DNA of 64,000 bases from Gemmatimonadota bacterium (lineage in GTDB: Bacteria; Gemmatimonadota; Gemmatimonadetes; Longimicrobiales; Gaopeijiaceae). Both the position numbers and the translations under genes were made by a program. This document shows positions 1 to 64,000 of this stretch, one piece after another. Position 1 is the first letter of the stretch, and each line of letters begins with the position of its first letter. The notes beneath the pieces are model-generated. The model saw nothing but the letters and a program-made list of their open reading frames with translations, was not told the origin of the DNA and did no database searches. The stretch lies in contig JABDLS010000086.1 of NCBI GenBank assembly GCA_013002885.1, forward strand, positions 1 through 64,000, given 5' to 3'.

Positions 1-1230
1 CGCTTCCTCGGCCGGGATGGAATCCGGAAGTTGGCCGGGTCGCGTCTGGACAAGCTCGACCGAGCCGCCGAGGACCACGGCTTCCGCGGCCTCTTCACCC
101 TCCGTCTGATCCCGGTGGTACCCTTCAACGCTCTCAACTTCGGTGCCGGCCTCACGTCGATCTCGTGGGGTAACTACGCACTGGCGACGGCGATTGGCAT
201 CTTCCCCGGCACCGTCGTGTATACCATGTTCGCCGACGCGCTTCTCGCCGGGTCTCAGGAAGCTTCCCGAGAGGCTCTGATCCGTGTCCTCGTTTCCGGA
301 GCTCTCCTCATCTTCCTCAGCTTTCTTCCCACCATCGCCCGCCGACTGGGGATCGACATACCAGGCTCGGAAGAGGCGGGGTCGACCTCCTCTATCTCCG
401 ACCCGTCGGCATCGGGCGGCACCGAGGGCGGTGGATCGACCGGGGCGACGGTGGCCCTGTTGTTGATGGCCCTCTCTCCAGGCGCCCTCATGGCCCAGAC
501 GCTGCCTTCACACGAGGCCTTCTCCCAGGTGCTTGCGGAGGTGGTGGAGCAGCCCCTCGTCGACTACTCGGAGCTCGTCGAACGCAGAGCCGAGCTCGAG
601 GCCTATATCCGTTCCCTCGGCGCCGTCGATCCGGCGGCACTGGAAGCAGCCGATCGGGAGACACGATTGGCGTTCTGGATCAACGCCTACAACGCCTGCA
701 TGCTCAGCCTGGTCGCCGAGCACTACCCCATCCAGGAGAGTGGCGGCTTCTTCTCGAGCATCAAGAACGCCATTGCCGGACGCCCGGACAATTCGGTTTG
801 GCAGATCGAGGACGTCTTCTCTCGGGAGCATTGCACCATCGCCGGCGACCAGCGGTCGCAGGACGAAATCGAGCACGACATCATCCGGCCCACCTTCGGG
901 GAGCCCCGGATCCACTTCGCCGTCAACTGTGCGGCGCGCTCCTGCCCCGTGCTCTGGCCCGAGGCGTACTCCGCCGAGGGTCTCGACGAGCAACTCGACC
1001 GAGCCGTCATGGTACTGGTGGACAACCCCGAGCACTTCCGGATCGAGGGCTCTACGGTCCGGTTGAACAAAGTACTGGACTGGTACAAAGACGACTTCGG
1101 CGGTCTGGACGGGCTTCGCGATTTCTTCGCCCCTTACCTCTCCCCGGAGCGCGCCGCGGTCTTTGCCGACCCCGCAACGGAGATAGGCTTCTTCGAATAC
1201 GACTGGACACTCAACGACACGGGGTCTTGA
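1..1230 (+). CDS. TVP38/TMEM64-family membrane domain fused to DUF547 domain (5' end outside window)
   Basis: Frame is open to the window edge (RFLGRDGIRKLAGSRLDKLDRAAEDHGFRGLFTLRLIPVVPFNALNFGAG is TVP38-like). The C-terminal half AFWINAYNACMLSLVAEHYPIQ...FAVNCAARSCPVL...VLDWYKDDF is DUF547-like. An internal signal-peptide-like segment joins them. Confidence 0.8.
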   Translation, partial: RFLGRDGIRKLAGSRLDKLDRAAEDHGFRGLFTLRLIPVVPFNALNFGAGLTSISWGNYALATAIGIFPGTVVYTMFADALLAGSQEASREALIRVLVSGALLIFLSFLPTIARRLGIDIPGSEEAGSTSSISDPSASGGTEGGGSTGATVALLLMALSPGALMAQTLPSHEAFSQVLAEVVEQPLVDYSELVERRAELEAYIRSLGAVDPAALEAADRETRLAFWINAYNACMLSLVAEHYPIQESGGFFSSIKNAIAGRPDNSVWQIEDVFSREHCTIAGDQRSQDEIEHDIIRPTFGEPRIHFAVNCAARSCPVLWPEAYSAEGLDEQLDRAVMVLVDNPEHFRIEGSTVRLNKVLDWYKDDFGGLDGLRDFFAPYLSPERAAVFADPATEIGFFEYDWTLNDTGS

Positions 1231-2573
1231 GCGACGGTCCGGTCCTGTCCGTCATCGTCCCGACTCTGGACGAGGCGGAGCATCTGCCTGGACTCCTCGC
1301 GGATGTCCAGGCGGTGGACGGTGAGATCATCGTCGTCGACGGGGGCTCTTCGGACGAAACGGTTGCGCTGGCGCGCAGGGCGGGAGCGAGAACCCTCCAC
1401 GCAGAGGCCGGCCGAGGGAGCCAGCTCCGAGCCGGCGCCGACGAGGCCAGCGGGCGTTGGCTCTTGTTCCTCCACGCCGACTGCCGGATGGACGACTCCG
1501 CAGTCGGGGCACTGAACGACTTCCTCGCCACCGCCGACGAGAGCGAGTACGCCCACTTCGACTTCGCCTTGAATGGCGACGCCTTCTTCCACCGGTTCAT
1601 CGAGTTCGGACAGGATCTTCGCGAACGGGGGCTCGGCCTCGTTTACGGTGACCAGGGTCTGGTCGTCTCCCGGAGCCTGTACGACGCAGTCGAAGGGTAC
1701 CCGGACTGGCCCCTCATGGAGGACGTGGGGATCCTCCGACGCCTCGAAGTTCGTGGACGACGGGTGGCCCTGCCGGCCACCCTGGTCACGAGCGATCGCC
1801 GGTACGCCGAGGAAGGTGGCACGTGGCGATGGCTGCGCAACGTTCTCCTCATGACCCTCTTCCACTTGGGTGTCTCGCCTTCCCGCCTGGGCCGGTGGTA
1901 CCGCCCCCGACGACACCGGAGGGCAGCCCCCTCGGACCGCCTCGAGGCCGACACGACCCGGGTGGTGGGGGTCTTCGCCAAAGCCCCTGTGCCGGGTCGG
2001 GTGAAGACGCGCCTCGCCGCCGACGTAGGCGATCTGGCCGCGGTGGAGATCTATCGGACCCTGGGACGAATGACCGTGGATGCCCTCCGTGGGGGCGATT
2101 ATCGACTCGTTGTCTTCGGGACCCCTGCCGATTCGGCTTCGCTCACGTCCATCGCCCACTGGCTGGGACCCGAGGACATCGAGGTGCACCCCCAGCCCGA
2201 TGGAGATCTGGGCCACCGCATGGCACGGGCAGTGGAGCACGCCCTCGACGACGCTCAGGCGGTTGTCATCGTCGGGACGGACATCCCGGGCATCGACGAG
2301 GAGACGGTTGACGAGGCCTTCAGGCTCCTTCGCGACCACGACGTCGTCGTCGGCCCCGCCACCGACGGTGGATACTACCTCGTGGGACTCACGCGGCCGC
2401 GCCCCGAGCTGTTCGCGGGCATCGAATGGAGCACGCCCAGGGTGCTGCCCCAGACCCTGGAGCGAATCGCCGCCAGGAGACTGACCGTGGCCCTCCTCAC
2501 CGCCAAGTCGGACGTGGACACCGCGGACGACCTCACAGAGTCCCTCCGAACCGGTATGCCGGGAGGGGCATAA
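1227..2573 (+). CDS. bifunctional glycosyltransferase: GT2 (TIGR04283-like) + DUF2064 (TIGR04282-like)
   Basis: TTG start overlaps the previous stop (TTGA). LSVIVPTLDEAEHLPGLLADVQ...IIVVDGGSSDET then VVGVFAKAPVPGRVKTRLAADVGD...GTDIPGID...VVGPATDGGYYLVGL. Confidence 0.85.
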   Translation: MSDGPVLSVIVPTLDEAEHLPGLLADVQAVDGEIIVVDGGSSDETVALARRAGARTLHAEAGRGSQLRAGADEASGRWLLFLHADCRMDDSAVGALNDFLATADESEYAHFDFALNGDAFFHRFIEFGQDLRERGLGLVYGDQGLVVSRSLYDAVEGYPDWPLMEDVGILRRLEVRGRRVALPATLVTSDRRYAEEGGTWRWLRNVLLMTLFHLGVSPSRLGRWYRPRRHRRAAPSDRLEADTTRVVGVFAKAPVPGRVKTRLAADVGDLAAVEIYRTLGRMTVDALRGGDYRLVVFGTPADSASLTSIAHWLGPEDIEVHPQPDGDLGHRMARAVEHALDDAQAVVIVGTDIPGIDEETVDEAFRLLRDHDVVVGPATDGGYYLVGLTRPRPELFAGIEWSTPRVLPQTLERIAARRLTVALLTAKSDVDTADDLTESLRTGMPGGA

Positions 2574-2648
2574 AAATTGCAAATCTCGTTCCGGTCGCCG
2601 AGCGTCCGCCGCGCGCGCGCCGAAACGCCTACATACTTGCCATCCGAC

Positions 2649-3131
2649 ATGCAGACCTCACAGCTTGAGAATGTACCCTCAGGCCAAACTCGGGATCGAA
2701 TGGACACTGCCAGCGCCGTCCGCACGCGCCTGCGGTTCGACAGCTTGGAACATGTTACGACCCCTGACGGTTCGGGTCGGGTTTCCGTGCGTCTCGAGTG
2801 GAGCGGTGAGTTCTTCGAGGGCACAGTGTCCTGTCTCGAAACCCAGCAGGGCGTTCTCAAGGCGGCGTCGCAAGCGACGCTGGCCGCCACCCTGTCGAGC
2901 ATGGCCGTCCTCGCGTCGGATCAGGTCCACCTCGAGGTGGTCGGCGTGAAGGCCGTTCGAGCTTTTGATGGCTGGGTCGTGGTCACGCGCATCAATGGGT
3001 CGGCCGCCTCGGACCAGTACCGACTTCTTGGCTGCGCCCCGTGCGAACGGGAAGAAGACCTGCCTGGCGCGGCGGTGAAGGCCGTGCTCAACGCCAGTAA
3101 CCGGGTCATGCAGCAGCGCGTCGCTCGCTGA
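2649..3131 (+). CDS. hypothetical protein
   Basis: ORF 2577..3131; ATG at 2649 or 2700 more likely than 2577; codon usage consistent with coding, no family recognised. Confidence 0.6.
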   Translation: MQTSQLENVPSGQTRDRMDTASAVRTRLRFDSLEHVTTPDGSGRVSVRLEWSGEFFEGTVSCLETQQGVLKAASQATLAATLSSMAVLASDQVHLEVVGVKAVRAFDGWVVVTRINGSAASDQYRLLGCAPCEREEDLPGAAVKAVLNASNRVMQQRVAR

Positions 3132-3137
3132 CGCCCG

Positions 3138-4550
3138 TCACCCGAGTCCGCGCTCGTATCTCCTCCAGATCCCCGGCCGCACTGGAATGAACAGCATGCT
3201 CAGCGGCCGGACGGCGGACACCGTCGCGAACACCGGCACGCCCTCGTAGACGCCGACCCGGACGATCTGGCGGCAGTCCACGGGAAACGTGTCTTCCGCC
3301 TGCCCGTATTCCCTGCCCTCGAATACGATGGCTGTGCCGTCGCGATACCAGAAGGCGTCCCCCGCGTAGCTGCCCGCGAACGCCATCACCGGTCGTAGGT
3401 CTTCCAGGGAGATACCAGCCTCGCCGACAAGGGTATCGCCTGCCGCGGTCATTCGGATGGGAACGTCCTGCCCGGTAGACAAACAGAGGGTCGAGGCTTC
3501 TCCATCGGCGCTGACGGGCTCATCGAGCCGGCCCACAACCACAGTGTCGGGGGGCGGGGGCGGAATATAGATCGTGTCCGGCTCCACCCGCCGCATGGCT
3601 CGAGGACGGCAGCGAAAGCCAGGCTCCCGGGGACAGATGGCCGCTGATACCAAGAAGCCGAACTTGGGCTTCTGGTATTCCGAGAAGTGCCCCGACGCCG
3701 GCCACGCGTGGTTGGTGGCCAGGTAGTGGGCGCCGATACGGATGCCGTCCCAGTCCATCTGCGCACCGAGGTTCACGTCGAAGCCGTTGTGCTCCACCAT
3801 CAACGTCAGCCGGGAGACAGGACCCAGCCCCAGGTGGAGGGCGCTCCCGGCGAACCATCCGTTCGTGTGATCGGGGGCATAGAAGTCCAGGTCGCCGCCC
3901 GACCGAAACATCCCGCCCCCGTACCCGAGGGTGAAGGAAAGGTCGTTCTCGGGGAGGGGGCCACCGTCGAAGCCTCGGAGGTATGCGGAAGCCACCGCGT
4001 ACAAACTGAGCTCGGATCCCAGGCCTCGCGCGCTGCCGCTGTAGTCGTCCCTCAGACGCTCGTCGGGGAAACCGAGCCGGCCCGGCGCGTACGATTCGCC
4101 GTCGCCGAACGAGGGGCTCGTGAGCCATCGGCCTCCCAGGGCCAGACCGAGACCCTCGTCCACAGGCTCCCAGAGCCGGATCCGCCCGAATAGACCCCAC
4201 ACGTCCCCTCCCGAGGCTTCATCGCCGAGGGACTGGATCGATACGCCGGTCTCGAAGCGGTCGAGGAGACCCATGGCGAACGCCGCGTCGGTGAACCACT
4301 CGCTTCGGGCCCGCCCGAACCCCGTCACCGCCCCGGACTCCCCGACGTCCACGCGCTGGCCGATGGACGAATAGAAACCCGAGAGCGTGCCCGTCACATG
4401 GAGGTGAGGCAGGACACTGGATACCGGGATATCCATGAGCCCCGAGCCATACCGTAGCGTACTCGGCATCGTTGGGGTCTGAGCCCGAGCGTCCGATAGA
4501 CCGGCCCCCATCAGGACCGAGGCCGCAACGAGCAGCGGGATCGCTCTCAC
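3138..4550 (-). CDS. hypothetical secreted/outer-membrane-like protein
   Basis: ORF 3138..4583; GTG at 4550 gives signal peptide VRAIPLLVAASVLMGAGLSDARAQ; alternating hydrophobic/aromatic strands. Confidence 0.65.
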   Translation of the reverse strand: MRAIPLLVAASVLMGAGLSDARAQTPTMPSTLRYGSGLMDIPVSSVLPHLHVTGTLSGFYSSIGQRVDVGESGAVTGFGRARSEWFTDAAFAMGLLDRFETGVSIQSLGDEASGGDVWGLFGRIRLWEPVDEGLGLALGGRWLTSPSFGDGESYAPGRLGFPDERLRDDYSGSARGLGSELSLYAVASAYLRGFDGGPLPENDLSFTLGYGGGMFRSGGDLDFYAPDHTNGWFAGSALHLGLGPVSRLTLMVEHNGFDVNLGAQMDWDGIRIGAHYLATNHAWPASGHFSEYQKPKFGFLVSAAICPREPGFRCRPRAMRRVEPDTIYIPPPPPDTVVVGRLDEPVSADGEASTLCLSTGQDVPIRMTAAGDTLVGEAGISLEDLRPVMAFAGSYAGDAFWYRDGTAIVFEGREYGQAEDTFPVDCRQIVRVGVYEGVPVFATVSAVRPLSMLFIPVRPGIWRRYERGLG

Positions 4551-4626
4551 GGAGACTCCCCCGCGACAGCAGGGCGAGGGCATGCCCTCGAGCCTCCGTT
4601 CAGACGAGCGACGAGGGTCGGCGCCG

Positions 4627-4923
4627 TCATTCGCCCTGCTGTGTAAGGCGGTCCTCGACGTCCCGGAGGCGTCGGGCGATGGAAAACGCCCACCCCCCTA
4701 TGAGTGCGATCGCGATGGCATATGCGGCGAACACGTGCCAGTACGGCCGTAGGCTCGGCGTTGCCGGCACCTGGGGCAGATTCCCCATCTCCTGGGCGCC
4801 TGCGCCGGCGAGTGCTGCCGAGGCGCACACGAAGAGGGCCGAGAGGGCGACTCCACAGCCGACGATCCGCAGAGGGGTGAGGGGACGGAACAGGAGAGAG
4901 CGGACGAAATGGAGGAAAACCAT
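4627..4923 (-). CDS. ccmD: CcmD-like small membrane protein
   Basis: 98 aa, single TM near C-terminus (WHVFAAYAIAIALIGGWAFSIARRLRDVEDRL), directly after ccmC. Confidence 0.7.
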   Translation of the reverse strand: MVFLHFVRSLLFRPLTPLRIVGCGVALSALFVCASAALAGAGAQEMGNLPQVPATPSLRPYWHVFAAYAIAIALIGGWAFSIARRLRDVEDRLTQQGE

Positions 4924-4935
4924 GGCGTACGAGGG

Positions 4936-5643
4936 TCAGGCGGTCGACTGGCGGGCGCGGAGATCGGCCTCCGCACGAAGCCCTTCGAGCGCATAGCGAA
5001 AAAGAAAGAGTCCGAAGAAGATCACAGTGAAGACCGCGAGCCCCGTCATGAGGGTCGTGAGCATGTCACCGGGCAACGTCGGGCCCTCGGGCTTTACTAC
5101 TACCGGCTGGGGGTGGAGGGAGCGGAACCACAACACGCTCAGGTGGATGAAGGGGATGTCCAGAGCGCCGACGATGGCGACGACGGCTGCGAAGCGCTTC
5201 CCCTTCTCCGGGTCCTCGGTAGAGTGGCGGACCATGAAGTAGCCGAGGTAGATGAACCAGAGGAGGAGCGTCAGAGTGAGGCGCGGCTCCCACGTCCAGT
5301 ATGTCCCCCATGCGATCTTCCCCCAGAGAGGACCGGTGGTGAGCATAATGGTCGCGAATACGAGCCCACCCTCTGCGGCGCACGCGGCAGCACGGTCCAG
5401 ACGATCGTCACGTAGCCACAGGTAGACCGCGCTGCAGAGTGCCGAGATACCGAAAGCCAGAAACGCCGTCCAAGCGGCGGGTACGTGCACGTAGAAGATC
5501 CGCTGGACGATGCCCTGGCGGATTTCCGTGGACACCCAGAAAAAAGACAGCCAGAAGAGCAGCAAGAGCCCTGCGAGCCCGATCAAGGTCAGCACCATGC
5601 CGCCTCTTCGGAGTCCGGCGACGGAAACGTTGTCCGTCTTCAT
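4936..5643 (-). CDS. ccmC: heme exporter protein CcmC
   Basis: WGTYWTWEPRLTLTLLLWFIYLGYFMVRHS; FYVHVPAAW; multi-TM. Confidence 0.9.
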   Translation of the reverse strand: MKTDNVSVAGLRRGGMVLTLIGLAGLLLLFWLSFFWVSTEIRQGIVQRIFYVHVPAAWTAFLAFGISALCSAVYLWLRDDRLDRAAACAAEGGLVFATIMLTTGPLWGKIAWGTYWTWEPRLTLTLLLWFIYLGYFMVRHSTEDPEKGKRFAAVVAIVGALDIPFIHLSVLWFRSLHPQPVVVKPEGPTLPGDMLTTLMTGLAVFTVIFFGLFLFRYALEGLRAEADLRARQSTA

Positions 5644-6324
5644 TCAATCCTCCACGACGAATCGGAAAAGGACCGCACCGGCGGCAACAGCCGCCAAGGC
5701 GAAAGCCCCCAGCATTCGGATGTTTCCTTCGACTTCGGCAAGCGGCCGCCCGGCAATGAGGCGATCCGTGGTACCGACACCGTATACGACCATGGGCACG
5801 AGTAGGGGAAAGACCAAGACCGGAAGAAGGGTCTCCCCCATGCTCGTTCCCGACGCGATGGCCGCAAACAGCGTCCCGAGGGCCACGAAACCCAACGATC
5901 CCAGTCCGAGGACGAGGATGATCCAGCCCAGGTTGGCGCCCACGCTCACTCCGAAGAAGAGGGCGAAGACAGCGAGGACAAGCAGCGAGACAGCGAAGAG
6001 CAGGACGAAGTTGGCCCCGGTCTTGGCCAGGAAGACGGCGTCCTTGGGCGCGGGAGACGTGAGCACCCCTTGAAAAGCCCCGTCTTCCGCCTCGAGATAG
6101 AAGGTGCGCCCAACACCCAGCAGCCCCCCGAAGACCAACGTCATCCAGACGAGACCGGCAGCGACGTCCTGGGTCCGGACCGACGCGGTATCGATGGAGA
6201 AGCTGAACAGGACGCCGGCGAGGACGGCGAAGGCACCCATGGAGGTGAGCCGTTCCCGGGATCGTAGTTCCAGAACGAGGTCCTTCCACATGATGGCCCC
6301 CACCTGAGCCATGTAGCGGCTCAT
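5644..6324 (-). CDS. ccmB: heme exporter protein CcmB
   Basis: MWKDLVLELRSRERLTSMGAFAVL...; position between ccmA and ccmC. Confidence 0.9.
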   Translation of the reverse strand: MSRYMAQVGAIMWKDLVLELRSRERLTSMGAFAVLAGVLFSFSIDTASVRTQDVAAGLVWMTLVFGGLLGVGRTFYLEAEDGAFQGVLTSPAPKDAVFLAKTGANFVLLFAVSLLVLAVFALFFGVSVGANLGWIILVLGLGSLGFVALGTLFAAIASGTSMGETLLPVLVFPLLVPMVVYGVGTTDRLIAGRPLAEVEGNIRMLGAFALAAVAAGAVLFRFVVED

Positions 6325-7079
6325 TTCGTTGCCACCCCCGCCGGAGCGCGAGCGCCACCCTCGGACTCCACGACTTCGTGGTAGAGGGCCTCGAAGCCCG
6401 ATGCCGCGATGTCATCGCCCGTCCCCTCCCAGGCGAATCGGCCCCGTACCTGGATGGCCACCCGAGTCGCGAGTTCAAGGCCCTGCGACAGGTTGTGGGT
6501 CACCATCACCACGGTTCTGCGCCACTCCCGCAACTCCTGGAGCACGCCGCGTAGCACGGTGGCAGCGGACGGATCCAGACCGGTGTAGGGTTCGTCGAGA
6601 AGAACGACGTCGGGATCGTGCAGCAAGGCGCGGGCCAAGGCCAGCCGTTGTCGCATGCCGTGGGAGAGCTGACGAACCTGGAAACGCGCCCGATTCTCGA
6701 GACCTACCCGCGCCAACCGTGCCGGGACCCGCCGGTCCAGATCGGAGAGCCCGAAGAGGCGTCCGTAGAAGCGGAGGTTCTCCTCGGCGGTGAGGCGTCC
6801 GTAGAGGAATCCCCGATGGGACAAGATGCCCACCCGGTGTCGCCACTCCACATCGCCATAAGAAAGGGCCTGACCCTGTATGAGGACCTGACCTCGGCTC
6901 GGCCGCATGGCACCGCCCAGCATCCCGAGAAGCGACGTCTTTCCCGCCCCGTTGGGCCCGAAGATCGTGAGGAAGTCGCTCTCCTCGAGGGCGAGATCGA
7001 CTGCTCGGACCGCAACCACCGGCCCGTACTCCCTGGCCAAGCCTCGGGCTTCGAGGACCGGCCCGCCGGGCGACGTCAC
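6321..7079 (-). CDS. ccmA: heme exporter ATP-binding protein CcmA
   Basis: GPNGAGKTSLLGML, LSHGMRQRLALARALLHDPDVVLLDEP; GTG start overlaps previous stop. Confidence 0.88.
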   Translation of the reverse strand: MTSPGGPVLEARGLAREYGPVVAVRAVDLALEESDFLTIFGPNGAGKTSLLGMLGGAMRPSRGQVLIQGQALSYGDVEWRHRVGILSHRGFLYGRLTAEENLRFYGRLFGLSDLDRRVPARLARVGLENRARFQVRQLSHGMRQRLALARALLHDPDVVLLDEPYTGLDPSAATVLRGVLQELREWRRTVVMVTHNLSQGLELATRVAIQVRGRFAWEGTGDDIAASGFEALYHEVVESEGGARAPAGVATK

Positions 7080-7606
7080 GCGGTGACCGTGTCGGCCAGC
7101 GCGTGTCCGCACGCCGAACAGAAGCGGCTGCCTTCCTCGTTGGAGTAGGCGCACGACGGACACACCCCACTACCCCGCAAGGCTCCACGCATCCGGGCGA
7201 TCTCGGCCTCCAGGGCTTCCTCGGCGCCTGCCCCGCCGGGAGGGGTATCGCTCGCGGCGCCGGCAACTCCGTCGTCGTCCGCCCCTCCCGTAGTGGCCAC
7301 CATCTGTCGCGCACCCGCCGGAACCCGCCGCCCGGCCTTCGCAGCTTCGTCGGCCTCGAGCGCGGCCAGTGCCTCGGCGGTGAGCTCGGCCTTGAGAGAG
7401 CGATAGTCGTCCTCGTCGAGTTTTCCCGACAAGAAGTCGTACTCCACGTCGCGAAGAGCGAGCAGCGCCACTCGCTTCCTGGCCTCGGTCTCGGTCAACT
7501 CGTCGTCCTCGCGCTCCAAGGAAGCGTGGAGGCCCCTGACCACCGGCTGGAGGATGAAGAGGACCACCGCGGCCGCGACCAGGGCGACGCCGAGGTAGAG
7601 GGTCAT
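7076..7606 (-). CDS. CcmI-like N-terminus with C-terminal zinc ribbon
   Basis: MTLYLGVALVAAAVVLFIL...RDVEYDFLSGKLDEDDYRSLKAEL (CcmI/CycH-like); CPSCAYSNEEGSRFCSACG. Confidence 0.75.
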   Translation of the reverse strand: MTLYLGVALVAAAVVLFILQPVVRGLHASLEREDDELTETEARKRVALLALRDVEYDFLSGKLDEDDYRSLKAELTAEALAALEADEAAKAGRRVPAGARQMVATTGGADDDGVAGAASDTPPGGAGAEEALEAEIARMRGALRGSGVCPSCAYSNEEGSRFCSACGHALADTVTA

Positions 7607-7619
7607 GGCCGACGAACCG

Positions 7620-9674
7620 TCAGCCGGCCCCGGCCGTAGCGGGCTCCGACTTCGGCGCCTCGGTCGCGACGCGGGTTCGGTCGACGCTGGGCCACAGGGC
7701 GATGATGGTCCCGATTGCCAACATGAGGCACCCCAGCCAGATCCAGCCCACGAGGGGTTTGATGAGGACCTGGAGGTCGATCCCCTGAGCGTCGGGATCC
7801 GCCCGGACGGCACCAGCGGGATCGTTCAGCGCCGAGAGGATGAGGTAGAGATCCTCCTGGACGATGGATCGAATCCCCACCTCGGTCATCGGTTGGGTGT
7901 TCCGGTTCGTGTACTGGCGCTTCTCGGTGGTGAGAATGCCCTTTGGATCGCCATCCTGGGCAACGGACACGGTGGCGATGGCCTGCCAGAGGAGGTTGCG
8001 CTGACCTCGATTGAGGGTCATAGAGAGGCCCTCATAGGTGAGCTGATAGGTGTGACCGAAAGGCGACGCGACCTCCACCACGTCACCCGGCTGCACGTTG
8101 AAGCGGCTGTCCGTGTTGTACGCGGCCCCGGCGAAGGCGATGCACATCATCACGAAGCCGATGTGGACCATGTAACCACCCCACCGTCTCCGGTTTCTCG
8201 TGATGAGGTGGAAGAAGGCCAGGACGTGCCCTTCACCCTCGATACGCGCCCTGGCCTTGGTCCCCTTCCAGAACTCGGTGAAGATCACCGTGAGCACGAA
8301 CGCCGAAATGCTCCACGTGACCAGGGCGAGCTCGTGGCGAGCGCCGAGGATCCAGAGGGCCACGCCGGTGAAAAGGCCCACTGCCACCGGAGTCGCGAAG
8401 TTCTTCTGGAGGTTCCGCTTCGTCGCCCGCCGCCAGGCGATGACCGGACCGATGCCCACCAGAGCCAGAAGGACCAATCCGATGGGGAAGTTCACCTTCT
8501 CGAAGAAAGGTGGGCCCACACTGATCTGCTGGCCGGTGATTCCTTCGGAGATGAGGGGGAACATCGTGCCCCACATCACCGAGAAGGCAGCGCCGAGGAG
8601 CAGAAGGTTGTTGAAGAGGAACGCCGACTCCCGCGACAGGAACGACTCGATCTGGTTTTCGGTCCTGAGCTGAGGCAGTCGGTAGAGAATCAGAACGACA
8701 CACGCGGCCAGCGTCGCACCCATGAACGACAGGAAGATGTAGGCGATCTTCAGTTCCTGGGCGAACGAGTGTACCGACTCGATGAGCCCGGATCGGGTCA
8801 GGAAAGTGGCGAAGATCGTCAAAAGGAACGTCATCAGAACCAGCGACATGTTCCACACCTTCAGCATGCCACGGTTTTCCTGGATCTGGATGGAGTGGAG
8901 GAACGCCGTCGCCGTCAGCCAAGGCAGCAGCGAGGCGTTTTCCACAGGATCCCAGAACCAGTAACCGCCCCACCCCAACTCCTCGTAGGCCCAACGCATG
9001 CCGAAGACGATGCCCACGGACAGGAAGAGCCAACTGGTGAGGATCCACCGACGGGTGAGCTGAATCCATCGGGCGTCCAGACGGCCGTTGAGCAGCGCCG
9101 CCACGGCGAAAGCGAAGGGAATGGTGAACGACGTGAAGCCCAGATAAAGCGTGGGCGGATGGATGGTCATCCAGTAGTTCTGGAGCTGGGGGTTCAGCCC
9201 CTGCCCGTCCGCTGGCACGAAGTCGAGGCGCTCGAACGGATTCACGTCGGCGAAGAGGAGCACCACGATGAAGAAGAGCAGAATCGTCTGGAGCACGCCG
9301 GCCACGTACGGCATGAACTCCCGATTCTTGTTCCGGTTGGTAAATACGCAGATGCTCGAGAAGAGACCGAGGAGCAGCGCCCAGAAGAGGAGTGAGCCCC
9401 GCTGTCCTGCCCAGAGTCCGGTGACCTTGTAGAAGAGCTCCAGGTTCCGGTTGGAGTAGCTGGCGATGTACCAGTACTCGAACTTGTCTCCCAGGAAAGC
9501 CGCCCCGACGCCCAGGGAAGCGAGAATGAGCAGGCCGAAGACGGCGTAGATGCTCCGCTCGGCGCTGAGGACGAGATCGCCCCGCTGTGTACGCCCCCCG
9601 GCGTAGCCCAGAATCACACCCCAGGCGGCTACCGGGAGGGAGATCCAGAGAGCGAACTCCCCGAGCAGGGTCAC
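7620..9674 (-). CDS. ccmF: heme lyase CcmF/NrfE family
   Basis: WGGYWFWDPVENASLLPWLTATAFLHS (WWD domain); 684 aa multi-TM. Confidence 0.95.
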   Translation of the reverse strand: MTLLGEFALWISLPVAAWGVILGYAGGRTQRGDLVLSAERSIYAVFGLLILASLGVGAAFLGDKFEYWYIASYSNRNLELFYKVTGLWAGQRGSLLFWALLLGLFSSICVFTNRNKNREFMPYVAGVLQTILLFFIVVLLFADVNPFERLDFVPADGQGLNPQLQNYWMTIHPPTLYLGFTSFTIPFAFAVAALLNGRLDARWIQLTRRWILTSWLFLSVGIVFGMRWAYEELGWGGYWFWDPVENASLLPWLTATAFLHSIQIQENRGMLKVWNMSLVLMTFLLTIFATFLTRSGLIESVHSFAQELKIAYIFLSFMGATLAACVVLILYRLPQLRTENQIESFLSRESAFLFNNLLLLGAAFSVMWGTMFPLISEGITGQQISVGPPFFEKVNFPIGLVLLALVGIGPVIAWRRATKRNLQKNFATPVAVGLFTGVALWILGARHELALVTWSISAFVLTVIFTEFWKGTKARARIEGEGHVLAFFHLITRNRRRWGGYMVHIGFVMMCIAFAGAAYNTDSRFNVQPGDVVEVASPFGHTYQLTYEGLSMTLNRGQRNLLWQAIATVSVAQDGDPKGILTTEKRQYTNRNTQPMTEVGIRSIVQEDLYLILSALNDPAGAVRADPDAQGIDLQVLIKPLVGWIWLGCLMLAIGTIIALWPSVDRTRVATEAPKSEPATAGAG

Positions 9675-9714
9675 GCCGCGCTACCCCGTGAAGGAGGCCC
9701 GCAGACCTGGCCGA

Positions 9715-10140
9715 TCACCCTGTCTTCAGATCTTCGGGAGCAGCTTCGTACCGGCTGCCGCACTTCGTTAGAAGGGTCGTCGCTTCGAATACGCCGTCCG
9801 CTCGGAGCTTCCCTTCCAACACGACCTCGACTTCGTCGGTGAACGTATCGGGGAGGGCGTCACGGTACTCTACGACAAAGGTCGTAGACTCGTCCGCGAG
9901 ATCATGAACCGTGAAGACGTGGAGAAGCTCGCCCTCGACACGCTTGTAGCTACCTGGAACCACCTGCCCACCCACCTTCACGCCGACCTCGTGGAACGTC
10001 GGGTCCGCTTCGACCCTCTCCATGAGCTCGACGGGCGTCATGTAGTAGACCATCGTCTCACTGACGCCGGTCCAGATGAGATACGTGACGACGGCGGCGA
10101 CTCCCACGAGTCCCACCATGAATCGACCGTTCTTCTTCAC
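9715..10140 (-). CDS. ccmE: cytochrome c maturation protein CcmE, CxxxY variant
   Basis: VKVGGQVVPGSYKRVEGELLHVFTVHD...VVLEGKLRADGVFEATTLLTKCGSRYEAAPEDL. Confidence 0.88.
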   Translation of the reverse strand: MKKNGRFMVGLVGVAAVVTYLIWTGVSETMVYYMTPVELMERVEADPTFHEVGVKVGGQVVPGSYKRVEGELLHVFTVHDLADESTTFVVEYRDALPDTFTDEVEVVLEGKLRADGVFEATTLLTKCGSRYEAAPEDLKTG

Positions 10141-10307
10141 AACGCACTCCGGGCGCGGTTTCTACATGTTCGGCACGAAGAATCTAGCCGGACGCAGGCG
10201 GGGCCGAAAAGTCCGGTAAATCCCCTACCCCCACGTGCGAAGGGTTTCTGTGCTCGCACGAAGTCTAGTATCGGTTGGGGTCCCGCCCGGGGAGGAGGGC
10301 ATCATTG

Positions 10308-10787
10308 TTACACTCGAGCCGCGGCGATGGCCCATTCCGCAGCCGACTCGGCATCAGGCGGCGCGGGGAGGTCGAGTCCCGCTGCAGGGGGCCGGCCCAG
10401 CGTCGCCACCGGACGGCCCATCTTCCGGGCGAGGGCGATCTCGGAGAGAGTACCCCACCCCCCGCCTACGGAAACCACCGCTTGTCCCCCCCGAACCACG
10501 AGGGCGTTCCTTGCCTCTCCCATCCCTGTGGCAAGGGGAATCGTCACCCATTCGTTGGCACCGGCCTCCTCCCGGCCGGGCAGGATGCCCACCACGATCC
10601 CCCCGGCGTCGTGGGCCCCTCGGCTCACCGCCTCCATGACACCTCCGCGGCCGCCACACACGACTATGGCTCCCCGCTCGGCGAGGGCGCTGCCGAGTGC
10701 CAGAGCGACGGAATACTCGTCGTCGTCGGCGTCGGCTGCTCCGATGACGGCCACCCGCGCCGGGCGTTCGGCCTCCGCCGACGTCAC
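10308..10787 (-). CDS. TIGR00725/LOG-like family protein
   Basis: VAVIGAADADDDEY...VVCGGRGGVMEAVSRGAHDAGGIVVGILPG...SVGGGWGTLSEIALA; GTG start overlaps glpK stop. Confidence 0.8.
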   Translation of the reverse strand: MTSAEAERPARVAVIGAADADDDEYSVALALGSALAERGAIVVCGGRGGVMEAVSRGAHDAGGIVVGILPGREEAGANEWVTIPLATGMGEARNALVVRGGQAVVSVGGGWGTLSEIALARKMGRPVATLGRPPAAGLDLPAPPDAESAAEWAIAAARV

Positions 10788-12307
10788 GTGCCCTCGGCCC
10801 CCGCCCGGAAAGCCGGATCTCGGGCCCAACCCACAGCAGCCCGCACGGCTCGATGCCAGCCGGCCAGGAGCGCTGTCCGCTCCTCTTCCGACGCTGAAGG
10901 CTCGAAGCGGCTCGCCTCACCCTGCTGCGCCAGGAAGTCCTCGGCGGAAGCCCAGACGCCTGAACGGATGCCGGCCAGACCCGCCGCTCCTAGCGCGGTC
11001 GTCTCCACATTGGCCGGTCGCCGCACGGGCACGCCCACAACGTCCGCCTGGAATCCCATGAGCCAGTCGTTGAGGGCCGCGCCACCGTCCACGCGGAGCT
11101 CCTGGGTCGCCACCCCCGAATCCGCCTCCATGGCGTCCAGCACCTCAGAGGTTCCGTACGCCATGGCCTCCAACGCAGCCCGTACGACGTGTGCCCGCCG
11201 GGTACCCCGGGTGAGGCCGAAAAGCGTGCCGCGAGCTTCAGGCTCCCAGTGGGGCGCCCCCAGGCCGACGAAGGCCGGCACGAAGTAGACGCCTCCGTTG
11301 TCGGGTAGCTCCTGTGCCATCTTCTCCGAATCGCCTGCCGAACCCACGATCTGGAGGCCGTCACGAAGCCATTGGACGGCCGCTCCGGCGACGAACACCG
11401 ACCCCTCGAGGGCGTAGGCCAGTCCACCCTCGGCGTCACAGGCGGCGGTGGTGAGGAGCCGGTGCTCGGATGCCACCGGCGTGTCGCCGGTATTGAGGAG
11501 GAGAAAGGCCCCGGTCCCGTACGTGTTCTTCGCCAGCCCCGCCTGCCAGCACCCCTGACCGAAGAGGGCCGCCTGTTGATCTCCCGCGACGCCCGCAATG
11601 GGCAGCGCGATGCCGAGGTGCTCCTCCCGGCATACGCCGAAGTCGCCCGCGCTGGGCTCGATACGAGGGAGCAGGGCAGCCGGAATCTCGAGGAGATCGA
11701 GCAGCCAGGGGTCCCACGCGGCGTCCCGGAGATTGAAGAGAAGCGTCCGTGAGGCGTTCGTGGGATCCGTGACGTGTGAGGCCCCGTCAGTCAGTCGAGC
11801 GATGAGCCAACTGTCGATGGTTCCTACCGCCAGCTCTCCACCCTCCGCTCTCCGCCTCAAGTCCGGGTTCTTCTCGAGGATCCAGTGGATCTTCGTGCCC
11901 GAGAAGTAGGGATCGAGGAGGAGCCCGGTCCGGGAACGGACCTCGGCCTCATGGCCGGCGCCACGCAGTTGGCGGCAGTAGGGGGCTGTTCGTCGGTCTT
12001 GCCAGACAATGGCCCGGTGCACGGGCTTCAGGGTCTCCCGCTCCCAGAGGACGACGGTCTCCCTCTGGTTCGTGATGCCCAGGGCACGGACGTCGGCAAC
12101 CTCGCCCGCTTCGGCCAGGGCCTCGCGGCCGACTCGACGCGTGACCTCCCAAATCTCCTCGGCATCGTGCTCCACCCAGCCGGGCTCGGGGAAGTGCTGC
12201 GTGAACTCCGAGTACGCATGCCCGAGGACCCGCCCGTCGGAGGCGAGGACCAGGGCCGTCGAGCCCGTGGTTCCCTGGTCCAGGGCGAGAACGGCAGACG
12301 TGCTCAT
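10784..12307 (-). CDS. glpK: glycerol kinase
   Basis: ALDQGTTGSTALVL; GITNQRETVVLWERET; GTGAFLLLNTG; RVDGGAALNDWLMGFQADVVGVPVRRP. Confidence 0.95.
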   Translation of the reverse strand: MSTSAVLALDQGTTGSTALVLASDGRVLGHAYSEFTQHFPEPGWVEHDAEEIWEVTRRVGREALAEAGEVADVRALGITNQRETVVLWERETLKPVHRAIVWQDRRTAPYCRQLRGAGHEAEVRSRTGLLLDPYFSGTKIHWILEKNPDLRRRAEGGELAVGTIDSWLIARLTDGASHVTDPTNASRTLLFNLRDAAWDPWLLDLLEIPAALLPRIEPSAGDFGVCREEHLGIALPIAGVAGDQQAALFGQGCWQAGLAKNTYGTGAFLLLNTGDTPVASEHRLLTTAACDAEGGLAYALEGSVFVAGAAVQWLRDGLQIVGSAGDSEKMAQELPDNGGVYFVPAFVGLGAPHWEPEARGTLFGLTRGTRRAHVVRAALEAMAYGTSEVLDAMEADSGVATQELRVDGGAALNDWLMGFQADVVGVPVRRPANVETTALGAAGLAGIRSGVWASAEDFLAQQGEASRFEPSASEEERTALLAGWHRAVRAAVGWARDPAFRAGAEGT

Positions 12308-12353
12308 CAGCGAGCCCGGCGAAAGGCGGTGCCCGTGGACATGGAGGTCCTCC

Positions 12354-12953
12354 TCAGCGTACCGGGGTAAACGATCCGAAGGCGTACTGCCAGCCTACCC
12401 GGCCCAGAAGGTCCAGGAACAGCCCGACGGGGAAGCCGACCACGGAATAGTAGTCACCCTCGATTTCGGCGACCAATGCAGCTCCCAGGCCCTGGATCCC
12501 GTAGCCTCCCGCCTTGTCCATGGGTTCGCCCGTAGCGACGTACGCCCCGGCGGTCATCTCCCCGAAGGAGCGCATGCGAACCACGGTACGTGCGACTCCG
12601 CTCTCCACTCCTCCGTGGTAGCTCACGGCCAGAGCGCTCAACACCTCGTGGGTGCCGCCCGACAACGACATCAGCATGGACACTGCCGCGTCCCGGTCGG
12701 CGGGCTTGCCGAGCACTTCATCACCATCCAGCACCACGGTATCCCCACCCACGACCAGCGCTCCCCTTTCAGCCACCACCGCCTCGGCCTTCGTCCGGGC
12801 GAGACGCTCCACGTACTTCTCGGGTGACTCCCCTTCCAGGTACGACTCATCTACCCCAACAGGAGCCAGCACGGGCTCCACTCCGAGCTGTCGAAGGACG
12901 TCCAGCCTTCGAGGAGAGGCAGACGCCAGGACGATCTGCGGCCCTCCCCTCAC
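12354..12953 (-). CDS. maf: Maf-family nucleotide pyrophosphatase
   Basis: IVLASASPRRLDVLRQLGVEP; GGDTVVLDGDEVLGKPAD. Confidence 0.93.
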   Translation of the reverse strand: MRGGPQIVLASASPRRLDVLRQLGVEPVLAPVGVDESYLEGESPEKYVERLARTKAEAVVAERGALVVGGDTVVLDGDEVLGKPADRDAAVSMLMSLSGGTHEVLSALAVSYHGGVESGVARTVVRMRSFGEMTAGAYVATGEPMDKAGGYGIQGLGAALVAEIEGDYYSVVGFPVGLFLDLLGRVGWQYAFGSFTPVR

Positions 12954-13399
12954 TCCGCCTCCCTCTCGAGGATGAGTGTCACCGGTCCATCGTTGATCAG
13001 GTCCACCTCCATCATGGCACCGAACTCACCGGTCTCGACCCTTTCCACGCCCCGTGACCTCAGGGCCCTCACGAACGATTCGTACAGCGGGACGGCCTGG
13101 TCCGGGTGGGCGGCCTTCACGAATGACGGGCGACGGCCCTTTCGGGTATCACCGTAGAGCGTGAACTGGCTGACGACCAGCAGCTCACCACCGACATCGA
13201 GGAGCGAGAGGTTCATCTTCCCCTCATCGTCGGCGAAGGCGCGGAGGCCGACGACCTTGTCCGCCATCCACTCGACCTCCTCCAGGCGGTCGGATCCGGT
13301 GAAGCCCACCAGGAGCACGTGGCCGTGCCCGATGCGACCGACGACCTGCCCGTCGATGCGCACTTCGCCTCTGGACGCCCGCTGGAGGACGACCCTCAC
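12950..13399 (-). CDS. dtd: D-aminoacyl-tRNA deacylase
   Basis: MRVVLQRASRGEVRIDGQVVGRIGHGHVLLVG; VVSQFTLYGDTRKGRRPSF; GAMMEVDLINDGPVT. Confidence 0.95.
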   Translation of the reverse strand: MRVVLQRASRGEVRIDGQVVGRIGHGHVLLVGFTGSDRLEEVEWMADKVVGLRAFADDEGKMNLSLLDVGGELLVVSQFTLYGDTRKGRRPSFVKAAHPDQAVPLYESFVRALRSRGVERVETGEFGAMMEVDLINDGPVTLILEREAE

Positions 13400-13400
13400 T

Positions 13401-15236
13401 TCACTCTACGGTGACGGACTTGGCCAGGTTCCTCGGCTGATCGACATCGCAGCCGCGCATGACAGCGATGTGGTACGCGAGGAGCTGAAGCGGAACGGTC
13501 GTGAGGACCGGAAGCAGATGGGGCAGAGTCTGCGGCACCTTGATCATGTGATCGACCTTGCCCTGGAGCTCGGGGGCGTCGTCGCTGACGATGGCCAGGA
13601 TCCGACCCTGCCGCGCTTTAACCTCCTCGATGTTCGACACGACCTTCGAGAAGATCGGGTCACGAGGAGCCAAAGCCACCACCGGCATGTTTTCGTCGAT
13701 GAGGGCGATGGGTCCGTGCTTCATCTCGGCCGCCGGGTACCCCTCGGCGTGGATGTAGCTCACTTCCTTCAACTTGAGCGCACCCTCGAGAGCCACCGGG
13801 AATTGGTAGCCACGCCCGAGGTAGAGGAAGTTGTGGGCGTCCTTGTATTGGGCCGCCAGATCCCGGATCTCGTCGTTGAGCTTCAGGACCTCCTCCACCT
13901 GTCCCGGCAAGACCTCGAGATGCTGCACGATCTCGTGGCCCTCTACCGCAGACATTTCCCGACGGCGCCCCATGAAGAGGGTGAACAGGGCGAGGGCCAC
14001 CAGTTGGCTCGTGAACGCCTTCGTAGAGGCTACACCGATCTCGGGACCCGCGTGCAGGTAGATGCCGAAGTCGGTCTGACGCGCGATGGTCGAGCCCACG
14101 GCATTCACGATCCCCATGGTCTTCAACCCTCGCCGCTGGGACTCCTTGAGCGCAGCCAGGGTATCGGCTGTCTCACCGGACTGACTGATGGCCAGCGTGA
14201 GTGTGTCGTCTTCAAGTACCGGGTTCCGATAGCGGAATTCGGAGGCGTACTCGACACTCACGGGGACCTGGGCGAGCTCCTCGAGCATGTACTCGCCGAC
14301 AAGGCCGGCATGCCAACTCGTGCCGCATGCGGTGATCACGATGCGTTGGATGCGGCCCAGGTCGAACTGGTGGGCGAGGATCCCTCCCAGGCGGGCATCT
14401 CCCTCTTCGCCAAGGAGCCGCCCTCGCATGACGTCGGCGAGGCTGGACGGTTGCTCGAAGATCTCCTTGAGCATGAAGTGCTCGTAGCCACCCTTCTCGA
14501 TGGCATCGAGATCCCACGTCACCTCGTGAACGCCTCGCTGCACCTCTTCACCGTGGAGGTGGTAGGTCCGGTAGCCGTCGGGCGTGAGGACGGCGTAGTC
14601 GCCGTCGTCGAGGTAGACGACGTCGCGGGTGGACTCGATGACCGCTGCAGCGTCCGAGCCAGCGAGCATCTCCCCGTCCTGCCCGACCCCGATGAGGAGC
14701 GGGCTACCGTTGCGAGCGACGACGATCTTGTTCGGGTCCCGCGACGACACGACCGCGATGCCGTACGCGCCTTCCACCTGTCGAAGTGCTGCAGCCACGG
14801 CGTCCTCCATGGGCTCCCCGTCTTCCCAGAGGAAGTCGATGAGGTGCACCACGACCTCCGTGTCGGTCTCCGACGTGAAGGGAAACCCCTCCTTGCGCAG
14901 CTGCTCCCTGATGACCGCCGCGTTCTCGATGATCCCGTTGTGAACGAGGGCGATATCGCCGTCCTTCGACGTGTGTGGGTGGGCGTTGGGCTGATTGGGA
15001 GCCCCATGGGTGGCCCACCGAGTGTGCGCGATCCCACAGGTTGCCGCCGAGGGCGCCTGATCGAGGGCTTCCTTCAGAACGTGGATCTTGCCGGGACGCT
15101 TCGTGACGTGCACCCCAGCTCCGTTCAGGAGGGCGACGCCAGCGGAATCGTATCCGCGGTACTCCAGGCGCTTCAGCCCTGCCAAGAGGATGGGCGTGGC
15201 GTTTCTTGGACCTACGTATCCGACGATGCCACACAT
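13401..15236 (-). CDS. glmS: glutamine--fructose-6-phosphate aminotransferase
   Basis: MCGIVGYVGPRNATPILLAGLKRLEYRGYDSAG; full-length 611 aa ending AKSVTVE. Confidence 0.98.
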   Translation of the reverse strand: MCGIVGYVGPRNATPILLAGLKRLEYRGYDSAGVALLNGAGVHVTKRPGKIHVLKEALDQAPSAATCGIAHTRWATHGAPNQPNAHPHTSKDGDIALVHNGIIENAAVIREQLRKEGFPFTSETDTEVVVHLIDFLWEDGEPMEDAVAAALRQVEGAYGIAVVSSRDPNKIVVARNGSPLLIGVGQDGEMLAGSDAAAVIESTRDVVYLDDGDYAVLTPDGYRTYHLHGEEVQRGVHEVTWDLDAIEKGGYEHFMLKEIFEQPSSLADVMRGRLLGEEGDARLGGILAHQFDLGRIQRIVITACGTSWHAGLVGEYMLEELAQVPVSVEYASEFRYRNPVLEDDTLTLAISQSGETADTLAALKESQRRGLKTMGIVNAVGSTIARQTDFGIYLHAGPEIGVASTKAFTSQLVALALFTLFMGRRREMSAVEGHEIVQHLEVLPGQVEEVLKLNDEIRDLAAQYKDAHNFLYLGRGYQFPVALEGALKLKEVSYIHAEGYPAAEMKHGPIALIDENMPVVALAPRDPIFSKVVSNIEEVKARQGRILAIVSDDAPELQGKVDHMIKVPQTLPHLLPVLTTVPLQLLAYHIAVMRGCDVDQPRNLAKSVTVE

Positions 15237-15303
15237 CAGACCATATCCTCCGTTCGGGAAACGTCGTTCACGTCCGGGGCACGGCGAAGCGAGGGTTCAC
15301 CCA

Positions 15304-16752
15304 TCAAGCCACTCCCTGAAGCAGGGCTCCGGCGCGGTCCACGAGCTGTTTCGCCGCGGCCCCGTCCGAAGCTTCGGCGATCAGGCGGACGACGGGCTCG
15401 GTGCCCGAGGGCCGCACATGGAGCCACGCTTTCTGGCTGGGCCAGGCGAGGCGGAGGCCATCGGAGTCGTCCGACACCTCGGCGCCCAGGTCAGAAGCAA
15501 GCGCCGCATACCCGTCGGCCAGCGACTCCCGCGGGAAGGAGACCTTTTCCTTCACGATCTCGTAGCTCGGCCAGCGGCCGGCAGCTTCGGAGGGCGTGAG
15601 AGCTTCGACGGCCAGGTGCTGGAGAATCAGAGCACAGGCCAGCGGAGCATCCCTCGTGTGGTGGAGGGCGGGCAGGATCACGCCCCCATTGCCCTCACCA
15701 CCTACCACCGCACCCTCGTGCTGCATACGGCGAGCGACGTTCACCTCTCCCACGGGCGCCCTGTGCAGGGGGACCGCAAAGGCCCGGGCGACGTCGTCGA
15801 GAACCTGACTGGTGGAGAGGTTCGTCACCACCGGGCCGGGTGTGCCTCCCAGAACGGCCGCAGCAGCCAGGGCCAACGTCAGGTCCTCACCCATGGGGCG
15901 TCCATTCTCGTCGACGAGAGAAAGCCGGTCGGCGTCGGGGTCGATGGCCAGGCCCACATGGGCACCCGCCCCGAGGACGAGCTCACCCAGATCAGCGAGG
16001 TTCGCCGCCGTAGGCTCCGGATCCCGAGGGAACAGGCCGTCAGGCTCCATTCCGATCCCTACGACCGTGCACCCCAACCGCTCGAGCAGCTCGGTGATCA
16101 CCGGGCCGCCGGCACCGTGGACACAGTCCACGGCTACCCGGAGTCCGGCCGAGGCGATGGTCTCGGCCTCGATCTGGGGCAGCGCAAGGATCGCCTCCAT
16201 GTGACGACCCCAGGCCCCGTCGTCCGTGGACACCCGACCGAGGGCATTCCAGGCGGCCCTGGGTGGATCTTCCTCGGCAAGGTAGCGACGGAACGCCGCC
16301 GAGCGGTCGGCGTCCAGGAAGATGCCTTCGCTCGAAACCAGCTTCAATGCGTTCCACTCCGCCGGATTATGGCTGGCGGTGACGCCGATGCCGCCGATGG
16401 CGCCGTGATGACGGACGGCCATGAGGAGCGTGGGCGTCGGCACGACGCCGAGGTCGACGACGTCGCAGCCGACGGATTGGAGACCAGCGGTGACGGCCCG
16501 CGAGAACATGGGCCCTGAGACGCGTGAATCCCGGCCCAGGCAGACGACCCGCCCGTCTTCGACGGTCCGTAGGTGGGCGCCGAGAGCGGCGGCCACGCCG
16601 GCCATGAGCTCCGGTGTGAGGGGCTCACCCACGAGTCCACGAACGCCGGACACGCTCACCATCAGGTTCTCTGGAAGCTCGATCGGCAACGGGCACTCGG
16701 AGTGGTGAAAGTCGATGGATAGAGAGGTCCAGCGAAATGCACTTCGCCTCAA
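15304..16752 (-). CDS. glmM: phosphoglucosamine mutase/phosphohexomutase (true start possibly downstream, near 16662)
   Basis: LMVSVSGVRGLVGEPLTPE; GVTASHNPAEWNALKL; DPDADRLSLVDENG; VRPSGTEPVVRLIAEA. Confidence 0.88.
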   Translation of the reverse strand: MRRSAFRWTSLSIDFHHSECPLPIELPENLMVSVSGVRGLVGEPLTPELMAGVAAALGAHLRTVEDGRVVCLGRDSRVSGPMFSRAVTAGLQSVGCDVVDLGVVPTPTLLMAVRHHGAIGGIGVTASHNPAEWNALKLVSSEGIFLDADRSAAFRRYLAEEDPPRAAWNALGRVSTDDGAWGRHMEAILALPQIEAETIASAGLRVAVDCVHGAGGPVITELLERLGCTVVGIGMEPDGLFPRDPEPTAANLADLGELVLGAGAHVGLAIDPDADRLSLVDENGRPMGEDLTLALAAAAVLGGTPGPVVTNLSTSQVLDDVARAFAVPLHRAPVGEVNVARRMQHEGAVVGGEGNGGVILPALHHTRDAPLACALILQHLAVEALTPSEAAGRWPSYEIVKEKVSFPRESLADGYAALASDLGAEVSDDSDGLRLAWPSQKAWLHVRPSGTEPVVRLIAEASDGAAAKQLVDRAGALLQGVA

Positions 16753-16923
16753 GTCTCGCGGGGGCTTGGGCCGGGAGTCAATGAAGTCGTCGACTCAGCC
16801 ATCCCGGCGTCGTGTGTCGTCCGCGGACTCCCTATAGCGGAGCAGTCGCGTTGCTCTACATTCCGGCCGCAGTCGGCGTCGCCAGCCCACCCTCCGAAAC
16901 CCGACAGAACCAGGGACGCACGC

Positions 16924-18087
16924 ATGGATCACGAGGCTACGAAGGGCCTCTCGTTCGGCACCATCGCCATCCACGCCGGGGTCGAGCCCGAGCCGGTGAC
17001 CGGGGCCATCATGACGCCGATCTTCCAGACCTCGACGTACGTCCAGCCCGCAGTAGGAGAGCCTCGCGCGGGCAGCTACGACTACGGTCGGACGGCGAAC
17101 CCCACCCGCGAGGCGTTGGAGGCCAACATCGCCGCCCTCGAGGGAGGCACCCATGGCATCGCCTTCGCGTCGGGGCTGGCCGGCATCGAGGCCGTTGTGA
17201 AGCGGCTCTCGGCCGGTGACCACGTGGTAAGCGAGGAGAACACCTACGGCGGGACCACCCGCATGTTCAACCACGTGCTGAGTCGCCTGGGAATCGAGTT
17301 CTCGTACGTCGACTCCCGCGACACCCAGGCGGTCGCCGACGCAATGCGGCCCGAGACGAAGCTCGTGCACGTGGAGACGCCGACGAATCCGATGATGCGC
17401 CTCTGCGACATCGAAGCCATCGCCGCCCTCGCTCACGACGCCGGCGCCCTCCTCAGCGTCGACAACACCTTTGCCTCGCCGTACAACCAACGCCCGCTCC
17501 TGCTGGGAGCCGACTTCACGCTCCACTCGTCGACCAAGTACGTGAATGGGCACTCCGACCTCATCGGTGGGCTCGTGGCCGTCGCCGACGAGGGGCTGGC
17601 CGAGGACCTCTACTTCATCCGCAAGTCGACTGGGGCCGTGCCGGGGCCGATGGACTGCTGGCTGACGCTACGCGGCGCCAAGACGCTCCACGTTCGCATG
17701 GAGCGGCACAATGAAAACGGCCTGGCGATCGCCCGGTGGCTCGAAGACCACCCCAGGGTAGACCGGGTGTTCTACCCTGGATTGGAGAGCCATGAGCAGC
17801 ACGAGCTGGCGAAGCGGCAGATGTCGGGATTCACGGGTATGGTCTCCGTGGACGTAGGGACATTGGAGCGGGCCAAGGCCTTCACCGAGCACATGCAGCT
17901 CTTCGCCCTCGCAGAGAGCCTCGGCGGCATCGAATCGCTGGTCAATGTCCCGGCCCTCATGACCCACGCCTCCGTGCCAGAGGATCGACGTGAGGCCATG
18001 GGCATCACGCCGGGCCTGGTACGCCTTTCCGTGGGGATCGAAGACATCGACGACCTCATCGCCGACTTGGATCGGGTGCTCGGCTGA
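16924..18087 (+). CDS. metB: trans-sulfuration PLP enzyme (cystathionine gamma-synthase/lyase)
   Basis: HAGVEPEPVTGAIMTPIFQTSTYVQ; HSSTKYVNGHSDLIGG; SVGIEDIDDLIADLD. Confidence 0.9.
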   Translation: MDHEATKGLSFGTIAIHAGVEPEPVTGAIMTPIFQTSTYVQPAVGEPRAGSYDYGRTANPTREALEANIAALEGGTHGIAFASGLAGIEAVVKRLSAGDHVVSEENTYGGTTRMFNHVLSRLGIEFSYVDSRDTQAVADAMRPETKLVHVETPTNPMMRLCDIEAIAALAHDAGALLSVDNTFASPYNQRPLLLGADFTLHSSTKYVNGHSDLIGGLVAVADEGLAEDLYFIRKSTGAVPGPMDCWLTLRGAKTLHVRMERHNENGLAIARWLEDHPRVDRVFYPGLESHEQHELAKRQMSGFTGMVSVDVGTLERAKAFTEHMQLFALAESLGGIESLVNVPALMTHASVPEDRREAMGITPGLVRLSVGIEDIDDLIADLDRVLG

Positions 18088-18149
18088 ACGCCGAGGCGCC
18101 ACGCCCTCACGAGAGGTATCTTCGAACGAGGACGTGGAAGGGGAGTACT

Positions 18150-18176
18150 GAAACCGTGGATCGGGGTCGTGCGTAG
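18150..18176 (+). promoter_or_regulatory. putative ECF promoter upstream of M48 peptidase: GAAAC-N17-CGTAG
   Basis: GAAACCgtggatcggggtcgtgCGTAG, about 60 nt upstream of the ATG at 18237. Confidence 0.6.
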
Positions 18177-18236
18177 GGCCCCGAAGCGTCGCAGCCCTCC
18201 CCCGCGTGGGGAATTTCATCGCACGAGGACATAGAC

Positions 18237-19298
18237 ATGGCGGACGAGCAGGACATGAACCGGGACGAGCACGGCGATGGCATGGCCGGCGACGGGGACG
18301 ACGGCTTGAACGGTGGCGGCGGCAACGGCAACGGTCAGGCCCGATCGAAGCGCATCCTCACCGAGATCGCGCCCCACTCCTGGGAGCACCCAGCCGACAA
18401 GGCTGCGCTTCAGGCTCTCCGGCGGATCCCCGTCTTCGATGAGGTCCTCAAGAAGGTATTCGGCTTCTTCGGCGAGAAGCCCATCCGCCTGGCCTTCCAA
18501 GCGAATGCGGTGCGGGTGAGCGAGAACCAATTCGGCAACGTGTACCGGATCTATCAGGAGTGCCTCAAAACGCTCGACGTGGAGGAAGAGTATCCCCTCT
18601 TCATGTCCCAGACGCCCATCGTGAATGCCGGCGCATACGGGATGGAGCAGCCCTTCATCATTTTGAACTCCGGTACCGTTCGACTCCTGGAAGACGACGA
18701 GCTCGCCTACGTCATCTCCCACGAGCTCGGCCACATCATGAGCGACCACGTCCTCTACAAGACGATGACGGTCCTGCTCATCAACCTGGCCAACATGGGC
18801 TTCCCCATCGTGGGCCTCGCCGCCCGCGCGGTCCTGGTCGCCCTTCTCGAATGGTCCCGTAAGTCAGAGCTCTCGTGCGACCGCGCGGGGCTCCTCGGGG
18901 TCCAGGATCCCGAAGTGGTCATGCGCACCATGCTGAAGATGGCCGGCGGCGGGGAAACCGACGAGACGAGCCTCCAGGAGTTCATCGTCCAGGCCGAAGA
19001 GTACCGTCAGGGTGGCGACGTCGCCGACCAGGTCTTCAAGGTGCTCAACCTGCTGGGTCAGACGCATCCCTTCTACGTACTCAGGGTGTCCGAGCTCAGG
19101 GACTGGATCGAAGGCGGCGACTACGACCGCATCATCCGTGGCGAGTACTCACGCCGAGGCGAGCCCGACCCCGCGTATCAGGAAGATCTGCAGCAAGCCG
19201 CCTCGGCGTACGCCCAGGGCGCCAAGGACTTCCTGGACACGCTGTCGGAGGCGGCGCGCCGGGCGGGGTCGGACTTCATGAGTGGCCTCAAGCGATAG
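18237..19298 (+). CDS. M48 family metallopeptidase (HtpX-like catalytic motif)
   Basis: VISHELGHIMSDH (HExxH); SELSCDRAGLLGVQDPE. Confidence 0.9.
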   Translation: MADEQDMNRDEHGDGMAGDGDDGLNGGGGNGNGQARSKRILTEIAPHSWEHPADKAALQALRRIPVFDEVLKKVFGFFGEKPIRLAFQANAVRVSENQFGNVYRIYQECLKTLDVEEEYPLFMSQTPIVNAGAYGMEQPFIILNSGTVRLLEDDELAYVISHELGHIMSDHVLYKTMTVLLINLANMGFPIVGLAARAVLVALLEWSRKSELSCDRAGLLGVQDPEVVMRTMLKMAGGGETDETSLQEFIVQAEEYRQGGDVADQVFKVLNLLGQTHPFYVLRVSELRDWIEGGDYDRIIRGEYSRRGEPDPAYQEDLQQAASAYAQGAKDFLDTLSEAARRAGSDFMSGLKR

Positions 19299-19385
19299 CC
19301 ATCAACCGACTACTCCACAACACGTTAGATCAAGCATTCCCGGGGGCGTGCGACGGCTCACCCCACCCCAGGACGGCATCCGACA

Positions 19386-20333
19386 TCAGGTCAACAGCAG
19401 CCTGATGCCCCCTGGCACGACCCTCACCTCGATGGGGAGCTGGCCTGCGGGCTCCCCGTCGATCTGCACGGGCACCTTCCCTGGGGACGACAGCTCGACG
19501 TGCGAGGCCGGAGCCCAGCGCGCAGCCCGGGCGCTCTGCAATCCGGATCCGAGCATGGACAGCCCCAGCAGGGGGAGCCGTGCCTTCACACCGCTCGATA
19601 CGGCGACGACGTCCAACCGCCCGTCGAAGGCATCGGCCGCACCGGCGATGGTCCCTCCGAAGGCGATATCCGCCACGTTCGCAACGATGACGCCTCCTAG
19701 CTCGGTCCAGACGTCGCTGTCGACGACCGCGCGCACCGGGGACTCCTGATACCGCGCGATGGACGCCGCCACTCCCGGGGCCCTGCGAACGAGTCCGAGA
19801 ATCCCCATCTGCCCCGTCCGGGCGCTGTTGAGGGCATCGATGACGACGGCATCGTAACCGGCGCCACACCAGAGAAGAAAGGGCCGATCGCCTCCAGCAG
19901 ACCGGACCAATCCGACGTCCACCGGTCGGGACGTGGCCCCGGGGGAACCATCCGATTTCAGATCGGATGCCTCCAGGGAGCGCGCCACCTCCACCGGTTC
20001 CGTGCGAAGGTTGAAAGCCGGAGCAGCGGCGTTGGCGGTACCTGAAGGGAGGAACCCGAGCTCGGGCAACTCGTGTGCGGTCCGACCGAGGCTCCACAGA
20101 CCGGTCAGCACCTCGTTCAGGGTGCCGTCCCCACCGACGGCAATCACCCGGTCGTAATCCGGCCCCCGCTCTGACGCGATCTCCGTGGCCTCACCCCGCT
20201 CTCGCGTCTCGGCTACATCAACGTTCGAAGGGTCGGACAGGGCGTCGGCGAGGGCAGCCGCACGGGATCGTCCCCCGCCTCGCCCGGAGACGGGATTGAC
20301 GACGAGCAGATAGGAGCGGGGGGCCCCGTTCAA
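19386..20333 (-). CDS. diacylglycerol/lipid kinase family (DagK/YegS-like)
   Basis: LLVVNPVSGRGGG; VIAVGGDGTLNEVLTGL; LGFLPSGTANAAA; QIDGEPAGQLPIEVRVVPGGIRLLL. Confidence 0.9.
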   Translation of the reverse strand: MNGAPRSYLLVVNPVSGRGGGRSRAAALADALSDPSNVDVAETRERGEATEIASERGPDYDRVIAVGGDGTLNEVLTGLWSLGRTAHELPELGFLPSGTANAAAPAFNLRTEPVEVARSLEASDLKSDGSPGATSRPVDVGLVRSAGGDRPFLLWCGAGYDAVVIDALNSARTGQMGILGLVRRAPGVAASIARYQESPVRAVVDSDVWTELGGVIVANVADIAFGGTIAGAADAFDGRLDVVAVSSGVKARLPLLGLSMLGSGLQSARAARWAPASHVELSSPGKVPVQIDGEPAGQLPIEVRVVPGGIRLLLT

Positions 20334-20704
20334 CGGCGAAGGATGACGGCCCGCTGTACCGCCCCGAGAAGCTGACGGAAGTCGAAGGGCTTGGTGATGA
20401 CCTCGACTGCACCCAGCCTCATCGCCTCGAGGAGCAGCTCGTCCTTGTCACGCCCGCCCCCGCCCGAGACGGCGATGATGGGGACCTCGGCGTGGAGGAC
20501 CTTCAATGCCTCGATGACCGCGTGGCCATCCAGCCCCGGCATGTGGATGTCCGTGAGGACGACGTCGGGACGCTTCCTACCGAAGCGACGTAGCCCGTCG
20601 TTGCCGTCCACGGCTACCTCCACCATATGGCCATCGCGCTCGAGGATCTCACGGGCAAGCGTACGATGATCTTCATCGTCGTCGATGACCAGTACGTGGG
20701 CCAT
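20330..20704 (-). CDS. stand-alone response regulator receiver
   Basis: VLVIDDDEDHRTLAREIL...DVVLTDIHMPGLDG...AVEVITKPFDFRQLL; no output domain. Confidence 0.92.
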   Translation of the reverse strand: MAHVLVIDDDEDHRTLAREILERDGHMVEVAVDGNDGLRRFGRKRPDVVLTDIHMPGLDGHAVIEALKVLHAEVPIIAVSGGGGRDKDELLLEAMRLGAVEVITKPFDFRQLLGAVQRAVILRR

Positions 20705-20875
20705 GGGGCTTCACGGGAGGGTGGTGAACGCGAGGTTACTGGACTCTACCGCAGCCCGGGGGGCAGGATCAAGGGATGCGTCGTGCGTTCGACTCGACGC
20801 CCCCCGCCCCGGCTGTAGATTGGGCCGCGCGCCCCTCCGAGCCCGTCCAGTCCGCCATCCGCCCTACCCGTTCTT

Positions 20876-22756
20876 ATGTGGAGTCCTGACATGCGGCACC
20901 CTCCCGCCTACCACCTCGTTACCGGGCTGACCGCCCTGGCCGTCGCCGCGTGCTCCCCAGCCGAAGACCCGGGCGGGGGCGCCCTCCACGCGGACATCGT
21001 CTACCGCAATGGCAACATCGTGACACTCGACGGGGAGAACACGGTTTCAAGTGACATCGCCATCCGCGGTGAGCGGATCGTCGCCGTCGGGGACTGGACC
21101 CTCGCGGTGGCCGATGCCTTCATCGGGCCCGACACGGAGGTTCGGGATCTGGAGGGGCGAACGGTCATCCCGGGACTGCAGGACTCCCACCTGCACTTCA
21201 TCGGCCTCGGCGCCGACGACTACTACGTGGCGCGGTTCGACGACGCTACGAGCATCGGTGACATCCAGACGCTCCTGCGCGCCCTGCTGCAACGCCTGGA
21301 GGCCGACGGTCGGCTGGATGTCTGGACCTATCCGACAAGCGGTGAGACCGGACCTTGGCTCTTCGGGGCCGGATGGAATCAGGCCAAGCTCGAGGAAGGG
21401 CGTATGGCGGACCGCCACGAGTTGGACCAGGTCTCCCGGGACGTCCCCATCACCCTCGACCGTGTCTATCGAGGGGTTGCAGTGAACACCCGGGTCTTCG
21501 AGCTCCATGGCTACGACTTCGACCGTCCCGAAACGTGGCCCGCTTGGTTCACCGAGGACCCGGACAGCTTCGGCCCCGGAGACATCATCGTCCGGGATCC
21601 GGAGACGGGTCTCCCCAACGGGGTCTTCTACGGGTTCGCACCGGCGCTCATCGGAGAAGCCCCCGTGCGGACGTTCGAACAGCGCGTGGAAAGCGTGGGC
21701 ATGGGGAGCCGAACCGTCCTCTCGAAGGGGATCGTCTCCGTTGTCGATCCCGGCATCCAGGAAGACAACCGGGTGTACCAGGAAGCCTACAATCGAGGAC
21801 TCCTCCCCATCCGTGTCACGACGTACGACGGCATCTGGAACAACGAGCCGCCAGAGGTGATGGCCCGTCGCTTTCGCACCTACGGTATCAACAACCTCGG
21901 GGATGATCATTTTCGGATCCGGGGAGTGAAGGTGTATGCCGATGGAGGCGCGGGCTCACGAAGCGCGGCCGTCTCTGAAGCATTCGAGCCGCTGGATACG
22001 GATCCGCTGGGAAACGCCAACTTCGGGTCGTTGGTCGAGCCCGACTTCGACAGGCGTCTAGAGCAGTTCCGGACGGCAGCCGTCGACTTCGGTTGGGAGC
22101 TCCACACCCACAGCATCGGCGACGTCGCCATGCGACAGACCACTGACGCGTACATGCAGGTCATCGACGAGCTTCGCGCCGCCGATCCAGACGTCGACCT
22201 CCGTTTCAGCATCATCCACGCCTACATGGCCGACGAGCCGGAGACGAGTGTCATTGCGGACATGGCTGAATACGGGATCATCGCCTCCATCAACCCCGGC
22301 GACGTCGTGGTGGAAGGCGACTCGTTCCTCCAGAACCTGGGCGAGGCGCGGATGAATCGCCTCCTGCCGTTCCGAAGCTATCTCCAGGGCGGCGTCGTGA
22401 TGGCGTCGGGTTCGGACTACTGGGTCGCTCCGTGGGATCCCTGGATCGGCATCTACGCCATGCGGACCCGCCGGCTACAGATCTCCGGGGTGGTATCGGG
22501 CGCCGATGAGACGATTCCCCTCGAGGACGCCCTCCGGACATACACCATCAACGGCGCCTACCTCACCTACGATGACGAGGTTCGCGGCTCTCTCGAAGCG
22601 GGCAAGCTGGCGGACCTGGTGGTCATCGACGCGGACCTCATGTCCGTGCCCGACCAGGAGCTCCTGGGCATGGGTGATCGGGTGATGCTCACCATGGTGG
22701 GCGGCAACGTGGAGTTCCGGCGCGACGACTTCCAGCTCCCGGCATTGAGTCGCTGA
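20876..22756 (+). CDS. amidohydrolase family protein (YtcJ-like), lipoprotein-like N-terminus
   Basis: AVAACSPAEDPGGG; GNIVTLDGENTVSSDIAIRGERIVAVGD; GLQDSHLHFIGLG; LADLVVIDADLMSVP. Confidence 0.88.
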   Translation: MWSPDMRHPPAYHLVTGLTALAVAACSPAEDPGGGALHADIVYRNGNIVTLDGENTVSSDIAIRGERIVAVGDWTLAVADAFIGPDTEVRDLEGRTVIPGLQDSHLHFIGLGADDYYVARFDDATSIGDIQTLLRALLQRLEADGRLDVWTYPTSGETGPWLFGAGWNQAKLEEGRMADRHELDQVSRDVPITLDRVYRGVAVNTRVFELHGYDFDRPETWPAWFTEDPDSFGPGDIIVRDPETGLPNGVFYGFAPALIGEAPVRTFEQRVESVGMGSRTVLSKGIVSVVDPGIQEDNRVYQEAYNRGLLPIRVTTYDGIWNNEPPEVMARRFRTYGINNLGDDHFRIRGVKVYADGGAGSRSAAVSEAFEPLDTDPLGNANFGSLVEPDFDRRLEQFRTAAVDFGWELHTHSIGDVAMRQTTDAYMQVIDELRAADPDVDLRFSIIHAYMADEPETSVIADMAEYGIIASINPGDVVVEGDSFLQNLGEARMNRLLPFRSYLQGGVVMASGSDYWVAPWDPWIGIYAMRTRRLQISGVVSGADETIPLEDALRTYTINGAYLTYDDEVRGSLEAGKLADLVVIDADLMSVPDQELLGMGDRVMLTMVGGNVEFRRDDFQLPALSR

Positions 22757-22794
22757 CACGCCATCCGACGCGTCTGGCGGAACCGGCCCTCGCC

Positions 22795-23382
22795 TCAGAG
22801 GGTGTCGACGAACTGAGCGACCCCCGACATGAGCATCTGAACCGCCACCGCGACGAGGACCATTCCCATGAGCCGCTCCACGGCGATGATCCCCCGCTGT
22901 CCCAGAACGTCCTTGAGGCGGCTGGCTCCCAGGATGATGGCGCTGGACAGCAGCCACGCCAGGACGAGGGCAGTCAGCCACTCGAGGCGGCGCTCGGGTT
23001 CCTGACTGCTGATCATGATGAGCGCAGCCATGGCCGAGGGCCCGGCTACCAGGGGGATGGCGAGGGGCACGATGAACGGCTCCCCCTCCATGGTCTCGGT
23101 AGGCGTCTTGGGGCTCGGGAAGACCATCCGGAGGGCGATGAGGAAGAGGATGATGCCCCCGGCCACGGTCAGCGAAGGTTGAGAGATATGGATCGCCCGG
23201 AGGGTGACCGGGCCGGCGAAGAGGAACGCCACGAGCACCGCCAGGGCCACCAGAAGCTCCCGAGCCACCACTCTCATGTGACGGCTCGGGTCCACGTCTT
23301 TGAGCGCGGTCAGGAAGAAGGGGACGTTGCCCACCGGGTCGATGACGAGAAAGAGGAGGATGGTCGCGGAGAGAATGGACAT
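22795..23382 (-). CDS. MarC family membrane protein
   Basis: LFLVIDPVGNVPFFLTALKDVDPSRH; IPLVAGPSAMAALIMIS. Confidence 0.9.
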   Translation of the reverse strand: MSILSATILLFLVIDPVGNVPFFLTALKDVDPSRHMRVVARELLVALAVLVAFLFAGPVTLRAIHISQPSLTVAGGIILFLIALRMVFPSPKTPTETMEGEPFIVPLAIPLVAGPSAMAALIMISSQEPERRLEWLTALVLAWLLSSAIILGASRLKDVLGQRGIIAVERLMGMVLVAVAVQMLMSGVAQFVDTL

Positions 23383-23524
23383 GGTCGGGTGGCTCAGGGT
23401 ACCGAGGGCGCCCGCCGATCAGCGGGCGGAGAAGTCTCGCGGAAGACCGCGGTTCGCGGGAGGCCACCCGTCGCCTGCGTTCCACCCCCCTTTTCTTTCG
23501 CTCCCGGCCTTCTAGACTCCGCCC

Positions 23525-24808
23525 ATGCGGATCCTCATTGTCGGAAACGGAGGGCGCGAGCACGCCCTGCTCTGGAAGCTGCGTCAGGACGCACCCGACG
23601 CCGACTTCTTCGCGACCATGCCAAACGGAGGGATGGCCCCACTCTGTGAGGCGGTGGCCATCGCGCCCAGCGATGTGGAGGCCCTGGCCGGCTGGGCGGC
23701 CGCTCACCGAATCGACCTGACCGTCGTTGGCCCCGAGGCGCCCCTGGCTGCAGGAATCGTCGACCGATTCGACGCGAAGGGGCTCGCCGTTTTCGGCCCC
23801 AGCAAGGCCGCGGCGAGAATCGAGTCCAGCAAGGCGTACGCGAAGGACCTGCTCCGCAACGCCAACATACCCACCGCCGCCCACAAGACGTTCACGAACC
23901 AGGCGGGTGCCATCGAATGGGTCCGGTCCGAGGGCGCCCCCATCGTCGTAAAGGCCTCGGGCCTCGCCGCCGGGAAGGGGGCCGTGGTCTGCATGACGGA
24001 AGAGGAGGCAGTCGCGGCCATCGAGGAAATGATGGGTGACCTCCGGTTCGGCGAGGCGGGTCGAGAGGTGGTTATCGAGGAGTTCATGGAGGGAGAAGAG
24101 CTGTCGGTCTTCGCCATTTGCGACGGGGTCGACTTCGTGCTTCTCCAGGCATCCCAGGACCACAAGCGCGTGGGGGAGGGTGAGGCCGGACCCAACACGG
24201 GGGGGATGGGAGCATACGCGCCTGTTTCCATCGCCGACGAGGCCCTCCTGGCTGAGGCAGTCAGCGAGGTCATCGCCCCGACTGTGGCCGCCATGGCCAA
24301 CGACGGCGCACCGTTCAAAGGGCTCCTCTACGCCGGCCTGATGAACACGATGGACGGACTGAAGGTCGTGGAGTACAACTGCCGCTTCGGTGACCCGGAA
24401 ACGCAGGTCGTACTACCCCTGATGGAATCGTCCTTGCTGGACCTCATGGTGGCGGTGGCCGAGGGGGACTCTCTCGCTGGTCGTCGGGTCACGAATCGGC
24501 GAGGCTCCGCTGTGACCACGGTACTGGCTTCCGGGGGCTACCCCGGCCCGTACGTCAAGGGCAAGGAGATCTACGTCCCCGAAGACCTGGAGTCGGAAGA
24601 CGTACTGGTCTTTCACGCCGGGACGGAACGTCGGGACGGCAAACTCGTAACCTCGGGGGGCCGCGTCCTGGCCGTGACCGCGGTGGCCTCCACCTTCGCT
24701 TCCGCCGCCTCGGCGAGCAGAAGCGGGGCGGCAGCAATCGACTTCGAAGGAGCCTTCTTTCGCGCCGACATCGGGTGGCGGGAGCGGGCCCGACTGGAGG
24801 GATCATGA
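23525..24808 (+). CDS. purD: phosphoribosylamine--glycine ligase
   Basis: [64 protein letters not shown]. Confidence 0.97.
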
Positions 24809-25125
24809 TCATCACGACCACGAACAGCGTCGAAGGGCGCCCGGTACGCGAGTACAAGGGCATCGTCATGGGCGAGGCCATCATCGGCGCCAACATTTTC
24901 AAAGACCTCTTCGCAGCCGTGCGCGACGTCGTGGGCGGACGGGCGGGCGCCTACGAGGACGCCCTTCGCTCGGCCCGGCAGGAGGCGCTCCGGGAGATGG
25001 CGAACAAGGCTCAAGAGCTCGGTGCCGATGCCGTAATCGGGGTGGACATCGACTACGAGGTCCTGGGCAAGGCCGGCAGCATGCTCATGGTGACATCGGC
25101 GGGCACCGCGGTGGAGCTCTCCTAG
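24805..25125 (+). CDS. YbjQ/UPF0145 family protein
   Basis: [37 protein letters not shown]...[33 protein letters not shown] overlap with purD. Confidence 0.92.
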
Positions 25126-25152
25126 CCGGAGAGCTGAGCAGAAGCACCTGCC

Positions 25153-25986
25153 ATGCCCGAGCTCCCCGAGGCCGAAACGATCGTCCGCGGCCTTCGCGCC
25201 GCCGTGGTCGGCGAGACCATCGTCCGGGCGGAAGTCCTGAAACCCGACATCCTTCGAGAGCCCAAGCGCACCTTCAGTCCGAAGGTGCGAGGCCGCCTCA
25301 TCGAAAGGGTCGACCGCCGAGCGAAGAACGTGCTCATCCGGCTGAGCCGCGACGGGGTCATCGCCGTGAATCTCGGGATGACGGGCCGGCTGCTCCCATT
25401 CCCTCTTCCGCCCCGGGGGCCGGCTCGTCCTACGCACCCTGCTGTCCGCTTCCGACTGGCATCGGGCGGTATCCTGGTCTTTGACGACGTCCGGCGGTTC
25501 GGTACTGTCGAGTGCCTCACGGAGGAGGAGTGGAGTGAGCGCTCCAGCCGAATGGGCCCCGAGCCCCTGGACCAGGCCTTCACCCCCGCCCTCCTGTTGA
25601 AGGGGCTCTCGGCCTCCCGCTCACCCATACGCTCCTGGCTCCTCGACCAGCGACGGATCGCCGGAGTCGGGAACATATACGCGGCAGAAGCACTCTTTCT
25701 CGCAGGCGTGCACCCGCGCCGCCCGGCGGACTCGGTCTCGCGAGAGGAGGCCGAGCGGCTTCATGAAGCCATCGCGGGAGTACTTCGCAAGGCGATCGAG
25801 GCAGGAGGCACAACCATCCGGGACTACCGAACGGCCACGGGGGAGGAGGGCAACTTCGCGCCTTCGCTCTACGTGTACGGCCGGGACGCCGAGGCGTGCC
25901 GGGTCTGCGACGACGAGGTCGAGCGCGTCGTGTTCGCGAACCGGTCTGCGTTCTTCTGCCCGTCCTGCCAGCCGGAGGAAGCGTGA
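25153..25986 (+). CDS. mutM: formamidopyrimidine-DNA glycosylase
   Basis: MPELPEAETIVRGLR; VGNIYAAEALFLAGVHPRR; C-terminal CRVCDDEVERVVFANRSAFFCPSCQ zinc finger. Confidence 0.97.
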   Translation: MPELPEAETIVRGLRAAVVGETIVRAEVLKPDILREPKRTFSPKVRGRLIERVDRRAKNVLIRLSRDGVIAVNLGMTGRLLPFPLPPRGPARPTHPAVRFRLASGGILVFDDVRRFGTVECLTEEEWSERSSRMGPEPLDQAFTPALLLKGLSASRSPIRSWLLDQRRIAGVGNIYAAEALFLAGVHPRRPADSVSREEAERLHEAIAGVLRKAIEAGGTTIRDYRTATGEEGNFAPSLYVYGRDAEACRVCDDEVERVVFANRSAFFCPSCQPEEA

Positions 25987-27581
25987 CTCGTCTGTCTGTG
26001 TCGCCAAGAAACCTGTTGAAGGGGCTTCTTGGTACGGCGCCGCTCCTGCTCCTGGGGATCGGGCCCCTCGCGGGCCAGGAAACCGCCCGAGGTGGCGACG
26101 GAGCCACCCCATCCCTCGGTGAGCGCCTACCGGTCAGGGAGATCACCCTTGGCAACGGGATGCGGGTCCTCCTGCTCCGGCGGGAGGGGGCGCCCACTGT
26201 CTCCTTCGTCATGCGCGTCGGCGTCGGCGGAGTGCACGAGCACCTGGGCACGACGGGCGTCGCCCACCTGCTGGAGCACCTGCTCTTCAAGGGAACGGAG
26301 AGTATCGGAACCACGGATGTGGGGGCGGAGCGACGCCTCTTCGCCCGCGCCGACTCGGTGCACGAACGCCTCCTCGAGGTCCGTGCCCGCGAAGCTACCC
26401 ACCCGGATGTCATAGCCGGCGACTCGTTGGCCCGAGCGGAAATCGAGGCAGGTCGCCTGGCCCTACAGGCGGAACTCGACGCCATCGAGGACTCGGCCCG
26501 GACCTACGTGGAGAGCAACGCGTTCGACCGTGTCCTGTCCCGCGCAGGTGCCCGGGGGCTCAACGCAACCACCACCAGCGAGGCCACCAGCTATTTCGTC
26601 GAGCTTCCCGCAAACCGGGCAGAGCTCTTCTTCGCTCTCGAGGCCGACCGGATGGCCAATCCGGTCTTCCGCGAGTTCTACACGGAGCGGGACGTCGTCC
26701 AGGAAGAACGCCGCATGCGGGTGGAGACGAACCCGGGCGGTGCGCTGTACGAGGCGCACATGGACGCGGCCTACTCGGTGCATCCCTATGGCCAGCCGGT
26801 CGTGGGCTATCGCTCGGACCTCGAGACGCTCCGTCGCTCGGAGGTCGCCGCCTACTATCGCGACTATTACGGTCCGAACAACGCGGTGCTGGCGGTGGTG
26901 GGTGACATCGACCCAGACGAAGTGGAAGGCTGGGTCCGGAAGTACCTCGAGCCCATCCCAGCGGGCCGGGAGCCCCCTGTGGTCTATGCTCGAGAGCCAT
27001 CCCAGCGGGGCGAGCGACGGGTGGAGATCCACTGGGACGCCGAGCCGGCCCTCCGCATCGGTTGGCATGTCCCAGCGGTGTCCCATCCCGACGCTGCCGC
27101 CCTCGCCGTCTTCTCGACTCTTCTCACCGGAGGGCGGACGGCCCGACTCCACCGCCGCCTCGTCACCGACGAGCGCCTGGCCTCCGCTGTCTACAGCTCC
27201 ATGGGTCCCGGCGATCGGTACCCGCGCCTCTTCCAGATCGACGCGACTCCGCTGCATCCGGCCTCCACCGTCGATCTCGAATCCGTCATATACGAAGAGG
27301 TCGCACGACTGGCCGCCGAGGGCCCCGCTGCCGACGAGGTGGAGCGCGTACGAAACCAGATCGAGGCAGCCGCGGTGCGCCGACTCCAGTCCAACTTCGG
27401 CTTGGCCCTTCAGCTCGCCGATTCCGAATCCCTCTTCGGCGACTGGAGGGCGACGTTCCGCTCCACTCGGCGACTTCGCAGCGTCACCGCCGAAGACGTC
27501 CAGCGCGTGGCCGGCCTCTACTTCGACGAGGCCAACCGCACTGTTGCGACGCTCGTGACGACCCGTGGAGACGGTTCGTGA
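25983..27581 (+). CDS. M16 family zinc peptidase, catalytic subunit-like
   Basis: HLLEHLLFKGTES (HxxEH); signal-peptide-like N-terminus; GTG start overlaps mutM stop. Confidence 0.9.
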   Translation: MTRLSVSPRNLLKGLLGTAPLLLLGIGPLAGQETARGGDGATPSLGERLPVREITLGNGMRVLLLRREGAPTVSFVMRVGVGGVHEHLGTTGVAHLLEHLLFKGTESIGTTDVGAERRLFARADSVHERLLEVRAREATHPDVIAGDSLARAEIEAGRLALQAELDAIEDSARTYVESNAFDRVLSRAGARGLNATTTSEATSYFVELPANRAELFFALEADRMANPVFREFYTERDVVQEERRMRVETNPGGALYEAHMDAAYSVHPYGQPVVGYRSDLETLRRSEVAAYYRDYYGPNNAVLAVVGDIDPDEVEGWVRKYLEPIPAGREPPVVYAREPSQRGERRVEIHWDAEPALRIGWHVPAVSHPDAAALAVFSTLLTGGRTARLHRRLVTDERLASAVYSSMGPGDRYPRLFQIDATPLHPASTVDLESVIYEEVARLAAEGPAADEVERVRNQIEAAAVRRLQSNFGLALQLADSESLFGDWRATFRSTRRLRSVTAEDVQRVAGLYFDEANRTVATLVTTRGDGS

Positions 27582-29074
27582 CGTCGACGCGAAGTCCGGA
27601 GCGCCTGCGATGCCCGTCCTCGGTGCCGCCGCATCGGTGGCAGACGCTCCTGGTCGCCGCGTCCGTCTTCCTCGTCCTGGGCGCCACCATGCCGGCGGTC
27701 GCCCAGGTCACCGGTCGATCAGTCTTGGAGTCCCTTGAGTTCGAGCCCCTGGACTTCCAACAGCCGGTGGTCGAAGAACGAAACGTCCTCGGCGTGGACG
27801 TCCTCCTTCTTGAAGACGACGCCCTCCCACTGGTGACGCTTCACGCGTACTTCCGGGGCGGCTACGCCCGCTTTCCCCGCTCGTCGTACGCCGCCGCAAC
27901 GGGCCTGCCTGCGCTCCTTCGCTACGGTGGGACCGTAGACCGGACGCCGCAGGAAGTCGACGAGCGCATCGCTCACCTGGCGCTCCAGACGTCCTTCGGA
28001 ACCGGCGGCGGAAGCATCACGAGTTCCATGAACACGCTCACAGAACATCTGGTCGTCGCCACGGAGCTATGGGGCGACATGCTGGTGGCGCCTGGCTTCG
28101 ACGAAGGCGAAGTGGAGGCATGGCGCGCCCGTCAGGTGGAGTCGGTACGCCGGCGAGCGGACGACCCCGGCCGACTCGCCGTGGCGGAGATGAACCGCCT
28201 CCTCTACGGCGATCACCCCGTGGGATGGGAGATGACCACCGACGACCTGCAACCGGCACGGGTCACACCCGGGTCCTTTCGTCGGGTCCACCGGGGCATC
28301 GTATGCAGGGAGAATCTCGTCCTGGGCTTCACCGGCGACGTGGACTGGGCGCGGGCAAAGCCACTGGCGGAAAGCCTCGTCGGACGGATCCCGGCCTGCG
28401 GGGAGGAGTTGGCCGAAGAACCCACGCCGGAGATCCGCAGGGCTCCCGGCGTCTTCGTGGTGGAGAAGCCGCTGGAACAGGCGGTCGTGGTGATGGCACA
28501 CCCCACCAACGTCCGACTGGCCGACGACAATCAGTATTTCGCCGCCCTCATCGGCAACTCCATCCTCGGTGGAGGGGGCTTCTCGAGCCGCATCCTTCAA
28601 CGGGTTCGCACGGATGAAGGCTACGCCTATTCCGCGACGTCCCTCTGGACGACGCCCCGCCGCCACGAGGGGCTCATCGGTGCCATGACACGCACACGGC
28701 CGGAGAACGTGGCCCCTGCCATCGACGTGATCCTCGCCACCATGCGCGGGCTTCTCGACGGTCCACCACGCGCCGACGAGGTAGACACGACGGTGGACCA
28801 GATCATCAACGGCTTCGTCTTCAACTTCGAATCGGCCTCTCAGGTCGTATCCCGAACGATGTACTACCGCGCAATCGATCTTCCCGACGATTGGTTGGAG
28901 CGGTACTGGGACGGCGTCCAGCAGGTGGGTCCCGCCGACGTATTCTCTGTCTTCCGGGACCACCTCCGCCCCGACGAGATGACGATCCTCATTGTCGGCG
29001 ACCCTGAGCGGATTGGCTTGGAGGCCCTTGAGCGTTTGGGGCCAGTCGAGATGCTGGTGCCTGGCCAGCGGTAG
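27578..29074 (+). CDS. M16 family peptidase-like protein, HxxEH lost
   Basis: M16 fold signatures (SSRILQRVRTDEGYAYSATSLWT) but no HxxEH; signal peptide LLVAASVFLVLGATMPAVAQ; GTG overlaps previous stop. Confidence 0.85.
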   Translation: MTSTRSPERLRCPSSVPPHRWQTLLVAASVFLVLGATMPAVAQVTGRSVLESLEFEPLDFQQPVVEERNVLGVDVLLLEDDALPLVTLHAYFRGGYARFPRSSYAAATGLPALLRYGGTVDRTPQEVDERIAHLALQTSFGTGGGSITSSMNTLTEHLVVATELWGDMLVAPGFDEGEVEAWRARQVESVRRRADDPGRLAVAEMNRLLYGDHPVGWEMTTDDLQPARVTPGSFRRVHRGIVCRENLVLGFTGDVDWARAKPLAESLVGRIPACGEELAEEPTPEIRRAPGVFVVEKPLEQAVVVMAHPTNVRLADDNQYFAALIGNSILGGGGFSSRILQRVRTDEGYAYSATSLWTTPRRHEGLIGAMTRTRPENVAPAIDVILATMRGLLDGPPRADEVDTTVDQIINGFVFNFESASQVVSRTMYYRAIDLPDDWLERYWDGVQQVGPADVFSVFRDHLRPDEMTILIVGDPERIGLEALERLGPVEMLVPGQR

Positions 29075-29081
29075 AAGCCGG

Positions 29082-29810
29082 CTACGCCGCACCCCAGTGG
29101 ATGGCGGCGATCCCGCCGGAAACGAGCTTCCACCCGACATCGTGGAACCCCACCTCCTTGAAAAGCGCCCCGAGGGCGTCCGGACCAGGAAACTCCTTGA
29201 CCGACTCGGGGAGGTAGGTATACGCCCACGGGTGCCCGGACACGATCCGACCTACCAGAGGTAGAATGTTGTGGAAGTAAAACAGGTAACCGGCTCGCAT
29301 GATGCGATTTGGCGGCACCGTGAACTCCAACACGACGAGCTTTCGTCCCGGCTTGACAACCCGGCGCAGCTCGGCGAGTCCCGTGCGGAGGTCAGATAGA
29401 TTACGCACTCCGAAGCCGACCGTGGCGCCGTCGAATACGTCGTCGTGGAATGGGAGGCGGAGAGAGTCACCACACACCGATTCGACGGCCGCTCCACCGA
29501 TCTTCGGGCCACCCTCCACGAGCATGGGGTGGGCAAAATCCGACGCGACGACTCTGCCTCCGAAACCGCTACGACAGGCGAGCTCGAGTGCCAGATCGTA
29601 GGTACCGGCGCAGGCGTCGAGATAGATCCCCTTCGGCCGGTCCGTCCAGCTCAGACGGTCCACCGCCTTCCGGCGCCAGGACCGATCGATGTTGAGGCTG
29701 AGGACGTGGTTCAGGAGGTCGTAGCGAGGGGCGATCTCCGAGAAGATCTGCTGGACCTGCTTCTCGCGCTCGACTCCCGATTTGGGGGCAGCGTCGGTAG
29801 TTGGTTGCAT
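29082..29810 (-). CDS. ubiE: demethylmenaquinone/ubiquinone methyltransferase
   Basis: VQQIFSEIAPRYDLLNHVLSLNIDRSWRRKAVDRL; VGFGVRNLSDLRTGLAELRRVVKPGRKLVVLEFT; LPLVGRIVSGHPWAYTYLPESVKEFP. Confidence 0.95.
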   Translation of the reverse strand: MQPTTDAAPKSGVEREKQVQQIFSEIAPRYDLLNHVLSLNIDRSWRRKAVDRLSWTDRPKGIYLDACAGTYDLALELACRSGFGGRVVASDFAHPMLVEGGPKIGGAAVESVCGDSLRLPFHDDVFDGATVGFGVRNLSDLRTGLAELRRVVKPGRKLVVLEFTVPPNRIMRAGYLFYFHNILPLVGRIVSGHPWAYTYLPESVKEFPGPDALGALFKEVGFHDVGWKLVSGGIAAIHWGAA

Positions 29811-29916
29811 GACAGGGGTGGCTCGCCCGCGTAGCTTTCGAGGACCCGACTGGGCGATGACGGCGGTGCGAGCCCAAAACTAACGGGAAGCGAAGGAGCC
29901 GCTCAACGGCGCCATC

Positions 29917-29943
29917 GAAACAGAGACGGCGCGGTCTGCGTAG
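29917..29943 (+). promoter_or_regulatory. putative ECF promoter upstream of sigma gene: GAAAC-N17-CGTAG
   Basis: GAAACAgagacggcgcggtctgCGTAG; same motif and spacing as 30708 and 18150. Confidence 0.65.
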
Positions 29944-29946
29944 GGC

Positions 29947-30624
29947 GTGGCGATGAGTACCGACACCGCAGCCCTGCCCCGCGCAGCCGCCTGGCACGCC
30001 AACCCGAGGCAGGACGAGAGTACCCTGGCCGCTCCGGATTACAAGACCCTGGACGACCGCGAGCTGGCCACCTGTGCTGCTCGGGGCGAGGAGCGCGCTT
30101 TCCGTGAACTCCTGGTCCGCTACGAGCGGCCCGTCTTCTCGTTGATCTATCGGATGGTACGCGATCGCACGCTGGCCGAGGATCTGGCCCAGGAAGCGTT
30201 CATCAGGGCCTTCAACGCCATCGACAGCTATAAGACCAGCTACAAGTTCAGCAACTGGATCTTCAAGATCGCCAACAACCACACCATCGACTACCTGCGC
30301 AAGCGGAAGCTCGACACCGTGTCGATCGACGGTTCGCCCCACGCGACGACCCAGGACGAAATAAGCCAGAGTCGGGTGGTGTTGGAGTCGGGCGGGGAGA
30401 ATCCCCACGAGTATGTGGAGCACAAGGAGCTGGGGAGCCAGATCGAGCAGGCCATCGGTGGCCTCCGGGAGGAGTACCGCGCCGTCATCATCCTGCGGCA
30501 CGTCGAAGGCCACGCCTACGACGAAATAGCCGACATCCTCGAGCTCCCTCTCGGCACCGTGAAGACGTACCTGCACCGGGCCCGTGGGGAATTGAGAAAA
30601 TCTCTGGCTCACCTGGCTACGTGA
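29947..30624 (+). CDS. RNA polymerase ECF-type sigma factor (RpoE-like)
   Basis: LVRYERPVFSLIYRMVRDRTLAEDLAQEAFIRAFNAIDSY...FSNWIFKIANNHTIDYLRKRK; VIILRHVEGHAYDEIADILELPLGTVKTYLHRARGELRKSL; ATG at 29953 possible. Confidence 0.95.
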   Translation: MAMSTDTAALPRAAAWHANPRQDESTLAAPDYKTLDDRELATCAARGEERAFRELLVRYERPVFSLIYRMVRDRTLAEDLAQEAFIRAFNAIDSYKTSYKFSNWIFKIANNHTIDYLRKRKLDTVSIDGSPHATTQDEISQSRVVLESGGENPHEYVEHKELGSQIEQAIGGLREEYRAVIILRHVEGHAYDEIADILELPLGTVKTYLHRARGELRKSLAHLAT

Positions 30625-30707
30625 CCGATGGTACGATCACCCTCCGCCTTGGAGCCATGCGACTTCCTGCGGCCCGCACACACGTGCCGGCAGGGGTACG
30701 GTTTCTT

Positions 30708-30734
30708 GAAACTCCGGCCCTCGCGCCCGCGTAG
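30708..30734 (+). promoter_or_regulatory. putative ECF promoter upstream of anti-sigma gene: GAAAC-N17-CGTAG
   Basis: GAAACTccggccctcgcgcccgCGTAG, 34 nt upstream of the GTG start, SD-like GGAG between. Confidence 0.7.
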
Positions 30735-30767
30735 TGCCAGCAGAGTGAATCCCGTAGGAGCAACACC

Positions 30768-32003
30768 GTGAACGACGCCATCCACAACCACCTGAGCGCC
30801 GTGCAGATGCAGGCGCTCCTCGACGGCGAGCTGCCCCGCCAGGCACGTTCGAAGGCCGAGGAGCACCTGGCGGCCTGCCCTCGGTGCGCCGGTGAGTTGG
30901 ATTCGTGGCGCGCGGTCTTCTCCGACCTCGCGGAGCTTCCCGCCCACCGCCCCCACGAGGGCTTCGTCCAGCGGGTCATGTCCGACGTGAAGGTGCCGGA
31001 GGCGCGGCCTCTGGGTGCCCGGCTGCGCGACGGAATCGCTGCCGCCTTCTCGGCTCACGGCAACAGCCACGTTCCCGGTGAGGTCCTTCAGGACTTCCTC
31101 GAGGGCTCGCTGGCGGCACGGCGTGCCGAGCGCATCGAGGCCCACTTGGGCCGCTGCTCCGCCTGCACGACCGAGGCTGACGCGTGGCTTGGCGTCATGA
31201 GGCGCCTGGACGCCCTCGAGGCCTTCGAGCCCGGCGAGGGTTTCGCCGAACGGGTCCTCACCGCGTTGGAGGTTCCGGACCGGTTGCCTCTGGCCGCGCG
31301 GATCCGGCAGACGCTGGACGCTCTGCTAGGCTCGCCGGCCCCGGACCACGTCCCGGCCGGGGTGCTCCAGGACTTCATCGATGGTGCCCTGCCCCTGGCC
31401 GCCTCGGCCCGGGTGGAGGCCCACGTCGGCGGCTGCGGTCGCTGCGCGTCCGAGCTTCACTCCTGGGAAGGGGTCGCGGTACGGCTCGAGGCGCTTCATC
31501 GCTTCGAGCCCTCGCCGGACTTCGGCGAGCGGGTCATGGTCGGGCTGAGGACCACCGAGGTGGCGGCACGGGAACCGGCTTGGAGCCGACTGGCCCACGC
31601 GGCTCGGGGCCGCGTGCGCCGCTTCGTTCCCGAGACGCGGCAAGCGGTGGCGGCTCTCTCCGGTGCGGCCGTCACACCCATGGTGGTCATTGGCCTCGCC
31701 GCGTGGGCGGTCCTCTCCCACCCCGCCGTGACGGTGGGGTCACTGGCGTCTTTCGCGTGGTGGCAGCTCACCGACCTTGCCACAGCGGCGCTTTCCGGGG
31801 CTGTGACCCTGGCGACGCAGAGCGCCGATGTGTTCGGCTTGCTCTCCGTTTTGGAGTCTCTGGCATCCGCGCCGGCGTTGGTGGCCGGGGGGGCTGTCGC
31901 CTATACGATGATCTGCGCGCTCGCCTTGCGGGTGCTGTACAAAAACCTCCTCGCACAACGATCCCAAGGGGGTCGCCATCCACATGTATCGACTGCTTCT
32001 TAG
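30768..32003 (+). CDS. anti-sigma factor with three tandem zinc-finger (ZAS/zf-HC2-like) domains and C-terminal TM region
   Basis: HxxxCxxC at aa 33-40, 126-133 and 219-226 with exact 93-aa spacing; hydrophobic C-terminus; directly downstream of the ECF sigma gene. Confidence 0.88.
   Translation: MNDAIHNHLSAVQMQALLDGELPRQARSKAEEHLAACPRCAGELDSWRAVFSDLAELPAHRPHEGFVQRVMSDVKVPEARPLGARLRDGIAAAFSAHGNSHVPGEVLQDFLEGSLAARRAERIEAHLGRCSACTTEADAWLGVMRRLDALEAFEPGEGFAERVLTALEVPDRLPLAARIRQTLDALLGSPAPDHVPAGVLQDFIDGALPLAASARVEAHVGGCGRCASELHSWEGVAVRLEALHRFEPSPDFGERVMVGLRTTEVAAREPAWSRLAHAARGRVRRFVPETRQAVAALSGAAVTPMVVIGLAAWAVLSHPAVTVGSLASFAWWQLTDLATAALSGAVTLATQSADVFGLLSVLESLASAPALVAGGAVAYTMICALALRVLYKNLLAQRSQGGRHPHVSTAS
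30789..31625 (+). repeat. three in-frame 279-bp tandem repeats (93 aa each) in the anti-sigma gene
   Basis: Units 30789-31067, 31068-31346, 31347-31625; conserved His and Cys positions spaced exactly 93 codons. Confidence 0.85.
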
Positions 32004-33582
32004 CGCCTTCGTCGCGCTGGGTCTCGCTGCCCTCGCCCTTCCAGATGGGCTCGACGCCCAGCTCCGTGAGATCGTCACCAAGAGCGTCTCCGCAAGCTCG
32101 TCGGGAGCATCGCTTGGGCTGACCTTCGCCGATCGGGGGGAGCTCGAACTGAGCTTCGATGGCGGTACCGTGTATCTCGATGGCGAGGCCATCGGGACGT
32201 ACGAGCGAGGCTCGGAGCTGGACACGGCGTGGCGGAGCCTTCTCGGAGAGGCCATGGCATTGGAGAACGGTGCGCTGGCCGAGCGTCTCGTGGCGTGGAG
32301 TAGCCCCGAACTGGGGGGTACCGCTGCCGAGGTGGGCCAGTCCGTGGACCAGGCCCTGGAGGACGCCCTCGAGGTCGCCGACGCCCAGGACGCCAACGAC
32401 GAACCGGGCTTGTCGGTTTCCGACGAGCGCACCCTCGCGAGAATTCTCCTGAACTCCGTGGGTCGCCTTGGCGTCCTGGAAGAAGCGTTGGAGGGTCTGT
32501 CGTCCGATCTCCGTATCCACGTCGATGAAGACGTGGTGATTCCTCAGGGCTCCGTGGTGGACGGGACCGTTGTCGTCATCGAAGGCACGCTCCGTGTGGA
32601 GGGTGAGATCCGTGGCGACGTGGTCGTCGTCGACGGAGCCATCGAGGTCGTCGAGACAGGGGTCGTCCAGGGTGAGGTGCGCATCGCAGACGCCCGTGTG
32701 CTCAGTAACGTCGGAACGATTCGCGGCGGGCTGGTGGACGTGCTCGAAGAAGAGCGAGAGGTAGAGGAAGAGGTCAGGGAGCAACTCCGCGAGGAAATCC
32801 GGGCGGAAATTCGACGGGATCTCAGAAACGAGATCCGCCAGGTGACACGAATGGAGCACGACGACGGCTTCTCCATCATGGCCCCCTTCCACGCCGTGGT
32901 GCGTGGTGTGGGCGGCGTACTCGAGAAGATGGTCATGATCTTCATCCTCGGGCTCGTCGGCGCCGGCTTCCTGGCCTTCGCGGGTGAGAACATGGAGACC
33001 ATCGCGGAGACGGCTCGACGGTCGCCCGGTCGCTCGGCCATGGTGGGGCTGGCCGGCAGCTTCCTCCTGATCCCGGTGTGGATCCTGGGGCTCATCGCCC
33101 TTCTGGTCTCCATCGTGGGAATTCCAGTGGCCATCGCATGGGCTCCCCTCTTCCCGGTGGCGGCGGGTCTGGCCGCCCTTCTTGGCTACCTCGCCGTGGC
33201 CCAGAACACCGGCGAGTGGCTCGCGGACAGCAACTTCCCCTGGACGGGGTGGATCCGGAAGACGAATCCGATCTTCACCTTGGTGGCTGGACTTCTCGGA
33301 CTCGTCCTCGCGTTCATGGCCGGTCACCTGGTCTCCATCCTGCCCTTCCTGGGCTTCATCGGAAATCTGCTCTTCGCGGCGGGCGTCATCATCACCATTG
33401 CGGCCATCCAGATCGGCTTCGGCGCGGTACTGCTGACCCGGGGTGGACGCAGGAAGGAGTACTACGCGGCGTACGATCCAGATGCAGCCTGGGAGGCCGC
33501 CATGAATGTGGATGTAGACGAGGGCCCCGGTACGGGTACCGGTGCTTCGTCAACGGGAGAGGGTTCGACGAATGATGCGTAG
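31984..33582 (+). CDS. polymer-forming (bactofilin-like beta-repeat) membrane protein with charged coiled coil and TM segments
   Basis: IHVDEDVVIPQGSVVDGTVVVIEGTLRVEGEIRGDVVVVDGAIEVVETGVVQGEVRIADARV; EEEREVEEEVREQLREEIRAEIRRDLRNEIRQ; several TM helices. Confidence 0.8.
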   Translation: MYRLLLSAFVALGLAALALPDGLDAQLREIVTKSVSASSSGASLGLTFADRGELELSFDGGTVYLDGEAIGTYERGSELDTAWRSLLGEAMALENGALAERLVAWSSPELGGTAAEVGQSVDQALEDALEVADAQDANDEPGLSVSDERTLARILLNSVGRLGVLEEALEGLSSDLRIHVDEDVVIPQGSVVDGTVVVIEGTLRVEGEIRGDVVVVDGAIEVVETGVVQGEVRIADARVLSNVGTIRGGLVDVLEEEREVEEEVREQLREEIRAEIRRDLRNEIRQVTRMEHDDGFSIMAPFHAVVRGVGGVLEKMVMIFILGLVGAGFLAFAGENMETIAETARRSPGRSAMVGLAGSFLLIPVWILGLIALLVSIVGIPVAIAWAPLFPVAAGLAALLGYLAVAQNTGEWLADSNFPWTGWIRKTNPIFTLVAGLLGLVLAFMAGHLVSILPFLGFIGNLLFAAGVIITIAAIQIGFGAVLLTRGGRRKEYYAAYDPDAAWEAAMNVDVDEGPGTGTGASSTGEGSTNDA

Positions 33583-34408
33583 GTCACTTGTGGCTGCCAC
33601 GGCAGCGCTCTTGATGGTTCCTCTGGCCGTCGAGGGCCAGAATTGGAAGACCGTGACCATGTCCCAGCGACTCGGGGGCGAAGACGATCTGAGGGTGTCC
33701 GTGCGCTACGGAGCGGGGCTCTTCTCGATTCGGTCCGCGGAGGGAGGCCTATTGTACCGGATGCACCTCGAGTACGACGAGGATCGGTTCGAGCCAGTAG
33801 CGGAGTACACGGGCAACCGATTGGAGTTGGGTGTGGAGACCCGGCGGCGCGGGCTCGACATCGACACCGACGAAGCCGGGGAGCTTCGACTCGAGCTTGC
33901 CAGAGGCATTCCGATGGACCTCGACCTCGAGTTCGGCGCCGTGAAAGCCGAATTGGACCTCGGTGGTCTCGCCCTCACCGACCTGGACCTGAGCACCGGC
34001 GCATCGGAGTCCGATGTCGACGTGTCGGAGCCCAATCCGAGTCGCATGGAAACCGCCCGGTTCGAGGTGGGTGCCGCCGAGTTCACCGCCCGGAATCTGG
34101 GCAACCTCAATGCCGACCGCATCGAAGTCGACGCGGGGGTCGGCTCCATCTCCCTCGGGCTCGAAGGTCGATGGCAGAGAGACGCCGAACTGGACATCGG
34201 CATGGGACTGGGGTCGCTGGAGCTACGCATCCCGGAAGGGTTGGGTATTCGGCTACGCAAGAAGAGCTTTCTGACGTCTCTCGATTCCCAGGGGCTCGTC
34301 AAGCGCGGCGACGTGTACGAGTCGTTGGATTGGGATCGCGCGGACCGCCGCGTGAGCATCGAGCTCGACGCCGCGTTCGGCAGCGTATCGGTGGTCTGGA
34401 TCAACTAG
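33572..34408 (+). CDS. secreted toastrack/LiaF-C-like protein
   Basis: Signal peptide MMRRSLVAATAALLMVPLAVEGQ; repetitive beta pattern ending VDAGVGSISLGLEGRWQRDAELDIGMGLGSLELRIPEGLGIRL...AAFGSVSVVWIN. Confidence 0.7.
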   Translation: MMRRSLVAATAALLMVPLAVEGQNWKTVTMSQRLGGEDDLRVSVRYGAGLFSIRSAEGGLLYRMHLEYDEDRFEPVAEYTGNRLELGVETRRRGLDIDTDEAGELRLELARGIPMDLDLEFGAVKAELDLGGLALTDLDLSTGASESDVDVSEPNPSRMETARFEVGAAEFTARNLGNLNADRIEVDAGVGSISLGLEGRWQRDAELDIGMGLGSLELRIPEGLGIRLRKKSFLTSLDSQGLVKRGDVYESLDWDRADRRVSIELDAAFGSVSVVWIN

Positions 34409-34456
34409 CCGGGCAAGCAACCACCAGACGAGCGGACCACCGCTCTGGAGATCGAC

Positions 34457-34693
34457 ATGATTGGTTCACTTCTCACCTTCTTCGCAGTCGGCCTCGTCAC
34501 GATTCTGGTCGCGGGCGTGGTGCTGAGCGTGATCGGTGTGGTCTTTTCGCTCACGCTTGGCTTGGCGTCCTTCCTGCTCTTGAAGGTGGCGCCCGTCCTT
34601 CTGGTGGGATGGATCGTGGTGAAGATTCTGGAAAAGAGGCGGAGTGGTGACTCGCTGTCGGCGGCCGACCGCCGCTGGCTCGACGGCGACTAG
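34457..34693 (+). CDS. small (78 aa) membrane protein
   Basis: Two hydrophobic segments, charged C-terminus (KILEKRRSGDSLSAADRRWLDGD); same direction, 48 nt after the toastrack gene. Confidence 0.7.
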   Translation: MIGSLLTFFAVGLVTILVAGVVLSVIGVVFSLTLGLASFLLLKVAPVLLVGWIVVKILEKRRSGDSLSAADRRWLDGD

Positions 34694-34776
34694 CGCCCCC
34701 TCGGCCTTCCGGGGCCCTCCGCAGATCCGGCCCCGCCCACGGGCGCGGACACCCGCTGCGTCAGGGCCGCCTCGCG

Positions 34777-35889
34777 TCAGACAACCGGTGCCGCGAGCCC
34801 ACTCTCCACCGCGTTGGCCACCTTCCGCAGGGCGACGCCTGCCGCCGAGTCCGGGGCGGACATCACGGTGGGGGCCCCGGCGTCTCCCGCGCGCACAACC
34901 GCAGGGTCCAGCGGCACCCGGCCCAGGAAGGGCAGGTTCATCTCTTCAGCCAACGCCTCACCTCCGCCCTTTCCGAAAACGTCGACGATCTCGGCGCAAT
35001 TGGGGCAAGCCATACCGCTCATGTTCTCGACGATGCCGATGATCCGGGTGTTCACACGCTCGAACATCCTGATGCCGCGCCGGACGTCGCCGGTGGCGAC
35101 CTGCTGCGGCGTGGTGACCATCACCGCCCCGTCCAGGTCGATGGTCTGAACCAGCGAGAGCTGGGCGTCACCCGTTCCCGGCGGCATGTCGACGACCATG
35201 ACATCGAGGGCGCCCCAGTCCACCTGCTCCAGGAACTGCTTGAGGATCCCGGAGATCAGGGGACCTCGCATGATGGCTGGCTGGTCCTCCTCGAGGAGGA
35301 AGCCGAGACTCATGAGTCGGACACCGTGAGCCTCGAGGGGTTCGATCATCTCCTTGCCCTTGTCGCCGGTGACGTTGGGACGCCTGTCGACGCCGAACAT
35401 GAGAGGGATGTTCGGACCGTAGATGTCAGCATCCACCAGTCCGACCCGAAGTCCCTGCGCGGCGAAAGCCGCCGCCAGGTTGGCCGCGACCATGGACTTG
35501 CCCACACCACCCTTCCCCGAACTGACAGCGATGACGTGCTCCACCTGAGCGAGAAGCCCCGGCTTGGGCGTCGGGGCCGGAACCGAGCCCGGCTTCAGGC
35601 CGCCTCCCCCCGTTCCGCCTCCACTGCCACCCGAGGGAGCCATTTGGGGAAGCTGGACGTTGATCTTCACTTCACCGATGCCTTCGACGGCCTCGACCGC
35701 CTCTCGGGCCTGTTTGACGAGGTCGCCGGGATCGTCGGGCCGGACCTGGAACTGGAACCGGGCATTGCCGTCCTCGTCCACCTCCAGGCTCTGAACGTGT
35801 CCGCCGGCAACGAGATCGCGTCCGGAAGCAGGGTGCTTGATGCGGGCGAGGGTAGCCATGACGATACGGCGGAGGTCTTCGGAGCTCAT
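34777..35889 (-). CDS. mrp: Mrp/NBP35 family iron-sulfur carrier ATPase
   Basis: VIAVSSGKGGVGKSMVAANLA; GMACPNCAEIVDVFGKGGGEALA; start set at MSSEDLRRIV. Confidence 0.93.
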   Translation of the reverse strand: MSSEDLRRIVMATLARIKHPASGRDLVAGGHVQSLEVDEDGNARFQFQVRPDDPGDLVKQAREAVEAVEGIGEVKINVQLPQMAPSGGSGGGTGGGGLKPGSVPAPTPKPGLLAQVEHVIAVSSGKGGVGKSMVAANLAAAFAAQGLRVGLVDADIYGPNIPLMFGVDRRPNVTGDKGKEMIEPLEAHGVRLMSLGFLLEEDQPAIMRGPLISGILKQFLEQVDWGALDVMVVDMPPGTGDAQLSLVQTIDLDGAVMVTTPQQVATGDVRRGIRMFERVNTRIIGIVENMSGMACPNCAEIVDVFGKGGGEALAEEMNLPFLGRVPLDPAVVRAGDAGAPTVMSAPDSAAGVALRKVANAVESGLAAPVV

Positions 35890-36155
35890 GTGAAGTCGGG
35901 GGTCGACCCCCGGGAAAGGCGCTCGGATCTTGGCGAAACGGCGCTCGGTACGTCGGGCAAAGGGCGCTGAAGTTACCCGAGCGCCGGGGACGGAGTCAAC
36001 GCGAGTTGCGCCCGGTTCCCCGTGTTTCGAGATTCTGCTGGCCATCGGGGCGCGGCCGTGGATCGGCGACCGCCGAAGGGCTTTCTCTCGGCCTGTACCA
36101 TGCGCTCCGAATCGGCCATCCCGCCTGCACGCCATCCCGCCACCCCGCCCAGCAC

Positions 36156-37784
36156 ATGACCGGCATCTACTCGACGCCTAATCCCGTAAACGAACGCGTC
36201 CTTTCGTACGCTCCCGGAACGCCGGAGCGCGCCGCGCTGAAGGCCGAGCTCGAATCACAGGCCGAGACCGTCGTCGACATCCCCCTCATGATCGGAGGGG
36301 AGGAAGTCCGCACGGGTGATACCGTTCCTGTCGTCATGCCGCACGATCACGGCCATGTCCTCGGTCACTTTCATCAGGCAGGCGCGGAGGAGGTCCAGCG
36401 GGCCATCGATGCCGCCAATGAGGCCCACAGGGAATGGTCGCGCATGCCCTGGCAGGCCCGAGCAGCGGTTTTCCTCCGGGCCGCCGATCTCATCGCTGGT
36501 CCGTGGCGCGCCAAGCTCAACGCCGCGACGATGCTGGGCCAGAGTAAGACGGCCTACCAGGCCGAGATCGACGCAGCGTGTGAGACCATCGACTTCTTCC
36601 GCTTCGGCGCTCATTTCGCCGAGCAGATCTACTCGATGCAGCCGATCTCGGATCCCGGCATCTGGAACCGTGCCCAGTACCGAGCCCTGGAAGGCTTCGT
36701 CTACGCCGTGAGCCCCTTCAACTTCACGGCCATCGGCGCCAATCTGCCTGGCTCACCGGCCCTCATGGGCAACACCTCAGTCTGGAAGCCATCGCCTTCG
36801 GCGATGCTCTCAAACCACTACCTCATGAAGATCTTCGAGGAGGCCGGGCTTCCTCCGGGGGTCATCAACTTCGTGGCCGGTGATCCGGTGGCCATCACGG
36901 AGAAGGTCTTCTCGCAGCCGACCTTCGCCGGCGTCCACTTCACAGGGTCGACGACGGTGTTCCGCGGATTCTGGAAGCAGATCGGCGCCAACATCGAGAC
37001 GTATCGGTCCTATCCGAGAATCGTGGGCGAAACCGGCGGCAAGGACTTCGTCATAGCCCATCCCACTGCGGACGTTGCTGCGTTGAAAACTGCTCTGGTG
37101 AGGGGCGCCTTCGAGTACCAGGGTCAGAAGTGCAGCGCCGCTTCGCGAGCCTACGTCCCGAAGAGCCTCTGGGCTCAGCTCGAGCAGCCCCTCGTCGACG
37201 AGACCGAGTCCCTCACAATGGGCGACCCTCGCGACTTCTCGAACTTCGTCTCGGCGGTGATCCACGAACGGGCGTTCGAGAAGATCCGAAGCTACATCGA
37301 GGGGGCCGAGGCATCGGACGACGCCGAGGTCATTGCCGGCGGGCGGTGCGACGATTCGAAGGGGTGGTTCGTACGCCCCACCCTCATCCGTGCTCACGAC
37401 CCGCGATACGTCTCCATGTGTGAGGAGATCTTCGGACCTGTTCTCACCATCCACGTCTACGACGACGAGAAGTGGGAGGAGGCGCTCGAGCTCGTAGACA
37501 CGACATCTGACTACGGGCTGACCGGAGCGGTTTGGGCCCGGGACCGCGACGCCATCGCACACGCGACCGAGGTTCTGGAGCACGCCGCCGGGAATTTCTA
37601 CGTCAACGACAAGCCCACGGGCGCGGTGGTGGCTCAACAGCCCTTCGGTGGCTCCCGGGCGTCGGGGACCAACGACAAGGCCGGTTCGATGTTCAACCTC
37701 CTCCGTTGGGTAAGCGCCCGCTCCATGAAGGAGAACTTCGTGCCGCCCACGGACTACCGGTACCCCTTCATGGAGGAGGCATAG
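36156..37784 (+). CDS. pruA: L-glutamate gamma-semialdehyde (1-pyrroline-5-carboxylate) dehydrogenase
   Basis: FNFTAIGANLPGSPALMGNTSVWKPS; IVGETGGKDFVIAHPTADV; FEYQGQKCSAASRAYVP; GAVVAQQPFGGSRASGTNDKAG. Confidence 0.93.
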   Translation: MTGIYSTPNPVNERVLSYAPGTPERAALKAELESQAETVVDIPLMIGGEEVRTGDTVPVVMPHDHGHVLGHFHQAGAEEVQRAIDAANEAHREWSRMPWQARAAVFLRAADLIAGPWRAKLNAATMLGQSKTAYQAEIDAACETIDFFRFGAHFAEQIYSMQPISDPGIWNRAQYRALEGFVYAVSPFNFTAIGANLPGSPALMGNTSVWKPSPSAMLSNHYLMKIFEEAGLPPGVINFVAGDPVAITEKVFSQPTFAGVHFTGSTTVFRGFWKQIGANIETYRSYPRIVGETGGKDFVIAHPTADVAALKTALVRGAFEYQGQKCSAASRAYVPKSLWAQLEQPLVDETESLTMGDPRDFSNFVSAVIHERAFEKIRSYIEGAEASDDAEVIAGGRCDDSKGWFVRPTLIRAHDPRYVSMCEEIFGPVLTIHVYDDEKWEEALELVDTTSDYGLTGAVWARDRDAIAHATEVLEHAAGNFYVNDKPTGAVVAQQPFGGSRASGTNDKAGSMFNLLRWVSARSMKENFVPPTDYRYPFMEEA

Positions 37785-37827
37785 CCAGGAGCGAGTCGCC
37801 CCCGCCACGATCTGGGCCGGGTCTCAG

Positions 37828-37849
37828 GAAGCCCCGGGGTGCGGGCTTC
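37828..37849. terminator. hairpin between convergent genes (bidirectional terminator candidate, no U-tract)
   Basis: gaagccc-cggggtgc-gggcttc, perfect 7-bp stem between the pruA stop and the PLP-enzyme stop. Confidence 0.35.
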
Positions 37850-37853
37850 ACCG

Positions 37854-39011
37854 CTACTGCTGGGCCAGCGCCTGCTCGAAATCGGCAATGAGATCCTGGC
37901 GGTCTTCGACACCGATGCTCAGTCGGACGAAGCCGTCGGGAATGCCCTGGGCGTTCCGCTCCTCGGGGGTGAGCCCGACATGGGACGTGTAGCGCGGCTG
38001 TGATGCCAGCGTCTCCACGCCGCCGAGACTCGGCGCCGCAATCGCCAGGCCGAGCCGGGACATGAAGCGGTCGGCCGCGTCTCCTCCCCCCTCCAGGACG
38101 ACACTGACCATACCGCCGAAACCCGACATGAGCTCGCTGGCCAGGGTGTGGTCGGGATGGGATTCGAGACCGGGGTAGACCACTCGCCCGACTTCCGGTC
38201 GCCCTTCGAACCACCGGGCCACAGCCATGGCGTTCTCGTTGTGCCGCGCCATCCGAACATCGAGCGTGCGCATTCCCCGATCCAACAGCCACGCCGAATG
38301 AGGATCGAGCGCAGGCCCGTAGAGCCGGGATAGTCGGGTGACCTCGCGCACGAAATCGGCCGGTCCTGCGACGACACCGGCGATGACGTCGGAGTGTCCG
38401 CCAAGGTACTTCGTCGCGCTCTGGACGACGACGTCGATGCCTGTGGACGCGGCCCGGAAGTTCACCGGTGACGCGAAGGTCGCGTCACACGCCACGATCA
38501 TCCCGCGATCGTGGGCCATGGCACAGAGGGGACGCGGGTCGAGGATCCGAAGAGTGGGATTCGTGGGGATCTCGATGAAGACCAGGCTCGTGTCGTCGCG
38601 CATGGCGTCTTCCCAGTGACCTTCCTCAGGATCGACGAACGTCGTCTCGATCCCTCGACGGGGAAGCTCGTCACGCAGGAGCACCTGAGTCGCGCCGTAC
38701 AACCGGGAGGACGCCACCACGTGCCCCTCGCCTCCCACGGCGGCGAGGACGGTCATGGCCGTCGCACCCATGCCGCTCCCGAGGGCCACTGCGGCCTCCG
38801 TTCCCTCCAGGGCCGCTGCCTTCTCTGCCACCTGCCGCTGGTTCGGGTTGTTTCCGTACCGGCTGTACAGGAGCTCGCCATCGGCGGGACTGCTCCAGTG
38901 AAAAGTCGCGCTCTGTGTGATAGGAGGCACCACGGGAGCGCCCGGCGTCCGGTCGTGAGCACCACCGTGGACGCCGATGGTGGCGGGATGGGAGTCGTGG
39001 GAATCGGCCAT
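37854..39011 (-). CDS. trans-sulfuration PLP enzyme (second paralogue)
   Basis: SATKYLGGHSDVIAGVVAG; SLGGVETLASQPRYTSH; RLSIGVEDRQDLIADFEQAL. Confidence 0.9.
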   Translation of the reverse strand: MADSHDSHPATIGVHGGAHDRTPGAPVVPPITQSATFHWSSPADGELLYSRYGNNPNQRQVAEKAAALEGTEAAVALGSGMGATAMTVLAAVGGEGHVVASSRLYGATQVLLRDELPRRGIETTFVDPEEGHWEDAMRDDTSLVFIEIPTNPTLRILDPRPLCAMAHDRGMIVACDATFASPVNFRAASTGIDVVVQSATKYLGGHSDVIAGVVAGPADFVREVTRLSRLYGPALDPHSAWLLDRGMRTLDVRMARHNENAMAVARWFEGRPEVGRVVYPGLESHPDHTLASELMSGFGGMVSVVLEGGGDAADRFMSRLGLAIAAPSLGGVETLASQPRYTSHVGLTPEERNAQGIPDGFVRLSIGVEDRQDLIADFEQALAQQ

Positions 39012-39063
39012 CGGATGGTTCTCGGCTAGTAGGCTGTTGCTCTGAGGTCGTGCCCGGGGCGTG

Positions 39064-39642
39064 TCACAGGAGGTGGGCCACCAGTTGGCTCAAGGCGTGG
39101 ATCCGGCCCGACTGGGGGCTGCGGAAGGCAAGGCCGCGCCCCACCAGGGAGTCGAGCGCGGCGCGTTGGTCGCCCGTGAACAAGCCCTCGACTTCCTCGG
39201 GTTCCACGGTGCCCCTCTCCTCCAGCGTTCGCCAGGCCGAGCCCTCGTCCCCGGAATGGACGCCCACGAGCTCGAAGCGGTCCGGCTCGGTCTCGAGGAC
39301 GGCGGCGAGGCCCTGTCGAGCGAGCACCACCTCGATCTGGTCGCGATGGGGCTCGTGCACACCCCGGAAGACGAAAAAGGCGTCCCGGGCCTCGTCGGCG
39401 AGGAACTGTTGGAGAAGCTTGGCCACGACTTCGTCGGCGCATGAGAAGTCGATAATGACGACTTCGGAAAAGTCGATGAGCGACAGCGAAAGGGTGCCGG
39501 CCCCGTGCAGTTGGGTCTCGATAGCCATCCGCACCGCTCGGCCCGTGGGCCTCGTCACGAGACTCGAGTACAGCGACGTGACGCTCTTCTGAAGGACCTC
39601 ACCGATGTCGATGGCGATGGGGTCGATAGGTCTCTCACTCAT
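39064..39642 (-). CDS. STAS-like domain protein (DUF4325-like)
   Basis: LSLIDFSEVVIIDFSCADEVVAKLLQQFLADEARDAFFVFRGV; ATGA overlap with the ATPase gene. Confidence 0.65.
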   Translation of the reverse strand: MSERPIDPIAIDIGEVLQKSVTSLYSSLVTRPTGRAVRMAIETQLHGAGTLSLSLIDFSEVVIIDFSCADEVVAKLLQQFLADEARDAFFVFRGVHEPHRDQIEVVLARQGLAAVLETEPDRFELVGVHSGDEGSAWRTLEERGTVEPEEVEGLFTGDQRAALDSLVGRGLAFRSPQSGRIHALSQLVAHLL

Positions 39643-40526
39643 TCGGCCAGCCTCGCCGGGAGGATGATGCTGATCTGGGATCCCGGCAGAGGGGACATGC
39701 CGTCGACGAGGGGTGGCGTGTCATCCCACTCGGGTACCTGACCGATGCGAGCCGTCCCGCTGCGGATGGTGATGGCGCCGTCCCATCGGCGGACCTGCCT
39801 GCGGATCTGCTGGATCCCCTGTCCTCGCCCGGAGTCCGGAAAGCGGGTGAGACCGTGGAGGAAAGCCGCCTCCAGAGCAGTGGCATCCGCCCACCGGTCA
39901 CCGTAGCGGGCCGAGTGTTCGTCGGTGAGGGAGCCACGGAAGCCGCGCCCGACGTCCATGACGGAAATCACCACGACGTAACGCCCCAGCCGTTTCGTCC
40001 AGTTGTATGCCTGGGCAGCCACCCAACCGGGGGCCTCGGCGTGCTCGATGATGTTCTGACAGACCTCGGAGAGGATCACCGAGAACTGGACCACGGCCGT
40101 CGCCGGGTAGCCGAGCTTGGATGAGAGAATGGCTCCGGCACCGCTCTGGACGCGATCGATGACTTCATGAACGTCCGAGTTGGCAGCGACCGACATGATC
40201 TCCAGAAGAACGTCCGACGGCCCCCCGCCTCCTCGACGGGGCGTGGCCTCGAAGTCGAAGACCTCCCGGGCAGCCGCTTGAAAGCCCATCCGGGCCAGAT
40301 ATCCCCCGACGTCGGCGTTTTCGGGAAGCTGGAGCTTCGGGCGGCCTTCCTGAGCCCGAGCCGCCACCGTCCCTGCCACGAGAAGGGCCAGCATCCCATT
40401 GGGATCGATCCACCTCAGATGCCGAGCGTCGAAGAGCGCACGCTCGCCGACGACCTCGACGACTCCGTCGAGGAATTCGTCGATGGTGCGGTGGTCCAGC
40501 GATCCGGGTACGGGAATGACGTTCAG
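39639..40526 (-). CDS. HATPase_c (anti-sigma/histidine-kinase-like) ATP-binding protein, probable CTG start
   Basis: CQNIIEHAEAPG, DVGRGF, GRGQGI ATPase boxes; reading frame continues 44 codons upstream of the listed ATG (LNVIPVPGSLDHRTIDEFLDGVVEVVGERALFDARHLRWIDPNG) to CTG overlapping the PfkB stop. Confidence 0.75.
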   Translation of the reverse strand: MNVIPVPGSLDHRTIDEFLDGVVEVVGERALFDARHLRWIDPNGMLALLVAGTVAARAQEGRPKLQLPENADVGGYLARMGFQAAAREVFDFEATPRRGGGGPSDVLLEIMSVAANSDVHEVIDRVQSGAGAILSSKLGYPATAVVQFSVILSEVCQNIIEHAEAPGWVAAQAYNWTKRLGRYVVVISVMDVGRGFRGSLTDEHSARYGDRWADATALEAAFLHGLTRFPDSGRGQGIQQIRRQVRRWDGAITIRSGTARIGQVPEWDDTPPLVDGMSPLPGSQISIILPARLAE

Positions 40527-41470
40527 GAGTCCTCCTCTCGTGTCTGTGCTTCACCAACGGCCGCCGTCACCTCCCGAAGATGTCGGATCAGACCCGACAC
40601 TCCGCTGCGCTCCGCCGCCGCCGCGGAAACCCGGCTCGCTTTTCGGGCGGCATCGGGTTCACCGTCGCCAGCCAGCAGCCTGCAGCACATGACACCTGCC
40701 CAGACGTCTCCACACCCTGTCGGGTCCGGCTCGTCCACCGGGTAACTCGGAATCTCGTGCTTGACGACGCTCCCGTCATCTCGACGTGACCAGCAAACGG
40801 CTCCGTCGACCCCCTGGGTACACGCGAGGAGCGACGGCCCGGCGGCGAGCACCCGACGCGCCATTGCTTCGACCGGCGTCTCTCCTCGGAGAAGGTCCAT
40901 CTCGTCCGCGTTCAGCTGGACGGTGTCGAAGCACGTCATCCAGCGGGGCCACGAGGGCAGTCGCCGCGGCTCGCGGACCCCGTCCTGGCCGTTCCCGAGA
41001 AAGAGGGAGTGGAGGTCGGCGTAGACCGGACCTCCAAAGGCGCTCCGCACCATGGAGGCGGCGTCCACGGTGAGTTCGTGACCCGAGATAAAGTTCACGA
41101 GGAGTGCGTCGCACTCGGCGGCCGAGGCAGCCAGGTCACCGCCGTCCCATCCCCCGACGCCACCTGTCAGGCGCTCCGTTCGCCGGGCGTCGTCATGGTA
41201 GCGGAGCTCCACTCGATTGTTCGGCGCCGGCACCTCCACGATGCCTCCCGTGTCGAAGCCCGCTGCGATGAGCCAATCCTCGACGACGTCCAGGGCGTCC
41301 TCGCCCACCCGGGCGAGTGGGAGGAGGTGCCACTCCGGCGGCAGTACCGCCGCGGCCCCGGCCAGGGTGTAAGCCAAGCCTCCCAATTCATCCGCCGACT
41401 CCGACCGGCCGCGTAGCCCGACGATGCGGTCCACGACGAAGGTCCCGACGACGCCGAGGACGCGTTCCAC
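40523..41470 (-). CDS. PfkB/ribokinase family carbohydrate kinase
   Basis: AGAAAVLPPEWHLLPLARVGEDALDVVEDWL; DPTGCGDVWAGVMCCRLL. Confidence 0.9.
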   Translation of the reverse strand: MERVLGVVGTFVVDRIVGLRGRSESADELGGLAYTLAGAAAVLPPEWHLLPLARVGEDALDVVEDWLIAAGFDTGGIVEVPAPNNRVELRYHDDARRTERLTGGVGGWDGGDLAASAAECDALLVNFISGHELTVDAASMVRSAFGGPVYADLHSLFLGNGQDGVREPRRLPSWPRWMTCFDTVQLNADEMDLLRGETPVEAMARRVLAAGPSLLACTQGVDGAVCWSRRDDGSVVKHEIPSYPVDEPDPTGCGDVWAGVMCCRLLAGDGEPDAARKASRVSAAAAERSGVSGLIRHLREVTAAVGEAQTREEDS

Positions 41471-41479
41471 AACCCGTCG

Positions 41480-42457
41480 TCAGTGGGACGAGTCGGCGAG
41501 GAAGATCCCTGCCGCGCCGATCACGCCTGCGGTCTGCGGAAGGGCGCCAGCCACGATCTCGCACGCGTTCACGGCGCTGGCGAACGCCCGCTTCCGGACC
41601 TCGCTGCGGAGGGGATCGAAGAGGTGTCGATCGGCCCGGGTCACCCCCCCGACGACCACCACCATCTCCGGGTTGAAGAGGTTCACCAAATTGGCGATAC
41701 CCACCCCGAGGTACCGTGCCGTCTCTCGGATCACCTCGCCGGCGTAGCGATCTCCGCGGGTGAGGGCCTCGTGGACCGTCGCCGCCGTGATTCTGTCGAG
41801 ATCTCCAGCAACGAGTTCGGACAAGATCGACTCCGCTCCGGCGTCGAGTCCTTCTCGGGCCCGGAGAGCGATGTTCGGTCCAGAAGCGTAGGCCTCCAGG
41901 CAGCCGAGGTTACCGCATCCGCATTGCCGCCCATCCACCTGGATCGTCATGTGACCGATCTCTCCAGCCGACCCGCTGGCGCCCCTGACAAGGTGCCCCT
42001 CGGTGATGAGTCCACCTCCGATGCCGGTCCCGAGGGTCACCCCCACCACGGAGGTCAGGCCTCGGGCCGCCCCCTGCCACCACTCGCCGTACGTGGCACA
42101 GTTGGCGTCGTTGTCGAGCGACGCAGGTAGACCTACCGCTTCGCCCACCCGACCACGGATGGGATAGCCGTCCCACCCGAGGTTGGGCGTGGACAGGATG
42201 ATGCCCTGGTCCAGGTCGAGGGGTCCAGGACAACCGATGCCCACGCCTACGAAGTCGTCCAAACCACCCTCCGGTGAAGCCTCGGCGATCACCTCTTCGG
42301 CCATGGACTCGATATCGTTCACCGACGCTTCGGCTCCCCGCTCAGGCTGCGTCGGCTGCGTGCGAAGGGCCCCGATCTCCCCACCCGCGTAGGGCACAGC
42401 GGCGACGACCAGATTCGTGCCGCCGATATCGACGCCGAGGACCCACCGGTCGCTCAC
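41480..42457 (-). CDS. ROK family sugar kinase
   Basis: [59 protein letters not shown]. Confidence 0.94.
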
Positions 42458-44256
42458 TCGTCGCTCAGGTCGAGGACGGCGAGGAACGCCTCCTGCGGGA
42501 TCTCCACGGTCCCCACCTGCTTCATTCGCCGTTTTCCTTCCCGTTGCTTCTCGAGCAGCTTGCGCTTGCGGCTGATGTCACCGCCGTAGCACTTGGCGGT
42601 CACGTTCTTTCTCAGTGCCTTCACGTTGGTTCTGGCGACGACGTTGTTGCCGATGGCCGCCTGGAGGGCGACGGCGAATTGCTGCCTCGGAATGAGGTCC
42701 TTGAGCTTGCGTACCAGGTCCCTCCCATACTCGTAGGCCTTGCTCTCGTGGATGATGACACTGAAGGCGTCCACCGGGTCCCCATTCACCATGATGTCGA
42801 GCTTCACCAGATCATCGGCACGATAGCTGTCGAACTCGTAGTCGAGCGCCGCATAGCCGCGAGTTCCGCTCTTGAGCCGATCGTAGAAGTCAAGGACGAT
42901 CTCCGAGAGGGGGAGCTCGAAATCCAGCTCCACTCGCTGGGTGTCCAGGTATTTCATTCCGTGGAAGACGCCACGCCGGTCGTAGCAGAGCTTCTGGACA
43001 TTCCCGATGTACTCGGCCGGGCATAGGATGCGGGCGCGTACGATGGGCTCCGAGATGGTCTCGATACGGCCTCGCTCAGGTAGGGCCGTGGGGCTCTCAA
43101 CCTCCAGGGAGGTGCCGTCGGTGAGTTCCACGTGGTATTCCACGTTCGGCACCGTAGTGATCAGCTCGACATCGAACTCCCGCTCCAGCCGCTCCTGGAT
43201 GATCTCCATGTGCAGGAGGCCGAGGAACCCACAGCGGAACCCGAAGCCCAGCGCAGCAGACGTCTCCGGCTCGTACTGAAGAGCGGCGTCGTTCAGACTC
43301 AGTCGCTCCAGCGCGTCCCGAAGGTCCTCATAGTCGTCGGCGTCGGTGGGGTACAGGCCGGCGAAGACCATGGGCCGAGCCTCCTGGTATCCCGGCAGAA
43401 GCTCCGTCGCTCGGTTGTCCGCGTCGAGGATCGTATCGCCGACCTTGGTATCCGCAACCTCCTTGATGGCCGCCACGAGGTAGCCCACCTCGCCTGGGCC
43501 CAACTCCTTCTGCGGGATGCGGCCCAAGCGCATGCACCCTACCTCCGTCACCTCGTACTTCACGTTGGCGTTGCCGAACGTGATCTCCATACCCTCCCGG
43601 AGGACGCCGTCGACGACGCGGACGGAGGGCACGGCACCCAGGTACTTGTCGTAATACGAATCGAAAATGAGGGCGCGGAGGGGCGCTTCGCGGTCGCCTC
43701 CGGGGGCAGGCACCCGTTCGACCACAGCCTCCAGGATCGCCGGAATTCCCAACCCCTCCTTGGCGCTCGCCAGAAGAATGGAGTCGGGTTCGACGCCGAG
43801 GAGATCCGCCACCTCATCGCGCCGCCGCTCGGGCTCTGCTCCCGGCAGATCGATCTTGTTGATGACCGGGAGGATCTCGAGATCGGCCTCGAGGGCGAGG
43901 AACAGGTTGGACAAGGTCTGTGCCTGAACGCCCTGGGTCGCGTCCACCACGAGTATGGCTCCTTCACACGCCGCCAAAGACCGCGAGACCTCGTAGGTGA
44001 AGTCGACATGGCCCGGAGTGTCGATGAGGTTCAACTCATACTCGACACCGTCTCCCGCCTCATAAGACATCCGAACGGCGTGGAGCTTGATGGTGATGCC
44101 CCGCTCGCGCTCGAGCTCGTTGTCGTCCAGCACCTGGGCACGCATCTGCCGTTGATCGAGGGTCTTGGTACCCTCGAGCAGTCGATCGGCGAGCGTCGAC
44201 TTCCCATGGTCGATATGCGCAACGATGCAGAAGTTGCGGATGCGGTCGGTCTGCAC
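42454..44256 (-). CDS. lepA: elongation factor 4
   Basis: [60 protein letters not shown]-terminal [25 protein letters not shown]. Confidence 0.98.
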
Positions 44257-44365
44257 GGCAGGCTCGGTCCAGTGAACACACGAGGCTGCGGGGGCAGCCT
44301 ACAAGATGGCGGGAGCCAAAGTTAACCGAGCCTCCGGGCACCTCGTAGGGGGGCTGCCTCGAGGA

Positions 44366-45802
44366 TCAACCTCCCGGACGGCGTTTCGGTCTCGCCGATG
44401 TCGGCTGGCGGGAACCACGCGACCCTGACCGAGCTGCCGGCGGGGGACGGCGCGCCGGCGCCGGCCGAGCGCCGGAGCGGGGAGGGCGGACGGGAGCATT
44501 CCTTGCGCCAGACCGAGGCGGACGGGTCGGCGAGACGCGACCGCTGCTGCCATGAGGACGGGCTGGCCGCGCATTCCCGCCCGACCTCGGAGTACGAGTC
44601 GGAGTCGCACGAGGCACACCCCGGGGCGGACGCGTCGGCGTTGCTCGCCCGGAAGTGGAAGGGGTGCGGCCGGGTCGCGTCCGACCCATGGCACCGGAAG
44701 GACGGCGCTGGAGCGTCGGTCGTGCCCGCGACGTGGACCCGGACGCAGGCGTGCCGCGAACCGTGGGAGGAATACCTCGACGTGCCGACGGCAACGGCGG
44801 CTGCCTGAGGGAGGATCCCGTTCCCCTGCGGACGGATCCCGCCCTACTCCCGGCGGCGGACGGACGGGAGGCCGCGGTGGGCGAAGTCCTTCGGGGCACG
44901 ACCGACCTCGCCCCGCGAGGGGCCTCCTTGTAGACGGCGGTTCGGCGCGGCGGTGCGGGTCGGCTCCGGACAATGGGTCGGGGCCCCGACCCCACGAGGC
45001 GAGCGGTGACGCTGTAGCGAGGCCGGGGTCCTATGGGCCGGGCGAACACCACCCGCGTCCCGAGATAGCGGAAGCCCGGATAGAAGTACGGATCATCCCA
45101 GATGACGACCTGAAAGGAGCTGCATGCTCTGGCATACGGGTCCCAGTTGGAGTATGGCCGGTAGTCGTGGCAGTCGTAGCAGAGGAAACGGGGATAGTCG
45201 TGCGCCTCATCGACGTTGTACTCCAGGAAGTCGAGAGCGTATCCCGCCGTTTCCCAATCGGGAAGGACCGCAGCGACATAGTCGTCGATAGCGACGTACG
45301 GGTCCTGATACACTCGGTCGCCCACTCCGCGGAGGTCCCAGCCCCCGTCTTCGTTCCAGCCGAAGAGAGAGAAGTCGAGAGGCTGGTAGGACGCCAGCAT
45401 GAAGAAGTACCCCACCCCGGGATCTTCCCGGACCCGCCACCGAGCGCCCTCGGAGAAGACAAGCCGATAGTCGCGCCCTCCGACGACGAAGGGGTCGGCG
45501 TCGGGGTGCTGGGGATAGACCAGGGAGATGCGGCCATCGGTGTCGATGCGGAAGATGGCGCCGTACGCATCGTGTGAGGTGCGATAGTAGACACGCACTT
45601 CGTCACCCCTCTCCACCACGGCATCCGAACCCCGATCAAGCCATACGCGGGCTTCGAGCGAGTCCTCCACCACGAGCCGACCCTGATCGGACGCGTCGGC
45701 GCCGTAAGGATCATCGACGTAGGAATCCTGTGTCGCGCCTGGGTTCGGGGAGAACCCCAGGGCCGCGAGGATGAGCAAGGCTCTTCGGTTCGTGGTGCTC
45801 AT
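44366..45802 (-). CDS. DUF4384-like secreted protein with long Pro/Arg/Ser/Thr-rich basic C-terminal tail
   Basis: VWLDRGSDAVVERGDEVRVYYRTSHDAYGAIFRIDTDGRISLVYPQHPDADPFVVGGRDYRL; tail PTRPPRSGARNAPVRPPRSGARPAPARRPP. Confidence 0.72.
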   Translation of the reverse strand: MSTTNRRALLILAALGFSPNPGATQDSYVDDPYGADASDQGRLVVEDSLEARVWLDRGSDAVVERGDEVRVYYRTSHDAYGAIFRIDTDGRISLVYPQHPDADPFVVGGRDYRLVFSEGARWRVREDPGVGYFFMLASYQPLDFSLFGWNEDGGWDLRGVGDRVYQDPYVAIDDYVAAVLPDWETAGYALDFLEYNVDEAHDYPRFLCYDCHDYRPYSNWDPYARACSSFQVVIWDDPYFYPGFRYLGTRVVFARPIGPRPRYSVTARLVGSGPRPIVRSRPAPPRRTAVYKEAPRGARSVVPRRTSPTAASRPSAAGSRAGSVRRGTGSSLRQPPLPSARRGIPPTVRGTPASGSTSRARPTLQRRPSGAMGRTRPGRTPSTSGRATPTRPPRGVPRATPTRTPRSGGNARPARPHGSSGRVSPTRPPRSGARNAPVRPPRSGARPAPARRPPPAARSGSRGSRQPTSARPKRRPGG

Positions 45803-46030
45803 TGATGGCCTTCATTGCGGTGGTCACCATCGATCTAGAGAGGCAACTGCCATGCCAGCGAGGAAAAGCCCGAACCACGGGCCTTCGCTTCGAGAGCGTC
45901 ATCGTGTGAGGACACGCTGGTGCCCGCCAACCAGTACACCTTGCCCGCTTGCGTGGGAGGGCTACGGCCCCCGTTGAGGGGGCGTCCGACCTCCGGTAGC
46001 TTCTTCATCTGCCCCGAACCAGCCACACCG

Positions 46031-46960
46031 ATGAGCGACTCCCGAACAGTTAGCCGAGGAGGTCGGCGCGCCGACCTCCTCGACCCAGCCGCGCTGTCTC
46101 AGCTCGGGGGAATGGAGTTCGTCGCTCGCGAGGTGGTGGAGGGCTTTCTCATGGGCCTACATCGGTCTCCCCATCGAGGCTTCTCCGCCGAGTACGCCGA
46201 GTTGCGCGCGTATCAGGCCGGCGACGACCTGCGCTACATCGACTGGCGGATGTTCGGCCGGTCCGATCGCTACTACGTGAAACAGTTCGAGGAAGAGACC
46301 AACCTCCGCGCCTACCTCTGTATCGACGTGAGTGAGTCCATGGGGTGGAGTTCCGACCCGGGTACCCAGCCCTCCAAGCTCTGGTACGCCAAGCATCTGG
46401 CCGCCTCACTCGGGCTCATCCTCATACGCCAGGGGGACTCGGTGGGCATGGCAGCGTTCCACGAACGCACCATCGACCGAGTGAGAGCCCGGGGCGGTCG
46501 CCGCCAGTGGCACGAGCTGGCTCGAAGACTCGAGTCATTGGAATCCGCCGGCGGGACGTCTGCGGAGGGAGCATTGAAGGACCTCGCAATCCGGCTACGT
46601 CGGCGAGGCCTCGTCGTCCTCGTCTCGGACCTACTCGTCGATCGCGACGAGACGCTGACCGCACTGAAATTCCTCCGCCACCACGGGCACGAGGTACTGG
46701 TTTTCCATGTCATCGACCCGGGCGAACGGGAGCTGCCTGCGGCGTCGGAGGCTCGCTTCTACGATCCCGAGACGGAAGACGAGTTGCTGGTGAGCGTCGC
46801 CGACATCCGGGCGGAATACAGAGAAGCGGTGGAGGACGCCCTCGAGGAGTGGCGGCGTGACCTCAAGCCGCATGGCATCGACTATCAGGTCGTCGACACG
46901 GACAGCCCTATGACCCTCGCCCTTCGGGCCTACCTGCGTAAGCGGGAACGGCTGGGCTGA
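46031..46960 (+). CDS. DUF58 domain protein
   Basis: LLDPAALSQLGGMEFVAREVVEGFLMGLHRSPHRGFSAEYAELRAYQAGDDLRYIDWRMFGRSDRYYVKQFEEETN. Confidence 0.93.
   Translation: MSDSRTVSRGGRRADLLDPAALSQLGGMEFVAREVVEGFLMGLHRSPHRGFSAEYAELRAYQAGDDLRYIDWRMFGRSDRYYVKQFEEETNLRAYLCIDVSESMGWSSDPGTQPSKLWYAKHLAASLGLILIRQGDSVGMAAFHERTIDRVRARGGRRQWHELARRLESLESAGGTSAEGALKDLAIRLRRRGLVVLVSDLLVDRDETLTALKFLRHHGHEVLVFHVIDPGERELPAASEARFYDPETEDELLVSVADIRAEYREAVEDALEEWRRDLKPHGIDYQVVDTDSPMTLALRAYLRKRERLG
46055..46082. repeat. 28-bp perfect palindrome within 5' end of DUF58 gene
   Basis: cgaggaggtcggcg|cgccgacctcctcg. Confidence 0.9.
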
Positions 46961-46978
46961 GGAGGCCGAGGACCGAAC

Positions 46979-48970
46979 ATGGGTGCACTCAGTCCCCTCT
47001 TCCTCCTGGCGGGCGCCGCTGTGGCGGTACCCCTCTACCTTCACCTCTTCCACCGTCACAAGACCCGCCGCCTGAGCTTTCCGGCGCTCCGGTACCTGGA
47101 GAGGACCGAGCGGGAGCACGCCCGCCAGATCCGCATGCGCCAGATCCTCCTCCTTCTGATGCGGATGACCGTCCTTCTCCTGGTGGTTGGCGCAGGCGCT
47201 CGGCTGTTCTTCGCCGGACGCGGAGCGTCCCATCCACCCACCGCCACGGTCATCATCATCGACAATTCGCTGAGCAGTGGCCTGGTGGACGGGGAGCGGA
47301 GGGTCCTGGACGGCCTCAAGGAGCTGGCTCACGCGACCCTCGACGAAGCCACCGACGACGATCGATTCTGGGTAATCCGCGCAGGGGAGCCTTGGCTGCC
47401 CGCCCTCCCCGGAAACGCCGTGGACGGAAGGACCGCCGTGGACGAGACCGACGTCTCCGAGGCTGCGGGTGACCTCACGGCCGCCCTCCAGCGCGGTCGC
47501 CGCCTCCTCGAGGTCGCGGAGCTTCCGGTTCGCGAAATCCACCTGCTCTCGGATCTTCAGGCATCAGCGTTCGCGCAGTCCGGCGAGGCGCCCGCCGGGG
47601 ACATTCCCGTCGTCGTTTGGAGTGGCACCAGAAGAGCCGCCGGGAACCGAGCCCTGGTCGGTGTGACCGTGGGAGGCGGACTACCACCTCTCGAGGGTCA
47701 GCGGACCCAGGTCACCGTCGAGTCGATGGAGGCCTTGGGGACCGGCGACAGTGCCCACGTTCCGGTGCGATTGGTGGTCAACGAACGTATCCGGGGTGCG
47801 ACGACCCTTCCCCCTGGAGCCCAGGCAACCATCTCGGTGCCCCCAGCGGGAAGCGGATGGATCCTGGGCTACGCTGACGCGGACCCCGACGACCTGAGGT
47901 CCGACGACCGCCGCTTCTTCGCTTTCCGGTCGCGACCCCCGCCTCGGGTCTCGGTCCAGGGTACGGCGGGCCTCTTCGTGGACGAGGCGGTGTCGGTTCT
48001 GTCCGAGGCCGGCCGGGTCCGCATGACCGCACCGGACGCCGCGGACCTGCTGGTGTCGGGGAACGGCGCGGGCCTGGATCAGCGTCCGCCCCAGGGCGCC
48101 GTCGTCATCCTCCCTCCGGCCGACGAGACACTCCTCCCGGCTCTGAATCGGCGACTGGCCGACGCCGGCATCCCATGGGCCTTCCAGCCGGCCCCTCGCG
48201 TGGGTCAATCGTCCCTGGTGGGCGACGCCCTGCCTCCGGTGCTCGAAGGTGTGACCGTCAGGCACGCTTTCGACATGGTGCCTGTCGGTGATCCCGCCGC
48301 CCCTCCTCGCACCCTCGCCGAGGCCGACGGACGGCCCTGGGCCGTGGAAAGCCGTGGACCATCGGGTCGTCGGTACCTTCTTCTGGCCTCGCCTCTTGAT
48401 CGCGATGCCACGTCACTGCCCGTCTCGACTTCCATGCTCCGCTTCGTGGACTGGCTCGCGAGCGAATGGTCCGGGACTGGCCTGGCACTGGCCGAACGTG
48501 TGGTGGGCGATCACCTGCCGGCTCCCGACGGGGCGACAACAGTGCGGTTTCCTTCGGGGTCCCAGATCGAAATCGACGGCACGCGCACCGTCCGCGGAAC
48601 CGGCGAGGCGGGTTTCTACCGCTTCCTGGTCGGTGACTCCACGCTCTCGGTGGTGGCGCTGAATCCCCCCCGTTCCGAGTCCCGACTCGAACCTCTCTCA
48701 GAAGATCGGATCTCTTCGGCCATCGGTCCGGAGGTCTCCGTCGTGGAGAGAGAAGCAGAATGGCGGGGTGAGGTCTTTCGGGAGCGCCAGGGGCCGGAGC
48801 TATGGAATCGCCTGCTTCTTTCCGCGTTGCTGCTTCTTCTGATCGAGGCGTTCGCGGCGACGTCTGGAACAGGATCACCGCTGGGCATCCGCCGCGACTC
48901 GGAGTCGGCGCCCGGTGCTCGCCCGGCTCCCTCGGAGCTCGTCGGTAGCGCAACATCCGGTTCGAGTTGA
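46979..48970 (+). CDS. BatA-domain membrane protein (aerotolerance-regulator-like)
   Basis: LFLLAGAAVAVPLYLHLFHRHKTRRLSFPALRYLERTEREHARQIRMRQILLLLMR; VIIIDNSLSS (VWA-like). Confidence 0.88.
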   Translation: MGALSPLFLLAGAAVAVPLYLHLFHRHKTRRLSFPALRYLERTEREHARQIRMRQILLLLMRMTVLLLVVGAGARLFFAGRGASHPPTATVIIIDNSLSSGLVDGERRVLDGLKELAHATLDEATDDDRFWVIRAGEPWLPALPGNAVDGRTAVDETDVSEAAGDLTAALQRGRRLLEVAELPVREIHLLSDLQASAFAQSGEAPAGDIPVVVWSGTRRAAGNRALVGVTVGGGLPPLEGQRTQVTVESMEALGTGDSAHVPVRLVVNERIRGATTLPPGAQATISVPPAGSGWILGYADADPDDLRSDDRRFFAFRSRPPPRVSVQGTAGLFVDEAVSVLSEAGRVRMTAPDAADLLVSGNGAGLDQRPPQGAVVILPPADETLLPALNRRLADAGIPWAFQPAPRVGQSSLVGDALPPVLEGVTVRHAFDMVPVGDPAAPPRTLAEADGRPWAVESRGPSGRRYLLLASPLDRDATSLPVSTSMLRFVDWLASEWSGTGLALAERVVGDHLPAPDGATTVRFPSGSQIEIDGTRTVRGTGEAGFYRFLVGDSTLSVVALNPPRSESRLEPLSEDRISSAIGPEVSVVEREAEWRGEVFRERQGPELWNRLLLSALLLLLIEAFAATSGTGSPLGIRRDSESAPGARPAPSELVGSATSGSS

Positions 48971-51900
48971 TGACGGGTCACGTCGTCCTTCGGGCCGTCG
49001 CGTCGTCGCCTGCCGTCCAGGCACTCTCCGACATGCTCCCGGTCGCCGGCGAGGGGGCGAGTCTCGGCGGCGCGGTGGGGTCACTCGGTGCCGCGGCTGT
49101 GGCGGCACTACACCGGGCGAACCCCGAGCGGGTCTTCGTCGTCGTGGCCGAGTCGCCTCAGGAAGCCATCGCAGTCGAGGCCGACCTGGAGACGGTGCTG
49201 GAGAGTGACGAGGAGTCGCATCTCTATCCTCAGAAGGAGGCACTGCCGTACGAGGAGTCCGAGCCTCATCTGGAAATCGGCGGGCTCCGTGTCGAGGCCG
49301 TCGAATCGCTCTTCGCCGGGGGGACCAAGATCCTGGTAACGACGCCCAGAGCTCTCCAGGAGCGCGTCCCCATCCCCGTCCGACTCGCGGACCTGCGCAC
49401 CACGTTCCGTGTGGGAGACGAAACCCCTTTCGCCGACCTGCCCCGGCTCCTCGAGGACAAGGGATTCGAACGCGTCTCCCTGGTGGAGGAGGTCGGTCAG
49501 TTTGCCGTCCGTGGCGGAATCATCGACCTCTTCTCGGTTTCCGCCGGCGACCCGGTGCGCCTCGAGTTCTGGGGAGACGGCATCGTCTCTATCCGGACCT
49601 TCGACATCCTGGATCAACGATCCACTGGGCAGCTTCGGGAGACCCACGTCCTGCCCGTCGACTTCCGGCGGAGCGACGAGGGCGGCGACACCCAGGTCTC
49701 GCGCTCGCTACTGGAGCTGCTGCCCTCCGACGCCGTCCTGGTGCGGCTGGGCGCCTGGAGCCTTCTCGAGCATGGAGAACGCACGTGGAGGCGAGTCTCG
49801 ACCCTCTACGAGAGCCTGCTGGACTCCGGGGCCGCCCCCCGGCCACCGGACACCCTGTTCCTTCCGCCGGGTGATCTGGACGCCAGGATATCGGCCCTGC
49901 CACGTCTCGAGATCGTTGAAGCTGACGAGAAGCCAGCCCTGGAGTCCGCCACCCCGCCGTCCATCGACCGGGACATGGCGAAGCTCGATGCATACCTCCG
50001 TGAGGGTGCGGCTCGCGAAGTCGAAACGGTTCTCCTGTGCGACAACGAAGGCCAGCTCCAACGGCTCGAAGAGATCCTCGGCGGCGTCCACCGGCTTCCT
50101 CCCGGAACGCGCCTGGGCATCGGGTCGCTGGCAGGCGGCTTCGAGCTGGCGGACAGCCATCCCCCGCTCAGGATTCTCAACGACCACGAGATCTTTCGCC
50201 GCCCGCGACGCGTCCGACGGAGCCGCCGATTCCGGGGGTCGGTGGCCCTCGAAAGCCTCGCCCAGCTCACGCCGGGCGAATACGTGGTTCACATGGATCA
50301 CGGCATCGGTCGGTTCCAGGGTCTCGAACACATCGAGATCGGAGGGCAGGAGTTGGAGGTCCTGAAGATCGAGTATGCCGCGGGCGAGATCCTCAGGCTT
50401 CCCGTCTCGCGCCTCGACGTCATCGAGAGATGGGTGGGCGAATCCGACGACTCCAAGCCTCCCAACGTCCACCGTATCGGCGGAAAGCGGTGGAAGAACC
50501 TCCGGAAGAAGACCGAGCGCGTCATCGAGGAGATGACTACCGAGCTCCTCGAGTTGTACGCCCGACGGCAGGCGGCAAAGGGATACGGCTTCTCACCGGA
50601 CACCCGATGGCAGATGGAGATGGAGTCGTCCTTCCTCTACGACGACACCCCGGACCAGCGAAAGGCCACCGAGGACGTGAAGAGGGACATGGAGTCGGAC
50701 CGACCCATGGATCGCCTCGTCTGCGGTGATGTGGGATACGGTAAGACCGAAGTCGCAATTCGTGCCGCCTTCAAGGCTGTACAGGACGGCAAACAGGTGG
50801 CCGTCCTGGCGCCGACGACCATCCTGGCCGAGCAGCATCGGCACACCTTCGAGGAGCGCCTCGCCGACTACCCGGTGAATGTCGGCTCCCTGAGCCGGTT
50901 CCGAACGCCAAAGGAACAGAAGGAACTCCTGGCCGACGTCGCCCACGGCGGTACGGACATCGTCATCGGGACCCACAGACTCCTGTCAACGGACGTCGTT
51001 TTCAAAGACCTGGGTCTGCTCATCGTCGACGAGGAGCAGCGCTTCGGTGTGAAGCACAAGGAGCGTCTCAAGAAGCTGCGCACCACCATCGACGTCCTCA
51101 CGCTGAGCGCAACGCCCATTCCACGGACACTCTACCTATCGCTTTCCGGGGTCCGTGACCTGTCGCTCATCCGCACGCCGCCACGGGACCGGATGCCCAT
51201 CTTCACCAACGTCCTCCCGTGGAGTGATCAACTCCTGAGTGAAGCACTCCATCGTGAGCTCGACCGAGGCGGTCAGGCCTTCTTCCTCCACAACCGGATC
51301 GAGACCATCTACACCGTGGCCGAAGAGATTCATGGGCTGGTGCCGGAAGCCCGGATCGGCGTCGCCCACGGGCAGATGGCCGGCCGCGAGCTGGACGAGG
51401 TGATGACGGCGTTCGTCGACGGTGACGTGGACATCCTCGTGTGCTCGTCCATCATTGAAAACGGCTTGGACGTGCCCAACGCCAACACACTCATCGTCGA
51501 TCGGGCCGATCGTTTCGGCCTCTCGCAGCTCTACCAGATCCGCGGCCGCGTCGGTCGCTCGGACAGGAGGGCGTACTGCTACCTTCTGGTCCCGGACGAC
51601 GTGAACGAGGATGCCGAACGTCGCCTCCGAGTCCTCGAGCACTATACGGAGTTGGGATCGGGATACTCCGTGGCCCTGCGGGACCTGGAACTTCGCGGGG
51701 CCGGGAACCTCCTGGGCGCCGACCAGTCGGGCTTCGCCACCCAGATCGGTCTCGACGCGTATATGCGTCTTCTCAAGAAGACCGTGGAGCGACTGGAGAA
51801 GGGCGAAGAGGCCATCGACTGGCCGGATCCCGACGTGTCGATGCACGGCCCGTCGTATCTACCGGACGACTACGTCGCCGACTCCAGCCAGAAGCTGCAC

Positions 51901-52278
51901 CTCTATCGACGCCTGTCCAAAGCCCGAAGCCGTACGGAGGTGGAGTCGCTGAAAGACGAGTTGGAGGATCGGTTCGGGACGTTGCCCATCGAGGCCGAGC
52001 GACTCCTCGACGCGGCGGCAATCCGCATCCTCGGCCGCAGTCTCGGACTGGAGCGGGCCATCGTTCGAGAGGACTCGGCGCGTCTTACGTTTCGCGAAGG
52101 AGTGGTACCGCAGATGTCGCGGTTGGAGGGTCCCCTCAGGCAACGGCAGGCGGCCATGGACGTACTTCGAGTGCATCCCCTCTCGGTGAAGCTGGTGGCC
52201 GAGGGGCTCGAGCCGGTTCTAGAGACCACGCTCGTCGCGCTCACCGCGCTCGTCTCGGCCAGGGGAGCGGCAGCGTGA
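48970..52278 (+). CDS. mfd: transcription-repair coupling factor
   Basis: [72 protein letters not shown]; about 1100 aa. Confidence 0.98.
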
Positions 52279-52367
52279 AGTCGTCGAACTGTGGCGGCGG
52301 TCGCGAGTACACAGAAGCGGTGCGCCGTAGCGGTGGCCACCGACCACGAACCCCGCAGGAGAGTGTT

Positions 52368-53792
52368 GTGAAGATCAGCCGCTGGAAACCCGCCCTCGTG
52401 AGCGCCGGATTCGTGACGCTCGTTGCCGCATGCGGTGACCCCGCATCGGACGAGGGCACCGTCGCCAGAGTCGACGGCTATCGGCTCACCGTGGACGACG
52501 CGGTGGAGCTCCTGGTCGACGAAGAACGGCTGGCCGCCGACGTGGGTGTCGTGGAATCTCTGGCCGAGCTGTGGATCGACTACACGCTGCTCGCCGAGGC
52601 CGTCGCCGAGGACACGACCCTCGCAGAGATCGACGTCGAGCCCATGGTCATGCGTCAGCTCGGCCAGATGATGGTCTTCCAGCTCCGAGATTCGGTCATC
52701 CAGATCGACACCTTCGTCACCGACGACGAGCTGAGCACCATGTATGAGGCCGAGTCGCCCGAGGTGCAGCTACGGGCCAGCCACATCATGCTCGAGGTAC
52801 CCGTCGGCGCAGACCAGGCGGCCCGCGACAGCATCGTCGGAACACTTCGTGCTCTTCGCCAGCGCGTCATGGACGGCGCCGACTTCTCGGCACTGGCGCA
52901 GCAGTTCAGTCAGGATCCGGGGACGGCACGTATGGGCGGTGACCTGGGGTATTTCACCCGCGGAGACATGGTAGCCCCCTTCGAGGAGGCCGCCCTGGCT
53001 CTCCAGCCCGGCGAGGTGAGCGACGTGGTCCAGACCCCTATGGGGCTTCATATCATCCGCCTCGACGAGCGTCGGGTCCGGGGATTCGAGGAGGTGGCGC
53101 CAGGGTACCGCCGTGAGGTCCAAACGCGGATGGTGCAGGAGGCCGAATCCCTGTTCGTCGGTGGTCTCGTCGAGCGCGCCGACCCCCAGGTCACGGAGGG
53201 GGCTGCCGACATCGTGCGGGAGATGGCCGCGGCACCCGGCGCCGGCCTCACCGGTCGCGCGGCGAGACGCCCCTTGGTGGAGTGGCAAGGTGGGTCCATC
53301 TCCGTGGGCGAGTTCCAAGAGCTCCTGCGTCTGGAGAACGCCGTCCTACGCAATCAACTCGAGCAGGCAGAAGACGAAGTCATCGACGACTTCCTCCTGG
53401 GTCTGGTGCGTCGGGACCTGCTCATCGAAGAAGCTGAGTCGGCCGGGCTGCGGCCTGTCAGGGACAGCATCGACGCCCTCGTCGTCGACGCGCGCGTTCA
53501 GCTTCGGGCCGCCGCCAGGAACCTGGGGATCCTGGATCTGGACCAGGCGCCCGGCGAGGATATGGAGATCGCCATACAGCGAGCCGTGATGGAAGCGTTG
53601 GCGGGCAACCTCTCCGGGGCCACTCGAATCGTCCCCCTCGGCCTCGTCTCTTTTCAGCTCAGGGAGGGTCGATCGGCGGCTGTCCTGGAAGAAGGAGTCG
53701 GCGGAGTCATCGTCGAGGTCGCCCAGATTCGCGCCGCCCGCGCGCTCTCCCCGGCTGAGCAAGGTCTTTCTCCGGCGGACACCATCGGATGA
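52368..53792 (+). CDS. parvulin-type peptidylprolyl isomerase lipoprotein
   Basis: GTG start gives lipobox VTLVAAC; RASHIMLEVPVG...QFSQDPGTARMGGDLGYFTRGDMVAPFEEAALALQPGEVSDVVQTPMGLHIIRLDERR. Confidence 0.9.
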   Translation: MKISRWKPALVSAGFVTLVAACGDPASDEGTVARVDGYRLTVDDAVELLVDEERLAADVGVVESLAELWIDYTLLAEAVAEDTTLAEIDVEPMVMRQLGQMMVFQLRDSVIQIDTFVTDDELSTMYEAESPEVQLRASHIMLEVPVGADQAARDSIVGTLRALRQRVMDGADFSALAQQFSQDPGTARMGGDLGYFTRGDMVAPFEEAALALQPGEVSDVVQTPMGLHIIRLDERRVRGFEEVAPGYRREVQTRMVQEAESLFVGGLVERADPQVTEGAADIVREMAAAPGAGLTGRAARRPLVEWQGGSISVGEFQELLRLENAVLRNQLEQAEDEVIDDFLLGLVRRDLLIEEAESAGLRPVRDSIDALVVDARVQLRAAARNLGILDLDQAPGEDMEIAIQRAVMEALAGNLSGATRIVPLGLVSFQLREGRSAAVLEEGVGGVIVEVAQIRAARALSPAEQGLSPADTIG

Positions 53793-53832
53793 GCTCCGGA
53801 ACCACCCCCTCGACACGGGTTTACGAAACTGA

Positions 53833-55149
53833 ATGAAGACCTTTCGCACCACTCTGCTCTTGGCGCTTGCCTCGGTGTCCTTGCACGCGCCCGTCTCTGG
53901 CCAGTTCATTGAAGGCAGCGACGTCGTGGACCGCCTCGTCGCAGTCGTGGGTGACTCGGTGGTCGTCCAGACTCAGGTCGAAGAAGAGATCCAGCGGATG
54001 GCCCTGCAGGGTCGTCCGATTCCCGAGCCCACGGATCCGGAGTACGAGCAGCTCTTCCGGACGGTCCTCGACCAGTTCGTCGACCGCCTTCTGATTCTCC
54101 AGGCCGCCGCCAGAGATTCGCTCATCACCGTCGACGAAACCGTCGTCGAGGAGCGAGTCAACGAGCGGATCAACCAGTTGAACGAGCAATTCGGTGGTCA
54201 AGTAGCACTACAGCAAGCCCTTTCCGCCGAAGGCATGACCCTGGCCGAATACAGGGACATACTCCGGAGCGAAGCCCGCATCGAGCGCGTGCAGCAATTG
54301 TTCATGCAGCAGCAGCTTCGGACGACGGATCCGGTGGTCGTGTCCGAAGAAGAACTCCTCGCGCGCTTCCAGGAGGCCCGCGGCACCCTTCAGCAGCGGC
54401 CGAAGACGGTCCGTTTCCGCCAGGTGGTTGTCGCGCCCGAGCCCAGTGAGAACGCCGTCGATGCAGCCCAAGCGAAAGCTGAGGCTCTGCTGGACAGCAT
54501 CAACGGCGGCGTAGACTTCGCCGAGCTGGCCACGCGACACTCCGACGACCCTGGTACCCGTGAGCTGGGCGGAGACCTGGGCTGGTTCCGACGGGGCCGG
54601 ATGGTTCGCGAGTTCGAGGACGCCGCCTTCGCCCTCTTCGACGGGGAAGTGAGCGATCTGGTCCGTACCGACTTCGGCTATCACATCATCAAGGTCGAGC
54701 GGTACCGGGCCGGCGAAAGAAACGCCCGCCACATCCTCATCGTGCCACAGAAGATGGAGGACGACACCCAGGCGGCCCGTGAGCAGGCCGAAGACCTCGC
54801 GACCCAGATCAGGGCTGGAGCATCCGTGGCGGAGCTGGCCGCCGAGCACGGGGACGCCGCTGCACCCGATTCGGTGACCATCGCCTTCGAACAGCTTTCC
54901 GAGCTGCCTCCTTCCTACGGGCCTCTACGTACGGCCTCCGTGGGAGACGTCGTTGGTCCCATCCAGTATGAGATTGGCCCGAACGACGTTCGCTTCGCCG
55001 TGGTGAAGGTCGAGGACATCCGGGAAGCGGGGGCCTACACCTTCGAAGACCTACGCGCTCAGATCGCGGCCCAGCTTCAGCAGGAGAAGCGCATCGAGCG
55101 ACTGCTCGAGGACATACGCGCCCGCACGTACATCGACATCCGCATGTAG
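53833..55149 (+). CDS. surA: SurA-like peptidylprolyl isomerase/chaperone
   Basis: [78 protein letters not shown]. Confidence 0.9.
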
Positions 55150-56097
55150 GTGGCTCTCCGCCTCGCTGTCACTCCGGGGGACCCGAGGGGCGTAGGCCCC
55201 GAGGTAGCCCTTCACGCCATCCGCCGCTTTCAGGAAAGCGATCCGACCGTAGATCTGTCCGTCGTCGGTCCGGACGGTCTTCTCCAGCTCGATGATCTGT
55301 CGAAGCTGGCCGAGGCGCACAGGAAGCGGAACGATGCCGTCGCCGCAGGCACAGTCGCGGCGCGATCCATCGAGCGAGCGGTCGACATGGCTCGGTCAGG
55401 AGATGTGCATGCGATCGTCACAGCGCCGCTACACAAGCCATCGCTCCACGCAGCAGGTTGGCCGGTACCGGGGCACACGGAGATGCTGGCTCGCCTCGCC
55501 GACGTGGAGCATGTGGGCATGCTCATGGCGGCCGAACGTACGAAGCTGGGCAGCGCCCTGCGGGTCCTCCTCGTGACCACGCACATGGCACTGCGCGACG
55601 TGCCCCGAGCTCTTACCTCGGAGCGGATTTCGGAACAGGTCGCCCTGCTCCATCGCTCCCTCGAGTCCGACTGGGGTCTTCCCGCGCCGCGGATCGGACT
55701 GTGCGCCCTGAACCCCCACGCGTCCGACGGAGGGCTCTTCGGCGACGAGGAGGCAAGGGTCTACGCACCGGCTCTCACCAGTCTCAGGGCCTCGGGGATC
55801 CCCGCCTCCGGTCCGCTTCCCGCCGACACCGTCTTTTCCCGGGCATTGAGTGGGGATTTCGATGCTGTGGCCGCCCCGTACCACGACGTGGGTATGGCCG
55901 CCTTCAAGACGGTCTCTTTCGGTTCGGGAGTGAACGTGACCTTGGGCCTCCCTTTTGTCCGCACCTCTCCGGACCACGGCACGGCCTTCGACATCGCCGG
56001 GCGGGGCAAGGCGGACCCATCGTCAATGATCGAAGCCCTGGTCCTCGCCCACCGACTCGCGAAGAATCGTTTTGACACCCCTCATGCCGATGTCTAA
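55150..56097 (+). CDS. pdxA: 4-hydroxythreonine-4-phosphate dehydrogenase
   Basis: LAVTPGDPRGVGPEVALHAI; TAPLHKPSLHAAGWPVPGHTEMLA; GLCALNPHASDGGLFGDEE. Confidence 0.95.
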   Translation: MALRLAVTPGDPRGVGPEVALHAIRRFQESDPTVDLSVVGPDGLLQLDDLSKLAEAHRKRNDAVAAGTVAARSIERAVDMARSGDVHAIVTAPLHKPSLHAAGWPVPGHTEMLARLADVEHVGMLMAAERTKLGSALRVLLVTTHMALRDVPRALTSERISEQVALLHRSLESDWGLPAPRIGLCALNPHASDGGLFGDEEARVYAPALTSLRASGIPASGPLPADTVFSRALSGDFDAVAAPYHDVGMAAFKTVSFGSGVNVTLGLPFVRTSPDHGTAFDIAGRGKADPSSMIEALVLAHRLAKNRFDTPHADV

Positions 56098-56142
56098 CCT
56101 TCCTTCCCGGAACAAGGTCTCGTCCCACGGACGCCCCATCCG

Positions 56143-56907
56143 GTGATCAAACTCTCGAATGTCTCCAAGCAGTACCCCAAGCGCGGCTTCGCGCTCAAGG
56201 ACGTCACCTTTCAGCTCGGCAAGGGTGAGTTCGCTTTCCTCACGGGTCATTCCGGATCCGGTAAGAGCACGACCATGCGGCTCATCCATATGGTCGACCG
56301 CCCGACAGCGGGCGAGGTCCGGGTGTCGGGATACTCTTCGGACAAGGTCACGGAGCGTGATCTGTGGAAGGTGCGCCGACGCGTTGGATACGTCTTCCAG
56401 GACTTCCGCCTCCTTCCGGGCCGGACGGCGTACGAGAACGTGGCCTTCGCGCTGGAAGTCACCGGCACGCCACCCAAAGCCATCAAGCCCAAAGCGCAGC
56501 GTCTCCTCAGCCAGGTGGGCCTCTCGACGAAGGCGGGGGCCTTCGTGAATGAGCTCTCCGGGGGAGAACAGCAACGGGTGGCCATTGCCCGGGCTCTGGT
56601 CAACGACCCCTTCGTGCTCCTGGCGGACGAGCCGACGGGCAATCTCGACGAGCGGGCCACCCGTGGGATCATGGAGCTCTTCTGGGATATACAGGCCAAG
56701 GGGATGGCTGTCCTCATGGCCACCCATGACCTCGAGCTTATACGCCAATATCCCCGAACCCGGGTCCTCGAGCTGGACCACGGGAAGCTGGTCTATGATT
56801 CGAGATCACCGGATGACGGGGTCAGCAGGCCCGACCCGCCGGGGCCACCTCCGCCGGAGTCGACAGGCCAAGAGGGCGGCTCCTCGGCGACCCAGGGAGG
56901 TCTGTGA
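56143..56907 (+). CDS. ftsE: cell division ATP-binding protein FtsE
   Basis: MIKLSNVSKQYPKRGFALKDVTFQL; GHSGSGKSTTMRLI; RRRVGYVFQDFRLLPGRTAYENVAFALEVTG. Confidence 0.95.
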   Translation: MIKLSNVSKQYPKRGFALKDVTFQLGKGEFAFLTGHSGSGKSTTMRLIHMVDRPTAGEVRVSGYSSDKVTERDLWKVRRRVGYVFQDFRLLPGRTAYENVAFALEVTGTPPKAIKPKAQRLLSQVGLSTKAGAFVNELSGGEQQRVAIARALVNDPFVLLADEPTGNLDERATRGIMELFWDIQAKGMAVLMATHDLELIRQYPRTRVLELDHGKLVYDSRSPDDGVSRPDPPGPPPPESTGQEGGSSATQGGL

Positions 56908-57761
56908 TGTACGCCTTTCGCGAGGCCGTCGCCGCCTTCAAGCGCGCCCCGGTCCTCACCGGGCTTTCGTCGACGATGGTGGGCCTCGCGCTATTCGTGG
57001 TCGGCCTCTTCTCGCTGGCTACCTACAACCTCCAGCTCGCGCTCTCGGCCATCGAGGAGCGGGTGGAGGTCGTCGTCTATCTCCGCGACGATGTACGCCA
57101 GAGCGAGATCGACCTCCTCCTCACCGAACTCTCGAACCTCGAGGAAGTTCGGCAGGTCATGTACATCTCGAAGCGCGAAGCGTTGGAGCGGGCCCGGACC
57201 GAGCTGCCCGAGTTCGGCGAGCTCTTCATGAGTTCGGAGGTGAATCCCCTGCCCCAGTCCCTCGAGGTCGAACTCCGACCGGGATCGAGAAACCCGGAGG
57301 CGGTCGAGAAGGTGGCCTTCGCCGCCGAGGGGTACCCCTTCGTTGAAGACGCCCAGTACGGTGAGGAATGGGTGAATCGACTCTTCGCACTGAGGCGCAT
57401 TGGCGCCGCAAGTGCCGGCGTCCTGGGCATCGCGTTCGCCCTCGTCGCGGCACTCATCATCGGTACCGCGCTCCGCATCGCCATATTCGCCCGACGCGAC
57501 GAGATCTACATCATGCGCCTCGTGGGAGCGAAGAACTCGTTCATTCGAAGGCCCTTCCTGCTGGAAGGCGCCATGGCCGGGCTGGCGGGAGGGCTCCTGG
57601 CGTGGGGCCTGACCTACGCTACCTATCGAGGTGTCTACGCCTACCTCTTCGAGGTGGCCTGGGTGCCCGGTCGGTGGGTCGCAGCAGGCCTCCTCGCCGG
57701 AACGGCCTTCGGGGCCTTCGCCAGCGCCCTGGCCATCCGACGGCATCTCCGGGAGATCTGA
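56907..57761 (+). CDS. ftsX: cell division permease FtsX
   Basis: EERVEVVVYLRDDVRQSEIDLLLTELSNLEEVRQVMYISKREAL; four TM pattern; adjacent to ftsE. Confidence 0.94.
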   Translation: MYAFREAVAAFKRAPVLTGLSSTMVGLALFVVGLFSLATYNLQLALSAIEERVEVVVYLRDDVRQSEIDLLLTELSNLEEVRQVMYISKREALERARTELPEFGELFMSSEVNPLPQSLEVELRPGSRNPEAVEKVAFAAEGYPFVEDAQYGEEWVNRLFALRRIGAASAGVLGIAFALVAALIIGTALRIAIFARRDEIYIMRLVGAKNSFIRRPFLLEGAMAGLAGGLLAWGLTYATYRGVYAYLFEVAWVPGRWVAAGLLAGTAFGAFASALAIRRHLREI

Positions 57762-57764
57762 CGG

Positions 57765-59006
57765 ATGCGATGTCGCCCTCTCATCGCTGGCAGATCGTTC
57801 GTGGTCGCCCTCGCTGCCTCCGTCACCCTGAGCGCCTATCTGGGAGCACCGCCCTCTCTGGCGGGGCAGGACCCGGACATCGCCCGTGAGATCCGGGAGA
57901 GCCAGCGTCGACTGGAACAGATCCGTGCCGAGCGGGAGCGCCTCGAACGCGAAGCCGGAGACGCGCGCAACCGGATCCGCGACGCCTCCGCGGAGCTCGC
58001 GAACGTCGAGCGTCGCCTTTCGGCCTCCCGGTCGGTGCTGGCCGAGGTGGAGTTCCAGTCGGAGGCGACAGCCGACCAGGTCCGCGTAACCACCCGGGAC
58101 CTGATCACGACGCAGGACCGGATGTCTGAGAGCCAGGCCGTGCTGTACCGGCGCCTTCGGGACATCTACAAGATGGGCCCCATGCGAACGGTCCAGGTGC
58201 TTCTCGGCGCCGACTCCTTCACCGACTTGCTCAACCGTTACCGTTACCTCCAGCGCATCGCGGCCTTCGACCGATCCCTCTTGGAGCGGGTCCAGTCTCT
58301 GGAAGCCGAGTTGGCTCAGCAGAACGCCGCGCTCCGCGAACGGATGGCGCTCCTGGGAAGTCTCCGTCAGGACCGCCTCACCGAGGTGGTCCAGCTTCGC
58401 TCGGTGGAGTCGGAGCGACAGGCCGCCATCCGGCAGTTCCGAGCACGCGAGGAGTCGGCAGCTTCGCGGATTCAGGAGCTCGAGGCCGACGAGGAGCGCA
58501 TGACGGACCTCATGGCCGAGCTCGAGGTGCGCCGGAGAGAACTCGAAGCCCGAAGACGGGCCGGCGCCGCCTCCATTTCGGCCGAGGACGCCGGCTCGCT
58601 GGATTGGCCTCTGGAGGGCGACGTGATCTACGAGTTCGGTCGGGACCAGAGGCCGAACGGGACCGTGATCCGGTGGAATGGCATCGGCATCGCGGCGCCC
58701 ACCGGGACGCCGGTACGAGCCGTGAAGGCCGGGACCGTGGCATACGCCGGTCCCTTCGAGGGGTACGGCCCCACGGTGATGCTCAGCCACGGCGATGGCT
58801 TCTATACGCTCTACCTCTACCTCGAAGAGATCGGGGTGGTGGAGGGCCGTCAGGTCTCGCCGGGGCAGGTCGTGGGCACCGTGGGGGGAGGCGACACACC
58901 GGAGGGTCCCCATCTGGAGTTCCAGATCCGGGCCCCCGAAGTTGCCGACGGCAACCCGCTCGCCCAGGATCCCCTCCAATGGCTGCGTTCGAGGGACCGC
59001 CCGTGA
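57765..59006 (+). CDS. envC: EnvC-like murein hydrolase activator (coiled coil + LytM/M23)
   Basis: Long coiled coil; LDWPLEGDVIYEFG...NGIGIAAPTGTPVRAVKAGTVAYAGPFEGYGPTVMLSHGDGFYTLY. Confidence 0.92.
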   Translation: MRCRPLIAGRSFVVALAASVTLSAYLGAPPSLAGQDPDIAREIRESQRRLEQIRAERERLEREAGDARNRIRDASAELANVERRLSASRSVLAEVEFQSEATADQVRVTTRDLITTQDRMSESQAVLYRRLRDIYKMGPMRTVQVLLGADSFTDLLNRYRYLQRIAAFDRSLLERVQSLEAELAQQNAALRERMALLGSLRQDRLTEVVQLRSVESERQAAIRQFRAREESAASRIQELEADEERMTDLMAELEVRRRELEARRRAGAASISAEDAGSLDWPLEGDVIYEFGRDQRPNGTVIRWNGIGIAAPTGTPVRAVKAGTVAYAGPFEGYGPTVMLSHGDGFYTLYLYLEEIGVVEGRQVSPGQVVGTVGGGDTPEGPHLEFQIRAPEVADGNPLAQDPLQWLRSRDRP

Positions 59007-60199
59007 GCCTCCATCCCCTCATCGGTCATGACGGAGTCCGCAAGGCGCTCCGGGTTGCCCACGCCCGCGGCGAGCTACCCGGATCCCTCCTGCTGCACGG
59101 CCCTCGTGGAGTGGGAAAGCAGCGCCTGGCTCTCTGGTTGGCTCAACTGGTGGTTTGCGACGCCCCTGGGCCCGACGGCCCCTGCCAACGGTGCGGTCCG
59201 TGTCGGATGGCTCTGGCGCTCGAGCACCCCGACATCCACTGGTACTTCCCTCTCGAGCGCCCGAAGGGAGCCAGCGGCGAGAAGCTCGCCGACAAACTCG
59301 AGGAAGCCAGACACCGAGAGTTGGCCGAGGTTCGCGCTCAGCCCAAGCGTCCGAGCTTCTCCGACCAGATACGAGCGCTTTACCTCGGATCCGTGGCCAA
59401 CATCCGGTCGAAGGCGGCCAAGCGACCGTCCATGGCCGATGGACCGATCTTCATCGTCGGTCAGGCAGAGCTCCTCGTGCCTCAAGAAGCCAGTCAGGAA
59501 GCCGCAAACGCCCTCCTGAAGCTCCTGGAGGAGCCACCGGGGGATGCCCGCTTCATCCTCACGAGCAGTGAGCCAGGCATGCTCCTTTCCACGATCCGAT
59601 CGCGGACGGTGCCTCTACATGTGCCCCCCCTCCCGGTTCCTCTGGTCGAGACCTTCCTCGAGGAGGGGTTAGGGGTAGCCTCCGACACGGCAGGGTGGGC
59701 GGCTACTCTCTCTCAGGGCTCACCGGGTCGTGCCATGGCCTTCCTCCCCGATGGAGACGACCTCGGCCCTCTGGAGTCCCTGCGCAGACAGGCATTCCAT
59801 ACGGTCGTCGCGGCCCTCGCCGACGACGCCGCGGCCGGTTTCGAGATTGCCGTCGGATTCCCACCGGCCGGAGCGAGAAAACTCATCGACCTGTTCACCT
59901 TCGTAGAGGAGTGGCTGCGCGACCTGGCCGCCGCGGCCGCCGGCGCCGACGTCGTCGTCTTCAACCAGGACGCTCTGGCTCGGCTGAAGAAACACGTAGA
60001 TCGGGCGTCCATCGACCCCGCTCGGGTGCCCATGGCCTTCCTCGCGGTGGAGCGTGCTCGGGAACTGGCACGCGGCAACGTGAACCCGCAGCTCGTCATG
60101 AGCGGGCTCATCCGGGATCTCCGGGCAGCGCTGCGGCCCGCGTCGACAGGAGCGTCCGGCAGCGCTTCCCAGCCGGCCGTGGAGGGAGTACGCGGGTGA
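59003..60199 (+). CDS. holB: DNA polymerase III delta' subunit-like ATPase
   Basis: LLHGPRGVGKQRLALWLAQLVVCDAPGPDGPCQRCGPCRMALALEHPDIHWYFP; EEPPGDARFILTSSEPGMLLSTIRSR. Confidence 0.88.
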   Translation: MSLHPLIGHDGVRKALRVAHARGELPGSLLLHGPRGVGKQRLALWLAQLVVCDAPGPDGPCQRCGPCRMALALEHPDIHWYFPLERPKGASGEKLADKLEEARHRELAEVRAQPKRPSFSDQIRALYLGSVANIRSKAAKRPSMADGPIFIVGQAELLVPQEASQEAANALLKLLEEPPGDARFILTSSEPGMLLSTIRSRTVPLHVPPLPVPLVETFLEEGLGVASDTAGWAATLSQGSPGRAMAFLPDGDDLGPLESLRRQAFHTVVAALADDAAAGFEIAVGFPPAGARKLIDLFTFVEEWLRDLAAAAAGADVVVFNQDALARLKKHVDRASIDPARVPMAFLAVERARELARGNVNPQLVMSGLIRDLRAALRPASTGASGSASQPAVEGVRG

Positions 60200-60684
60200 G
60201 CGATCGCGCGGACGGCCTCACCCACCTGGACGCCGAAGGTCGCGCCCGCATGGTCGATGTCACGGACAAGCCGGTCACGAGGCGACGGGCCGTGGCTGAA
60301 GGGCGCATCGTCATGGAACGTGAGACGCTCACCGCAATCGTCGAGGGGCGTACGAAGAAGGGCGACCCCATACAGGTGGCCGAGCTCGCAGGCGTGCTGG
60401 CGGGCAAGAGGACGGGCGACTTGATCCCTCTGTGCCACGTACTCCCCGGGGCGTCGGTGGTCGTGACGCTGGAAGCCGACACGGAAGTGCCGGGGGTCCG
60501 AGCCCGGGCCGAGGCCACCTACGAAGGCAAGACCGGTGTGGAGATGGAGGCGCTCACCGCCGTTTCCGTAGCCCTGCTCACCGTGTATGACATGGTGAAG
60601 GCCATCGATCGCGGAATGCGGATCGAGAACGTGCGCCTTGTGGAGAAGGCCGGCGGAGCATCGAAGGACTGGTCCGCCGTTTGA
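60196..60684 (+). CDS. moaC: cyclic pyranopterin monophosphate synthase
   Basis: LTHLDAEGRARMVDVTDKPVTRRRAVAEGRI; LIPLCHVLPG; GVEMEALTAVSVALLTVYDMVKAID. Confidence 0.96.
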   Translation: MSDRADGLTHLDAEGRARMVDVTDKPVTRRRAVAEGRIVMERETLTAIVEGRTKKGDPIQVAELAGVLAGKRTGDLIPLCHVLPGASVVVTLEADTEVPGVRARAEATYEGKTGVEMEALTAVSVALLTVYDMVKAIDRGMRIENVRLVEKAGGASKDWSAV

Positions 60685-60697
60685 CCCCTGGGGACGC

Positions 60698-61927
60698 TCA
60701 GCGGCCCTGGCGAGCCAGTAGCACCGGGACGGTAAGCGTCGCACCCACGCGCAGGAAGCGGGGTCGGACATCGGGGTTTGCGGCCTGCAGATCACGTACA
60801 CTCACGCCGTATCGCACCGCGATGTGGGAGAGGGTCTCGCCATCCTGTACGGAGTGCTCCACCACCGTCATTCGGCGATCGGCTGGTACCTGGGCGTACT
60901 GCTCCCTGAACTGGTCCCCACGTCCGGCCGGCACACGGACCGCAACCTCCTCGCCCGGAGGCGTGAAGGCCCTGAAGAACTCGGGATTCAACTTCCGGAT
61001 CTCATCCTCCGAGGTTCCCGCAGCCTCTGCCAGAACGTCGAAGGTGGTCCCATCCGGAACCGTCACCACGTCGAAGCGGAAGGGAGGCTCGGCCTCGATG
61101 GGGCCGTACCCGTACCGTTGGGGCTGCTGGGCCACCATGATGGCTCCGACGAGCTTGGGCACGAACTCCCGGGTCTCCCGCGGCCAATGATGGCGTAGCG
61201 ACCAGAACAAGCTGTCCGAAGGCTGGGCCAGGGGCGCATTCTGCCGGAGGATCCGACGAGTCCGATTCGGCCCGCCGTTGTAGGCGGCCAGGGCGAGGAA
61301 CCACGAGTCGAACTCCTCATGGAGCTCGGCCAGGAAGTTCACCGCCGCCGCCGTGGAGAGGAAGGGATCGCGACGCTGGTCGATGAAGGCGCCGACCTCC
61401 ATGCCGTGCTCTCTCGCCGTGCCCGCCATGAATTGCCACATGCCCACGGCAGAGGCATGGCTCCTGGCCCCCGGGTTGTACCCGCTCTCGATGAGGGGGA
61501 GGTACCGGAGGGAAGGCGGGAGGCGGCGCGCGGCGAGAGCCGAATCCACCGTCTGTTCGAACGCACCCATCCGACGGACGAAATCGGGAAACCACCGGTT
61601 GGCCGAGTTCTGCCAGTAGTCGATCCAATCGTCCAGCGCCGTGTTGAAGGCCTCATCGCGGAGGAGGGGCGAAGCGAGCAGCTCGTCCACCATGGGCTCG
61701 CCCGAGGGCGGAGCGAGATAGGCCACGTGGACCGGTGCACCCAGATCCGCAGGCTCGACGTCGATGTCTGGCGTCTGCACGACCGCAGGCGAGACATTCA
61801 TCTCCGGGTCACTTCCGGGCAGAAGCGAACACCCGTACAAGCCGAGGGCGAACAGGGCTGCGAGGATGACCACTGCCGGCCTCGAGCCGTGAGCGGCCTT
61901 TTCCACGCGGCCTCCCCTGCCCTTCAT
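60698..61927 (-). CDS. lytic transglycosylase with C-terminal LysM (MltD-like lipoprotein)
   Basis: LPPSLRYLPLIESGYNPGARSHASAVGMWQFMAGTAREHGMEV; LysM VVEHSVQDGETLSHIAVRYGVSVRDLQAANP; lipobox ALGLYGC. Confidence 0.92.
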   Translation of the reverse strand: MKGRGGRVEKAAHGSRPAVVILAALFALGLYGCSLLPGSDPEMNVSPAVVQTPDIDVEPADLGAPVHVAYLAPPSGEPMVDELLASPLLRDEAFNTALDDWIDYWQNSANRWFPDFVRRMGAFEQTVDSALAARRLPPSLRYLPLIESGYNPGARSHASAVGMWQFMAGTAREHGMEVGAFIDQRRDPFLSTAAAVNFLAELHEEFDSWFLALAAYNGGPNRTRRILRQNAPLAQPSDSLFWSLRHHWPRETREFVPKLVGAIMVAQQPQRYGYGPIEAEPPFRFDVVTVPDGTTFDVLAEAAGTSEDEIRKLNPEFFRAFTPPGEEVAVRVPAGRGDQFREQYAQVPADRRMTVVEHSVQDGETLSHIAVRYGVSVRDLQAANPDVRPRFLRVGATLTVPVLLARQGR

Positions 61928-61956
61928 CGTCGTTGTCAAACCGATGCCCGCCCGGG

Positions 61957-63432
61957 TCAGAGGTGGTAGTTCGGCGCCTCGCGGGTGATGGTGACGTCGT
62001 GGGGGTGGGATTCGCGAAGACCACCCGTGGTCACCCGGTTGAAGCGCGTCCTGGTACGGAGTTCTTCGATGCTTCCGACACCGCAATATCCCATCCCGCT
62101 CCGGAGTCCGCCAATGAGCTGGTAGATGGTGTCGGAGACCGGCCCCTTGTAGGGGACCCGCGCCTCGATTCCCTCGGGCACGAGTTTGCGATTCTCCGCC
62201 TTTCCGTCCTGGAAGTAGCGGTCCGCCGATCCCTCTTCCATGGCCGAGAGCGATCCCATACCGCGGACCGTCTTGAAGCGACGTCCCTCGAGAAGGAAGG
62301 TCTCGCCTGGCGACTCGTCGGTCCCGGCGAACATCGAGCCCATCATTACCGAGTGGGCGCCGCCGGCCAGGGCCTTCACGATGTCCCCCGAATACCGGAT
62401 GCCGCCATCGGCGATGACGGGGACGGCGTCGTCGACGCCTGCCACGGCGTCCATGATGGCCGAAAGCTGGGGCAGGCCCACCCCCGTGACCACTCGGGTC
62501 GTACAGATGGAGCCAGGGCCCACACCGACCTTCACCGCGTCGACGCCGCAGTCGGCCAGTGCGCGAGCTCCTTCCACCGTGCCAACGTTGCCGCCTACGA
62601 GTTGCACGTCCGGGAATCGTTTCCGGATGCGGCGAATGGCCTCGAGGACGCCCTCGGAGTGTCCATGGGCGGTATCCACCACGAGGACATCGACGCCGGC
62701 CTCTACGAGCATCTCGGCGCGGTTCAGGTCGGCACCAGACGCTCCCACGGCGGCTCCGGCCCTGAGGCGACCGTGCTCGTCCTTGCAAGCGTCCGGGTAC
62801 CTGCGCCGCTTGAAGATGTCCTTGACGGTGATGAGCCCCTTCAAGCTGCCGTCGTCGTCGACGACGGGGAGCTTCTCGATTCGGTGCTCGTGTAGGATGG
62901 CCTGGGCCTGCTCGAGGGTCGTCCCCACGGGCACGGTAACGAGGTTCTCCGAGGTCATGACGGCGGAGATGGGTTTCTCGAGATCCGTCTCGAACTGGAG
63001 GTCACGATTCGTGATGATCCCCACCAGTCGACTGCCGTCTTCCACGATGGGCACGCCACTGATGGAAAAGCGGGACATGAGGGCGTGGGCGTCCTTCAGC
63101 CTGCCGTCAGACCTCAGCGTGATGGGATTGAGGATCATCCCGCTCTCGGACCGCTTCACACGATCGACTTCCTCGGCCTGCTTCTCCGGCGGCAGGTTCT
63201 TGTGGATGATGCCCAGACCGCCTTCCCTGGCCATCTGAATGGCCATTCCGGACTCGGTGACCGTGTCCATCGCCGCAGCGAGGAGAGGAATCCGCAGCTC
63301 GATCCCCCTCGTGACCTTCGACGAAACGTCGGTGTCCTTCGGGTGCACCGTGGAGTGCCCCGGGATGAGGAGCACGTCGTCGAAGGTGAGCGCTTCCTTG
63401 ACGATCCGGTCGTGGTTGGGCCCGTCAGTCAT
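61957..63432 (-). CDS. guaB: IMP dehydrogenase
   Basis: [22 protein letters not shown] pair; [58 protein letters not shown]. Confidence 0.98.
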
Positions 63433-63462
63433 CGCGTTTCCGACCTTTCGGCATATGCGAGC

Positions 63463-63503
63463 GCCCGCTTCCGCCGAGACCTCGAGGTCGCGCGGGAGCG
63501 GGC
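63463..63503 (-). promoter_or_regulatory. strong hairpin in guaB 5' leader
   Basis: Near-perfect 12-bp stem gcccgcttccgc/gcgggagcgggc capped by palindrome gacctcgaggtc. Confidence 0.5.
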
Positions 63504-63546
63504 GTGAAAATGGCTCTCCAAGGAGCGTTCGATCGTACCATAGGAG

Positions 63547-63575
63547 AGGATATTCGGACGGCCGTGGGAGGTCAA
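63547..63575 (-). promoter_or_regulatory. near-consensus sigma70-type promoter for guaB: TTGACC-N17-TATCCT
   Basis: Minus strand TTGACC tcccacggccgtccgaa TATCCT, 17-nt spacer, about 115 nt upstream of guaB. Confidence 0.6.
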
Positions 63576-63635
63576 CGGCGGACCGGCTCGAGCCAGGGTA
63601 GAGCGGACCAAAGGTCGGGATGACGTCTAAATGCG

Positions 63636-64000
63636 TCAGCCCGCGGAACGGCCTCCAGCCCCTGGAGTGGTCGTACCACCACCGCTGCCCTTCCCTTGCG
63701 AAGCCTCCTCGCCTTCCGGCCGAGGCTCCCCACGGTCCGGCCGAGGCTCCCCACGGTCCGGCCGAGCCTCCCCACCGTCCGGCCGAGAGTCTCCACCGTG
63801 CGTAGAGGCAGCGCCCGTGGCGGTACCGGGCGACCCGCCGCCGCCGGTCTCCCCAGAAGACGTGGATTGCCCCTCCCGTCGGCCAGCCGATGCCCGGCGT
63901 TTCCTAGGGTCTGCCTCGAACGTCTGGGCCTGCCCTTCCTCCACGGGTGCCGGGGGCGAGCCCTCGTCCACCTCGAGGGCCTGACCCAGGTCGCCCAGGA
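63636..64000 (-). CDS. C-terminal low-complexity tail of a protein whose start lies beyond the right edge
   Basis: Frame open to window end ([23 protein letters not shown]...); Gly/Pro/Arg/Glu-rich tail [21 protein letters not shown]. Confidence 0.5.
63721..63800. repeat. 21-bp tandem repeat, about 4 copies, last degenerate
   Basis: cgaggctccccacggtccggc x2, cgagcctccccaccgtccggc, then cgagagtctccaccgtgcg. Confidence 0.85.

What the first reader, a model, noticed from the sequence alone, without database searches (positions are those of the whole stretch)
29917..34693. Candidate envelope-stress system: ECF sigma, triple-zinc-finger anti-sigma, polymer-forming membrane protein, toastrack-like protein and small TM protein
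Five same-direction genes run from an RpoE-like sigma factor to a 78-aa membrane protein. The anti-sigma and polymer-former genes overlap by 20 nt, and the toastrack gene overlaps the end of the polymer-former. Established: ECF sigmas are commonly held by zinc-finger anti-sigmas, and toastrack (LiaF-C-like) domains occur in envelope-stress systems of the Lia/Psp type. Inference: here the sensing or output apparatus combines a bactofilin-like beta-repeat linked by a charged coiled coil to TM helices with a secreted toastrack protein. I do not recognise this gene set as a named system.
Basis: partly seen in the sequence, partly recalled or inferred. Interest (0 to 1): 0.75.

Follow-up and report, generated by a model that had tools for sequence, protein, structure and literature searches.

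The report
Gemmatimonadota envelope-stress sigma operon controlling PspA
This is a stress-control operon kept across nearly a whole bacterial phylum: a sigma factor, its membrane-bound brake, and two secreted or membrane proteins, which by promoter evidence also switches on the cell's membrane-repair protein PspA, a protease and an efflux pump.

Summary
Five same-strand genes (ECF sigma, 3x zinc-finger 2-TM anti-sigma, membrane protein with a weak bactofilin-like beta-repeat, secreted toastrack protein, 78-aa hairpin) lie where described, with the stated overlaps. New here: a SigW-type promoter, GAAAC-N17-CGTA, precedes the sigma gene (37/58 loci; 0.09 expected) and, almost universally, the anti-sigma gene (54/58; 0.06 expected). 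The same motif defines a conserved predicted regulon: CesT/Tir-PspA operon, M48 protease (in this window at 18237), MacAB-TolC-type efflux operon, small hairpin membrane proteins. This is best read as the phylum's ECF-driven envelope-stress / phage-shock-like response. The regulon is predicted from DNA only; the roles of POL and TOAST (sensor/feedback or effector) are inferred. The anti-sigma varies from three complete anti-sigma domains (this genus) through two and one to a remnant. Verdict: real, interpretable, a new variant of a known kind; interest about 0.6.

The parts
29917..29942 (+). Predicted ECF promoter P1 (GAAAC-N17-CGTA) of the sigma gene; CGTA lies 10 nt before the ATG, so the mRNA may be nearly leaderless
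   Evidence: conserved in 37 of 58 loci, 0.09 expected from shuffles; 25 exact sites in the genome vs 5 for the reversed control; of 23 sigma-region-2 genes only this one carries it
29953..30624 (+). SIG, ECF sigma factor (alternative start GTG 29947)
   Evidence: Pfam sigma70 r2 and r4_2; best PDB relative SigW 5wuq E=4.8e-34; the -35-reading residues K170, T171, R175 of SigW are identical
30708..30733 (+). Predicted ECF promoter P2 (GAAAC-N17-CGTA) of the anti-sigma-POL-TOAST unit
   Evidence: motif in the SIG-ASF gap in 54 of 58 loci, 0.06 expected; downstream of POL, TOAST, UbiE and Mrp genes only 0-1 of about 60
30768..32003 (+). ASF, anti-sigma factor: three tandem zinc anti-sigma domains and two TM helices (about residues 293-311 and 369-387)
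   Evidence: 3 zf-HC2 stretches; HxxxCxxC at residues 33, 126, 219 and TM scan; domain tree
30777..31007 (+). ASD1 of ASF (approximate limits), the copy that groups with domain 1 of the two-domain relatives
31056..31286 (+). ASD2 of ASF (approximate limits)
31335..31565 (+). ASD3 of ASF (approximate limits)
31984..33582 (+). POL: signal peptide, N-terminal beta domain, helices, short beta-helix (residues 176-252, weakly bactofilin-like), coiled coil 253-289, about five TM helices
   Evidence: Pfam bactofilin 24 bits, below cut-off, matched in 30 of 53 relatives; AF2 pLDDT 86.7; profile vs PDB bactofilin 6ria E=7.5e-4; hits in 222 of 298 phylum genomes
33572..34408 (+). TOAST: secreted (signal-peptide) toastrack protein
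   Evidence: AF2 pLDDT 90.8; Foldseek best 4qrk E=7.9e-15, also 4opw; Pfam Toast_rack_N in 30 and LiaF-like_C in 36 of 41 relatives at E<=0.01
34457..34693 (+). TM78: 78-aa two-TM hairpin protein, the least conserved member
   Evidence: found in 40 of 61 loci; no Pfam family
18150..18175 (+). Predicted ECF promoter of the M48 protease gene (regulon member in the same window)
   Evidence: motif upstream of this gene in 6 of 6 close genomes and 19 of 30 phylum loci, 0.03 expected
18237..19298 (+). M48-family metalloprotease, predicted regulon member
   Evidence: Pfam Peptidase_M48 4.9e-23; located

Best explanation
This is the core operon of an ECF-sigma envelope-stress response of Gemmatimonadota. 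The membrane-bound anti-sigma holds the sigma factor. An envelope disturbance releases it, most likely by proteolysis of the anti-sigma. Free sigma directs RNA polymerase to GAAAC-N17-CGTA promoters. It thereby raises its own synthesis (P1), the anti-sigma-POL-TOAST unit (P2, a negative feedback loop) and a regulon for membrane repair: the CesT/Tir-PspA operon, an M48 membrane protease, a MacAB-TolC-type efflux operon and small hairpin membrane proteins. POL (TM protein with an extracytoplasmic beta-repeat) and secreted TOAST most likely form an extracytoplasmic assembly that reports on, or buffers, the envelope state next to the anti-sigma. Shown by computation: gene order, folds, promoter conservation, target conservation. 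Inferred: sigma/anti-sigma binding, release mechanism, the signal, and what POL and TOAST do.
For: Gene order conserved in 55 of 55 scorable loci. Promoter motif before SIG 37/58 and before ASF 54/58, against expected 0.09 and 0.06, with 0-1 of about 60 in control gaps. Only this sigma gene of 23 bears the motif. SIG keeps SigW's three base-reading residues, and the SigW -35 consensus is TGAAAC (PMC6713349). Regulon conserved over six genomes: SIG 6/6, ASF 5/6, M48 6/6, CesT-PspA 6/6, hairpins 5/6, TolC 4/6. In wider phylum samples: M48 19/30 and PspA 13/30, expected 0.03 and 0.02. The PspA is the only one in the genome. The TolC gene is followed by MacA-like and MacB-like genes. pspA is SigW-dependent in B. 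subtilis (PMC3498285), and toastrack and CesT/Tir are described Psp partners (PMC11237479). M50 site-2-type proteases are present.
Against: No expression or binding data. In genus g2 the motif is missing before SIG, PspA and M48 although it is kept before ASF, so regulon membership is not fixed. In two closed genomes (G017, G075) SIG lies elsewhere than ASF-POL-TOAST. Related ECFs could read the same motif. The reduced genomes G034, G096 and G110 lack POL and TOAST.
Confidence: 0.78

Rival explanations
1. POL and TOAST are not sensors but outputs: structural or membrane-stabilising effectors made on demand, with the anti-sigma sensing stress alone.
For: Both lie behind the near-universal sigma-type promoter P2. 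PspA, efflux and protease are ordinary effectors of the same predicted regulon.
Against: They stay attached to the anti-sigma even where the sigma gene has moved away (G017, G075) and overlap it (20 and 11 nt), which suits stoichiometric regulators. Other targets lie elsewhere in the genome.
Confidence: 0.4
2. A Lia-like three-component arrangement in which TOAST plays LiaF's part towards a two-component system.
For: Toastrack is the fold of the LiaF C-terminus; the PSP survey ties toastrack to Lia systems (PMC11237479).
Against: No histidine kinase or response regulator in the conserved unit, whose fixed neighbours are UbiE and Mrp. TOAST has no TM domain and carries a signal peptide, while toastrack domains are mostly TM-attached and predicted cytoplasmic in that survey.
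Confidence: 0.04
3. Gene order is only inherited neighbourhood (a slow-evolving segment including UbiE and Mrp genes), with no functional tie between SIG-ASF and POL-TOAST.
For: The flanking UbiE and Mrp genes are also kept in 51 and 55 of 61 loci.
Against: Overlapping reading frames, a shared conserved promoter P2, same strand, and ASF-POL-TOAST staying together after SIG moved. The flanks point the other way and carry no motif.
Confidence: 0.08

Closest known systems
Bacillus subtilis SigW-RsiW and its regulon
   Same: SIG's nearest solved relative is SigW; identical -35-reading residues and -35 element GAAAC; membrane zinc-type anti-sigma; pspA among the targets (PMC3498285).
   Different: NCBIfam SigW equivalog cut-off not reached (165.3 vs 209 bits); three anti-sigma domains and two TM helices instead of one and one (RsiW from own knowledge); POL and TOAST in the operon.
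Toastrack proteins / Psp-Lia partners (mSystems 2024, PMC11237479)
   Same: Toastrack fold (4qrk, 4opw); CesT/Tir-PspA dyad; that paper mentions toastrack operons with a linked sigma factor.
   Different: Here toastrack is secreted, not attached to PspC or LiaF TM domains; the response is run by an ECF sigma with a zinc anti-sigma; PspA is a predicted regulon member and not in the operon. The main text does not mention Gemmatimonadetes or bactofilin.
Bactofilins (PF04519)
   Same: Short beta-repeat; profile match to bactofilin 6ria E=7.5e-4.
   Different: Sub-threshold Pfam score, short repeat, signal peptide, coiled coil and TM helices; no fold-level PDB match for the whole model.

Membership tests
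ECF (group IV) sigma factors | sigma2 and sigma4 domains present, no sigma3 | tested here: met
   PF04542 residues 55-119 and PF08281 163-213; superfamily model TIGR02937 over its cut-off
SigW (B. subtilis equivalog) | score over the SigW equivalog cut-off | tested here: not met
   165.3 vs 209 bits and 150.9 vs 243.1
SigW-type promoter specificity | K170, T171, R175 equivalents and GAAAC / CGTA promoter elements | tested here: met
Class I (ASD) zinc-type anti-sigma factors | Hx3Cx2C in a helical ASD, encoded next to its ECF sigma | tested here: met
   three copies, sigma gene adjacent
Class I (ASD) zinc-type anti-sigma factors | binds and inhibits the cognate sigma | not testable with these tools
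   complex prediction and binding assays not available
Toastrack (DUF2154/DUF4097/DUF2807) | toastrack beta-helix fold | tested here: met
   AF2 model matches 4qrk E=7.9e-15 and 4opw
Toastrack (DUF2154/DUF4097/DUF2807) | Pfam gathering score in the window protein | tested here: not met
   20.7 vs 22 and 18.1 vs 29 bits; matches at E<=0.01 in most relatives
LiaFSR system | histidine kinase and response regulator with a TM-anchored LiaF | tested here: not met
   none in the conserved unit, flanked by UbiE and Mrp
Phage-shock (Psp) response | PspA/IM30 expressed under the system's control | tested here: inconclusive
   motif directly upstream of CesT-PspA in 6/6 close genomes and 13/30 others; no expression data
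Bactofilin | PF04519 over cut-off | tested here: not met
   24.0 vs 27.9 bits
Bactofilin | polymerises into filaments | not testable with these tools
   needs purified protein and electron microscopy

The most novel reading that the evidence does not exclude
A phylum-wide, previously undescribed envelope-stress circuit in which a tandem anti-sigma 'sponge' (from a remnant to three anti-sigma domains by lineage) sets a tunable threshold by binding several sigma molecules. It would be read out by an extracytoplasmic toastrack plus beta-repeat membrane assembly that signals to the anti-sigma, and it would give these bacteria an ECF-run phage-shock response.
Probability: 0.25. Interest if true: 0.8.

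Novelty: new variant of a known kind. Interest (0 to 1): 0.6.

Why it matters
It gives a poorly studied phylum a concrete, testable envelope-stress regulon with a defined promoter, and ties the orphan toastrack fold and PspA to an ECF sigma by conserved promoters and not only by neighbourhood. The natural series of anti-sigma proteins with three, two, one or almost no anti-sigma domains on the same membrane anchor is a ready-made experiment on how anti-sigma valency sets a response threshold.

Tried and rejected
(1) A replacement promoter motif in genus g2, where the motif is gone before SIG, PspA and M48: simple gapped-word counting found none. The sigma's -35-reading helix is unchanged there and P2 is kept, so a change of specificity was rejected. 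(2) Whole-protein fold match for POL: nothing at E<=0.001. (3) phmmer of the anti-sigma against PDB: only DdvA at E=0.26. (4) Other ECF genes as owners of the motif: none of the other 22 has it within 600 bases upstream. (5) Papers naming bactofilin or toastrack with ECF or anti-sigma in Gemmatimonadota: no description of this gene set found in the open-access library; subscription papers were not searchable.

Full report
OBSERVATION. The five ORFs are present as described on the + strand. Pfam gives sigma70 regions 2 and 4 for SIG, three zf-HC2 stretches for ASF, a sub-threshold bactofilin match for POL and sub-threshold toastrack matches for TOAST; the 78-aa protein has no family. ASF/POL overlap by 20 nt and POL/TOAST by 11 nt.

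CONSERVATION. The window lies in a Gemmatimonadota MAG (contig C34 of G000; the named relatives L032 and L033 are Gemmatimonadetes). POL relatives occur in 222 of 298 phylum genomes and TOAST in 68 of 121, nearly always as one clear copy. I fetched 60 neighbourhoods from families f1-f9 plus L033. In all 55 where SIG, POL and TOAST could be scored they lie on one strand in one order. The loci were chosen by POL hits, so this measures what travels with POL. In the closed genomes G017 and G075 the sigma gene is elsewhere, while ASF, POL and TOAST stay together. TM78 is found in 40 of 61 loci. The neighbours UbiE (51/61) and Mrp (55/61) point the other way.

PROMOTERS. GAAAC-N16/17-CGTA occurs upstream of SIG in 37 of 58 loci against 0.09 in dinucleotide-preserving shuffles. 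Between SIG and ASF it occurs in 54 of 58 (52 with a spacer of 17) against 0.06, whereas equal windows behind POL, TOAST, UbiE and Mrp give 0, 1, 0 and 0 hits. In G000 there are 25 exact N17 sites against 5 for the reversed pattern. Of 23 sigma-region-2 genes only SIG is preceded by the motif. SIG's closest solved relative is B. subtilis SigW; SigW K170, T171 and R175, which read the pair at -31, A-34 and G-35 (PMC6713349), are identical in SIG and in the aligned sigma homologues. Assigning the motif to SIG is thus well supported, though not measured.

REGULON. I compared the genes downstream of exact sites in six genomes. Sites precede SIG 6/6, ASF 5/6, an M48 peptidase 6/6 (in this window: promoter 18150-18175, gene 18237-19298), a CesT/Tir-family gene 6/6, small hairpin membrane proteins 5/6, a 411-aa protein of no known family 4/6 and a TolC-type outer-membrane gene 4/6, plus MacB/FtsX-type permeases (Pfam). 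The CesT/Tir gene is followed by pspA in all six, and this is the only pspA in G000. In wider phylum samples the site is kept before CesT-PspA in 13 of 30 loci (none of the six genomes among them) and before M48 in 19 of 30 loci (the window's own included), expected 0.02 and 0.03. TolC is followed by a MacA-like gene and MacB-like permeases. In B. subtilis the pspA operon is SigW-dependent (PMC3498285), and CesT/Tir-PspA dyads and toastrack are described Psp partners (PMC11237479). An envelope-stress output is the natural reading.

ANATOMY. ASF: three 93-residue repeats, each with helix 1, HxxxCxxC and a GFxxRVM-type helix, then two TM helices. Relatives have three domains in the genus, two in most of family f1 and one in the other families; genus g2 and some allies keep the protein but have lost the zinc motif. 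In four distant loci (L087, L088, L091, L093) only the last helix and the TM pair remain. In the domain tree, copy 1 groups with copy 1 of the two-domain proteins and copies 2 and 3 lie with their copy 2, but many forks are weak. Within the genus the mean pairwise identity of the copies is similar (56, 50 and 46%), so all three look constrained. TOAST: AF2 pLDDT 90.8, best PDB matches 4qrk, 3lyc, 3pet and 4opw, with a signal peptide. POL: AF2 pLDDT 86.7 but pTM 0.51, so the arrangement of its domains is uncertain; beta domain, helices, beta-helix 176-252, coiled coil 253-289, about five TM helices; no whole-fold match; weak profile match to bactofilin 6ria. A signal peptide plus positive charges after TM1, before TM4 and at the C-terminus put the beta-repeat outside the cytoplasm (inference).

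MECHANISM. Shown: conserved operon, conserved promoters, conserved targets, folds. Inferred: ASF sequesters SIG; stress releases it, probably by proteolysis (M50 proteases exist); SIG then drives P1 (positive) and P2 (negative feedback through ASF) and the repair regulon. I favour POL and TOAST as extracytoplasmic co-regulators because they follow ASF even when SIG has left, but effectors are a serious rival. Whether the tandem domains bind one or several sigma molecules is open.

NOVELTY. Zinc anti-sigma/ECF pairs, toastrack in stress systems, and ECF control of pspA are each known. The combination, its phylum-wide conservation with its promoter code, and the multi-domain anti-sigma series are, as far as the searchable papers show, not described. 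New variant of a known kind.

Noticed in passing
G000:C13:20013-20038 (locus L096): An exact motif lies within the end of a cdsA-like gene upstream of dxr; next comes an M50 (RseP-type) protease at C13:17336-18628. This would put a site-2 protease under the sigma factor, but it was seen in this genome only.
   Followed up: partly
genus g2 loci L049, L053, L056, L057, L227, L230, L251, L256-L258, L260: The motif is lost before SIG, PspA and M48 but kept before the anti-sigma gene, and the anti-sigma has lost its zinc ligands. The sigma recognition helix is unchanged. Unexplained.
   Followed up: partly
L087, L088, L091, L093 (between SIG and POL): The anti-sigma is reduced to its last ASD helix (GFxDRVMARV) plus two TM helices, without zinc motif.
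   Followed up: partly
window 18237-19298; also G025:C2, G027:C29, G033:C28, G048:C92: The M48 protease gene stays about 11-15 kb from the toastrack gene in distant families.
   Followed up: no
window 29936-29955 and same-genus loci: CGTA lies 10 nt before the sigma ATG in the genus, predicting a nearly leaderless mRNA.
   Followed up: no
L104, L115, L122, L148, L157, L163, L194: A family of about 70-aa hairpin membrane proteins, reminiscent of the 78-aa operon protein, repeatedly follows the motif; two copies in some genomes.
   Followed up: partly
L103, L114, L158, L160, L162, L168: Several MacB/FtsX-type permease genes in G000 and G266 are preceded by the motif.
   Followed up: no
L290 (G000:C134): A 411-aa and a 747-aa gene of unknown function follow a motif site; the 411-aa gene is preceded by it in 4 of 6 genomes.
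   Followed up: no
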